Shown piece after piece: positions 1-64,000 of a stretch of DNA of 64,000 nt (the first letter of the stretch is position 1; each line of letters starts with the position of its first letter). The stretch is taken from the NCBI RefSeq assembly GCF_041381155.1, contig NC_091134.1:57042467-57106466 (forward strand), written 5' to 3'. The translations under genes were made by a program, and so were the position numbers. This DNA comes from Argopecten irradians (Eukaryota; Mollusca; Bivalvia; Pectinida; Pectinidae). The notes under the pieces were generated by a model. The model did no database searches and was not told where the DNA came from. It saw only the letters and a program-made list of their open reading frames with translations.

Positions 1-2082
1 ATACTCTTCGTAGATGGAAAGGTCTTGAGGTCCTTTACAAAAATTGTGAATTATATGACCCTGGGTCTCAGGTTTCCCCCTGGGGAGGGGGTTAAGTTTA
101 CTATAGTTTATATAGGGAAAACACATTTTTGAGTATTATTTGATCATTTGTAATAGGAAATGAGTCAAATATTGTCAGAATTATCAGTATGAGATGGCCA
201 TTGAATCCTATTAACCAATTTTCCATAACTGACCCCCAGTGGCCTTAGGGGCGGTGTCAAAAGGGGTCAAATAGGCTATAACTTCAAAAATCTTCTTCTG
301 AAATCCTGGAAATGGTAGAATCACATACTCTTCGTAGATGGAAAGGTCTTGAGGTCCTTTACAAAAATTGTGAATTATATGACCCTTGGGTCTCAGGTTT
401 CCCCCTGGGGAGGGGGTTAAGTTTACTATAGTTTATATAGGGAAAACACATTTTTGAGTATTATTTGATCATTTGTAATAGGAAATGAGTCAAATATTGT
501 CAGAATTATCCGTATGAGATGGCCATTGAATCCTATTAACCAATTTTCCATAACTGACCCCCAGGGGCCTTAGGGGTGGGGTCAAAAGGGGTCAAATAGG
601 CTATAACTACAAAAATCTTCTTCTGAAATCCTGGAAATGGTAGAATCACATACTCATAGATGGAAAGGTCTTGAGGTCCTTTACAAAAATTGTGAATTAT
701 ATGACCCTGGGGTCTCACGTTTCCCCCTGGGGAGGGGGTCAAGTTTACTAGGGAAAACACATTTATGAGCATTTTTTGCTCAATTTTCATAGGAAATGAG
801 TCGAACTTGTTTAGAATTATTAGCCTGAGATAACATTTTAATATCATATCTATATTGGTCCTGGTCAACCCCCTCGGGCAGAGGGGCGGGGCCAAAAGGG
901 GCAAATAGGCTAAAACTTTAAAAATTTTCTTCTTAAATACTGGAAATGGTAGAACCAAATACTCTTCTTAGATGGACAGGTCTTAAGGTGTTTTATGAAA
1001 ATTGTGAATTATATGACCCATCACGTTTTCCCCCTGGGGAGGGGGTCAAGTTTACTATAGTTTATATAGGGAAAACACATTTATGAGCATTTTTTGCTCA
1101 ATTTTCATAGGAAATGAGTCAAACTTGTTTAGAATTATTAGCCTGAGATAACATTTAAATATTATATCTATATTGGTCCTGGTCAACCCCCTCAGGGCAC
1201 AGGGGCGGGGCCAAAAGGGGCAAATAGGCTAAAACTTTAAAAATCTTCTTCTTAAATACTGGAAATGGTAGAATCAAATACTCGTCATAAAAAAAGGACA
1301 GGTCTTAAGGTGTTTTATGAAAATTGTGAATTATATGACCCTTGGGTCTCAGGTTTCCCCCTGGGGAGGGGGGTAAGTTTACTGTAGTTTATAAAGGGAA
1401 AAGACATTTTTGAGCATTATTTAGTCATTATAATAGGAAATTAGTCAATTGTAGTCAGAATTATCCCTATGTGATGACCATTGAATCTTATTACCAAATT
1501 TTCTATGACTGATCCCAAGGGGCCTTAGGGGCGGGGCCAAAACGGGTCAAATAGGCTAAAACTTCAAAAATCTTCTTCTGAAATTCTGGAACTGGTAGAA
1601 TCAAATACTCTGCATAGATTGAAAGGTCTTAAAGTCCTTTACAAAAATTGTGAATTTCATGGCCCTGGGGTCCCATGTTTCCCTCTGGGGAGGGGGTCAA
1701 GTTTACTTTAGTTTTATATAGGAAAAACACATTTATGAACATTATTTGCCTATTTTTCATAGGAAATTAGTCAAACTGGGTTAGAATTATTAGTCTGAGA
1801 TAGCATTTTAACATCATATCCATATTGGTCCTGGCCGACCCCCAGGGGCCAGAGGGGTGGGGCCAAAAGGGGTCAAAATGGATAACATTTCAAAAATCTT
1901 TCTTCTGATTTCACAGATTTGATGGAACCAAATAATCTTCATAGATTAAAAAGTCAAATTTATAAAATCACTGACTGACTTCAAGGGCCTGATGGGCAAA
2001 TATATAGTGTTTATATGCATGTCTTTGTTTCATTCTGTATCTGAACACAGGTGACCGTTAAGGCCCATGGGCCTCTTGTTAT
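1..2082 (+). repeat. Tandem array of ~323-bp units ending in Helentron-like hairpin terminus
   Basis: About six degenerate units start near 1, 324, 648, 957, 1277 and 1604 (ATACTCTTCRTAGATGG). Each unit has GTTTCCCCCTGGGGAGGGGG and GGCCAAAAGGGGTCAAATAGG. The array ends with GGCCCATGGGCC and CTCTTGTT at 2062-2081, the same terminus as other elements in the window. The left end is outside the window. Internal ORFs such as 958-536 are chance reading of the units. Confidence 0.85.
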
Positions 2083-2458
2083 TTTTTATTTTTTTTTTAT
2101 TTTTTTATTTGGGATGTCTTATTAAATGTATATTAAAGCATTGGTTGTCATAATTATGACATGCATTAGTGTGTAATATGAATTGGGTATTACGTGCACC
2201 ATTTGATATGCTACAACACCCAGTATAGTGTATATGTTACACACCAATGCATTTCAAAATTACAATAATCTATGCTGAAGAACTAATTTATTCATTGTAT
2301 AAGATGCTGTATAGAAGCCTGGCTGCATGAGGTCAAATTTTTAGGCAAACATTGAATCAAGAATCATATATCCTAAATCCTATGGATATTTTTATCTTCT
2401 AAATTCACACATGACCATTGCATCTTATCTGATCCTCTCTCATCATTTTATTTTGAAG

Positions 2459-2673
2459 GAGGAAGAAGAAAAAAGGCTTAAGGAATTACAAGCCAAGAAG
2501 AAGGAACAAGAACAAAAGGAGAGACAGCGATTGATCTTAGAAGAACGTCGACGTCTGGAGGAGAGAGCTGCCCAATTGGAGCGTGAACGTCAAGCTGAAC
2601 AGGAGAGGCAGAAGCAGGCATTAGAAGAGGAACGACAGAAGGAAGCAGAAAGACAGCGTCTGAAGGAACAAAG
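2459..2673 (+). CDS. INCENP: INCENP exon: charged single-helix region
   Basis: 71 codons, almost all E, K, R, Q, L and A, with repeated EER and ERQ motifs and no Pro or Gly. This fits an extended single alpha-helix. The acceptor is a TTTTGAAG/GAGG site and the donor is CAAAG/GTACT. The exon starts in phase 0, so at least one more exon lies upstream, outside the window. The low-complexity composition alone would not identify the gene; linkage to the IN-box exons does. Confidence 0.85.
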
Positions 2674-5600
2674 GTACTACTTTTATAATTATATAATTCA
2701 ATTTTGTTTGTTATGAGCATTTTTATTGGCTTAAAAATTTACTTTATCATCCCATAAAGGAAAAAATGGCGTCGCCGTTTGTAACATTGCTTCTGATTGG
2801 CTGAGATGACGGCGTAATGATTTCATAGACAAAAGAGTCCCAAAATGTATTTTGAATATTGAAGAGATTATATTTAGTAAATTGAATTATAAGGATTAAT
2901 TTGAATAAATTTTTTTATGTTATGGAGATATAACACAAAAATCTGAGTGTACTCTCATCATAAACCACTTCGCGGTTTATTTAGAGTACACTCAGATTTT
3001 TGTGTCATCTCCATAACATAAAAAATCTATTCAAGTTAATCCTTAAATAAAGGTGTCAAACAGAGCCTTGTTGGAATGATTTTGTGTCGCCTGCAACCCA
3101 AGGGCGACACACAGGTATCACAGACAATGTTGGCGTCGTCTGTATCGACGGTGTTCGGGAAAAGGTTCCCTGTGATAACTTAAGTATTTATTATCCGATT
3201 TCAACCAAATTTGATATGTTGCTTTATATCAATGAGATCAAACTGGTCAAAATCTGTCAATATTTGCAAGTGTTACGGGACTTTAAAATCGTCAAAACAG
3301 ATAAATCCATGGTTTCTGCTTGATAACTTTAGTAAGTATTGTCCGATTTCAACCAAATTTGGTATATTGCTTTATACATCAGTGAGATCTCTGATTTGTT
3401 TGACACTGTTGATATTTGCAAGAGTTACAGGACTTTAAAATTGTCGAAACAGATAATTTTTTTGTTTTGCTTAATCACTTTTGTATTTACTATTCAATTT
3501 CAACCAAATTATGTATATTGCTTTATATGAATAATATTTTGGATGGGTTTGGTAATGGTCAAAACCGTCAATATTTGCAATAGATACAGAACTTGATAAC
3601 TTCACCTATTCACAATGTTTTAAACTGAAAATTACTATTTTTGTTGATGTATCATACTGCTGTGCAGGCGACACATCTACTTCCATGGAATTCTTGTTTG
3701 AATTAGATTATAGATCAATAAACTGCTGTAGACAAGTTGCTCTGTTTCACAATGAAAATAAGGAGAGAGTTCAGAATACAGAGCATCATATTGCAATCAT
3801 AGCTAAATGATGGAAAATGTTTGTTGTCTCAATCATAAAATGTGGGGAGAAACCCATCGTTACCCATATATGGAATGAGACGTTTTTTGTTTAAAAATGG
3901 ACTTTTGTGGTTAAGTATCATCCCCAGTAACCTCCAGCTAGCCAAAAGTATATAGTAAAACTGACTGAAACCTCTTCAAATCCAAGTCAGCATCACCATA
4001 GTGACCTAATCTTGTGCTAATGAGGTTTGGTTGTACTTCTGAATGCTATTAGTTGTTCATGAAATGTGAACAATGTAAGTCATGTCATGGACAAATTATA
4101 CATTTCATGCACATTTTTGAGGCAATCATATCATTTAAATAGTGTTGACCTTTCAAAGTTAACTTCAATACCAGAATGCTTTCAGTCATGTTATTTAATG
4201 TTTCAGAGAAAAGGCTGCATTACTAGCCCAAGCAGAGAAAGAGAGACTAGAATTGGAAAAAAAGAGAGAAAGGGAATTGCTTTTAAAGAAGAATTTGGAA
4301 AAACAGAAAGAAATGGTAACATTACTTTTATTTTGATATATTTTCTTATAAACATTTTTCCATTACAGATACCTGATAGCCGGATATTTTCGCAGATATG
4401 ATATTTTGAAGATTTAGGGGGACATTGCTATGATCTCGAAAAATTTAATCCATGAAATATTGAGAAATGTTTGAACTATAATCAATCCTTCAATCCATTT
4501 CACGAAAATTTTAATTACTGAACTTGGATTTTCTTATTTAAACAGGCTATACAGCACTTCATATTTAAATGACATCATTGGGAGTTTCTACATCTGCTAA
4601 TTTTTCTTCTGGCTTAACAAAACATTTATGGCCATGGTTCATATTTGAGCCTCGTGAAATTTATATTCTATGTATACTGTATAGCAGTATAATCAAAAGG
4701 AAGTTATGTTTCAATTGACCGATCGCCAGATTGTTTGTAGCTTCACAAACATTGCAACATACACAATACAAAATGCAAAGTCACATTCAGTTTGATTGAC
4801 AGCTGGTTATCCGTCAATTGTTAAGGGATCATCAGTTGGTTGCATATAGTTAAAAACCTATTTGATATCACTATTAGATGATTGGTATAATGCCAGAGTT
4901 GGGGACCCGCTTTTCCTCAGTATTATTTAGCAACACAATGAGACATAAATCTACCACAATCATTTTAAAAACTCGCAACCAATCAGCATACACATTCAGC
5001 TTATACAAGAAATGTTAATGACCATTGCTACTGATTGGATGTTGAATGAAGGATACCTTTCAGAAATTTAATACAGTATATCAGAACATTAATTTTCATT
5101 TTGAAAACCTCATCTTTTAAAAGTACTTGTATGAAGAGGTCATCCTGGATATAAGGTTTAGCAAACATATTTTCAGGCCAGAAAACAACAGGAAAAATGG
5201 GACAAACAGAAGGAGGAACAGAAAAGGCAGGCAGCAGAGCTACAGAATCTCATAGCTAAACACAATGCTAGTGTAACAGCACCAGCCCAAGTCAAAAAGG
5301 TCCCGCTTCCCAAACCTACATTTAACACCACACACAATATGTCACAGTCAACCAACTCAGATTCGTAAGTATTGCAAGCTTAAAACATCGGATAGAAAAA
5401 GTCGATCAGTTTTAGAGCTTTTAGCAACTTTAGGGAGGAAATAGAGGGGACACATGTTTTCCTATCATATGGGGCACCATATATTCCAGAGTATATTAAG
5501 CTGCACCGAAGTATAATCGGAAAGGTTGCCAAACAAATAAGTATGTTTGTTCATCAAAAATAAATCCCTAGGTCAATAAATGCATTGCTGAATATTAGTG

Positions 5601-8600
5601 AAACCTCATAACTGGAAAGTTTCTGACCGCTGAAGCAAAATTATGAATAGCAATATCTTGCACTGAATTTCAGGGCTGGGGAAAAGTACTCGTCCGCTCG
5701 TCTAGATGAATGGATTTGGCCATCGGACGAGTGAATGTTGACATCACACTTGTCCGTCGGACGAGTGAAAAATTCTGACAATGACTATATGACCTACACC
5801 TTATTATTTTATCGTTTCTCGGTAAATTTATATAGGGTCTGACATTCGTAACGGTTTCTTAAAAATACGACGAAGCAATGATAAGCTTTCGTTTTCTGCA
5901 TCATTCTAGGAATTCCCGACTTTCGTTTTCAATGCGCATGCGCATGTACAGCATTGTAACATGAATAAATCCGAGGTCTATTGATATCGTAATCAAGAGT
6001 CTAGAGGTGTATCGAAAAACAAGATGTCACAGCGAAATTTGCTTCAGTTTTTAGCGACATTCGCCTCAAAAAAATCTTACCAGTAAGCTAATGGAGTTAA
6101 AAATAATATATACCTCCTATATTGGAAGGTAAGTTAAAATATTGACCCTTTAAAAAGATATCTTTTTTATAACACTTGCATACAAAATTGTTTGGGAATT
6201 AAATGTTTTGTCGGTCTTGTAAAACTGTCTGTTAGTCATGTTATCCCGAATCGGCATCAATACAGTTCTAACAATCAAATGGATATATCTAAAACCGCTG
6301 TAGGCTAATATATACAGTCACATCTACTTATTTATCTGACAAATATTGCGGACAAGTAAAAATGTCATTCGGACGAGTAGATTGTGATGAAGCACTTGTC
6401 CGACGGACGAGTACATTTCAAAATTTTTCCGCAGCCCTGAATTTAAACAAATTCTGCAATACGGCTATCATTTTGCATGCACAGCTTTGCAAGCATTTCA
6501 ATGCTGAAATTTGTTATATAAACACTAAGATTGTGCTTATGTACAAAAAGAAGCAAACTTTTTCAACACTTCAAATCTAGATGTATTGTAGTATGTAGCT
6601 TCACCAACACACTTTGGTTTTTATTCAGGTATGAAATGACTCCGGTGAGAAAATACTCCAGGAATTATGACAATTATGACATCACTGATATGAAATCAGA
6701 CGACTCCACAGATGATGATGAAAAGCCTAGAAGAAAGATACCTGAATGGGCTTCAGGTTTGTTTTCATTAAAAACCACACAAAAAATTTTCTTTAATGTA
6801 TTCCGAATTTGCATATTACAGAGTTATTTACACTTGCGGGTAGGTATTGATTATGACGTTATGTGTTTGGGAGCGTAACGTCATACGTTTCGGAGAAAAT
6901 GACATGAATCGCGCTCACAAAATCATGACGTAACAATCGCTACCTATCCGCAAGGGAACTAACTCTGTAATATGCAAAGACGGAATTCCACTAAAGGGAA
7001 ATTAGATCAGTTATCTACAAATTTTGAGCTCGCCTATTCGAAGAATAGGGGGAGCTAATGTTGTCACCTCGGCGTCAGCGTTGGCGTCCCATTTCACGTT
7101 ATAGTTTTTGAGCAAGTTTCTATTTTGTTAATTGTTTAAGCATAAGTCATCATAAATGTTTACAGACCTGGGTATGTGTACGATTTTGGCGTATTTAGTA
7201 CGCATATGTGGTCCTTAATACACAATACGCATTGCGTTGGCTTTCTACGATTTATTGATGCAAATTAAAACTTTAAAAAAGACATTGTGTTCATACCTTT
7301 CTCTGTAATGAGCGCTATATCGGAACACCTCAAGGAGTTCCGGTTGCTATGAAGCGTCTGAAGAGCGCTTGAATGTGATGAACATTTTGCATGGAAATGT
7401 GAAGCGTCAGCGTGACACTGATCTGTTAGGAAAAATGTCTAAACAAAAGCAAAGATGACAATCGTGAGGACTCTTGCACACCTAAAAAGGTACGGATGAA
7501 GGAATTGATGGCAAAGTATAGTGAGGAGTGGCCCTTTCTCTAGATGTCACAAAAGGGCACACATTACGTATTTTCCTCCTAATGTGCCAGGTACTTTTCC
7601 TGCGGCCGTGCTTGGAGTTATGACTGCCAAAGACACGTGGGTCATGATAGTTACTTGCCGTTTTAGTTTATATCATATTACTTGTTGTCTTACCCACTTA
7701 ACCATTCTGTGCTGTGTGTATTGGAACTATAAACAATATATTTGAAATGTATAAGTTGTTTTATTGTAATTGATATTAAGATATTCGTTAAAGTAAAAAT
7801 CAAATAATGTATATCATAATTAAGTACTTTTCTGGGCTGGTAACAGTTCATTGACCGATAATTTAAAATACACATTGGTTGTGCAAAATACACATTGGGG
7901 AATGGGAAATCCACATTTGCTTCAGAATATATACCCAGGTCTGTGTTTATGATTTTATTTTCCTAATGTGTATGCATATGGATGCTGAACGTGATAATAC
8001 AACCAATTTGGGGCCCTTTAGGGGTTTTTTGAGTCTGTTAATTTGTCATATTTCCATGTTTAAATAGTAAATACTTGAACATCAACTTCTTCTGAATAGG
8101 CGAGCTTTGCTGTTCTCCAACAGCTCTTGTTTATTATCAGCTCACTGGTGAGCTATGTCATGGCGCAGCGTCCGTCGTCCGTCCATCAACATTTCCTTTA
8201 AATCGCTACTAGTCATATTTTTTCAAGGAGTGTAACCAAATTTGGGCAGAAACATCCTTGGGGGAAAGGGGAACAGAGTTTGTATAAATTTTGGCTCTGA
8301 CCCCCGGGGGGCAGGAGGGGTGGGGCCTAATAGGGGAAATAGAGATAAATCCTTTAAATCACCACTAGTCAAAGAGTTCTGCATGGAATGTAACCAAATT
8401 TGGCTAGAAACATCCTTTGGGGAAGGGGAACAGAGTTTTGTATAAATTTTGGCTCTGACCCCCCGGGAGCAGGAGGGGTGGGGCCCGAAAGGGGAAATGG
8501 TGGTAAATCCTTTAAATCACTATGTCATAGAGTTCTGCATGGAATGTAACCAAATTTGGCCAGAAACATCCTTTGGGGAAGGGGAACAGAGTTTGTATAA

Positions 8601-10130
8601 ATTTTGGCTCTGACCCCCGGGAGCAGGAGGGGCAGGCCCAAAAGGGGAAATGGTGGTAAATCCTTTAAATCGCTACTAGTAATAGAGTTCTGCATTGAAT
8701 GTAACCATATTTTGCCAGAAACATCCCTGGGGTAAGGGGAAAAGAGTTTGTATAAATTTTGGCTTTGACCCCACAGGGGCAGGAGGCTAGGGGCGGGGCC
8801 TGATAGGGGAAATAGAGGTAAATCCTTTAAATTGCTACTAGTCATAGAGTTCTGCATGGAATATAACCGTATTTTGCCAGAAACATCCCTGGGGGGAAAA
8901 GGAACAGAGTTTGTATAAATTTTGGCTTTGACCCCCTGGGGGCAGGAGGGGCGGGGCCCAATAGGAGAAATAGGGTAAATCCTTTAAATCGCTACTAGTC
9001 ATAGAGTTCTGCATGGAATGTAAACAAATTTGGCCAGAAACATCCTTTGGGGAAGGGGAACAGAGTTTGTATAAATTTTGGCTCTAACCCCCGGGAGCAG
9101 GAGGGGCGGGCCCAAAAGGGGAAATGGTGGTAAATCCTTTAAATCGCTACTAGTCATAGAGTTCTGCATTGAATGTAACCATATTTTGCCAGAAACATCC
9201 CTGGGGTAAGGGGAAAAGAGTTTGTATAAATTTTGGCTTTGACCCCACGGGGGCAGGAGGGGCGGGGCCTGATAGGGGAAATAGAGGTAAATCCTTTAAA
9301 TTGCTACTAGTCATAGAGTTCTGCATGGAATATAACCATATTTTGCCAGAAACATCCCTGGGGGAAAGGGAACAGAGTTTGTATAAATTTTGGCTTTGAC
9401 CCCCTGGGGGCAGGAGGGGCGGGGCCCATTAGGAGAAATAGGATAAATCCTTTTTTTGCTCTGACCCCCTGGAGCAGAAATTAGAAATTGGAAATTTGAA
9501 ATTAGTGGTAAATTTTAAATTTCTCAGAAAAGAAACAATGATCCTGTATTCAGAACGTTACTTGACATTACAATAACTAGGTGAGCGATACAGGCCCACA
9601 GGGCCTCTTGTTTCATTCCATTTCAATAGAAATTGCTTTATGTACCTGAAGTTAAAGCAATATCTTTTTGATATGAGGAGAACATTTAGCATGTAGGTCA
9701 ACCACCTGCTGCTCTCAGGGCATTATTGAGCAACATTCAATCGTTTAGTACTATAATATCAGTTTGATTACGAATGATAACTTTGACTGAAAGACATGAT
9801 TATTTTCAGTGATTTCATTGTACATGTATTTTGTCTTTAAGACATTTTGAATTTCAAAGTATAACTCTTATCAGTTGATCATTTTTTGTTGCTAATTTAT
9901 TTTGTTTTGTTGCTAAATTTTCCACATTGATTTTCACAGGTCCTACTTTGAAGGCTTTGCTGATTAGCCAACACTATAACCCACCAGATCTTCCCAAACT
10001 GTTTGGACCCATTGATCCACCAGACTTAAACCAACTGTTCTATAAAAAGAAAGCTCGCTTTAACAAGCGCACAAGTTCTGCTCATTGGGATTCACCCATT
10101 ATGAAGCCAGGAACCACCTTCTTGAATTGA
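2459..10130 (+). CDS. INCENP: Inner centromere protein INCENP, C-terminal part (5' end outside window)
   Basis: Five exons: 2459-2673, 4207-4315, 5177-5364, 6629-6756 and 9940-10130, all with AG/GT borders and preserved frame, giving 276 residues up to the TGA at 10128-10130. INCENP is the scaffold of the chromosomal passenger complex. It binds and activates Aurora B at centromeres and the spindle midzone. The first three exons encode a highly charged Glu/Lys/Arg helix, matching the long single alpha-helix of the family. The last two encode the IN-box: SYEMTP, an acidic SDDSTDDD stretch, IPEWASG, then FGPIDPPDL and KRTSSAHW. The TSS motif is the site that Aurora B phosphorylates in known INCENPs. 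The N-terminal centromere and survivin/borealin-binding part is absent, and I saw no further exon in 1-2458, which is repeat. Identification is strong because the IN-box is specific. Confidence 0.95.
2891..3044. mobile_element. Long-hairpin MITE
   Basis: Arms 2891-2955 and 2983-3044 are near-perfect inverted repeats (AAGGATTAATTTGAATAAAT against ATCTATTCAAGTTAATCCTT). The 27-nt loop holds its own palindrome, AAACCACTTCGCGGTTT. No ORF. It lies in an INCENP intron. Confidence 0.8.
3082..3675 (+). mobile_element. Element with TGTGTCGCC / GGCGACACA ends and three ~150-bp units
   Basis: Left end TGTGTCGCCTGCA with a nearby GGCGACACA hairpin; right end GCAGGCGACACA at about 3665. Between them are three diverged units marked by TCCGATTTCAACCAAATT, TTGCTTTATA and TGTCAATATTTGCAA. 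Small ORFs here follow the units and are not genes. It is in an INCENP intron. Confidence 0.65.
5671..6439. mobile_element. Inverted-repeat DNA transposon remnant with CAGGGCTG ends
   Basis: Left end CAGGGCTGGGGAAAAGTACT, right end reading CAGGGCTGCGGAAAAA on the other strand. Sub-terminal CGGACGAGT motifs occur several times at both ends. Flanked by AATTT on both sides (CTGAATTT if the shared CTG is counted). The end sequence and target length suggest hAT. No transposase left. Inside an INCENP intron. Confidence 0.75.
6629..6756 (+). CDS. INCENP: INCENP exon: first half of IN-box
   Basis: Begins at TATGAAATGACTCC after a TTATTCAG acceptor. The split serine codon (TC/G) gives SYEMTP, the conserved IN-box start. 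It continues through the acidic SDDSTDDD segment to IPEWASG, which wraps around the small lobe of Aurora B in known structures. The donor is GTTTGT, weaker than the other donors in the gene. Confidence 0.93.
6798..6990. mobile_element. Short inverted-repeat MITE
   Basis: TTTGCATATTACAGAGTTA at the left and TAACTCTGTAATATGCAAA at the right, with CTTGCGGGTAGG mirrored by CCTATCCGCAAG inside. About 190 bp, no ORF, starting 40 bp after an INCENP exon. Confidence 0.75.
7024..8130 (+). mobile_element. Helentron-like non-autonomous element without tandem core
   Basis: The left end has a hairpin, CCTATTC-GAA-GAATAGG, within GAGCTCG...GGGAGCT. The right end has the sub-terminal inverse GAATAGGCGAGC and then GCTGTT-CTCC-AACAGC plus TCTTGTT. 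Sub-terminal inverted repeats plus a 3' hairpin are Helentron/DINE-like traits. No protein found. Confidence 0.6.
8131..9612 (+). mobile_element. Helentron-like element with ~8 units of ~158 bp
   Basis: The left end TTATCAGCTCACTGGTGAGC includes a small hairpin, followed by CCGTCGTCCGTCC. Eight units share AGAAACATCC, GGGGAACAGAGTTTGTAT, TTTTGGCTCTGACCCCC and TCGCTACTAGTCATAGAG. The right end is GGTGAGCGATACAGGCCCACAGG plus GCCTCTTGTT. Same family as 22614-24366, opposite orientation. The unit ORFs are not genes. Confidence 0.8.
9940..10130 (+). CDS. INCENP: INCENP last exon: second half of IN-box with TSS site
   Basis: After TTTTCACAG the frame reads GPTLKALL, HYNPPDLPKLFG, DPPDL, then KRTSSAHWDSP and a short tail ending TFLN before TGA. 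TSS is the Aurora B activating site. A possible polyadenylation signal AATAAA lies about 640 nt downstream, at 10770. Confidence 0.93.
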
Positions 10131-12954
10131 CTACTGTATTTTATGGGTAATCAACGATTCTGTGAGATTGATAGATTCCATATAGCAACAGGAATCCATG
10201 TGTGATCATATTTTTTTCAAGTGATATTTTAAGAGACATAATTTACAAGATAAGATTTTACAGTGGATCCGCGACAATCCGGACGCCGATAGTCCGTAAA
10301 ACTCACAATTCATACGGCAATGTCAGGGAATGGATTTCCGTAACGTTATTTATACTCACTAGTCTGGAAATTCGAATTCCGAATCCGGAACTCCATTTTG
10401 GGAACAGAATGTAATTTTTGTTAATTCATTCCCGCAATAATCAGGACAATTTGTTGTCGCCAAATGCTGAGAAAATCCAAGGCCAGCTACAGCCATGTGT
10501 AAAATACACACTACCACTTGACACTGTGTGTGTTGTCATAACGATGACTGCCAGGTCATAGCTACGGGCATTCATACAGGTACATGCAGTCATGTAACAG
10601 TTCATTGGTTTTCTATAGAAGATCAAACTTCATTGTTGTAATTGAGATACGCAATATATTTTTAGCCACATGCTTTTAAACATGCAGTTTGACCTTGGAT
10701 ATGTGTACGTATGCTGTAGATACCTTACTGGTTTCGCATGCAGAATATATCACTCTGAGTTTCGGATACAATAAAGTGAGATTATACCCACAAAATTAAA
10801 GTATTTTAAATGTATGTGAATCTATTTGAATTCATTGTCTATGGTATAAGATATAAAGGCAACGGCACATGCCATTTACATGTGTGTGACATTGTGCACG
10901 ATGTTAGACTTGAACGGGTGTGTGGTTGTTACACACGTCTGTAAGTCAGAAAGCAAAGACTTGTGGAAATGGTCAATAAAAACACACAATATACAAAATA
11001 ACAATTATATGAGTTCATAAAATGTTCACAACTATTTGTTATCATAGTTTTTTAGCCCACCATCATCATTGTGGATGTACTTATGTAAAGGAGTTAAGAG
11101 CTAAAACAATATCCAACTTTCAGTTATCCTCCATATATGACAGGAGATTGCATTTTTCATATGATTATATCTCTAATCAAGCCAAGCAATTTTCAATATA
11201 CAAACAATAGTCTTATTGTAAGAGTGGACGTTGATATTGGTTTTATGAGAGTAAACTTTGGTGCAAATAATGTGTGTGGAACTATGATATTCAGAGTAGA
11301 GTGAGTGAGGTGTGAAGAATGAAATCATTATTTTGTAGATTTAAATTATACCTTTAATGGAGGAAACGATGATTTCATTTGATTGATATTTAATTGATTT
11401 GTGTCTCATAATGTTGACAAATAGTTCTGCTTAAAATGTATACATTGTGGGTTTTTTTTCATTAAGAAAAAGAGAACCAACTTCCCCTGCCATGGAAGTG
11501 GTATTGGTCGGAATAAAGAACAAAGGTGAAAATGATACAGGTCTTTGATCCAATAGAATATTTCAAAGAAAAAATACCTAAAACCTAACCAGGTTGGAAA
11601 AAAAAAAATTTGTAGAAAATATTGTCAAATTCTGGTAACCAATAACTACCCATATTCACAGATATAGCCATTTTTTCAAACTGGGGAGGAGGGCACTTTT
11701 TCTTTGAGGCTAAGATAATTCATGATTAACTATAAAATTACATGTTATTTGATTTTAATGCAAATTGGTTCTGCTTGAATTTTGGCTGATGGTTATTGAT
11801 CAAATATAACTTTCTTATGTCAGATACAGTGAAAGGTTTATGATTTTTATTATTTTTTTACAGAAAGTTTAGTAGTTTGATGGTCTCCATGCAATTGAAG
11901 GATAATTCAATCAGGTTATTAACTAACCATTGTCATATTGTTCAAATTTTGCTACATTGTTGGAAACTCGTATACGTTTGTGCCAAAAGTAGAGCGACAA
12001 CTCGTTGGTTTCTGATGATGGTTTAGCTACTAAATTGCAATGGGACTAATTGACCTACCACTCGATACCCAATAACGTTTGTGCAGGACTAGTATCTCCA
12101 ATGGGGATGGAATGTAACTATTTGTAATCTTCATGTTGTAATATCATCTTTTGAAGTCATTCCATCACCAATAGAAACAATAGTCCTCCACAAACGTTAT
12201 CAGGTGTCACATGGTACAAATTCCCATAGTGTTCTTTTGTTATGTAATAAAGCTTTGCAATATTTAATTGTGACTTAAGAAACTCCCTGCTTTGTTATCA
12301 AAACAGATTGTCATTGAGTGTGTATTTTATGTAAAACTTTCACAACCTGTCATTTTTTCCACTTGTCTATCTTTAACTATCCTTTCACTATTTTGGTGTA
12401 AAAATAGAATTCCTTTTTTCTGGATCGATTTGATCTTAAAACATGAAAATTTGCTGTCAGTTGGTGGAATGATTTCTGCTGGCCCTGTGTGTAAAAGTAG
12501 ACAAAAACAAGGCTGATTTTTAGTGAATATATGTATGTATATGTAATTATATTTTGTTATTTATACCATAATGTAGTATTGCTGTCTTGTATCCATATTA
12601 GATAGACCATGGCAGAGCGAGGCCTTGTACCTATCGCCAACATTCAGCCCACACTTGTGTGTTTATGTATGGGCATTAGTGATCCCAGCCACCTGTGTCA
12701 TCAATAAATAAATAGGAAAATATCTAGAGCCTCGTTTTATGCATGTTCATTCTTCTATTGTAAGACAATAGTTATTTGTATATGAAATAATTACTGACCT
12801 TGAGATTGGATGCTGTTTTAGGCAATTCTTGGTTAAGACTTAAAATTGGCTTGAAGTCTTGGACTTGACACTTGAAATAATTACTTTCACTGACAGTCAA
12901 ACTGCTTGTTCTGCATATTATTCATTGTACTTTAAACAACTTCTCGTAAACAAA
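10131..12954 (+). other. INCENP 3' flank; no further gene seen
   Basis: Contains the presumed INCENP 3' UTR with AATAAA at 10770 and further AATAAA at 12244 and 12700. A short inverted repeat (TAACGTTTGTG, AGGACTA at 12071 against TAGTCCT, CACAAACGTTA near 12203) may be a small MITE. No ORF here resembles a protein. Confidence 0.5.
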
Positions 12955-14060
12955 ACAAGAAGCCTATGGATCTTAACTGTCATCTTACTTCAACACACTT
13001 AAAGTTACACAGTAGTGGCAATTAATCTGTGGAGCCATACAAACAAATCAAATACATGTAGGCTGAAAATGCCCACCTTTTCTTTGACAAACACTTCAGG
13101 CATTATATACCAAAAACTCTCGACAGTTGGTGTTGTACGTTTCAGATTTCTTTGATGAATGACCTTAAAAAGTAAGTCAAGGTCACTTAAGTTGATAGCT
13201 CTTTATTCCGACATGCTACAAGATCAGCCAATATGAAGTCTCTACCCTCTTAATGCCTACTTATTCGAAAGAATTCGCTTAATGATTTAGCCTTTTTGAC
13301 CCTGAATAATTGTCATTTGAACAAACTTTGTAGCCTTTCAGCCCAGCATGCTAAAAGCCAAATATCATATCTCTGAGACGCATTATTATTGACAAGAATT
13401 TATCTAAAGATTTTAGCCTATTTCCCCCGTGACCTTGAACGGTTGTCGAGGTCATTAATTTGAGAAAACTTTGTAGCCCTTCATTCTCGCATGGTACAGA
13501 CCCAATATCAGTACCCAAGGCCTTTCTGTTATTGAGTTGTTTGAATGGAAAGTTTACAGTCGGCACACAACAGCAGACAAAGCATGATGACTATATGGTA
13601 GTCTTGAGAAGTTCAAGAGACAATACCAGTAGCATGCTTGGATGAGGGGATATAAAGTTCTTCAAATTTAAGGTCAATGATCAAAATCTAGGGGCCAATT
13701 AAGCCTGTGGCTTGTTTCGGTGAAGAACTTTATCCGTTCAAATGAATGACCTGGAATTCCACACGAAAGCTTTTATCACACAGTTTTTATCATCAGTTTT
13801 TAAGTTTTACCGGGGTACTCAAAACATAGAGCATGTAGAAAGCACCAGTATCAGTAGCAGGTCCATTGGGCACATGTTTTTTCCCCAGTAAGTGGGTCAC
13901 TGATATTTTGATCTAATAGTTAAGCTAACATTAGACATTCTATATTCAGGCATTCTACCCAACCACTGACCTTGACATATAAAACATGCCTCTGATCACT
14001 AATATACACAATCTTTTGAAGGACAAACCAGTGACCTTAACCCTGATTGACCTTTTTGAC
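12955..14060 (-). repeat. Degenerate Helentron-like tandem repeat, reverse orientation
   Basis: AACAAGAAGCC at 12955 resembles the AACAAGAG terminus. Units with CCAATATCAGTACC, TTTGTAGCC and GACCTTGA correspond, reversed, to the units at 37960-38394. Strongly decayed, so the borders are approximate. Confidence 0.5.
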
Positions 14061-14526
14061 ATGACTAAAGCCAACTGCACCCAATCACTTACCGTTTTGA
14101 TCTTTCAAAGGAAATCAAGTCTTGTTGACCTTTCCAAATGATTTTTGAAAGAAATTTTGACACAAGAAGAAAATTTAGTCTGATTGGTTTGCCTGAATTT
14201 GAATTATATGAAAAATCAAAGCTTCTTTTGATGAGAAAAGGTGATAACAAATCTAAAAAAAAAAGATTCAAAATTTTATTCACACAATTCAAATATAATA
14301 TTTATTTTCTTGTTTACATAATATTGAAAATATTTACAAAACTGATCATGTTTCATTTGTTCACATAATTACTTTTCCTTTATCATTAACCTTGATAAAA
14401 CATAAATTTTAAATAAATTTTCAGCAGAATTTAAGTCTCATCCTGTTTCTGCTTCAAACATTCAGACAAGCTTTCTCTCTCCACTTGCACAAATTCAGAT
14501 CAGCACCTTGCAAGCACGTTTCATTT

Positions 14527-14930
14527 TAGTCCGCTAAACCTGCCTATATTATTAGGCTTTTTTTATTATTTTTTTTGCCTAATATATAGTCAGCTCGCCG
14601 TACCTCTTAAAAACGTAAAATCGGCGGTCATTACAAATGTGTGTAATAGAAGGGTCTCGGAAGTATTTTATTGTGCAAAGTTGTTTAATTTCATAAATGG
14701 GATGTAACATGGGGGCTGTGGAGTACATAAGATCCAAATGAATAGGTATGTGTACGTTTTCCCGGCATTGCATGGACGATATATTAGAAATATATCGCTG
14801 ATGTAGCGTAGGCCAAATCTGTCCTACAATTTCACGTTTTTAAGAGGTACTGCGAGCTGACTATATATTAGGCAAAAAAAAAAAAAAAAAAAAAAAAAAG
14901 CCTAATAATATAGGCAGGTTTAGCGGACTA
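14527..14930. mobile_element. 404-bp MITE with ~90-bp inverted repeats and 9-bp target duplication
   Basis: Ends are TAGTCCGCTAAACCTGCC and its exact inverse. Inverted homology runs inward through GCCTAATATATAGTCAGCTC to TCTTAAAAACGT. The flanks GTTTCATTT (14518-14526) and GTTTCATTT (14931-14939) are identical. A 9-bp duplication with long terminal repeats fits Mutator-like (MULE) elements. The right arm carries a poly(A) run (about 14874-14899) where the left arm has an imperfect T run. Confidence 0.88.
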
Positions 14931-14939
14931 GTTTCATTT

Positions 14940-16559
14940 GCACATACTAATAATTGATTATGAACCAAACAATTCCATATTACAGTAAATCAACTTATAT
15001 TTGTGTGATCAAAGTTCCCATATTTCACCAGCAATTAGAATTCGTGAAAAAGATTCTACTACAAGTAAATTATAGTGTTTTAAACACGAAATTAATTTTG
15101 TCGCAGAAATAAGTTGGTTTACAGTACAGTATAAAATGAATTGAATTACAAGTATATTATTTGCTGAGTTCCCCATTTTAAAACCTTTATCACAAAAACA
15201 TCACATGCACATGATTTGTTTATAATGAGGTCCTATGATCTGAACACAAACCCTGTATGAAGTCCTTAGCAAGCATTCATAATTTGACAAAAAATGAAAA
15301 ATTTAATGATGAAATATCCCTTGAAAGAAATGCGTGTCCAGTTTATTCATGTTCATTGTATCACTCCTCGAGTTCATATGCATGTCAACACTTGCATACA
15401 TAATATTTTGACCAAAGTTTGGGATTCTATATAAAAACCCAATGGTATTAATATAAATATGTATACAATTAAGGGGAGAACAAACACATTGGCGAAGCAT
15501 AGTCTTTGATCAGTTGATGATCTCATATGTCATATCATTGAATCTCCTTTCAGATTGATGAAAAACAAAACTCTGATCTGTATAACTTGACTACCACAGT
15601 AGCTGACTAGACAGATTCTTTTACAAAAAATCCAGATATGTATATGCATAGTGTTATATGTATTTGAAGATCAAATCATACCTGCAAAATAACTTAACTC
15701 AAGGTATCTACCGTATAATAAACATGATACAAGCTGGATTGGCCCTTATGAAAATTATGCAAAACACAGATAGTCATATATGTACAATAATTGTTTTTAA
15801 CCAAATTACAATTATTATGTTTTTTTCAAAATAAAATCTTGTGAAAAATAAATATACATTTGAATCTTAAGAAATATGGCAGTAATATCAAATAGACAAT
15901 TAATACGTATAGACATATTCCTTTCATACTTCTCCAACTATATCTATCACAAGTTTAAATCACTAGTCCATCTTTCAGTCTCATTTTGACATAGCTACAG
16001 CATACACTACATGTATTCCAGACACATGGCAGATTCCTTCCAATATAATCCCTACAGAATTACCAGAAGAGCTACTCATTCCACACGCTCTATTGCAAAC
16101 CTTTCAGACAAGTATGTGGTAATTTTGCAAACATTTCAGACATGTATGTGGTTATTTTACAAACCTTTCAGACATGAATGTGGTAATTTTGGACCTTTTA
16201 GATCTTTTGCCAAACATAAAAAAAAAAAACATGCTGAAACATTGATATCAGAAACCTTGTTGTCCCCTATATTTTAACCAACATCTGGTGGTCAAGCTAA
16301 ATGATTAGTTTGGAATGTAATAAAAGAAAGTTGATAAGACCCCCACCCCCAATAATGATCTTAGGTCCTTCCCATTCTTTGAGCTTTAAGGGTGAAGTAT
16401 ACTGTAAACCTAAAATGACTGTCACCTGTCGTGTATACCAGTCTGTGTCATTTATATTTATACAAGAAATTATATCCATTTCAAATATTAAAAATCCAAA
16501 CCAATGTAAAAATTAATAATTCCTAATAAAACAAAAAGGAAAGTTCATGAATTCTTAGT
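14940..16559. other. Intergenic, no gene seen
   Basis: A+T-rich spacer downstream of SEC63. The only structure is a three-copy ~36-bp repeat at about 16090-16195 (CAAACCTTTCAGACA with ATGTGGTAATTTT). Small ORFs lack protein character. Confidence 0.5.
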
Positions 16560-17171
16560 TTCCTGATCTTGTATCTCCCTCAGAATCAGACATATCTGTT
16601 GAGTCAATGAATCCTTAGTTTACTAATGTTGAATCTCACTCTGAATCAGACATGTCCGTTAAGTCAATCAATCCTTAGTTTACTGATGTTGTAGTTCACT
16701 CTGAATCAGACATGTCTGTTAAGTCAATCAATCCTTAATTTACTAATGTTGTAGTTCACTGATTCAGACATGTCTGTTAAGTTGATGAATCCTTAGTTTA
16801 CTAATGTTGTAGTTCACTCTGAATCAGACATGTCCGTTAAGTCAATCAATCCTTAATTTACTAATGTTGTAGTTCACTGATTCAGACATGTCTGTTAAGT
16901 TGATGAATCCTTAGTTTACTAATGTTGTAATTCTCTCTGAATCAGACATGTCCGTTAAGTCAATCTATCCTTAGTTTACTAATATCGTAGTTCACTCTGA
17001 ATCAGACTTGTCTGTTAAGTTGATGAATCCTAAGTTTACTAATGTCATAGTTCACTCTGAATCAGACATGTCCATTAAGTCGATAAATACTTAGTTTACT
17101 GATGTCGTAATTCACTCTGAATCAGACATGTCCATTAAGTCGATAAATACTTAGTTTACTGATGTCGTAAT
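16560..17171 (-). repeat. 60-bp minisatellite derived from the SEC63 stop-codon region
   Basis: Ten or so units of about 60 bp, a few shortened to 56. On the minus strand each contains ATGTCTGATTCAGAGTGA, the last codons and stop of SEC63, followed by about 40 bp of 3' UTR (ACATCAGTAAACTAAG, ATTGACTTAA). The unit next to the gene is continuous with the true coding end at 17172-17192. It probably lies in the 3' UTR. Confidence 0.92.
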
Positions 17172-17300
17172 TCACTCTGAATCAGACATGTCAGTTGAGT
17201 AATCGGAATCACTATCATCATCTTTATCCTTATCCTCCTCATCATCAGAAATGTCCCATTGTGGATGATCCTTCACTAACTTGGCTTCCTTCACGTCCAG
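17172..17300 (-). CDS. SEC63: SEC63 last exon: acidic tail and stop
   Basis: Starts [16 protein letters not shown] and ends in an Asp/Glu/Ser-rich tail, [11 protein letters not shown], with TGA at 17174-17172. The last 21 nt of this exon, stop included, are the seed of the adjoining 60-bp tandem array (16560-17171), which must lie in the 3' UTR or immediately downstream of it. Confidence 0.95.
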   Translation of the reverse strand: MDVKEAKLVKDHPQWDISDDEEDKDKDDDSDSDYSTDMSDSE

Positions 17301-20300
17301 CTACAACACAAAAATCATGGTCTTAATTTCAGTAAATCAAGATATAAGTGTTGTTTATATTTGATTCACAGGAAATCGGGGGACAAATCGAGGGAAAATA
17401 GGACAAATAGAGGGAAATTAGGACAAATAGAGGGAAAATACGACAAATCGAGGGAAAATTGGACAAACAGGGTACAGGATAACCAGGAAACAACCAGAGG
17501 GCGACCAAAGAACAACAAAACCAGAGGACGACAATATGCCAACTAAACCAGAGGATGACCAGAGAACAACAAAACTAAAGGACGACCAAAGAACACCAGT
17601 CGTAGACTTATGTTTCTGCTTAGTCAGAGGACAACTGATAGACAGTCAAAACAGCAAAGTTAAAGTCAAATACAATTATGTATGAAACTTACCCGTATTT
17701 TTTGCTGTTGATCAAAATCTAGATACGAGTCTGATCGTAGGATAACAAAGTATGTGTAGACACCAGGCTTTACAGGAGCTGAGAACTTTAACTGGATCTG
17801 TAATCATACAAAGAATCGGAATATTATGTATTACATGTACTAATTAATAGCTATAGTCAACACAGTTATTTCCCTTTGTCACATTCTTGAGAATAAAACC
17901 CTTCTCTTACAATTTTAATGTCTTGATTGTGTACATTCCCGAAAGGTGTTACTGAAGAAAAGGTGGCTTATAATGAGATTCAATAAAACCACAGTTTGTC
18001 AGTTCTTTAATACCTACCTCTTCCTTTTCTTTTAGTGTTTGGATTTGTACAGGTGCTGTTATCAACATATGACTCTTCTTGTCCCCAACATAGAGCCACC
18101 AACCTTCTTGTCTTTCCTGTCATAAAAAGGGCAAAAATATTGTCTTCTACTCTAAACTAAGAGACTTATAACACACTTTATTTCTTCCAATTTTATCAAT
18201 TTTACCAATAATAATGATCTGTAGCAAACCAATTCAACAAGTTACCTGAATACTATTTTCTAAATGATATTAAACTAAAGAGCAGACATTTTCCTTAATA
18301 ATGCTTTTAGCAATAACTGCTGAGTATGTGATAGTAACAGAATCATTCTGGTACTGAAGTAAAAGCAGAGAATACAATCCAATAATAACTTCTTTTCTCA
18401 GGTATACTAATTAGTCTTTTTAGTATCATAGAAATATAATTCTCAATAAAGTGCTACTACCATTAAACAGCAGAGAAAATGATTCCTCAATAAATTTAAA
18501 GTTTGAAACAGCTGAGAAGAGGAATTCTTTATAAACTACATTAACCGTACTTACATCAGAAAAGTAAGGACAGTGGACTGGGTGGCTTTCTTTGATTTTT
18601 GTATCTAGTGTTGTTTCCATTTTGGCTTCTTCCTGATATTTTTTCCATTGCTCATCATCATCCTCCTCACCTACTGCACCATTCTTGTCTTGGTCATTGA
18701 CTTTATCAACAATTTTGGTGTTCTCCTCTTCTGAATCATTTCCTCCCTCGTCAGATTCTGCCTCGCTATTGTCGTTATCTTCCTCTTTTTTATGTACATC
18801 TGTTTCTGTTCCACCAACTGTCGCCACAGCCGTAGAGTTCTATGGGAGTAGATTGATCTATTGAATTCTATGTTTTGTCACTATCAAAATTATTTCTCCT
18901 CTGAATCATATGCATTTCTTTTGAACTCAAATAACAGATTGGAGTGATATATGGACAGCAGTGGGATATTACTGAATACTCTTACAATCCATTGGCTGAT
19001 GCTGATAATACATTGATATTTAAATAATACAATTGCTCACACAAACACATTGGAAAGAAGCCAAAACAGATGATAGTATACCGTAAAACAATAGCTGACA
19101 TTGTTACAAGAAATATACTGGGTTTGCCAATTAACCAATTGCTGAAATTGTTACAAGAAATATACTGGGTAAGACAATTGACCAATGACTGACATTGTTA
19201 CAAGAAGCAATGACTACTGGTCAGCGACCAATTTTCGCCAAATACCAATTCTCACCATCGCAAGTGTATTTGTATAATTACACATGAATTTGCAAGCAAT
19301 AGTTTTTGAAAACCTGCACGGTAGCGTCTTCTATCAGATTATGACTTTATTTATGAAAATTCGTGTGTAACCATGTATACACATGAAATGGCGAGAATTG
19401 ATCACTAGCCAGTAACAATCTATTGCAACTATTCAATGACTGACATTGTTACAAAATACCTACTTATGAATGATTAACATACCTGTTTATTTGATTCCTT
19501 CTCAGCAGCAGCAGCCTTCCAGTTGTAAGCTTGTTTAGGGGCCTTTTTCTTCTTTACAACCTTTTTATTTTTCTGCTGTTTTTTCGCTGCTGTTTTTTGT
19601 GGCTGCTGAGTTTGCTGTTGATTTTTGAGAGAATCTACAGGCTCCTGTTATAGGTAAAATACTATGTATTATGTGACAGTTTAGAACAGACAGAGATTGT
19701 GACAAATTAATGTGACTTATTATAAACAAGACACACTTTGTCTATGGCTATCTATTCATAGTTTAGATTGTCTTTATCAATTATAAACTAATTATTCTAT
19801 CTGTACTGTTCTAACAGGAAAAATAAATGTATATCTTAATGACCTCACATTTTCATTTTTTATGTAAAAATTCTATTCCTCACCAATTCTGTCTCTTCAG
19901 TTTTTGTATTGTCATCTGCTGCTTCCTGATCCATGTGTGAGAACTCAATGCCATCTCTCTCAAACAAAACCTCCATGTTCTCTCGGTTGAGCACTACTGT
20001 TACCGTGACGATAGAGCCAGCTGTAATTGTTGAATCCTCATCATCTAGAACTGGAATTTGGAATGAAAGCATGTTTAAATACCATTTCCTCCAGGTTTTT
20101 CTGTATAAAGTCATTTTCTGTTAAACCTGATTCACTACTTCTATAGTACAACACTTGTACCTATTACTAGACCTTTAACCATGATTCCTGTATAAATACA
20201 CAAAACAAGTGATGGTATCCATGGTGTATAAAGAATACACTCCTGTTTTGATGTGCACAATTTGGGATATTTCTATACCTACCCTCTGATCTGACCTCCA

Positions 20301-23300
20301 TTGTGACGTAAGGCATAGACGCACACACATTGATGATATCTCTATATTCTTCATTACCAAGGTTACGGAATAACAATCTTCGGTCCTCCTCTTTCATCGC
20401 TATCAGATCAGTAATCCTTTGGATATGTCTCTGTGACAAAAATGTACATATTTGAATGTCTTCTTTATATAATTTTATGAATGGATCTAAAGAGTGTTTT
20501 TGTATTTTGTATCAATAAGGCCAGCCATCAGAACATGTACTGTGTCTCTTTAATACCGGATTATATAAAGCTCACCTTTTTAGTGTTGAAATGTTTCAGC
20601 ATGTCCTGGCCTATGTGAGGGAGCTGTAGAAGAGGACTTGACCTCTCATTTAGACCCTGAATCACCATCTGGGATACCTTCATACAGTTCTCCACAGTCT
20701 CCAGACGAGGCATGTGTGCCACAGCTGGCAAACAAATCATCAAACGTATAAACAATTCACATCTTGTACACAAAATCTCCATATACAACTGAAGGTATAC
20801 TTAATTTACCAATAATTTCATTGCATACACAAATTTTATGACATAATAAAATTATTAAAGATAGGAAAATATGTACTTGGTGCTCAAAAGTACTAGCGAA
20901 AAAAACAAGCATACAACAACTGCAGTTAGCACAATAAGAATTTTAATAGTTAACCCTTTTTCACATGCAAACTAGTAGACTGCATCACCAGGCTTCCATG
21001 AGGAAAGTATACAATGTTCAACACGAACATTGTTGCAACATCTGTCAAGTGTATGCACCATCTCAATGGCACTTTTTGAAGTTTTCAGTCTGGATTGATA
21101 ATACGTTTTTAAAGTTGGATTTATTTACTTTCATGTTTATTTTTGAGAAATGTTTTGGTAATAAAGTTGCTTCAAAATGAATCAAACTACACAGTGATGC
21201 TATCATTTCCAAATATTATTCGATATGAGGACTTCAAAAATTATTAAAAACATTTACAGGTCAGAAAATGGTTGATTTTCTCTGTCGGAAATACTCAAAA
21301 TATTGCCGATTTTTTATAACTTTTAGAAAAAAATTTGCACAAATTACTTGAAATATCGTAAACAAACTAATATTTATCTGTATCATGGCTCAGTCAATAT
21401 ATTTGCTCTGAAAAACACTGTTATTTCTGCTTTGTCCATGCCGGTTCACGACCCGTTCACCGCTACTTTCACTTTCTATCGTTCCGAGTAGTGTGTTTGT
21501 TGTGGGATGTTTGTACATTATTTGCCGTTGAAAAATGCACGAAAATAACCTATCAACTTTAAATGAAGTATATTAAAGGTTTATTGAAGTTTTGACAACA
21601 AGTTTCTAACAAAATTATCAACACTCACGGCTGTAAACTCGCCAGTCCATTCCAACACGGCGTCAGGTAATGGCGATAGCACAGAACCTCGCCGTTATTC
21701 ATGACCGTCAGGTTTTCGATCGGTCAAATTGAATAAAACATCGTCTAAATCATTGTCAGATTATAGGCTTTTAGGTCTGTGATATTTAAATATCATGACA
21801 TTGTACTTATAATTACAAATATCTGCCGTGATATCAACAACAGAAGCCATGATGGCGTCCCCAGTAACATGAGTGAAGCAGTGAAAACATGTGTGATTTT
21901 CTCGGTTAATTTATTCAGAGTTTTATATAGTTACACTGTGCCGATTTTTGATTGGTTAGAAATTTGGTCACGTCTATAATTAGATTGTAAAGTCTGAACA
22001 CAGGTGGAGCTTTTATCACCTCATACGAAGCTAGCAAAACATTGATGGTCAAAATGGCGTCCAGAGTCGCTTGCATTGAGATCGTGTACGGGCGTCCAGA
22101 GGCGCTTCATTGAGATGGTGCAGGTGTGTCCAAAGTCGCTTACATGGGGCAAGGGGTAAAGGCGTCCAAAGGCGCTTACATGTGGTAAAGGGTTAATTAA
22201 CCTTTCTGTCTAATACTCAATGATTGAATGCAAGATTTTTCAACTTTTAAAATACTGTCTGCTTTATCAATAATAATTATGAATTACATTCATTCAAAAG
22301 AAATATTCAAAAGCTAGATCTACTACATTATACATCGTTTAGCATTTCCCTACAATGTAAGAATATTCTTACCATTACGAGCTGCCCCAGCCACAAGTTG
22401 AGCTGTGATGTTAATCATCTCATTGATGAGACAGGGACATTTGCCGATTACAAATTGTTTATCTGGAAATCAACAAATTATACTGTTAAACAGTACACAT
22501 GTACAACTCAATCCTATCAGATCCAAAATCATGACCCATATTTATAAATCTAATCATCTTTAGATACACACTTTTTGTCCGGACTGACAGGCTTTAATGT
22601 TACACATGATATCAACAAGAGGCCCAGAGGGCCTGTATCGCTCACCTGGTTTGTAATGCCAAGTAATGTTCTCAATACAAGTTCATTGTTTCTTTTCTGA
22701 AGGAATTTGAATATTTACCTCTAATTCCCCTATTGGGCCCCACTCTTTCTGCTCCAGGGGGTCAAAGCCAAAATCTATATGAATTCTGTTAACCCCAAGG
22801 ATGTTTCTGGCCAAATTTGGTTACAATCCATGCAGAACTCTAGGACAAGTAGTGATTTTTAGGATTTACCTCTATTTCCCCAATTGGGCCCTGCCCCTCC
22901 TGCCCCCAGGGGGGGTCAGAGCCAAAATCTATACAAGTTTTGTTTCCCTTCCCCAAAGAATGTTTGTGGCCAAATTTGGTTACAATCAATGCAGAACTGT
23001 AGGACAGGTAGCAATTTATAGGATTTACCTCTATTTCCCCTATTGGGCCCGCCCCTCCTACCCCCGTGGGGTCAGAGCAAAATTTATATACAAGTTCTGT
23101 TCCCCTTCCCCAAAGGATGTTTCTAGCCAAATTTGGTTGCAATCCATGCAGAACTCTAGGACAAGTAGCGATTTATAGGACTTGCCTCTTTTACCCCTAT
23201 TGGGCCCCGCCCCTCCTGCCCCAGGGGGGTCAGGGTCACCATTTATGCAAAATCTGATCCCCTTCCCATAAGGAAGTTTCTGGCCAAATTGGGTTGCAAT

Positions 23301-26300
23301 CCATGCAGAACTCTAGGACAAGTAGCGATTTATAGGATTTACCTCTATTACCCCTATTGGGCCCCGCCCCTCCTGCCCCATGAGGGTCAGGGTCACCATT
23401 TATGCAAAATCTGATCCCATTCCCCTAAGGAAGTTTCTGGCCAAATTTGGTTGCAATCCATGCAGAACTCTAGGACAAGTAGCTATTTATATGATTTACC
23501 TCTATTACCCCTATTGGGCCCCGCCCCTCCTGCCCCATGGGGGTCAGGGTCACCATTTAAGCAAAATCTGATCCCCTTCCCCTAAGGAAGTTTCTGGCCA
23601 AAGTTGGTTGCAATCCATGCAGAACTCTAGGACAAGTAGCGATTTATAGGATTTACCTCTATTACCCCTATTGGGCCCCGCCCCTCCTGCCCCAGGGGGG
23701 TCAGGGTCACCATTTATGCAAAATCTTATCCTCTTCCCCTTAGGAAGTCTCTGGCCAAATTTGGTTGCAATCCATGCAGAACTCTAGGACAAGTAGCGAT
23801 TTATAGGATTTACCTCTATTACCCCTATTGGGCCCCGCCCCTCCTGCCCCAGGGGGGTCAGGGTCACCATTTATGCAAAATCTGATCCCCTTCCCCTAAG
23901 GAAGTTTCTGGCCAAATTTGGTTGCAATCCATGCAGAACTCTAGGACAAGTAGCGATTTATAGGATTTACCTCTATTACCCCTATTGGGCCCCGCCCCTC
24001 CTGCCCCATGAGGGTCAGGGTCACCATTTATGCAAAATCTGATCCCCTTCCCCTAAGGAAGTTTCTGGCCAAATTTGGTTGCAATCCATGCAGAACTCTA
24101 GGACAAGTAGCGATTTATAGGATTTACCTCTATTACCCCTATTGGGACCCGCCCCTCCTGTCCCAGGGGGGTCAGGGTCACCATTTATGCAAAATCTGAT
24201 CCCCTTCCCCTAAGGAAGTTTCTGGCCAAATTTGGTTGCAATCCATGCAGAACTCTAGGACAAGTAGCGATTTAAAAAAAATGTTGACGGACGGACGACG
24301 GACGACGGACGATGGACGCCGCGCCATGGCAAAAGCTCACCGGCCCTTCGGGCCAGGTGAGCTAAAAATTACTTTAGAATTTCACAATGATTTATATAAC
24401 ATTACTCTACACGTTCAGGATCTTACCCTCTCACATGATTTTGAGTTTTAAAGGATTTCAATTTCAATTTAAGCAGTATCAACCAGAGAGACAGAAGCAC
24501 AACTACAAGATACTAGATAGAACAACGAACAGGTGGGGCTAACCTTGCTCTAGAGTAGAAGACTGCAGGTCGAGACGGTTGAAGTGGGCATGCAGAAGAG
24601 CCCTTGCTTTGACACTGTATGGAAAACACAGAGGTTTCTCCTTATTCTTCTCATCAAGGTGTGGTAATCTTTTGATAAGCTGTAATGAGAATTTATGATA
24701 ACGACACATTAAAAAAGATGGTTTCATTTTGATGCACATTTTTAGAGCTTAATTTTACAGCAACTCTCGAAATCTTTCTATTCTAAGAATGCTGGTCTGA
24801 AAGTCTTAGGTTTTGCAACGTTGTTAATTACAGTGTACTGATATTCTGATGTATATACCTTGGGGAATTCTAGTACACTTACCTGAGGTACCTCTTCATT
24901 GTCACTTGGATGTTCTATCACCTCCTTATTGTGAAATTTGTCAAATTCAAAAGATGCTCCTAATACCATAACACATCCTGTGGAGATAATTTCAGATAAA
25001 GCATAATAAATCAATGGTACTGTTTAACTAAAGTAGATTCCTTTAACTCATTCACCCCTGAAGACATACTTAAGCTCTTCTAAATCAAAGACTAGACCAG
25101 CCCATTATGAAATTCAGGGGTGAAGGAGTTAAAACTACTGGTAGATATGTTTTCATTTATATTGCAAGACCATTTGGGCCATAGTAGTTTGCTCATGTAA
25201 TGAAGACAGACCTGGCTTTTTATGCTGTTTTCAGACGAGTCATGACAAAGACTTCCAAGACTTAAGATCTCTAAGTCTTTCACAAGCAATAATTTAAATA
25301 CTATAAACCACCTTTCTTTTGCGTGCAATTTACTTGTTTATTCTTGGAAATCAATATCATTTATATTGATTGAAAATTTCATTCAAATTTTAAATTTGTG
25401 AATGTTAATCTTCACAAACTTGCCTTCACGAAGAAATCGTAAAAATAATAGTTGCCAAAGAAAGTTAGTTAACCGTAACTGTTACTGTGGTAACTTTTTA
25501 TAAAGGTAAATGTCCCAATAATTACCAGAACATTCTATTACTTGTGCATGGCATTATGTTACCTGCTTCAGAAATGATTTGTTTTTTGATGCAGTGAAAC
25601 AGCATTCTTAGGTACGCTCGGCGAGCCTGTGCACATCAAAACAATGAAACCACTCCGCGATAAAAATTAAAAGTTGTTTTGTTCATTTCACGTAATACTT
25701 GATGGTATGAAAAAATAAAACCCCAATATTCAAAACCACAGACATAGAATTTGTACATACGTATACACCATGGATGGAGTGTTTTAAGTGTTCAGTTGGG
25801 ACTCAATGATATTTGTATTACTCCGAGAACACAAACAACGCATGTAATTCATGAAAATAATCGATTATGATAATCAAACGTTAGGAAGGTAACAGCAAAG
25901 AAAGTTCTTATGACGCTTATAAAGTTTTTTGTGTTGGTTGTATTGACGAACTATATCTGAGATATTATTGCGCAGTAAAAGTTAATAGTTTTGAGTATGT
26001 GCCTCCTCCCTTGATCTGTCACTTGGAGTTCTGTCTTTTGTTTATCGACAACTGCGGTATATTGAAAGGGAAAAAATACCAATCTATCAACATAAACTTA
26101 CAAAATATAATGATAATATAGATCTATTTATGTATGAGCAACTTAAAGTGACAAATGAACTTATATTGCCGTGTAATGTGCGGTAGCCTTATGAAGACTT
26201 GCTAAAGTCCGATGTATTGTATGAAGTTTTTCTTGATGATAGCGTTCTTATGAATTCAAAATAAATTTGACTGTTATAAGTAACCAAATAATGTACCCTT

Positions 26301-29300
26301 TACTTGACAAACGTATATGGCCATGTTTTATTATAAGTCAAAAGTCGGCAAAGCAAAACTCATGATAAATGTTCTGCACGATAATATCTCGCCAACCAGT
26401 TACTGTTAACTTAGGCTTACGAAGACTTGCTAAAGTCCGATACATTACATGAAGTGTTCTTGATGTTAACGGCTAGCGTTCTTGTGAATTTAAAAGAAAT
26501 CAGAGTGATATAGTAATGAAATAATGTACCTTTTATTTGGCAAAAGTATCTGGCCATGATTTATTAGTCAAAAGTCGTCAAAGCAACCCATGTTCGTTTT
26601 CTAAAAAATCCGGAAATGGTAATATTTCTAATGTTATATTTTTCCGAAAATATTCTTCAATGTTACTGTCAGTAAGAGGATATTAAGATACGAAAATGTT
26701 TACTTATTATTTTTTTGCCTTTGAAGAGACATTGATGAAATTGATAATTTAGCAATTAATAAAGAATTATAAAAAAAATGATACACAGATTCTGAACGGT
26801 TTCATTGGTGTTGAAATCGTTATTTCAAAAATAATTTAGAAATGAAATTTATTACAGTTATTTCAGGATAATAAATTATTCAACTTATTGTTCTTGAAAA
26901 ACTTCAAATATCATAAAATAAATATGGTATATCGTTATTTTTTTTATAAAACTCCGAAATTCAACATTGCACACTTATGTATAGTTTACTAAATTATATA
27001 TTTAAATGAAAAACCAATTTCTTTATTCCTTTGTTTGAGTCCTTCATTCACAGCATATTGGCACTTTGATTATTTGAAAGCAGTTTGACAAAACTGATTG
27101 AACTTGTTAGAAATCGGAACTTTTCTGATGTTGTTTTCTGATTTAGTTCTATTTACGAGGCATGGTCTTACGTTTAAGCATCATATTGGGGGCCTTCTGG
27201 AAGAAGAAATAGTACAGTCGGGTTGTGTCGAGTAACACCTGATCCTTGCTGAACTTGATAGAGCGGTACCACCAAATACCCTGCAAACAGAAGTACAATT
27301 TAAACTTTCTTGTCAAATTGATTTTATTTCAACTTTCTTCAAGAGTCTTCAGTCTCAAAAAACATGTTTCTGTTCTTGACAAATTTCTCAACCAAAAGAC
27401 AGGAAAAAGTGTAAATCTTCAGTGAAGAGTCTTAAAAAATAATCTTTCAAAAATGTTACTGCAAAACAAAAATTATATTTCATGAAAGTCAAATCTCAAA
27501 ACTTACCACAACTACAGGTAGGATGATCATAAATATTAAACCATATGCAGCCAAGACCTGAAATACAAATACAGATGCCAATGAAATATAATGTTATAGT
27601 CTGGAAGCAACCCATTTTCCCCATTCAATTTCATTATCTAAATACATTCTTACCTTATTATCTAAAAAATTAAGAGGCCAAAGACTTGAATGGAGAATAT
27701 ATTTGACAAACCAGGTATATCATTTTGCTAATATATTTCTAATATGACTGTTTAGTCATACTTGGAGTTGTACATGAAGTTCAGATTCCTCGCTAAAGGT
27801 TTTCAAAAATTTCATTTTCAATTAATCAAAAGAGAAATAACAGTTACATATACTCTTCAGTTTATTGCCATCCATACACAACATACTATACCCATACATG
27901 CCATATTTTTCTAGGGATGGTAAGGGAGATTGATAACCATTTTAAGAGATTTTGGTCTCAAATAAGGGAGGTATACGTGCGACATATATGAATAAATTAA
28001 ATATCTGTTTTTTTTTAAGATGAAATTCTTTGCAAAATAAACACAAACACATAACTTCATGTTCTATAACAATTTTGCATCATTTAGGTATCATTTTTCA
28101 CATTGCATTTGCTTTCTTTGCTTTTTGGAATACAGTCAGAGTGTAGCTGAAACAGTCTGCATTCATATTGAATTTTACTGAAATATTTAGGAATGTGTGG
28201 TTTTGCAAAAGTAGTCACATCCCTATATATACACCAAGTTCTGGAGCAGTTTTAGTGTTCAAAATATTAGACTGGGCTTTTTAATATATCTTCACAATAA
28301 CGGATAATTAACTTAGATAAAGTTCTTTAATTTACAAGCGCAAAATAAAAAAAAAACCCAGAGAATTGTTACAGTAGTATTCAGAACGTAATTTAATCTG
28401 AGAGAGAAAACAAAGTTAATTTCTTTTTAATTTGATTTATTTAAATTCAGTAACTAATGATAATTTTTCATTATTAATATATTTTTTCTTAAAATAAATT
28501 CACACAGAAATTCTAAAAAAAAAATAATACCTTTTCCATTTTTAAAAACGTGGTTATTAGGAAATCCGGAAATTCTATAAAATCCGGATCCTCTATTACA
28601 ATTACCCAAAATGGCGGCCATTATGATTGCAAAGTTTGTGACATCCATCAGATATAGATAGGCCTATTTAACATTTAAAACGTGAGTAAATCATTTACAG
28701 TTGTAAGCAGTATTTGTTTTGTAGTAATGCTCACTAGCTGTAGTCATACAATTTATTGAAAGGCCAGCTGATTGTTTTCTAGGCGGCCGATCGGCTGCTT
28801 GACTTCAGTTTACGTAATACACAGATGTGAGTGAAAGTGACACCACAAATAAGCCAAGGTGGAAATAGCCCAAGGCTGATAATTAGGGCCACTGTGGTGT
28901 TGGTCAGGGAGTGGTTACTCTCCTGCTAAAATTAACCTAGCATGTACACAAATATGGCAGCGAAAATAAAACGGAGGGGTTTACAGAATACGGGAATTTA
29001 GACTCTCTTCCCGGGAGACAATAAAAGGCTTCTAAAATACAGGAGGCTTTGTCTCACGCCGGGAGGTATTGCATGTATGTATACCTACATGGATGTATAT
29101 TAAAGACACAGACAGTCTCTTTTTCCTTCATACACAAATAGATTTTAGAAGAACTTACCAACATTGAATTCTCTCTCTCTACAATCCATTTTGGCAACGC
29201 AATACCAAACCTCACCACTATAAAAAACAATGTTAAACTAGATTTAATAATATAGTACAACATTTATATCATAATTAGTATTGTCTTTAATTTTCACCAG

Positions 29301-32300
29301 GTATATCAAGGTTTATTACTAAATCTGACAAAATGTCTTGATAATCCAATTTTTATTAAGAGAAGAGCAATAAATCTTTAAATCATGTGATGTCATAACG
29401 GCTTCAAATTTACAATACAATAACTTTAGAACACAATGTAATGACTTTGTATGATGATAATAAGTTCAGACTACAAACCTCCAGGTCCATCAGGGTTTCC
29501 ATGTTTTTCCCAATTTTCCTTTGTATCTTCATCTGTCAACCTGTAATTTGTGAAACAAAAGTTTTACATTTTCAATATTCATGTACTGAAAAAGAACTTT
29601 AAAAACTACAAAACACTTCAGGCATCTTGACAGCTTTTAAACTAAATCATAAAGAAAACAATATTTTATGAAACATTAAACAAGTACCGATAAACAATTT
29701 CATTTAAACATAAAACAAGATAATTCATGTAATGTCTAGACATACAAGATTTAGTGGATTTGCCTGACACACGAACCTTCCAATACATTGAATTAAAATT
29801 TTACGGCGCAACATCATATCATTAAAATCAAAGCTTTCCTTAGACTGTTTAAGCATTTGGCCATTTTCACTGAAACTAGAAATATGTGAAAGACATAAAG
29901 TAACTGCATCTCTAAACATCAAAATGGTACAGATAGATGGGGAAAATATATTATGTCCCTTGATTTCTTGGCAGAAACATAATACATACATTACTTTCAC
30001 TGCTTTGCCTATATTTACAGAAATCAAAGTGTTACTTACGCTGCATAAGCTTTGGCTATTTTCATGAACTTTTTAGGATCACCAGTCTCCTTGTCAGGAT
30101 GGTACTTCAAGCTCATAGCACGATATGCTTTCTTAATTTCTTTATCTGATGCACCCTAAACATTAAAACAGATTATTTGTTAAGTAATAATATAAACATT
30201 ATTACACATTGTAACAATAGCATTTTAGTGTAAAGTCTGTTGTTCGATTGACCCTGAAAATAGAAACAAGTTGAACATTCTTCACTTGAATTCCAAGACT
30301 GTGTGTGTTTGATTTGATGTTTCTTGTTGGTCTGGGACCAAAATTATTGCTATACTCAACTTCAAGTACCTGAATACCAGGATTAATTGAAGAGGGAAAT
30401 CACCAACAACAAATTGCTGTAAACTCAAACAGAATTAGTAGCAATAATTTTGCTATTAATCGGCAATTGAAAGATTAAATTGATGTAAAAATGTAGTGTG
30501 TACTAAAAGAACCAAATTTAAATTAGTTACCACAAAAATAATATGGTTTACAGCAGATTGTAAAGTGAGGCGTCAGAGGTAGCTTAACTTCTTGCTAACA
30601 CTATTTAACAAAAGCATCAGTGACATTACAAAGAGTACTTACTCTATCTATACCAAGTTCTACATATGGGTCATATTCCACATAGTCCATTTGGATCTTT
30701 GACACTTTGTATGCCAAAGCAATCAAAATTACCCAGCTGATAATGAGTCCAAATTTTCTGTAAATGAAATTAAAACAATCAATCATTCACTTTTGTTTTG
30801 CATAGTAACAAACATCTCCCTTGAATTGAATCTTGAATGAAAATGAAACTATCATTTTTGTTTTGTATAGTAACATATAAAGTTATAACAAACATCTCAT
30901 TTGAATTGAATCTTGAATGAAAATGAAACTATCATTTTGTTTTGTATAGTAACATATAAAGTTATCACAAACATCTCCCTTGAATCCTGAATGAAAATGA
31001 AACAATCATTTTTGTTTTGCATAATAACATGTAAAGTTACAACAAACATCTGCCTTGACTCCTGATCACTATGCTACACAATAAAACTTACACAGCTGTG
31101 TTCCGGGTCTGGTCCCACTTGGAGTTGGCCTTCAGTCGGTTTTTCTTTAACTGACATGCTTCACAGTTACAACCTTTTCTCTTGTCTTTTTCAGGTTCTG
31201 TTGAACAAAAGATCAGACATCAAATCAAATGAGAATAAGATAGAGAAACAGATCAATTATATATGTGCTTGATTTTTCTGATAATCAGATTGTGGTGTCA
31301 TCATCCAAATAAGAATTGTTTTCTATAATCAGAAATAAAGACATTGTTTTTGTCATGGTATATTACGTTAAAAGTAAGTAAAAGAGAAGAAATGGTTCTT
31401 GTAATTCTGTAATTAAAATTACAGTGAAATTCTGATGGATGATTGAGTTTTCAGTAACAGGTACAATAAAAAGGTACAGTACATAATTTATCATTATAAA
31501 TAATATTAACTAAGCACCATACATGGACAAATTCACATAAAATATATGTTTTTGTGATACATAAATATACCAGGTAGATAAAGTAGAATGACTTTGTGTT
31601 AAGTCTCCAAATTTACAAAATACCTAATAACACATTTATGTTTCAAAACAATTATAACAAGAGATCCCAGAGGGATCTTGGCGCCCACCAAATAATGATC
31701 TTTGCCTGACAATGGAAAGATGGATCTTTTCTCTACTTTTCAAACTTTTACTACATACTACATGTGAAATTTGAGAAAGACCCTTTCAGTACTTTCTGAG
31801 ATATATATAGCAGTAACAAACAATTATCAAAACCCAAGATGGCTACCTGTTGGCCATATTGTTCACCGATCGGTCTGAAAATACAAAATGCACTACTAGA
31901 CCCCTAGGGGAACCTGCACGTGAATTTGAGACAGATCTCTTCAGCACTTTCTGACAAATAGCGGTAACAAACTTTAATTATCATAATCCAAAATGGCGGC
32001 CTGTCGGCCATCTTGTTCACTGATCGTTCCCATAATGCAATATATAACTAAGGCCCAAGGGGAACCAACATAGGAAATTTGAGAATGATCCCTTTCAGAC
32101 TTTTTGAGAAATAGTGATAACAAAATTAAACTATCAATATCCAAGATGGCTGCCTAGCCTTGTTGACCGATTGGTCCCAAAATACAATATGCTCAACTTC
32201 GGACCTAGGGGAACCTACATATGAAATTAGAGAATGATCCCTTCAGGACTTTCTGAGAAATAGTGATAACAAACTTTCACTACCAAAATCTCCACGGACA

Positions 32301-34427
32301 AAAAGCTATTTGAATAGCGCACCATCTGATGATGGTTGGCTAATAAAGTTGATTTGATTTGACCTACTGCTGACCTCAGTGTATTGATTTTAAATTTAAT
32401 AATTTTTTTACAAAAAAAAAACTTAAATCACTATTTTACTGCTTTAGATCTGAATGTTCCACGTTTTATGGGAAACCAGGAAGTGACCTTTGACCTCCTA
32501 TAACATAGATAGCTACAGGCAATTCCTTACAGAACCATCACCACCAAGTGTCATTGACAGATATACACAGTACCTCGATCTATTAATCTATTATACATAT
32601 ATAGCAGTACTGTTGATAGCCCTCTAGCTATCACTGATTGTTATCAACTTAAAGAATTACTTGGTGTTACATCAAAGTAAGGAAGAAAAATATAACATTA
32701 GCTGTTTACCGGTGTAACTTCTAAAGATTAAGAAAATTAAAACAATTATTGCAATACAACTTTATAGCTTTCAATAGTATGATAATGTAAAAAATGTAAA
32801 TAATGAAAATGTACTTCTTTTAGAGATTATTTTATTTTAGCACTTTTTGCTCTACCTTTGGAGTGTATTTTTGGTCATGAACCATCAAATTGCACTAATT
32901 TATATATCTGCCCTAATTAATTATAATTCATACTTTTTCACATTTGTGCTAAAATTTGATAATGCTAAAATAATAACCTTTACAGTATCTCGTCCATTAA
33001 TGAGTAGAAAAAGACAAACTGATATTAAAGAAGAATTAATACAAAAGATTACAGAGGCTACATTTGAAATACAATGTATATAAAGTGTCTGCATTAATTT
33101 TTCATTGTCAATATAGTGCTCATCTTAACTTACCTTGGGCGTAACATCCTAAATCACTATAGCCATATAGGCGTGAAACACAATCTTGCAGTATTACACA
33201 GAATGAAAACTGTTACCATGACAACTTTACATATTATGCTTGGCCCAATTATCACCCACCAGCTGCATGGTATAGAAGAAAAACTGATTGGATGTGTTAA
33301 CATAGATCAAACAGTTAATGTTAAAATATACATGATTATACCATATATATGATACAAAAAAAAATATTGGTTTCACTTTTTGTTTAGCTTCTAACATTAA
33401 CATTATAGTAATTCAAAGATAGCCACAGCAGTATGCTAAGTTCACTGCTTTTTTGTATTTTGTTGTTTATATTTAACGACTTATCACAGCTGACCATCAT
33501 GGTGTAAAAGGATTGGCTTGTAAATAGTGTTAAAAACAGTCTCCGTTACTCAGTAGACAATATGGTTTCTTTAGCTCAGTCAGAAGACTGGTAGAGCTGT
33601 AGTTTCTTTAGCCAGAGATCAGGACACAGACCAATTTCTGTTTGTCGGTTGGGGCACTCATCAACAGCCAACCAACATAAATATGTATTTTCTCTGTACT
33701 TCTACCAACATAACTATAATAAGTTTAACAACGTTTTAACTCAACATGAAATAATCTTCGCATTATACATCATGAAACCATAATACACGCTTAAATAGCC
33801 TCCTTATGACAGAAAGAGGCCCTAATACTAAATAGTATCACTAACTTACCAGTGAAAATAGCAGTTATGTTATTTTTCTCATTTAATTTCAAATAGATTT
33901 AACAGATTCATTCTTATTCATGTACCTGCTACCAAAAAGTAAAGTATCATGTTAAAGGACGCGTTGGCAAATTTTAATCCTCATTCTGTTTTATATGTTG
34001 ATTAATCAAAATATGTGTTGCTAGAATTTTCTAAATAATTATAGAAACATATGGATGATGAACTCACAAGTTTTTAACAATTAGCAATGACAACAACTGA
34101 ACTAGATTTACATGCCATACACACGAGGCATCGGGCTATATTTAAATTATCGTATATATGTATCAGTATTTAATAACAAAAAAATCACGAGAAAATCTTG
34201 GGTGATAGCATGGTACTGCTGTGTCCATACATATTTGTCTAAATTCAGGGGGAATTCCCATTGTAAATTTTTCCATATTGACAGTCAGAAATTTACTTAC
34301 CAGTTTTCTTATCGGAAGGCCAGAAGTAGTAGGCGGTTGTTGGTACTAGCCATAAACTCCAGAATGATAAAAGAAAATAGAAAAAGGTCCCTCCTTCTTC
34401 GTCGTACTCAAATTGCATACCCGCCAT
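17172..34427 (-). CDS. SEC63: Translocation protein SEC63, complete, 19 exons, 769 aa
   Basis: Exons (gene order): 34301-34427, 31092-31197, 30643-30757, 30040-30155, 29479-29540, 29159-29217, 27507-27557, 27172-27280, 24883-24977, 24544-24679, 22373-22462, 20576-20724, 20283-20430, 19884-20050, 19483-19644, 18555-18839, 18018-18116, 17693-17797, 17172-17300. They sum to 2310 nt with every phase consistent; the human protein is about 760 aa. SEC63 is an ER membrane J-protein that works with SEC61/SEC62 and recruits BiP for protein import. Visible parts: start MAGMQFEYD; membrane segments near residues 15-35, 79-97 and 191-212; a luminal J domain with HPD at 135-137; the cytosolic Brl (Sec63) domain to about 730, interrupted by a Lys-rich linker and an acidic stretch (565-659); and an acidic C-terminal tail. 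All introns are GT-AG. Two contain large mobile elements. Confidence 0.98.
17375..17610 (+). repeat. Two short minisatellites in a SEC63 intron
   Basis: About five copies of a 20-bp unit (GACAAATAGAGGGAAAATAG) at 17385-17470, then four loose copies of a ~30-bp unit with CAGAGGACGACCAAAGAACAA at 17485-17610. Both lie between the last two SEC63 exons. Confidence 0.8.
18555..18839 (-). CDS. SEC63: SEC63 exon 16: acidic linker inside Brl region
   Basis: 95 codons, phase 0 at both ends. Rich in Glu, Asp, Asn and Ser, ending [15 protein letters not shown], which joins directly to [12 protein letters not shown] in the next exon. The acidic low-complexity insert before the second part of the Sec63 domain is typical of the family. 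The upstream exon 19483-19644 supplies a Lys/Gln-rich segment. Confidence 0.93.
20954..22192. mobile_element. TTAA-flanked piggyBac-type non-autonomous element
   Basis: Left terminus CCCTTTTTCACATG, right CATGTGGTAAAGGG, both bordered by TTAA (20950-20953 and 22193-22196). Near the right end, three or four copies of GGCGTCCAAAGGCGCTTACA form sub-terminal repeats. 1239 bp with no transposase. Lies in the SEC63 intron between 20724 and 22373. Confidence 0.8.
22614..24366 (-). mobile_element. Helentron-like element with ~10 units of ~157 bp in a SEC63 intron
   Basis: The left end AACAAGAGGCCCAGAGGGCC is the 3' terminus in element orientation. The right end GCTCACCGGCCCTTCGGGCC plus AGGTGAGCTAA forms a second hairpin after a GACGGACGACGGACG run. 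About ten units share TTTGGTTGCAATCCATGCAG, AACTCTAGGACAAGTAGCGA and TATTGGGCCCCGCCCCTCC. Units between 23200 and 24230 are the most alike, suggesting recent amplification. Confidence 0.85.
25047..25128. mobile_element. 82-bp TTAA-flanked MITE
   Basis: CTCATTCACCCCTGAA and TTCAGGGGTGAAGGAG are inverted and each is bordered by TTAA (25043-25046, 25129-25132). Inside a SEC63 intron. Confidence 0.7.
25133..27171. other. SEC63 intron with a diverged ~230-bp direct repeat
   Basis: Two diverged copies of a block (ACTTGCTAAAGTCCGAT, then TGAAGT, TTCTTGATG, AGCGTTCTT) lie at about 26190-26345 and 26420-26580. The rest is A+T-rich with no exon seen. Confidence 0.6.
27558..29158. other. SEC63 intron, no exon or clear element
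   Basis: A+T-rich DNA between the exons ending at 27557 and starting at 29159. Short hairpin-like bits occur near 27900-27990 and 28960-29060, but none has defined ends. Confidence 0.45.
30040..30757 (-). CDS. SEC63: SEC63 exons 3-4: second membrane segment and J domain
   Basis: The exon at 30643-30757 gives the hydrophobic segment [18 protein letters not shown] and the J-domain lead-in DPYVELGID. The exon at 30040-30155 gives helix II and the HPD loop (KYHPDK), then AKAYAAL. The HPD triplet is the ATPase-stimulating motif for Hsp70/BiP. The DNA between the two exons is intron. Confidence 0.95.
30775..31060. repeat. ~80-bp direct repeat, about three copies, in SEC63 intron
   Basis: GAATGAAAATGAAACTATCA recurs at about 30835, 30915 and 30988, each followed by TTTTGTTTTG, ATAGTAACAT and ACAAACATCTC. 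A simple local tandem duplication. Confidence 0.75.
31092..31197 (-). CDS. SEC63: SEC63 exon 2: luminal loop with Cys cluster
   Basis: Encodes the short loop between membrane segments 1 and 2. It carries GCNCEAC (Cys52, 54, 57) in a Lys/Arg-rich context and then [17 protein letters not shown]. From memory, plant SEC63 has a similar CxCxxC in this place and human SEC63 does not. Confidence 0.92.
31657..32345 (-). mobile_element. Helentron-like element with AACAAGAGATCCC terminus and ~135-bp units
   Basis: Starts AACAAGA-GATCCC-AGA-GGGATC, then TTGGCGCCCACC. About four units share AAGATGGCNGCCTGT, CGATCGGTCC and GACTTTCTGAGAAATAG. The end near GCACCATCTGATGATGGT carries a second hairpin. Located in SEC63 intron 1. 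Confidence 0.75.
32346..34300. other. SEC63 intron 1 remainder
   Basis: A+T-rich, no exon seen. At about 33560-33660 a stretch with TTTAGCTCAGTCAG resembles a tRNA A-box, but no clear B-box or cloverleaf follows, so I do not call a tRNA. ORFs here lack protein character. Confidence 0.4.
34301..34427 (-). CDS. SEC63: SEC63 exon 1: start codon and first membrane segment
   Basis: The ATG at 34427-34425 opens [13 protein letters not shown], the conserved N-terminus of animal SEC63, followed by a hydrophobic stretch and YYFWPSDKK. No in-frame upstream ATG is needed. The donor is GTAAGT. The start lies about 130 bp from the first copy of the duplicated block in the divergent intergenic region. Confidence 0.95.
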
Positions 34428-34560
34428 CCTGAAACGCTAGTCGGTACCTCAATGAACAACGTCACCTCTCCAATAACCGGAAGTAACTTTGATGTATTGA
34501 GTGGCACTACTAAAGTGTGAATAATAACGCGTTGAACCGAGTTGACAGGAACTATAAGCT

Positions 34561-34931
34561 AACTAGGTATTTTATATTTTGATGATATTATCAAAATAAT
34601 TGTTCATTGATCCGTATAAAAGTGAGTTGAAATGCATAATAACAACTTATGTTTAGAAAAAAAATCTCTTAATGCGAAAACATGATGAGACATCTCAGCG
34701 GGAGTACTACCGCAAGGAACGATAACTTTAAGGTAGATTTTTGTGGTTCCGGTCAGTTCCGGAGATATTAAGATTTTAGTAGTTCCCGGTTATCTTGTGG
34801 TGCCGCGGGGTTCAAAACTCGTTGGGTTTTTCGGTCGTCACATTTTATTTGCCTAGTAAGTGTTATTGCTCCTTAAACAGAAAACAAATTCGTTGAATGG
34901 GGCTAGTGTGTAAGTTATCCAAATTTTGTTT
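34561..34931 (+). promoter_or_regulatory. Promoter-proximal block, copy 1 (near SEC63 start)
   Basis: About 370 bp, repeated at 35478-35846 with offset 915 and no difference noticed from about 34591 to 34931. Contains CGGGAGTACTACCGCAAGG, GGTTCCGGTCAGTTCCGGAG and GGTGCCGCGGGGTTC. It begins about 130 bp upstream of the SEC63 ATG. A promoter role is inferred only from position. Confidence 0.5.
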
Positions 34932-35477
34932 AAAAAAAGTATGATTTTCATATAAAACATGTATATTGTTACATAATCATGAAATTCATGTGAGCAAATG
35001 TATATGCATTGAAATGAAAAGTTTGTTGAGTTTGTTTAGTTAATATAATATATATCTATTGTAACTTTCATCATATATACCCAGATTTTGGGCTCAATGT
35101 GTAAGTACCCTTAAAGGCTTTAGCTGATAAACATGTTGCCTTGTCTACTTGCACTTTTGTTTCTAGGATATAACTGATTACCCTAGTTACTACTTCTACT
35201 TTTTTATTAATTTATAACTAAGGAAAGCTCTGAATTACTAAAATCCATTCAGAACTTTACAAATGTTATGAAAATCGAACAATATTTAAGTATTTATCGA
35301 TTATTTTGGACTGTTCCAAATAAGGAAATTTTCATATTAGTAATGGGTGTTCAAATTTCGGACACCAAACTTTATATAGGTATCTATAAGCTAACTAGGT
35401 ATTTTATATGAAGAAAAGGCATAGTCAGTTACAATGCTTTTTATTAAATATCTTGTATTTTACTTTCCCTATATCTA

Positions 35478-35846
35478 ACTAGGTATTTATATTTGAATGA
35501 TATTATCAAAATAATTGTTCATTGATCCGTATAAAAGTGAGTTGAAATGCATAATAACAACTTATGTTTAGAAAAAAAATCTCTTAATGCGAAAACATGA
35601 TGAGACATCTCAGCGGGAGTACTACCGCAAGGAACGATAACTTTAAGGTAGATTTTTGTGGTTCCGGTCAGTTCCGGAGATATTAAGATTTTAGTAGTTC
35701 CCGGTTATCTTGTGGTGCCGCGGGGTTCAAAACTCGTTGGGTTTTTCGGTCGTCACATTTTATTTGCCTAGTAAGTGTTATTGCTCCTTAAACAGAAAAC
35801 AAATTCGTTGAATGGGGCTAGTGTGTAAGTTATCCAAATTTTGTTT
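35478..35846 (+). promoter_or_regulatory. Promoter-proximal block, copy 2 (near Trp-rich gene)
   Basis: Second copy of the 34561-34931 block in the same orientation, bordering the putative 5' UTR exon of the plus-strand gene. A short third fragment (CTATAAGCTAACTAGGTATT) occurs at about 35384. Function inferred from position. Confidence 0.5.
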
Positions 35847-36037
35847 GTCTTTGTGGAGCTAAAGAAAATTTTGCTTACATAATTTTATAAATTTACATAA
35901 CATCACCAGCACTGCAGTCAGTCACCAGACAAGTAGGACCTAGGCTATAGTTCGTTTGTATGTATCGGACTGCTGTGTGTACTAAGACTGCTTTAAACGG
36001 AGGACCACGATTGTTACTACTGCAACCAATTTTTAAA
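35847..36037 (+). other. Possible 5' UTR exon of the Trp-rich gene
   Basis: The coding start at 37326 lies 10 nt after a good 3' splice site (TTTGCTTTATTTCAG, ending at 37315), so the first exon is probably non-coding and upstream. A matching donor, AAAG/GTAACT, occurs at 36037 after moderately GC-richer DNA next to the second promoter-block copy. This is inference; no transcript data are available. Confidence 0.3.
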
Positions 36038-36367
36038 GGTAACTAGATCGATATGTTACAGTAATATTTAAAAATTAAGAAAAAAAATATTGCAGTAGAC
36101 AGGTATACGTAGATACTCCAACAATGTTAGAGGTATAGCACGACGAGACACTTTTCATTTTGCATTTTCAGATCTATGTACTGTTCTGAATGACTTGTAA
36201 TTATAATACATAGTCTCTGTAGGTTCAATTTCCATCAATAGACATGTAGCTGAACATGTATATGAGGGTTACAGGATCCCAAAACGATGTGGGTAAATTA
36301 CAATTTACCATCGATTAATCCCGTTTTCTGGGACATCATCATTGGGATTGAAAAATGTAATTTCATA

Positions 36368-36605
36368 GGGGCCATGGTGGCTGAGTAGTTAACGATGTCC
36401 AACATACAATGTGTCATTACTAAAGGCCCCCATCCTACCTCTGGGTTGCAAGTTTGAATCCCAAGTGAAGTGGGCCAGTTGCCAGTTACTGATTGCTGGT
36501 GGTATTTCTCTGGGTACTCCAGTTTTCATTCACAAACAAATTTGGCAGGTCCTTAAATGACACTGGCTGTTAAAAAAAACATTAAACTAGGAAAAAAACC
36601 AAAAC
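36368..36605 (+). mobile_element. tRNA-derived SINE with bivalve-type central domain
   Basis: A-box-like TGGCTGAGTAG near 36377 and B-box-like AGTTTGAATCC at 36451. A central stretch GGTATTTCTCTGGGTACTCC matches the domain I recall from mollusc SINEs. The A-rich tail is TTAAAAAAAACATTAAAC plus AAAAAAACC. About 240 bp, no ORF. Confidence 0.8.
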
Positions 36606-37325
36606 CATGACGTCTTATCACCAGAAGGTGGGACAAATCAATGGTATTATTGTACTTTATACCCTCATCATTTTGGGATCATGAAACCCTGCAATGTCTG
36701 GCTTTACCAATTGACCCGTCCCCGGTACTGGTCTGGCGGTGCATCTTCCATTTTTCCATTCCTCCAATAATTGGTGCCTGTGATCAAACCATGTTTCAAG
36801 CATTTGGGGTACGTGCACTAACAGGGCAATAATATCACCTGGATTGTGTATCAAGTCTTCAGCATGAACATGAAAACTATAGAAAAGGCAGGGAGCTAGG
36901 AGAAAAAAGAATTTTCAAATCAAAGTTGTAAAATAATTTGACTGTTCCGAATTTGGAAAATAACTGGACAGTAGAATTACAACTTTTCAGGTGGTTTTAT
37001 GACTTTCCCCCTATTTTACGACTGTTTTAATTGGACAGTGGAAGAGTGTAATGGTTCTGGATCAGGTCATTTGCCCAATTGGTAGATACCCCAGGTATAG
37101 AGCATCCAATTAAATCAGTGTTTGAAGTTTCCTGTATTCGATCCTGTAAGATCTTGCCATGAATTTGTTCTACTACATTTGTACATTGATATGGTATATA
37201 TATATAGAGAGAGGATATTCCTTGTTTCTTTATGAACAGTTATATTTCATCAATTGTTCCAACCTCAAAAGATGATGAAATATATAATACTTGTACTATA
37301 TATTTGCTTTATTTCAGCAGTAGCC

Positions 37326-40300
37326 ATGCCAAAACGGTCACTAAAACAGGAAGATGCAGAGGAAAGTAAGCCCAAAAATGTAAAACTTACTGTAAACAAA
37401 CCAAAGAACTATGCAAAGCTAGTTGATGAGTCTACCAATTTTGAGGTGATTATAATTTGTGTTTTATGAATTAGATACAAACATTATATATATATAAATT
37501 AATACACAATTATCAACTTGTTTCCAGCCGTATTGGAAAATTTATAACATATAATATATGAAGCCTTTAGTCAACTAAACATAATTAGACTAATAGTAAT
37601 AGTAATACATGGATAAATAATAATTCCACTTAAAAATCAAAGAACACCTATCTGAACCAAAAGTCTTTAAATTCTTGTCAAATTTTCAGACAATTCAACT
37701 CAAATTTACTGAGAAAATTCCCTCGAAAAACAAGAAGGATCAACTAGAATTTCCAGACTGGCCAGAATTCCGACCAAACATGACTCCAAAAGAAGTTTTG
37801 CAGGCTGGAAGTTTTGGTGGAACTTATTTTCGCTCAATAAAATCAGGTGTAACAGGTAAATTATTTATTTTGATTGATGGTACCTAGATTTATTAGGATA
37901 TGGTGAAAGGTTGATATCTATATTATTTATGACAACAGAGATTTTAACAATTTATCAGAGTGATAATGGCCGGCAACCAAAAATATATATCAGAAGCTAT
38001 CAAATTTGTTCAAATGAATGACCTTGATCTTCATTCAAGGTCATGGGGGTCAAAAAGGCTAAAATCTTTAAACAACTTCTTCTCAAGACCCAGAAGGCCC
38101 ATGGTACTGATATTGGGCCTGTAGCATGCTTGGATGAAGGGCTATCAAGTTTATTCAAAGGAATGACCTTGATCTTCATTTAAGGTCACGGGCGGCAAAT
38201 AGGCTAAAATCTTTAAACGACTTCTTCTCAGGAACTTGAAGGCCCAAGGTACTGATATTGGGCATGTAGCACGCTGGGATGCAAGGCTACCAAGTTTGTT
38301 CAAATGAATTACCTTGACCTTCAATCAAGGTTACAGGGGTCAAATAGGCTAAAATCTTTAAACGACTATGTTATACCCATGGGCCTCTTGTTTCTGGATA
38401 ATGTATAAGTCAAACCATCAACATTAAAAAAAAAAAAAAAAACTCTTTGGAAAAATCTACTGGTACCAGGTATTCTGTTTCCGTGCATTCCATTTGCAGA
38501 TACAAGTGGTATGAACCCGCTGTATCTGTAATGGAACGCGCTGTACCAGTCGAACCGAACCGGTACAAGTGGTTCGTTTTCAGAAGCGTACCACTTGAAT
38601 CCAAGATGGCGGACCCGAGATTCTTCATTTGTCACCGGAATGTTTTCTTTGTTGAAAACCAGGCAGAGCGTATTTTTATCTGATAAAATTACATGGATCA
38701 TTTTTTTTAATGTATGCTGAAACTATTTAGGTATTATTTTATATCCATTTCATTGTTAACACCGAAAATACTTTACTTTTATATTCGAAGCGTATCTTTC
38801 ATATGGGTGCCGCTATCATGGAAAAATCCAAATGGGTTCCATTTGGTGGTGCCATATCACTGTAGTGCAACTGGTACGAATCCGCAAATGGAACGCATGG
38901 TTAATGATGATGGTTGTGGATTATCTCCTCTTAATCATCTACAGTATGTATTGGAACAGTTTGCTTGTTGGTGAATTTTAAAAAGTTGTTAATGATGAGA
39001 GGTAAGTTTATACCTTTTAATCTAAAGATGATTATTTTCCTATGCTATCCTTTATTCCAGGTAAAAGTTACTCGGGAGCGGAGGTATATAAAGAATTACC
39101 ATCAGATTGGTTTGAGGGACTTAACATTACCAAGCAGGTATGTAGTTTAGCCAGGTCACATACCTGGGGGGGGGGGGGTAGGGGGGTTGATATACATATT
39201 ATTTGAAGGAAGAAGGGACATATTTTATTAAACCCATGTATGTCCAATTCCATTGGATCCCATACATGTCTCCCTCCCAAAGTTCATATTGAGGCAGATA
39301 CATTTATGTCATAAAATTGACACACAATCTGTACGTAAGAAATGTTATTTCTAATGAAAGTTATTAGAAACTGGCTTGGTGATACACATATATATTTTAT
39401 TTATTTAGAGACCTTTTGCTGATGTCAGATTTTGTCTTCCTTATAAACAGGTAACTAGTTCTACATATCGCACTGAGGTCAACACTTACAAGGTCAAATG
39501 TGGAGGAAGCCTGGACATGTGGGAGGAGAGTGGGTGGATACACAAGCAGGACCCATATGGCTGGTTCCAGTGGTACTGTAGGTAGGTAGGCTCTATTTGG
39601 ATGGCTTCACACATAAAATATCTTAAAAGGACAATTCACTAACGCTAATTCTTTTACATAACCAAGAAGCAAAATATGGCATAAATGTAGTATTCTACAT
39701 TTCTTATGAAACATATAACATAAGATATTGACAAATTCCACGTCATTGTTTAGTATTTTCATTGATACCGTTGTAATTACAAATCGTTGATCAATACGAT
39801 TAAGCAGGTACAATATGTACGCTGTACCAATATCCGAGCCAAAGTCATGCACGCTAAACAAATGAACTACATAACCACTGTGGAGGTGATATAATGATTT
39901 TTTAGGCAAGACAATTCACCTAATAAGGTAAACACACTTCTGTCAGAGCGATTTGAGCTGTTCTAGACAAAAGTAGCATTACTCTACGAGCAAGGGACTG
40001 GGTTTGGCATACAAGATATTCGACCACAATGTGTAATGGCGGACAGCGAGTGAGTTTGAACATTTCACACGCATTTCACCACCATGGGATTTTCTGACAT
40101 ATCACAGTAAAACCGACTGATCTAATTTCCATTAGAACTGGGGGTTTTCTGATATACTGTGAAATCATTTATTTTCGTTGGGCTCAATTTTCGTGGATTC
40201 TAAAATTTTACAATTTCGTTGGCACTTCAATTCGTGGAGGAGACCTTATTTACACATCACTGTTAAAAATACACAGTCGACACTACTGTCACCTGTACTG

Positions 40301-41471
40301 TGTGATCGCTCAACCGGAACTAAGCTCTACCACACAACACAGTTACAATCACAAGCTAGAGTCGGTACTCAGTGTTTTTACAGATGTGTCCAACAAACAA
40401 TTATCGTGTTACATTGATAGATTCATGATATACTCAATAAATTATTTGTTGGTACATGTGGATGAAGTCTATAAAATACTGAAAACCATCTTTGTTTGAA
40501 CAATATTTTCAAACATTGAACTTGTCATGCTTGTCCCCGAAATAGATTTTATGTACATGTAGTGAGGTACTAATCATCCTACAATGTATGAACGCATAAA
40601 CTTACATGACATCGATTGGTATATGTATATATATTTTCGTGGGGATGTAAATTCGTTGACTTTGGCCAAAAAACGAAATCCACGAAAATTAAACCCCCAC
40701 GAAAATTAATGATTTCACAGTATATACAAATTTTAATGTTCTCGTAGAATGAATTGTTCCTTTAACCTTCTTCATGTTATTCAACTAAACACTTTGTTTT
40801 TTCTTGGTATAGGTAATTTTTGTTTGCTACAAAACAATTGCTTCAAACTCCAAAATGAAATGTTGGGGAGGGAGGCAGGAATTCAGTGTGAAAAGTGCTT
40901 GAAATTAAAAATGACATGAACCTAAACAAACAATTAACATAATGATATATCATATATTATAAAATTAAAGACCTGTGCATATAAAATCTGCAGTTCATTA
41001 TATTTTAAATTGTATATTGTTTTACTATTATGACTTTAGTATAGGACTCTTTTATTTCTCCTTGGAGTCCCAACTGGAGGGAGACCTGAGCACACTGGAT
41101 CTTTTGGCATCAACTGATTTTTTTCTGATAATGGAATATAAAAATCTGAGCAATGTTCAAATTGGGAATATTTATTTCTGCATTGTAGCTTTCAGTTTTG
41201 TATTAGAAAGATAACTTTAATTTCTGAATTTGAAAGGTTTTACCTGGGTAGACGTTCACCAGATGATGAACGTCAAGTTGGCCGCTGGCTCCGATGTGCG
41301 GGTGTGACGGGACGTTGGAGGAATAACCTGATCTCAAAGTGTGCTAAAACTGGCTGTGGTTACGACAACATGGCAGTCTCACCAGTTGTACGTCAGACAC
41401 TTCAACACTGGGGATACAAACTCAACAGTGACGACTTCAACGCATATGTCAAGAAGAAAGGACTGAAGTAG
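37326..41471 (+). CDS. Uncharacterised conserved protein, 242 aa, five exons, Trp-rich core
   Basis: Exons: 37326-37445, 37690-37855, 39061-39137, 39451-39581 and 41237-41471; 729 nt including TAG, all GT-AG and in frame. The N-terminus MPKRSLKQED and the next 30 residues are Lys-rich and look disordered. A possible nuclear signal (PKR plus a later KPKNVK) is visible. The core starts near residue 50: FPDWPEFRPNMTPKEVLQ, GSFGGTYFR, LPSDWFEGL, then YGWFQWYCRFYLGRRSPDDERQ, GRWLRCAGVTGRWRNNL and a C-terminal RQTLQHWGY. The many fixed Trp, Cys and Arg residues suggest a folded domain. I recall similar Trp-rich proteins in fungi and protists without a known role; I assign no function. Two inverted-repeat elements sit in its last intron and one just downstream. 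Confidence 0.85.
37960..38394 (+). mobile_element. Helentron-like remnant, ~2.5 units of ~155 bp
   Basis: Units share GACCTTGATCTTCATT, CAAATAGGCTAAAATC, TTTAAACGACTTCTTCTC and GGTACTGATATTGGGC. The right end is CCCATGGGCCTCTTGTT, as at 2062-2081. In intron 2 of the Trp-rich gene. Confidence 0.75.
38472..38904. mobile_element. Probable inverted-repeat element
   Basis: CCGTGCATTCCATTTGCAGAT at the left is mirrored by ATCCGCAAATGGAACGCATGG at the right. Further GAACC/GGTTC and GGTAC motifs are scattered inside. No target duplication was identified, so the borders are uncertain. Confidence 0.5.
39451..39581 (+). CDS. Exon 4 of the Trp-rich gene
   Basis: Encodes VTSSTYRTEV, a segment with YKVKCGG and MWEESGWIHKQDPYGWFQWYC. 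It ends in a split Arg codon (AG/G) completed by exon 5. The acceptor is TTATAAACAG and the donor AG/GTAGGT. With exon 5 it forms the most conserved-looking part of the protein. Confidence 0.85.
39627..40761. mobile_element. TTAA-flanked MITE, copy 1, interrupted by a nested element
   Basis: Ends AAGGACAATTCACT and GAATTGTTCCT, flanked by TTAA at 39623-39626 and 40762-40765. Homologous along its whole length to 41907-42473 once the 564-bp insert at 40157-40720 is removed. Lies in the last intron of the Trp-rich gene. Confidence 0.88.
40157..40720. mobile_element. Nested TA-flanked MITE
   Basis: Perfect-looking ends CTGTGAAATCAT and ATGATTTCACAG, flanked by TA on both sides; inverted homology extends through ATTTTCG. 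The empty site is visible in copy 2 of the host element (CCGATATATGTACAAA). TA targets suggest Tc1/mariner mobilisation. 564 bp, no transposase. Confidence 0.88.
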
Positions 41472-41906
41472 AATAGTCATGAAGCTCAAAAAGATTGTTT
41501 GTAATGCTAGAAACTACTAAAACATTTCAAAGCCTACCCATTCACTGATTCACTGACTTTCTGTTTGCTGTCCAAAATGGAAATATTGCTCCTCTAAAAC
41601 ATCAAAGTATATCATACTCGTTTTAAAAGATAAGTTTCCCCAAATTAGTGATTGTACAGTGAATGTTTGTCGTGACATATTCCTATCTCTGCAAATTTTC
41701 TTTTTAGGTGTATCTTTTAACTTTCGAGCCCATGACAATTTGTTTAGGTCTATGTATAAAGGAGGGCATGGCATGAATAAGACCCATTCTTTATTCATTA
41801 TTTACTAAATATTAAATCCAATACAGGCCATCTGTCTCTGTGTACAAAGGGTTATATAAAGGGTTTTGACATTTAGTCACCTGTTGATTTTATCTGTATG
41901 TTTTAA

Positions 41907-42473
41907 AGGGACAATTCACTCAGGCTAATTCTTTTACATAACCAAGAAGTGAAATATGGCATAAATGTATTGTTCTATATTTCTTATGAAACAAATAACG
42001 TTAAACATTGACAAATTCCACGTCATTGTTAAGTATTTTAATTAATATAGTTGAAATATCAAATCGTTGATCAATACGATTAAGCAGGTAGAATATGGGC
42101 GCTGTACCTATACCCGAGCCAAAGTCACGCACGTTAAACAAATGAACTACATAACCACTGCGAAGGTGATAAAATGATTTTGAGGCAAGATAATTCACCT
42201 AATAAGGTAAACAAACTATATTCTGAGCGATTTGAGCAGTTATAGACAAAAGTTGCATTACTCTACGAGCAAGGGACAGGGTTCGGCATACAAGAAGTTC
42301 GACCACAATGTGTAATGGCGGACAGCGAGCGAGTTTGAACATTTCACACACATGTCACCACCATGGGCTTTTCAGGCACATCACAGTAAAACCGACTGAT
42401 CTAAATTCCATCAGAACTGGGTTTTTCCGATATATGTACAAATTTTAATGTTCTCTTAGAATGAATTGTCCCT
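41907..42473. mobile_element. TTAA-flanked MITE, copy 2 (uninterrupted)
   Basis: 567 bp with ends AGGGACAATTCACT and GAATTGTCCCT, flanked by TTAA at 41903-41906 and 42474-42477. Better-preserved ends than copy 1. About 430 bp downstream of the Trp-rich gene stop, so it may lie in that gene's 3' UTR. TTAA fits piggyBac or Kolobok. Confidence 0.88.
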
Positions 42474-42477
42474 TTAA

Positions 42478-44008
42478 GGGAGTGTGTAAGTTTCTCTGAT
42501 TTGTATGATAATCATCTTGTGTGCTGGGTCATGGACTGTGAAAATACCTGACATATTTTTATAGCAAAAGTGAAAAATTATATTTGTTTAACATTATGCT
42601 GTCTGTCTTCCTATGTTACAGTAAATGAAGAGAATAAGACTGACTTTGTACAAGTATTAAGAAATTATTAATTATTAAAAAAAAGTTGTAAAACTTCAGG
42701 AAATAATGAATCTTTATCTGATTTGTTTGCTGGAAGCAACTTACATAGAAGTACCACAAAAGAATTTTCTTAGAAAATTATGAAATTATTTCATGGTTTT
42801 GAAAAATGGTTCTTTAATAAATCATTTGAGTGTAAATCTTTTTTAATTAGAATAAGTTTTATAGTTTAATTGCAGAATAAAAACTTTACTTTGCTCCAGT
42901 GATTATCTGATCATTATGAATGTCATTTTTTTTTTTTTTTTTTACATATATAGTTGCGGTAATTCTAATTAAAGCTGTCATTTTTCTGTACAAAACTGTG
43001 TTTGACATCATTTGCACTGTAAGAACATGTTCAACGGAATAATTTTTGATAAGTGTTCGTTTGGAAAGAAGTTAAGGTATTCTGTCCCCAATTTTTATCA
43101 AAAGAATGTTGTATCAGACTGTTTTCTGTTATAACTGGCAACATGCATCTAGTCAGACTTTTGTGTTGCTATTTTCATTTGATATAAATCAATGATATTA
43201 AATTCTCTGCAATTTTTTAGTTTTAGCTTTCATGCATGCCTGTTTTACATGTACATGTATTTAAGTGCTTTTTGAAGCTTTAATCTGTTACAGAGTAATA
43301 ATGGTATAGTGATTTTTTACAAGGGTCATGAGAAATAAAGGTCTATTGCTTGTACAATCAGTGAAACAATCTAACTGTATACATGTACTACATGATGGAA
43401 TAGAGAGTTGTTGTGACAGAATTTGAAAACTTTTGATAAGTTTACTTTTTACAGTTTCAATAATTAAAAATGAAAGAACACTGATAAATTCGTAATACAC
43501 ATGCTACACATATTGGAATAAATCCCTGCCCTCCCTCTGGTATTATAGGATTAAATATATGTATGGGAATTTTGACACTTTCGATTTATATATGTACTCC
43601 AGATTTTTCTTTTGGTAAAAACATGTGATTTTTGAGAATTTGTTTGTTGAATTTTGGTCATATGTAATCTTACCTAATACTGAATTTGTGTGTTCTTTGT
43701 GGTAATGTGAATGATGAAAATTTGTTTATCTGTAGTTTATGTTTAAACTTAAATATATAAAACTAAACCCATAGCTTCAGGATCCTAAACAATCTTGGCT
43801 ATATCTAAACTAAGACTGTTATACTGACATAATCTGTTTCATAATCTTGGAATTGGATCTCAGTTAATATATTGGTGCTGTAGTATTTTTTAGTAAAATC
43901 ATGTGAAATTTTTATATCTTACTACTTTGCTGTATTTGATCGTATTTACTTATAAATACTAAACACTGACTTTTTTCTGTTGTTTGAGATAATATATTTG
44001 ATTTAAAG
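42478..44008. other. 3' flank of Trp-rich gene, no further gene
   Basis: A+T-rich spacer. AATAAA at 42876 is a possible late polyadenylation signal. A pure T run lies at about 42928-42945. No conserved ORF on either strand. Confidence 0.45.
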
Positions 44009-45490
44009 GTGCTCCACCGCCGACAGAGCATGAATGATATTCATCATTTGAACAATAATTAGTGTTCAATCATGTATACATAAGTCTAATAAACACAAAA
44101 AATAATACAAAATAATTTATTTTGCCTTTGGGTTATGAGCAATCAGTACTTCATTCCATATAGGATATAGTGCCACAGAATTTTTTCGGGATGTAATTAA
44201 TTATTATCCCCCGCGAAACGCGTTTGCGGGGGATATTGCAACTGGGCGCGGGGGATAATGCCAAGCTTTTCCTTGTTTTTCATATTTTTGTCTTGAAGTA
44301 AAGTTAGAAACTCAAACTTTTCAATGGGGGGTAATGGTGTTAAGTAAGTAACTTTTGTAACTGAATGAAAATTCTAAATCGTCTGCTGCTGTTTTTGATA
44401 ATGAAAAATACCATTTGTTAGCGGTTGAGCATCTTTAAGTTTAACTACACATTTAAGGATGGCTAAAGTCGGTAAAAATGGTTTGAATGTATCCAGTATA
44501 ATTTCTTTTGAAATAGAAAAATGAAATCTCTCGCCAAAATCTGTCTGCGTACAAAGAAATTAATTTAAAGTATAGGAATCCTAAAACTGCCTCCCGGCTG
44601 ACTATGTCCGTGGTTACATTTACACGCAGCCTTGCTTTCAATGCTTTCAACTTTCCTTTACTTTAATGGTCAGAACTGGGAAACGTAAGCAGAACTTGGC
44701 CCTCATATTAATATGTGAGAACTTTTGGAAGGCCAATGAACGCATTTAGACTGGTTTTCTTTGCCCGACTATTCACTTTAAATGAAATAAAAACCCTGTA
44801 AACTATCCTATTCTACTGAACAAATAAGTAAACCAACCCACCAACATGGAGGACAAATTAGGCCTGCTAATTTACATGAAGATGTGTTGGGAAGTTATGA
44901 TGTATTGTCATATTATTGTTGATTTTACCCTTAATTACATCATCCTTTTTAGGTTCCTTATTTTTCCTCTTTATACATTTATATGTGTTTACATAATGAA
45001 ATTATAATGCGAGTTACTTAGAGATTTGGAATGTATAAATATGGTTGTTTTTTGTTTGTGCATTAAATTTCCCAATTATCTCAGGTCAATTTAACATTTT
45101 AGATGAATTTATGTTTATAAAGTCTACATAAATAGGTAAGCAGAAAATATTTGTGAATTGTATGCATTGATATAAAAATGTTATTAAAATGTAATTGAAA
45201 TAAAAACTACTCAACATTTTTTTCATCTATGTTGATCTCTTTTTTTAATGCCCTATTGCACCTTTACCATTTTAAGAATTTATAGGCTGTATAAAGATGC
45301 TACATTGCTGACGAGATTAAGATATTAGAAATAATTAATTGTTCCTCCAAAAAAATCCATGGCACTATTTCTTGTATGGAATGAAGTGCTGAATGCTAAT
45401 GTACCAAGACCTAAATAAATTATTTTATATGTACTTTTGAGTTAATTAGACACATATATATAGATGAAACGTCGGTTATTGTTCAAACAA
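44009..45490. mobile_element. Large element with ~160-bp diverged terminal inverted repeats
   Basis: 44035-44190 matches the reverse complement of 45335-45485: GAACAATAA, GTCTAATAA, AATAATTTATTT, CAGTACTTCATTCCATA, ATAGTGCCA, ATTTTTT and TTAATT recur in the same order. The left end continues outward to GGTGCTCCACCGCCGACAG. The interior has a CCCCCGCGAAACGCGTTTGC hairpin at 44208 and no clear ORF. Confidence 0.65.
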
Positions 45491-45511
45491 GGACATACCC
45501 GGTAGTCATTC

Positions 45512-45963
45512 AGATCCCCCGCCAATGGAGATATCAAAGCTGAAGTAAGTTTGATTGTGGAGACTTATGTGTATGAAAAAAAAACAGGAAAAAGGAAGTT
45601 GAGCTAAAGATGGAGTATAATTCAAGTAGAGCGTGGCTGCAATTGTTGAATCAGGTATACAGCCTTGACATTTATATTGGACTATATACACAAAGATGGG
45701 TGGAGTTTTGCAAAGTAACATTTACCATTTACCATGATATTTTCAGCAATGTTTCCATGGTAACTGAAAAAGTGCAAAAAATGAAAACCTAAAAATAGCA
45801 AAAGGCACTACTAGACCATAAGACCAATGTGTGTATGAAGTTTCGTGGAAATATCTCTACTGGTTTTAGAGTTATGCTCCGGAAACAATTCGTACGGACG
45901 GACGGACGGACGGACGGAACCCATTTGTATATCCCCCGCCAACTTCGTTGGGCGGGAGATAAT
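45512..45963. mobile_element. Inverted-end element, GATCCCCCGCC type
   Basis: Left end GATCCCCCGCCAATGG; right end CCCCCGCCAACTTCGTTGGG then CGGGAGATAAT, which is itself a hairpin. A GGAC microsatellite (CGGACGGACGGACGGACGG) sits at 45896-45917, as in other mollusc elements of this style. Confidence 0.6.
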
Positions 45964-46499
45964 AATGAGCATCGTTTATGCCCTGTTGACATCTTTATGA
46001 CTTATTATCTGGAGATAGTTTACAGTAAACTTGCCTTAATAACCATCTGTATACAAACCACCTGCTTAATACAATTACTTTTCTAGAGATCCATAACAAC
46101 CAATATCAACACAATTCAACCGGTGTATAAAGACCACCTGGCAGTAAAGACCATTTTTCTTCTGTCCTTTGGGTAGTATTTATACTGAGGTTGGACTCTA
46201 CTTTGTAACCATGAACACTAACATCTTTGATGAGTCGTGGGAGAAAGTGACCTATCATGTATTTGGGACACGGTGATAGATACTTCAAACATCCCGACTC
46301 TCGAGTGATCGTAGGAGTATGTTTTTTTACTTGGATTTTACACAGCAACTCAATAATGACGGTGCTCAAAACATTTATCAACGAAGAAGAGCTGGATGTA
46401 ATTGCACTTGGGAAATCCTTGCTAGGTGACATATCCTTGATATTGATACAACATGGAGATAGTTACACATACAGAGGAGGATACTCCAATAAGGGAAAC

Positions 46500-47440
46500 C
46501 ATTGTATGTACATGAAGATTACAATGAACACAAGTCAAACCTGATCTGGTTTAATAAGATTGAACAAGAGTCCAGTTATGATATCAGGAAATTTAAAAGA
46601 ATGGGTATTTTCTTAACTGATGTTAGTGATGTTTTGCTCTTCAGATGTGTGTATAGGAGTCCGAACTCCAATTTTGAGAATCTAAATTAGTAATTAGTAA
46701 TATTCTGTTGCCTGAAGTAAAAAAGGTCACCCATACCTATTTATGAATAATGAGCGACTTCAGTATAAAATATTTACATTTTCACTTCACTCCGCCTCAA
46801 AGAAACAAGTAAACTCCGATCACTTCATTTCCCAATGAAGATGCTTGACCAGCGTGAGAATACATTTTAACATTGTTAACATTCTGACCTAGTTTAATGT
46901 CGCTTCAGTTTTGAATGAATTTTCTGTGATGTGGCCTATCGTTGTACATTTAGAAACACAGACAGAAATGCTTGATAAAGTGATATTGAACAAATTGTCA
47001 ATGATACAATATTATACAGATATTTTACGTGTGTTCTGATAAAACGCTGATTTAGACTCAAGCCACGGAAAAATACTGAACATAGGCTACCAAATGCAGT
47101 GAGGTTCATCTCTCATCTAAACGAATAACAACTTCAAACGATGAAAATCACTATATGTCAGTGAATTCCTAGATTCAATGCTGGATGGTTTTATATTCCA
47201 AATAGATGTTACTCAACAAACGATGTTACATGTCAGCAATGAACCTTCTTTTTGATTTATTGGATATAATTCTGACTAAAGAATTTAACCTGAATTGGGT
47301 TAAGTGATCAATGTTTAACTAACTGGAAACCTTATACTCCCTCAATATCAATCCATGGAGTCCTTCAAGGGAGTATGATGGGACCTCTTTTAGTCCTTAT
47401 AGAAGTTAATGACCTTAAGAATTCCTAATGAGGTTCACAA
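46500..47440 (+). pseudogene. Decayed non-LTR retrotransposon (LINE)
   Basis: At 46640-46690 the plus strand reads LLFRCVYRSPNSNFENLN, matching the YRSPNS motif of LINE endonucleases. At about 47355-47425 another frame reads GVLQGSMMGPLLVLIEVNDL, matching the reverse-transcriptase GxxQGSxxGPLLFLIYxNDL motif. The distance is too short for a complete element and stops and frameshifts lie between, so this is a truncated fossil. Confidence 0.7.
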
Positions 47441-50400
47441 GATAAAAATGTTTGCAGGCCTTGGGTCAGGCGCACTAAAATGAACAAGCTTATTAGGACT
47501 ATAAAAATCCCCACCATGTGTCTTGTTTAATCGCACATCTTTCTTTCTTTGATTGAGGTCAAAGGTCAAAGTATAGGTCACAGTGACCTTGTTGTTTGGT
47601 ATGCAACACACACATGATCTAGTGGGACCCTCATACCAGATACGAAGTTCCATTGCCTTATAATATAGGAGATCTAGCCTGGACAAGGTCAGTCAGTCGA
47701 CGAGACAGACACGACTTACAATGTAAACCTAAAACAACACGCAATTGCACAAATATCAATTGGTTTTTTTTTAATGCTTATCTGTTTTCATTCTTGATAA
47801 GTCAAAAAAGAAGATACAAAGTCTGAAATAAATAGAAATCTGAAACGGTATTTAACTGTCTAGCACAGAAAGATAGCTTTGGTGTGGAAACGGGACAAAC
47901 ATTTTACCAACAAAACACTCGTAACAATACTTAAAATTAGCTAACTAATAAATCAACAGAGGAATATTGAGAATATTTAAGAAAGATGAATATAAAGATG
48001 TTAACACAACTTCAATTTTAAAAAATTTCAGTTAAGAAAAGTCTACCAATCTCTAAAACAAATAAAAATAACATAAGCTGCATTAAACTTCCTTTAAAGT
48101 TTTTAAAGTGTTATTTTGTGCTAACCAGTTTGACTGGAACTGCATCACTCTAACGGGGAGACAACAGTATAATATAATGTTGATAGTGAAATACGTCAAT
48201 TAATGAATACACAACATATCTCAAATACTGTTTCAAGGCATATTTATATTTTTATGAAGCATCTCTTTTTTGAAAATAAAATATTTCTTATAAGATAAAA
48301 ATAAAATTCATCGTGCAATGCCGTACATTCACACACTCTTGTTTTGGCTATCACTGCACCAATTCCTACAGGTTTTGTCTGGAAATTCATGTTAGCACTT
48401 CCGAATGAAAAAAAAATAATAAAAATATTGTTTGCAGATTTGTCAAAAGTTCTTGTTCAACATAATAAAAGTTCATATTTATCAGTAAAACAAAATCCTG
48501 GAACATTTCATAAAACTCCAGGAATATCAAATTTAAAGTTCTCCTACAGGGAAAATTATTGCAATAAAACAAATTATGAAAATATAATATCGTAAAAAGG
48601 ACTCACAAACTGATTTTGAAAAAGGCTAAAAGTTGTTTTAAAAGCAGAATTTTATGTCAATAACAAAACCATTAGGCATTAAAACAGAGCAAAAATGAAG
48701 CACGGATTTCCTTACTTTGAGCAGTGTTGATAACAGCCCTAGACTAGAGTAAATGTAATGTTTGATTATCTTATAGGAAACTGCATAGCAACTTTAAAAT
48801 ACAGAATGATAATCAAATACAAAAAATCTATTTAACTGTTATTGACAAAATAAGCAAAATAAAAGTTTTAAAAAATTCTGTAAAATTCATCCTGTTTATG
48901 GGACAGATGCACAGCATGATGTGTTGGTTTGCGTAGGTGAACTGTATCGAGACAATGAATGTTGCTATAGGTGATCTTGCTATGCGGATAATAAACTTCA
49001 CGTCTTTCAATACTTAATCTCACTTGATGTGGAACTTACTATTACATAGCAGTGTAAGCACTTACTAAGTTAATACAGATACATATAAATTATCTTGTGA
49101 TACAATTTGATATAACAAACGAAAGAAGAGAACAAAATAAACAACAATTACCGTAGATGTTAAAACAATTATAATCCATGGCACAAAAAATTAAACAACA
49201 GCAATTAAAAACATTTTGTAAACATTTCATGAACATACAATCAAAATGATTTGACACTCATAAATCAAATTCCAATCAATTAGACATTCCATTTAAACAC
49301 TCTTTTATTACTAAGGCTTCCAAACTTCTCTAAAAACTAGAACTTTGTGATAGCAGTGATTTACTATCCATGTTATCTATAGTATATTATATTGTATTGT
49401 AACTTTTGTGATACCATGAAGAAGAACTTTTTTTTTATACCATTCACTGAAATGCTATTTTACTGTCACATAATTATTTACCCGTAGCGTCCATCCCCAG
49501 ATCTTTGGCTCAAGCTAAGTTTGATAATAATGCCCATTAACTGTTGTTCTCACCTCTTCGGAATACTAAATATAGAATCTAGAATAAGTTTTCATTTCAT
49601 GAGATTTTATGAAACGAGTATAAAAAGTTTTTATTTTTGCAAGATTTGGCGAGTAAAAATTGAAACTACGAGACCAGTTGCATAAAATCTCACATGAAAT
49701 GAACATGAATTGAAGATACTTTTTATCATATAACTCAAACAACCTATATTTCTAAAAATATCACGTCAAAATGTATTGATACAATTCTAGCAGATGACAC
49801 TATTTTGTCCCATCGTCCTCAAAATCCTGACCAAATCATTTTATTGTTTCTGTCATGATGTCACAATGAATTTTCAGGTTATATTACACTAGTGACATAT
49901 GTAAAAATATCACCTTATGGTATACAGGTGAAATCACTGAATATCAGGCAGATTACCGGTATGTGATAGAAGGAAGAAATTATCTCTTGAAGAAAAATAA
50001 CCCTAAAAAGAAATCCAGCAAACTTACTGTAGTTCAAAATTATTTTTAGATAATATTGACATATTTGTAAAAGTCCTGGTAAAATTAAGCCCACAAAAAA
50101 AAACACACACAATGATGTGGGACTTCAGAATAGCTTCAGTAGTAACACTTTAAGTGGCTGGATAAATAAAAAACAAAATTCTTGAAAAAAAATGAAATTA
50201 TTCAACAAATTTGAAATGAAGACACATGAAAAAGCAAGGGCCCTAACTCCATATAGTAAAATAGAGACATGATTTTTGGGTAATAACAGAAATGAATTTT
50301 AGTTTGAAAACCATATCTCATAATGTATGAGACTTGCTTGCAGGCAAAAATGTACCATTTCTATTTCATATTCTGGTACATTGTACTTTACATACATTAA

Positions 50401-52040
50401 TTCTTGTTATACCATTATCAAGAAGCAGTAAAGTTTTATTAGTTTTAAAAAGTACATATGGCAAGACAAAGAAAAATACAGAATATACTTAAAGAAACTT
50501 GACTCCAAAATATTTTACCATCAGTACAGAATACATAATTGATAGGCATACCTTGATTAAGTAGCCCAATATCTGTCATCATGAACATGCAAAAACATGT
50601 TTCCACAACAAAGTTAATAATTTCCTTCACCTTTTTTGAGTGACATATTAACACTTCAATTTTTAGTAGCCGTTTATTATTTCATTTTAAACAGTTTTAT
50701 ATTTAAATCTAACAAAATTTCAAAATCACTAGAATGTTCCTTTGAACAAGTACCTGCCACACCTGTACAGGTAGCCAGCCTGCGGTATCAAATATACCTC
50801 CATTATTTAACCCAGTGAGTTAAGAAGGAAAAGAAATTAGTCGACAGTTTATATTAAGTAGAAATTTACTCAAACAACCATAAAACATTTGACTGTTTTC
50901 TGTAACCTCTCAAAGGCAATGTAAAAGGCATTAAAAATTTATTACATAGTTTATTTACAATTTGAAACATAAAGTAATATCCTCCCATTCCAGTTATTAC
51001 ATATCAGACCGGTACTAATTTGTAAATAGGTCAATAATTTGAAAGCGGAATAATTAAAGAGAATCAAACGTTTTTTCGCTAATATCACATGTCTATTACA
51101 GATTTGGGCCTAAAATGGTGAAAATCAAGGATATGTATGAGTTGAATATGGTACATGTAATATTGCAAAGTTTTCCAGTTCAGGTGGCTATTTTCTTCTG
51201 TTCTGCTGTTCTAGGAGTCTAGGACACTGTTTATGTAAGTTACATTCAATAGTATTTGGTTCTACTGACTAGAATATACAAATGAGCTTATGTCAAAACT
51301 TTTAAGAACACCTTTTCATGAATGAGGATGATCATTATTGTGATGGATGATGACGATTGTCTGTTATAGAAATCTTTGATTTAATATTTGACAAAGAGGA
51401 TATTCTAATCAAACTAATTAATGCAGTCTGGGATAGCACTCATTGATACACAGAAAAAGTACTTAACATATATCTACAATATGTAAATGCCAGATAAAAC
51501 TTAGGTTTTGGAGATCACGCTTAGGCTTCATATAAAACGTTGGTCTGAAAAACCAACAAAAATAAATCTACAAGACAAGGATGAAAAATCTGATGCCTGC
51601 ATGAATTTTTTCATCTTTTCATTTCGGTAAAATGAAGATTGTACCACACAATAAAACTTTCATTAGAGAATAAATAATCCTGCAATCGTTACTAAAATAT
51701 TCTGGATAAGAATATTAAAATACATCTTGATATATATGTTTAGCGTTCCATGGATTTTCCATAACAACCAATTATAATGAGAAATTACAATGTGGAGATC
51801 TGTAGATGACAATGATTGTGCCTCCATTTCAAATCTTCCATCTCAAGAAAACCCCAGTCATATACTATTCAAATAGGACAACACTTTTTCAGGTCACAGT
51901 CAATATCACAGTCATGGAAATGTTTGACAGCTATATGCTGTTCAGTATCATTATGTACAACCTTTCTGAGGACACTGAAGAAGCATTTTTGTGACCCAGA
52001 AGCACATGCAGTGGAAAACGGTAAATAAATATCTCTTTGG
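47441..52040. other. Downstream flank of ASK gene, no gene seen
   Basis: A+T-rich. The part nearest 52041 is presumably ASK 3' UTR (minus strand), but I could not place its end. No ORF has protein-like character and no clear repeat family was recognised. Confidence 0.45.
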
Positions 52041-52107
52041 TTAATACGAATTGTTTTTTGACCTCCATTTTGTTATAGCTTTCCAGAGTCGACATACCAT
52101 TCCACCC
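52041..52107 (-). CDS. ASK last exon
   Basis: 67 nt after a GATTGCAG acceptor: G completes Arg, then [21 protein letters not shown] and TAA at 52043-52041. The RGGMxCxLWKAI end is diagnostic of ASK kinases. Its small size makes it easy to miss. Confidence 0.9.
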
Positions 52108-53941
52108 CTGCAATCAGATAACACAAAACATTGTTACAGTAAAAATTACAGAAAAAGAGGATCTAGTTTTCATGCTAAGATTTATATTCACAACAAGGCA
52201 GTTTTTGAAACATTTTTCAAAATAACACAATAGTTTGACAGAACATATTGCATTGGCACTGATAAAATCCAATGAAGCTTAGAATTACGTCATACAACTA
52301 CTGAAAGTTAAAATAGCTGGGAAATATTTCAGTTCATTTGCTATAAATAGCTTGATATGTAGTGTGTAAAAAATGATGACACATAAACATCAGTATAAAA
52401 GGTAATTAACCAAGACAATGTGATGATAATCTTTTTTATTATACCTCAAGTGAGAATCCTGCATTCTGCTTGGTCGAGAGATATTAAGTATTTCACACTA
52501 TCATACAGATAGCATTATAACAATAAGAGAAAATAGACATGTTTGTAGCAACCCCTTAGCAACAGGTGATAGTGTATTTTTGACGGTGTAAAATATTAAC
52601 CGCACGAAAGAGATGTCCACTCATTTCTTTTTTCGACGCCATCTTTGTGATTTGAGTGACGCTTTAAAATTTATCTGGAGCTATTTAGTAATGGTTTTGC
52701 CAAATTAGTCCGTTTATCATTAATTTTTTTTCAAATTAAGTACGGAGCTTTCCGTTTAACACCTTTTCGCTTACCGCCCATGCGCTATATATATATGTTG
52801 GTTTTATTAATCCTGTCGGTGATTAGGTGAACGGAGACATGCAATTTCAAGCGTCTTTGTGACGTTGCTTATGTTGTAAACTAACAAGGGGATGAACCAA
52901 AATTCATTGAGATTTACAAAAACGATAATATTTTAACAAACGCAGGAGAGAAGACCACAAGAATATTTCACTGAATGCTTATTGTGACAAGCTGATATGT
53001 TATTTTACTGCCGACAGTGAGTTTTCAATTTTGCTAAAATAAGTGTAAAATGTTTCAATAAATTGCAAATACATGTACATGAAAACTATTTTTGTTTCTA
53101 GACTTTTGGTATAATAAAATAAATACTACCTGCATTAGAGACTGACAGTGCCTAGTGTCACCCCTCGGAATATCACTGTCAACGTTAACCTCGGCATCGC
53201 CACGGGTTACAGTGATATCCTCGGGGTGACACTAGGCACTGTCAGCCTCTAATGTAGTAGTGCTGCCACGATATATCGATATATCGGTAAATTGCAATAT
53301 TCTGTGAAAATATATCGTACCGCGATACAGGAATCATGTACCGGTTTTTCACGATATAATAATATTCAGTTTACCTCCCTTTGGTGGAACTCTTACTTCA
53401 CGTATTCAGTGCCAGTAATACGCTCACTTAAACAAGCGTGTCATACACACAGATAAAACCTACATTTGTAACATGGACGAAACAAACATTGAAAACTGGA
53501 CAGGTGTCCCAAACAAAAAGGCAAAAAGTGCCGTGTGGGAATTCTTTTGTTTAAAAGAAGATAAACAGATTATAACAGCCGGGGTAGCGGTATGTAATAT
53601 CTGCCATGCATGCGTGAAGTATAGCGGGGAACGACGAATTTGACTACGCACATGGTACGGCATCACCCGGGAAAGGTTAGACATGACACCAAAAACATTA
53701 AGAATCTTATCGATGACCAGAATAATGATGATAAGAAAGCAACATCTATGAATGTAGATTCAGCCCCTCGTCAAGTTACGCTACAACATGTTTTTAATAG
53801 GGGCGAAGTATAATATGAACTCAGCACAAAACGTGGACATAACACAATCAATTGTTACTTAATTTACATACTTACTTAAAACTCAATTGTGAAGTTTAAA
53901 ATTTGCCATATCATTTAATTATTCTTGTTCCAGTTTGTTAA

Positions 53942-53973
<32 letters not shown>

Positions 53974-56900
53974 TTTTACAAACATGTAATAAATTTAGAA
54001 AAATAGACAAAAGTGTTGCTTTTATTCTTAAAAATAGGGTTCAGATTAACATAATGATTATACAAAAGTATACATTTGGTTAAGGACATATATGATATTT
54101 GATATTTTAAGCTCACAAATAAAACACAATATATTGTAGTACATATTGCAATACAGCGACTCTATATCGCAATATATCGTGGTACGATCAGCCGTGCCGT
54201 TATAATCTATGTAGGTAGTAATTTATAAAGTGTAGTAAACGTGAAAAGAAACTGAGTAGAAAGAATTCCTTTATACTTGAAGTGAATTCACTATATAATG
54301 TCATATGTTACCAAAAGCTGGAAAGTTGTCAAATGACATGTTTGTAATCTGTAATGTACTTATAGCCAATCAAAAGTCAGTATTTTGTTGTGTGTTGTAC
54401 TGATGAGCTGGTGAGTAAAACTTACCGTAAATTTAATTGCCGTAAATCATCATAATTCACAATTTCTAAAATATCTTCTAATGTATATTGCTCAGCTGTC
54501 ACCTGTAAGTTGAATAAGGAATAATATTTAGACTTTGAATTCAACATTTCTGAACAACTTTCTCTGATTTGTATTTTAGGCCTACAATGTATTGATACCT
54601 GTGTATTTTGGCAGGCTGTGGTACATTTGTGTCTGTCTTCTATAGATAACAAAATAACTATCAACATAATATTGCAATCACACTGAAGTGTAAGACAAAA
54701 AACACCGTTCAGCACCCTTACTTGCAGATTACAGTGCAACCTTATGAATGATCAATATTACAGTGCGATCTTACTGAAGTGTATGACAAAAATCACCGTT
54801 CAGCACCCTTACTAGTCTATACTGACCATGAACGGATTACAGTGCAAACTTATGAATGATCAACATTACAGTGCGATCTTACTGAAGTGTACGACAAAAG
54901 TCACCATTCAGCACCCTTACTAGTCTATAATGACAATGAACTGACCACTGGCCTACCTTATGAATGGATTCCTCATCCATCTTCTGTTCCTTCATCCAGG
55001 CCACGAGGGACTCATCAGGGGGTTCATGGATTTCTGGAACTTCAGACCAAAAGGTCAATTATAATACATAATTTGGTATATTTTTCTTGTATTGGAGTAA
55101 CTTAATTCAATCAACACTCTTGCGAGGCAGAAACCCCAAAACCACCCCAATCTCACTCTTTTATTGTACAAACCATATTAAAATATACTGTCACCCACAA
55201 TGTATGTTATTTGTTTACTGATCATTACTTTGTTACAGGTCTTTATTGAAATATCACACATAACTTCTGTATTGATTGTACCGCTAACCTCATCGCAAAG
55301 GAAAGAAGGAATGTGCATGTTTACTACGACAGATCAATGTGCCAAGAGTACAGAAAGAGAAATACCGATGACTTAAAGAATCTCTTAAGATTTTTTGTTC
55401 CCTAATGTGCCCCGTTGTTATGTGCCCCGTTGTTAACATTTTTTAAATACGCCTAATATGCGCCCTGTTGTTAACATTTTTTAAATAAGCCTAATATGCG
55501 CCCCGTTGTTAACATTTTTTAAATACGCCTAATATGCGCCCCGTTGTTAACATTTTTTAAATACGATGAACACGTATATATGTTTAATAGTTACCTCGTT
55601 TACCCTGAGTAATTGGTACCATGTTGTGTGGATGACTGAGATTGCTAGACACCCTGAAAATAGAACACATATGAACTTAAAAGGCTCAACAGTGCAGACA
55701 CAGGAAAAATCAATACCGTACCCTCAATTTTATGAATTTTTAACTTTTTTCACTGCCTTCATCAACATAAAATTATACCAGCATATTTCATATTACTGAG
55801 TGAAAAGATACTGTTATTTCCACATTTCAATTCAGGTGTAACATCAATCATCTTTAATCAGTCATTAATTATTGTATTCGATTGACATACTGTCAATGCA
55901 CCAAGGCAGTCAAACTATTGCATGCTCCCCTGGCCAGTCAGGAAAGTCAAACTCTCAAACACTCATAGTCAGGAGAGTCAAACTGTCACATGCTCAGTGT
56001 CAGGGGAGTCAAACTGTCACCCACTCTCAGTCAGGGGAGTCAAACTTTCAACCGCTCTCAGTCAGGGGAGTCAAACTTTCAACCGCTCTCAGTCAGGGGA
56101 GTCAAACTGTCACCCGCTCTCAGTCAGGGGAGTACAACTGTCACCTGCACTCAGTCAGGGGAGTCAAACTGTCACCTGCTCTCAGTCAGGGGAGTCAAAC
56201 TGTCACATGCTCATAGTCAGGGGAGTCAAACTGCCACCCGCTCTCAGTCAGGGAAGTAAAACTGTCACATGTTATCAGTCATGGGAGTAAAACTGACACA
56301 TTTGTGCTCAGGGGAGTTGAATCGAGTTATATTACTGTAATGAAATGAGATAAATATTTGAACTTACTTGACATGTTCTATATGGAGTTTCTTTTCCTCT
56401 ATTGACTTTTTGAGTAGGGTACCATAGGAACGGTTGACATCAATTAATTCATGAAGTAATCTGTAATAAAATTAGTATTTATTACATGTAAATTAATGTG
56501 TGAAAAATAATTGTGACATAATACATGATGTTGGATGTTATTGAGAGAGAACTGTTTGACTTTTATATAAAACAAAATAATGTTGCTTTCAAAATATTTC
56601 AAAAATACAAAATATCTGTTAAACAGATTTTACCCTTGCTTTCATTATATGAAGTTCTATAAATAGAAAGTTAACACTGACCTAAGATTGTCTTCTTCAA
56701 TATTGTCAAGTTGTGTACGCAGCTCTGCTGTTTCTGGACTAGGTCTGTATGCTAGGGCGGATTTGTTTGAGTTTGTGGACGGAACACCTGATGTATCAAC
56801 CTCATCCTCTTTACTTCCTACTGAAAGACTGGCCCCTAACTCTGCAATCAGACAACATAAAGGTTCTAATACTGGCCCCTAACTCTGAAATCAGACAACA

Positions 56901-58254
56901 TAAAGGTTCTAATACTGGCCCCTAACTCTGAAATCAGATGACATATAGGTTCTAATACTGGCCCCTAACTCTGAAATCAGACAACATATAGGTTCTAATA
57001 CTGGCCCCTAACTCTGAAATCAGACAACATATAGGTTCTAATACTGGCCCCTAACTCTGAAATCAGACAACATATAGGTTCTAATACTGGCCCCTAACTC
57101 TGAAATCAGACAACATATAGGTTCTAAGACTGGCCCCTAACTCTGAAATCAGATGACATATAGGTTCTAAAACTGGGTCCTAAGTCTGAAATCAGACAAC
57201 ATATATGTTCTAATACTGGCCCCTAACTCTGAAATCAGACAACATATAGGTTTTCTAATACTGGCCCCTAACTCGAAATCAGACAACATATAGGTTCTAA
57301 TACTGGCCCCTAAACTCTGAAATCAGACAACATATAGGTTCTAAGACTGGCCCCTAACTCTGAAATCAGACAACATATAGGTTCTAAGACTGGGTCCTAA
57401 CTCTGAAATCAGACAACATATAGGTTCTAAAACTGGGTCCTAACTCTGAAATCAGACAACATATAGGTTCTAAGACTGGGCCCCTAACTCTGAAATCAGA
57501 CAACATATAGGTTCTAATACTGGCCCTAACTCTGAAATCAGACAACATATAGGTTCTAAAACTGGCCCTAACTCTGAAATCAGACAACATATAGGTTCTA
57601 ATACTGGCCCCTAACTCTGAAATCAGACAACATATAGGTTCTAAACTGGCCCCTAACTCTGAAATCAGACGACATATAGGTTCTAAGACTGGCCCCTAAC
57701 TCTGAAATCAGACAACATATAGGTTCTAAGACTGGCTCCTAACTCTGGAAATCAGACGACATATAGGTTCTAAGACTGGCCCCTGACTCTGAAATCAGAC
57801 AACATATAGGTTCTAAGACTGGCTCCTAACTCTGAAATCAGACAAAACATAGATAACACAGATTCTAAGACTCGCCCCTAACTCTGAAATCAGACAACAC
57901 ACAGGTAACACTGGCTCTAAGACTCACCCCTAACTCTGAAATCAGACAAAGCTCATAATTTTGAAATGCATGACTAATACTTTTCTGAAAAAAGAAATCA
58001 ATAAGGGCATAGACAAGTTGTAGAATTTTTCCAATACTTCAGTAAAAGTGTAAATAATGTAGGTTACAAGTAGTATACACTTTCAACCTATCAAGCCTTT
58101 CGTCATGGATAAACTCAGACAAAGTTTATTGAAGATTGATTGTCTTACCTGGGGATAAAATGGTGATGGCTCGCTGAACAGCACTGCGTAAGAGGTTGTC
58201 GAGTGCAAACATCCAGTGAGGCTGTATATTGTGGCTCTTAAGACATTTACCAAC
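52041..58254 (-). CDS. ASK-type MAP3K, C-terminal part (MAP3K5/6/15 family)
   Basis: Seven exons in gene order: 58149-58254, 56682-56841, 56368-56460, 55604-55653, 54957-55039, 54426-54502, 52041-52107; 636 nt, 211 aa plus TAA, all phases consistent. Visible: [28 protein letters not shown], the conserved segment just after the kinase domain in ASK kinases; a Ser-rich linker; a coiled coil ([20 protein letters not shown] onward); then a SAM-like domain, [41 protein letters not shown] and [11 protein letters not shown], ending KNNSY. ASKs are stress-activated kinases upstream of p38 and JNK; in that family the C-terminal coiled coil and SAM domain serve self-association. The kinase and N-terminal regions must lie right of 64000. 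Human paralogs 5, 6 and 15 are not separated by this evidence; invertebrates often have one gene. Confidence 0.92.
53126..53262. mobile_element. Hairpin MITE
   Basis: GACAGTGCCTAGTGTCACCCC and its inverse form long arms around TCAACGTTAACCTCGGCATC; outer bases CTACCTGCATTAGAG mirror CTCTAATGTAGTAG. It directly abuts the hAT relic, in the last ASK intron. Confidence 0.8.
53262..54205 (+). mobile_element. Non-autonomous hAT element with CGATATATCG ends
   Basis: The left end CCACGATATATCGATATATCG and right end CGCAATATATCGTGGTACGA are inverted-repeat-like and GC-poor. They enclose a BED-finger reading frame and a 26-nt T run at 53941. No clean 8-bp target duplication was found. In the last ASK intron. 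Confidence 0.6.
53473..53812 (+). pseudogene. BED zinc finger of hAT transposase, frameshifted
   Basis: ATG at 53473 gives [20 protein letters not shown], then [26 protein letters not shown] and a stop. Shifting one base at about 53640 gives [14 protein letters not shown] and an open frame to TAA near 53812. Together these hold the C-x2-C and H-x4-H BED pattern of ZBED/hAT proteins. Only the DNA-binding part is present; the catalytic domain is absent. Confidence 0.75.
54426..54502 (-). CDS. ASK exon: SAM domain centre
   Basis: 25 codons, [20 protein letters not shown] and RQLNL, with a split Arg codon CG/G completed by the last exon. YTLxDxLxxVxxDDLxxLxLR matches the ASK C-terminal SAM domain. 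The last exon (52041-52107) is 2.3 kb further, after a hairpin element and a hAT relic. Confidence 0.9.
54640..54945. repeat. ~110-bp direct repeat, 2-3 copies, ASK intron
   Basis: CACCGTTCAGCACCCTTACT and ACTGAAGTGTATGACAAAA recur around 54670, 54790 and 54900, with AATGATCAATATTACAGTGC between. It ends about 12 bp from the exon at 54957. Confidence 0.75.
55395..55565. repeat. 39-bp tandem repeat, ~4.5 copies
   Basis: Unit CGTTGTTAACATTTTTTAAA plus TACGCCTAATATGCGCCC. Almost identical copies. In an ASK intron, 40 bp from the exon at 55604. Confidence 0.85.
55895..56320. repeat. 31-bp minisatellite, ~13 copies
   Basis: Unit GTCAGGGGAGTCAAACTGTC plus ACCCGCTCTCA, with small changes. Because the unit length is not a multiple of three, several frames stay open by chance, giving 89-122 aa ORFs that are not genes. 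In an ASK intron. Confidence 0.88.
56682..56841 (-). CDS. ASK exon: Ser-rich linker and start of coiled coil
   Basis: Begins (G)AG TTA GGG GCC, giving [16 protein letters not shown], and ends [17 protein letters not shown]. The 3' splice site that starts this exon (TCTGATTGCAG/AGTTAGGGGCC on the minus strand) is the seed of the 43-bp tandem array filling the upstream intron. Confidence 0.9.
56842..57960 (-). repeat. 43-bp minisatellite built from an ASK 3' splice site
   Basis: About 26 units. On the minus strand each reads TATGTTGTCTGATTTCAG followed by AGTTAGGGGCCAGT and ATTAGAACC. The first part matches the true splice acceptor of the adjoining exon (TGTCTGATTGCAG at 56842-56855) and the second its first 14 exon bases. 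Several units are 42 bp. Units toward 57900 decay. Confidence 0.93.
58149..58254 (-). CDS. ASK exon: post-kinase conserved segment
   Basis: 35 codons reading [19 protein letters not shown] and then [16 protein letters not shown]. The PHWMFALD block is near-identical to my memory of vertebrate ASK1. The acceptor is AATTGTCAG-like (revcomp at 58255-58256) and the donor GTAAGA. This is the most upstream exon seen; the next stretch to the right is satellite. Confidence 0.92.
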
Positions 58255-58374
58255 CTGACAATGATAATCATCCAAAGTATGAACATAGGAGCAACAGGAG
58301 CAATGGCAATGTATGATTATCCAAAGAGGCCAACAGCCTTAAGCTGAATGATCATCTACTACATCGCAACACAC

Positions 58375-59460
58375 ATGAGGTCATAGTGGACAAGTGGTTG
58401 AGTCCCTACATATTACCACAAGCCCTCCACCTCTGAGCCAAGGTGGGCGAGTGGAAAGTCCCTACATATTACCACAAGCCCTCCACCTCTGAGCCATGGT
58501 GGAGCGAGTGGTATAGTCCCTAAAGTCTCAACTCTGGGCCGGTGGGGCAAGTGGTAACCTACATATTAAACACAAGCCCTCCACCTCTGGGCCGTGGTGG
58601 GCGAGTGGATAGTCCCTACATATTACCACAACCCCTCAACCTTTGGGCCATGGTGGGCAAGAGTGGTAAAGACCCTACATAATTAACACAAGCCCTCAAA
58701 CTCTGGGCCGTTGGTGGGCGAGTGGTTAAGTCCCTACATATTACCACAAGCCCTCCACCTCTGAGCCAAGGTGGGCGAGTGGGATAGTCCCCTACATATT
58801 ACCACAAGCCCTCAAACTCTGGGCCGATGGTGGGCGAGTGGTTAAGTCCCTACATATTCACACCCCACAAGACCCTCCACCTCTGAGCCATGGTGGGCGA
58901 GTGGTATAGTCCCTACATATTACCACAAGCCCTCAAACCTCTGAGCCGTGGTGGGCGAGTGGTAAAGTCCCTACATATTACCACAAGCCCTCCACTTCTG
59001 AGCCATGGTGGGCGAGTGGTATAGTCCCTACATAATTACCACAAGCCCTCAAACTCTGGGCCATGGTGGGCGTGTGGTAAAGTCCCTACATATTACCACA
59101 AGCCCTCCACCTCTGAGCCATGGTGGGCGAGTGGTATATAGTCCCCTACATATTACCACAAGCCCTCAAACTCTGGGCCATGGTGGGCGAGTGTTAAAGT
59201 CCCCTACATATTACCACAAGCCCTCCACCTCTGAGCCATGGTGAAGCGAGTGGTATAGTCCCTACATATTACCACAAGCCCTCCACTCTGAGCCATGGTG
59301 AGCCGAGTGGTTAAGTCCCTACATAATTACCACAAAGCCCTCCACCTCTGAGCCATGGTGGCGAGTGGTAAAGTCCCTACATATTACCACAAGCCCTCCA
59401 CCTCTGAGCCATGGTGGGCGAGTGGTAAAGTCCCTACATATTTAGCCCTCCACCCACGAG
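58375..59460. repeat. 57-bp satellite, block A (variable)
   Basis: About 19 units of CCTACATATTACCACAAGCC plus CTCCACCTCTGAGCCATGG and TGGGCGAGTGGTAAAGTC. Two variants alternate (CTCCACCTCTGAGCC and CTCAAACTCTGGGCC), and many units have single-base indels. Presumably in an ASK intron. Confidence 0.9.
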
Positions 59461-60300
59461 TGATTAAGCCCATATTACCAACAAAGCCCACCTCTGGGAG
59501 CAAGTTCGAATTGGAAGGGGGCGATTGTGGTCGTATAGATCTAAACTCATCCTTAAATGACATATTACCACAATCCAACCGTGGAAACTTCCAACTCATT
59601 TATGATATGACAAGTTGTACTGAGATTTACATAATACACTAGTATGATATGAATTCAATGTAGAGCCTAGAGGGACGCGTGAATTCAAACCAAAAATAGA
59701 GTTGTGGAAATCCCCTTTTGGGCACAAGATTTCATAGAGAGGTGAATGTTCTCGGGGGCATGCTGTCTTGGGTACTCCAAGGGTTGCATCTGTTTCAAAT
59801 GTTTAATGTGTGGGTTGGGCAATCACATGTAGATGTAAGATATATAAAGAAATTTTAAAATTCTGTCAAGTGTGTGTTCGGACAGGTGGGAGGGTAATCA
59901 GTATTAGAAATTTGCATGAACCTATTCGAGGGTCAATTTTTTTGGTGCGGAATCTTCAACATAAGATGGCAACCCCCACATAAAAGTTTAGGCAAGATGG
60001 TAGATCTTTATTTTTTTTTATTCACCAGGTTATGCGACCGATGCCATTCACTTCAAAATTAAGCTGACGCGTGAACTAACTGAAATACTCCATTTAACCT
60101 TGACAGCGGCCAAAACTCGGTCAGTTGATAGATATACGTTATTGAGCCAAAATACATTTGGTTCTGCTGGTCGCGAATAGGATGACATAACCCGATATGA
60201 ACTTTTCCGTCCATTCATCCGTCCCTCATGTGACACCATGTGAACTAGAACCCATTCCTGCATGTGATTTGATCTGAAAATCGAGTGTTGAAGGTATTTT
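59461..60300. other. Flank of satellite block A; SINE-like start, paired with 62640-63300
   Basis: Begins with CACCTCTGGGAGCAAGTTCG, a B-box-like match to the SINE at 36368-36605, and later has CTTGGGTACTCC. The stretch 59640-60200 recurs in altered form at 62640-63300 (for example CAACATAAGATGGCA and CAAGATGGTAGATCTTTATT). No gene. Confidence 0.6.
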
Positions 60301-61423
60301 CGATTGTTATTTTGTGTAAAGTATTTGTTTAGCTAATCTTTAGTGACATTACCGTTACGGTTTGTAATAACGACAACTGTTAAAGTGAGGTTATTTATGT
60401 TGTAAAAATATCAATCATTACACATATGTTGTTAATAAAGATTAGCATCTATTGTAACCTAGATATCCTAGAAAATTATTATATAAACAAGATGTTTGCT
60501 TCCACGAGTATGACTACTGGGCCTTTCTGGGGGCAGTATTACACTGTGGGCTAGCGATTCCTGGCAGGGGAGGGGAGGGGGGCGTAGACCGCGGGCTGTA
60601 CATGTAAGAAGTGCTGGTGACTTAGTATTATTTAGATATATGGATGTGTATTTCAATGATATTTAGTAAACTTGTCTATGATGTTCGCGGGATGTACGCA
60701 GTGATTAGGTGTGATTCAAGCCCTAATAATCGCTTTTCCCTGATTTGTCTATCTCTTTTTTTCAATAATCCACTTCGCGTCTATTTATCTGTATACAGGT
60801 AAGTTCAAAATATGTTTTTATAATATAAATTCAATCAAATGGATCTAGTGTTGTTTGGTTCCGGAAAATAAAACATTATAGTCTGCGGTGAGTCTATATA
60901 TTAGTAAATGTGTCTAAGACTGGTCAGAGATTCAGGGAGAGTAGATTCAAGGCCTGATAGGAACGGGTGTTTTTGTATTCGTGATAACGCTGGGTTCCAT
61001 CCATGATTGTGACAGCATATTCATCCGTAAATGGGCCCTGAACCCGCCAATGTCGATCTATATAAAACCACTGTCCGATTGTGTTGTGCATTCATGAGCG
61101 TCACTAGCTATTTTAAACTCTGTCATTTTAGTCATTCGGTATTTATGACTTTAAACATTTCTTCTTTTTCAAGCCGCCGAGCCTATGGACCCTTTTGTCC
61201 CTTTTGGGCAACCTATCGACCAGTTTTCTTTAGCTGATTTAGCCTGCACATGAATGACAGAGCAAAAAGGGCAGTGTAACTCATTTCATGAAAATACTAG
61301 ACAGAGAGTTACATTTACATAATTGACCTGAGTATTATCAATTGTTGAGTATAAATATTGTTTGGTTTAGTTTGTGCCTAATACATTTCTACTCTGTTTA
61401 TACTCTTTGGTTCAATTATCACT
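60301..61423. other. Single-copy spacer, probably ASK intron
   Basis: No recognisable exon of the kinase on the minus strand and no clear repeat. The ORF at 61031-61237 has no recognised domain. Confidence 0.4.
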
Positions 61424-63344
61424 GGCCCTAACTCTGAAATCAGATAAAGTCAACAAATATATAAGTTATAATACCTTCTGGCCTGTACAACTCTGAAAAG
61501 CCCTCACCTGAATATAACTGTTTTTTGAGTAGCAGTGAGACTGGCCCTAAATTAGAGCCATGGTGGGCGAGTGGTAATCCCTACTTTCCACTTCCAGATC
61601 TGAGTAATGGTGGGGGCGAGTGGTAAGTCCCTGACTATTACCACATCCTATACACTCTGAAAGGATAAGTCTTAAATTATTTTTACAAACCTCCACCATT
61701 TTGGCCCCTAGTGACTAACTAAGTCCCTACAATTACACATAGTCTTTCTAATTTGGCCCTGGGGTTCTGGTAATTAAGTCCCTGAATATTTACAAGCCCT
61801 TCAAATACTGGCCTATGATAACTCTGGTAAAGTCCCTACATACATATCAAGTAAATCTTCAGAGGTTAAATTCCCCTACATATTACCACAAATCCACTCT
61901 GGTATACAAGTGGTATAGGTTCTAAGAATCCCTAACATGGTTTTGAAATCAGATACAACAATGTGGGTTTGGTTAAATGCCCTGGGTTACCAAGCCCTCC
62001 ACTGAAATCAGACATTAGAAATGCACAAGCCCTCCACATTAGGTCCCTACATATTACCACAAGCCCTCACTCTGAAATCAGACAACATATATTATAAGAC
62101 TGGCCCCTCTGACTCTTAAATCAGACAACATATTAACATTAACATATTCTACATACTATTGGGTCCCTACTAAGTTAAATCAGACAATAGTATAGGTTCT
62201 ACATATGGCCACAAGCCCTAAACTCCATGAAAAATCAGGGTAAATGTTCATTTATATAATCTGGTTCTAACTACTGGTATTTAAAAATTACAAAATCAGG
62301 GGGGGTAAAGAAGTTATCTCCCCTAACTCCTAAATCAGACAATTGGTGAGATTCGATATTTCCCTGTAACTTGCCTCATAACTCTGAAATCAGATAAGTG
62401 GTTCTAAAGTCCCTAAAAAGTGTCTAAACGGTCCTTACAAAAAGGTCCATTGTCATATGTTTTCATTAAATATTTAGGCCTTTTACAGTGAAAAACCTTG
62501 AAATCAGAAGACATATAATATTTTTCTACAGAGTGGGTTTTTTTCTGAAATCGACCCTATACACATTTTCTCAGCTGGTTACCACAAGCCACCTGAAAAT
62601 GAGCAGAGCAAAACGAATAAACTTGGAACAGACCTATACATGAATTTGACATCTAGACCCTAAACCTCTGGTAAATTCAAAAAATGGACAACATTTCTGA
62701 AAATAAAAACTCCAATGCTGCTCATAAGGGCCAGGGCAGAATCAAACCAACAATAGATTGTCAGACAAATCCCCTTATTTTGGGCAAATTTCAAACAAAA
62801 GTAAAATACCTGTATTGACATAGAAGGTGAATGTTTCTGGAGCAAATCCTGCAACCTTGGGAAATATCCAGGGAGCAATGAAAGTTCAACTGTTTAAATG
62901 TGTGCAAACCTGTAAAATAGGGCCAATACATTTACCACTGTAAAATTATATAAAGAAGAAATTTCCTAAAATTCTGTCAAGTGTCGTGTCTGACAGGGGG
63001 AGAGGTAATCAGTATATAGAATTTCATGAATATTTTGGTCAATGTTTTGGTGCGGAATTCAACATAAGATGGCACCCCCACATAAAAAAGTTTAGCAAGA
63101 TGGTAGATCTTTATTTCTTTAATATTCACAGGCAAACATGCTGTATGCGAGATGCCATTCTTCAAAATTAGTGACAGGTGACCAGACTTGAAAACTCCCA
63201 TTTAACCTTGACAGCGGCAAACGTTAAAATATATCGTACATAGCGAAATCATTTGGTTCTGCGGTCTCTAGAAATTGACATTTTTACTATTTAGCAATTA
63301 GCTTGAAATTCAGGGACAGAACCAAAAAAATAGCATAACTAGAA
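61424..63344. repeat. Scrambled second copy of the 57.5-60.3 kb region
   Basis: Fragments of the 43-bp unit (CTAACTCTGAAATCAGA) and of the 57-bp unit (GCCATGGTGGGCGAGTGGTA) are mixed at irregular spacing to about 62600. Then 62640-63300 follows the order of 59640-60200 with frequent indels, at an offset near 3.1 kb. Confidence 0.75.
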
Positions 63345-64000
63345 CCAAAAAAATGGGCAAGTGGTATAGTCCCTACATATTACCATAAGCAAAGCCCTCC
63401 ACCTCTGAGCCATGGTGAGCGAGTGGTAGGGTCCCTACATATTACCACAAGCCCTCCACCTCTGAGCCATGGTGGGCGAGTTGGTAAAGTCCCTACATAT
63501 TACCACAAGCCCTCCACCTCTGAGCCATGGTGGGCGAGTGGTAAAGTCCCTACATATTACCACAAGCCCTCCACCTCTGAGCCATGGTGGGCGAGTGGTA
63601 AAGTCCCTACATATTACCACAAGCCCTCCACCTCTGAGCCATGGTGGGCGAGTGGTAAAGTCCCTACATATTACCACAAGCCCTCCACCTCTGAGCCATG
63701 GTGGGCGAGTGGTAAAGTCCCTACATATTACCACAAGCCCTCCACCTCTGAGCCATGGTGGGCGAGTGGTAAAGTCCCTACATATTACCACAAGCCCTCC
63801 ACCTCTGAGCCATGGTGGGCGAGTGGTAAAGATCCCTACATATTACCACAAGCCCTCCACCTCTGAGCCATGGTGGGCGAGTGGTATAGTCCCTACATAT
63901 TACCACAAGCCCTCCACCTCTGAGCCATTGGGCGAGTGGTAAAGTCCCTACATATTACGACAAGCGAGTGATTAAGTCCCTACATGGTGGCGAGTTATAA
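63345..64000. repeat. 57-bp satellite, block B (nearly uniform)
   Basis: About 10 units, the central ones (63440-63830) practically identical. 57 is divisible by three and the unit has few stops, so frames on both strands stay open for 118-157 codons; these are not proteins. The array runs to the window edge. Confidence 0.92.

Follow-up and report, generated by a model that had tools for sequence, protein, structure and literature searches.

A mirage-like minisatellite of duplicated 3' splice-site borders in an ASK intron of the scallop Argopecten irradians

Minisatellite-like arrays in which an intron/exon boundary is duplicated in tandem are named 'mirages' in amphioxus, where two reports place them in Adh3, the globins BflGb6 and BflGb9, PGBD5 and troponin C (PMC3087553, PMC3902484). 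They sit on either the 3' or the 5' exon side, and regular splicing of Adh3 and the globins is reported to be undisturbed by them (PMC3087553; PMC3902484). For human segmental duplications, one report describes boundary internal tandem repeats that are likewise minisatellites and able to alter splicing, with transcript-supported novel introns in recent paralogues (PMC2812944). Rogers-type intron gain, named in PMC3087553 and cited in PMC2812944, involves a tandem duplication that copies a splice signal. In the papers compared here, amphioxus is the only source of mirages.

Here, we describe such an array in the scallop Argopecten irradians, in a window of 64,000 nucleotides (the whole stretch of DNA analysed, whose numbering is used throughout). 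In an intron of a gene for the stress kinase ASK, on the minus strand, 26 head-to-tail copies of a 3' border, mostly 43 bp long, occupy positions 56,828-57,955 (Table 1). As in the amphioxus mirages, the boundary is duplicated in tandem, each unit joining an intron end to an exon start, and splice dinucleotides persist in many copies. Dimensions and host differ: against 26 copies of 43 bp in a scallop stand, in the cephalochordate, Adh3 units of 10-72 bp and two BflGb6 haplotypes that have 6 and 3 units, each 150-160 bp long. Unlike the human case, the scallop array concerns a single-copy HisK-N-like exon known from sequence alone; it copies a splice signal as in Rogers-type intron gain, but no new intron is seen at ASK, the array lying inside an existing one. 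Our study adds a count over a sample of exon borders. We regard the array as probably a mirage-type minisatellite, in which a border was duplicated and then multiplied, with the exon-proximal copy still in use and the decoys mostly ignored.

Table 1. Positions of the array and of neighbouring features in the window.
Feature	Position	Strand	Remarks
ASK exon, end of HisK-N-like domain	58149..58254	-	PF20302, E 6.9e-15 for the joined peptide, covering 97-132 of the 132 profile positions
Strong acceptor-like site outside the array, TTATTGATTTCTTTTTTCAG-AAAAG junction	57984..58004	-	Score 9.4, second highest among 156 scored AGs
Minisatellite, 25 duplicated 3' splice-site borders (24 AG intact, 1 broken)	56842..57955	-	Units mostly 42-44 bp, outermost two 52 bp
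Broken-AG copy, TTTCGAG replacing TTTCAGAG	57260..57300, about 57,274	-	Sole copy with disrupted acceptor
Real acceptor, TTTATGTTGTCTGATTGCAG-AG junction	56841..56861	-	CTTTATG in real site and next decoy (56884) only
ASK exon downstream of the array, peptide ending ...DNLR	56682..56841	-	Donor CTTAG-GTCAGT
Following ASK exon, coiled-coil-like by eye	56368..56460	-	Acceptor score 11.7
Degenerate scattered border-unit copies mixed with local 57-bp repeat pieces	61421..62517	-	Status uncertain

The preliminary description had assigned the adjoining gene to ASK, and the profile matches agree: a HisK-N-like domain (E value in Table 1), a MAP3K_TRAF_bd domain (E 7.1e-24) and a kinase exon whose best match is MAP3K5 identify it as an ASK gene of the MAP3K5 type. 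The HisK-N-like exon upstream of the array ends in codon phase 1 at a donor reading CCCCAG-GTAAGA and has a single genome match at E up to 1. Alone and unspliced it already reaches profile position 131, and the Glu codon split across the real junction supplies the last position, 132 of 132. The match thus runs up to the junction, and the array adjoins a predicted exon border of a protein-coding gene. With this one residue as its basis, the fit suggests that the exon start belongs to the gene and does not derive from the repeat; the Pro-Glu-Leu order at the exon border agrees with that of human ASK1. Both observations argue against a minisatellite-first origin, in which an intron repeat overran the old border, its own TTCAG became the acceptor and the exon start is repeat-derived. 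In favour of that origin, the gene contains degenerate relatives of the unit beyond the upstream exon, at a distance of about 3.5-5.5 kb. These relatives, however, are jumbled together with a second repeat and may have arisen later or through faulty assembly, and we hold a minisatellite-first origin to be quite unlikely. In the 846-Mb assembly, a 173-base piece of the array matched only at the array and at window position 62,064, about 5 kb off, the counts being lower bounds as the search passes over very common words. The stretch 58,000-58,400, including the upstream exon, gave one match, so that one copy of the ASK array locus was found in this single assembly.

Counted at the border, the 26 copies are the real acceptor, 24 decoys with an intact AG and one broken copy. 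The preliminary figure of about 26 decoy acceptors therefore holds for border copies, whereas the intact decoys number 24; similarly, the intact AG that it gives to each unit is retained in 24 of the 25 non-real copies. Tandem Repeats Finder output (TRF) covers the array with 24.9 copies of 43 bp (56,828-57,906) and an overlapping call of 2.7 copies of 52 bp (57,811-57,950). At least the first 14 exon bases are matched exactly in 12 of the 25 non-real copies, and 17 in three of them (57701, 57359 and 57142); with one mismatch allowed, 16 of the 25 match at least 16 bases. Nearly all copies retain a compact acceptor module made of a T-rich stretch, about 22 AG-free bases and TTTCAG-AG. The real border, whose first exon base is 56,841, reads TTGCAG, confirming that it departs from the decoys by TGCAG; this TTGCAG is private to the exon-side unit, yet CTTTATG is common to that unit and its neighbour. 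The outer two units, each 52 bp, have diverged from the rest; on whether edge copies escape homogenisation, as in mirages, the two ends of the array give a mixed picture. The motif TCTGATTT is invariant across nearly all units, which hints weakly at constraint but could equally stem from homogenisation in the recent past.

Since the copies form a tandem array, chance is no issue for their resemblance. Their number and small length differences might instead be partly artefacts of assembly or base calling: 23 array units show 11 indel columns, several within homopolymers, which could be residual long-read errors and make the exact lengths of 42, 43 or 44 nt unsafe; the sequence nearby intermingles two repeats and contains near-duplicate blocks at 92% identity, and certain loci recur on small contigs. 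However, the same 23 units carry 33 substitutions relative to their consensus, hardly expected of an invented array, and other border arrays at unrelated places have the same form, so that we consider such an origin very unlikely.

To account for the array as a mirage-type minisatellite, we infer that tandem duplication affected a 43-bp stretch across the 3' splice site, with about 26 bases from the intron and up to 17 from the exon, and that the copies then multiplied and were homogenised within the intron via slippage or unequal exchange. The spliceosome would most likely join to the copy adjoining the full exon, because the complete exon and its downstream donor follow that copy alone (exon definition), and the decoys, with about 14-17 exon-like bases after them, would mostly be passed over. 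The array would be tolerated because the exon-proximal site wins. Splice-site strength is ruled out as the selector of the real acceptor, given that 22 of the 24 decoys score at least as high in a rough acceptor matrix built from 37 acceptors of the same genome, which were picked with a hand-made score, may include wrong sites and comprise no ASK acceptor. Its selection would therefore have to come from putative exon definition. Against an exon-proximal choice, first-AG scanning and transcription order alone would favour upstream copies. The high-scoring acceptor-like site beyond the array is left unexplained as well; it lies 49 nt ahead of the first acceptor in the array, and reading on from it leads to a TAG within four codons (read by eye). 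Where acceptors are duplicated, classical work found the copy nearer the upstream donor to be preferred, all else being equal.

The preliminary description had also proposed that the array could be neutral if branch points existed only outside it. This fails for the annotated acceptor: only 22 AG-free bases precede it, so that under the first-AG scanning model, as set out in PMC1431707, the real branch point would have to be no more than about 40 nt upstream and hence within the array. A yUnAy match, TTTAT, occurs 16 nt upstream of the real site and of the nearest decoy (56884) and is absent at the other decoys, and a CTGAT match at 48-50 nt is common to all copies except the first three. A difference in branch points between the real site and the decoys is thus a candidate and only a lead. 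RNA folding that hides the decoys is unsupported by a 301-nt stretch of the array (z -1.0; 20 of 100 shuffles fold equally well), and no Rfam family reached its gathering score in window positions 55,500-58,400. Recursive splicing through an AG-GT ratchet was rejected, as the intact decoys read CAG-AGT or CAG-ACT and 0 of 24 reads CAG-GT.

Translation from each of the 24 intact decoys meets a premature stop, in 23 cases inside the array, so that all 24 are candidate poison acceptors, should they be used. As described earlier, splicing to the decoy one unit upstream changes the reading frame, and a stop follows inside the true exon. The accompanying idea that 42-nt units would keep the frame offers no rescue: nine of the 24 decoys insert a multiple of three bases, and all nine stop within the array. 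A slip into the array would therefore cause a premature stop and mRNA decay, or yield ASK without its coiled coil and SAM-like end. These stops upstream of the later exons, together with the decoy scores and the compact AG-free module retained in most units, would also suit a length-dependent damper of ASK, in which some transcripts are spliced to decoys and lost to nonsense-mediated decay and copy number sets the output. We think this unlikely. Amphioxus arrays are reported to leave splicing intact (PMC3087553), and border arrays occur at other sampled borders, which argues against a locus-specific role; nothing observed here sets ASK apart. Should decoys be used to any extent, differences in array copy number would contribute to variation in gene output in a way so far overlooked.

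Border-spanning tandem copies were counted in a sample that is small and not random: 7 of the 78 exon borders had them, as did 74 of 600 non-exon positions and 1 of 45 exon middles. One positive is better read as a 118-nt exon-internal duplication than as a border copy, leaving 6 of 78 without it; two others belong to the same gene, and two of the positive borders consist of arrays with 12 and 8 intact donors. Border copies are somewhat rarer than in non-exon DNA, whose control positions may contain exons missed by the profiles, and the difference is not significant (Fisher p 0.46, or 0.27 using 6 of 78); the data would also fit modestly fewer copies at borders (9.0% or 7.7% vs 12.3%). The 78 borders are those above a hand-set score cut among 94, from 33 of 133 planned regions (20 on contigs C1-C3, 13 on C15, C16 and C20) that cover 47 of 193 kept matches. 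All 82 myosin rows were kept, and 31 of 142 kinase rows were excluded by eye, mainly one-exon matches across most of the kinase domain and including four from a locus repeated on a small contig.

Tentatively, these counts may mean that scallop genomes carry arrays of near-identical, working splice sites at an appreciable fraction of their borders (6 or 7 of the 78 sampled) and that the exon-proximal copy is still picked. If this is true, splice-site choice in the scallop lineage would depend on the exon and its far end, and very little on the site itself, and array length would change quickly and modify how accurately hundreds to thousands of borders are spliced. With 8 to 26 copies of one splice site, such arrays are natural experiments on the choice made by the spliceosome, and a mollusc in which about 8-9% of sampled borders carry them would make this question testable on many loci and alleles. 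Tandem coverage declines gradually, from 13 of 78 borders at 800 nt inside the intron to 2 of 78 at 60 nt inside the exon, and does not dip at the splice site. The ASK array is most likely a by-product of a minisatellite-rich genome; tandem repeats with a period of at least 10 account for 12.0% of the sampled 200 kb and for 17.0% of the window.

The 3' portion of an ASK-type MAP3 kinase gene lies on the minus strand of the window (G000:C1:57,042,467-57,106,466 of the 846-Mb assembly searched). Profile searches identified its HisK-N-like domain (PF20302, E 6.9e-15; the single match in the whole genome at E up to 1), while a MAP3K TRAF-binding domain (E 7.1e-24) is coded by an exon upstream of the window, as is the kinase exon, for which MAP3K5 gave the best PDB matches. 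The predicted junction of ASK exons (G/AG) yields Pro-Glu-Leu, with a Glu that agrees with the final position (132/132) of the HisK-N-like profile; the unspliced exon alone reaches position 131.

Between the first two predicted exons (see table), 26 copies of the intron/exon border are arranged head to tail. The border minisatellite of the preliminary description is thus a real and striking structure, and its figure of about 26 holds for border copies; as a count of decoys it falls to 24 intact ones, the other two being a copy with its AG destroyed and the real border. Spacing is mostly 43 nt, with 42 or 44 in some copies and 52 for the outer two. Because exact exon matches reach at least 14 bases in 12 of the 25 non-real copies, and 17 bases in three of those 12, the founding unit probably comprised about 26 intron bases and up to 17 exon bases. 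The real border is set apart from the other copies by TTGCAG, in line with the TGCAG difference described earlier, and its CTTTATG is common only to the neighbouring unit.

Predicted ASK exons and border arrays in sampled regions (bare coordinates are window positions; L numbers are handles of sampled regions)
Feature	Location	Strand	Details
Predicted ASK exon, first	58,254-58,149	minus	phase 1 end, donor CCCCAG/GTAAGA
Predicted ASK exon, second	56,841-56,682	minus	array adjoins its acceptor
Predicted ASK exon, third	56,460-56,368	minus	next after second
Myosin-head exon donor (L039)	locus 2497, G000:C16 near 3,233,617	minus	12 copies x 54 bp, 12/12 with GT
Kinase exon donor (L034)	locus 2665, G000:C2 near 68,506,520	plus	8 copies x 55 bp, 8/8 with GT
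Single myosin gene			donor, 5 looser copies; acceptor, 4 looser copies, AG in 3/4
Two further sampled cases			one acceptor x 2 copies; one donor x 2 copies
Doubtful border case (L019)	G000:C1:42,671,054-42,671,224		118-nt tandem duplication inside myosin exon, would shift frame

When translation continues in the upstream exon's frame, all 24 intact decoys are followed by a stop codon, 23 of them within the array and the nearest one within the true exon, as had been anticipated for a decoy one unit upstream. Units of 42 nt, which the same description said would keep frame, bring no rescue of the protein, since the nine decoys adding a multiple of three bases also end in a stop. Splicing to a decoy would cost the protein its coiled coil and SAM-like end, and, with more exons lying 3' of the decoy stops, decay of such mRNAs would be expected.

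How might the real acceptor be chosen? In a matrix built on 37 of this genome's acceptors it scores 6.5, a value below which 27% of those acceptors fall in leave-one-out scoring (median 8.3). Acceptor strength was rejected as the selector, 22 of the 24 decoys scoring at least 6.5, and hiding of the decoys by RNA folding found no support (array fold z -1.0). As neither property singles out the real site, the exon remains, and the real copy may be chosen through it, only the last copy being followed by a whole exon and donor. Classical work on duplicated acceptors attributes the choice to exon sequence and proximity; all else equal, however, it favours the copy closer to the upstream donor, which counts against the exon-proximal site winning. 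A strong acceptor-like site, TTTCTTTTTTCAG (57,984-58,004, minus strand, score 9.4), sits immediately upstream of the array, at a distance of 49 nt from the first acceptor in it; this site is followed by an in-frame stop within four codons.

Under first-AG scanning, as described in PMC1431707, an AG is skipped if its distance from the branch point is less than 12-15 nt. The real acceptor is preceded by just 22 AG-free bases, so that on this model its predicted branch point has to fall no more than about 40 nt away, at a position within the array. From a branch point beyond the array, scanning would end at the first of the array's acceptors or at 57,984, which speaks against the neutral case proposed earlier, in which branch points exist only outside the array.

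By its anatomy the array is of the kind named mirage in amphioxus, a tandem-duplicated intron/exon boundary. For the amphioxus arrays, data on Adh3 and RT-PCR of globins pointed to splicing that is not disturbed, and haplotypes differ in copy number (PMC3902484). No reports of such arrays in molluscs were found among the titles and abstract openings listed, with the subscription literature mostly out of scope.

Wider than the ASK case, and more interesting, is how often splice borders sit in arrays. Profile searches located exons in myosin and kinase genes, 33 of 133 planned regions were taken, and one common blastn test for tandem copies spanning a point was applied to borders, exon middles and non-exon positions (at least 150 nt from any matched exon). 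Tandem copies span 7/78 borders, 74/600 non-exon positions and 1/45 exon middles. The rate for sampled borders (7.7-9.0%) is thus about two thirds to three quarters of that for non-exon DNA (12.3%), a difference that is not significant (p 0.46; 0.27 with 6/78, the doubtful L019 left out); for exon middles against non-exon positions p is 0.049. Along the gene the share rises from 2/78 at an exon depth of 60 nt to 7/78 at the border, then to 8/78 and 13/78 at intron depths of 100 and 800 nt. Of five ASK borders near the array tested by blastn, four lack copies; the exception is the acceptor that the array adjoins, with 25 pieces. The L039 unit joins 36 exon-like to 18 intron-like bases, and its whole array is a single open frame, so splicing from a later donor would lengthen the protein by n x 18 residues; in L034, reading past the first donor copy meets an immediate stop. 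The evidence favours the ASK array as a tolerated by-product of a minisatellite-filled genome, with the exon-proximal site in use; that it helps set ASK output is possible.

Tandem repeats of period at least 10 occupy 12.0% of the sample (GC 35.6%) and 17.0% of the window. Upstream in the ASK gene, the 43-bp border unit recurs as degenerate fragments intermixed with pieces of a 57-bp repeat (61,421-62,517), either a true mosaic or a faulty consensus. The 57-bp minisatellite occurs in three places within duplicated segments (58,386-59,454 and 63,354-64,104 in the window; 65,143-65,701 on the joined coordinates of region L009), and the block past the second recurs about 1.6 kb on at 92% identity. 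C1q matches number at least 150 in the genome. Small contigs repeat large-contig matches at the same scores (kinase on C255, C1q on C455 and C1243), a pattern that leftover haplotigs would give. The DNA is very likely that of a bay scallop or close relative: one exon of a muscle myosin (L053) is identical at 107/107 residues to PDB striated-muscle myosin heads of the scallop Argopecten irradians (1dfk, 1kk7, 1qvi and others); the next PDB matches are two further myosin sequences (2ec6, 2os8).
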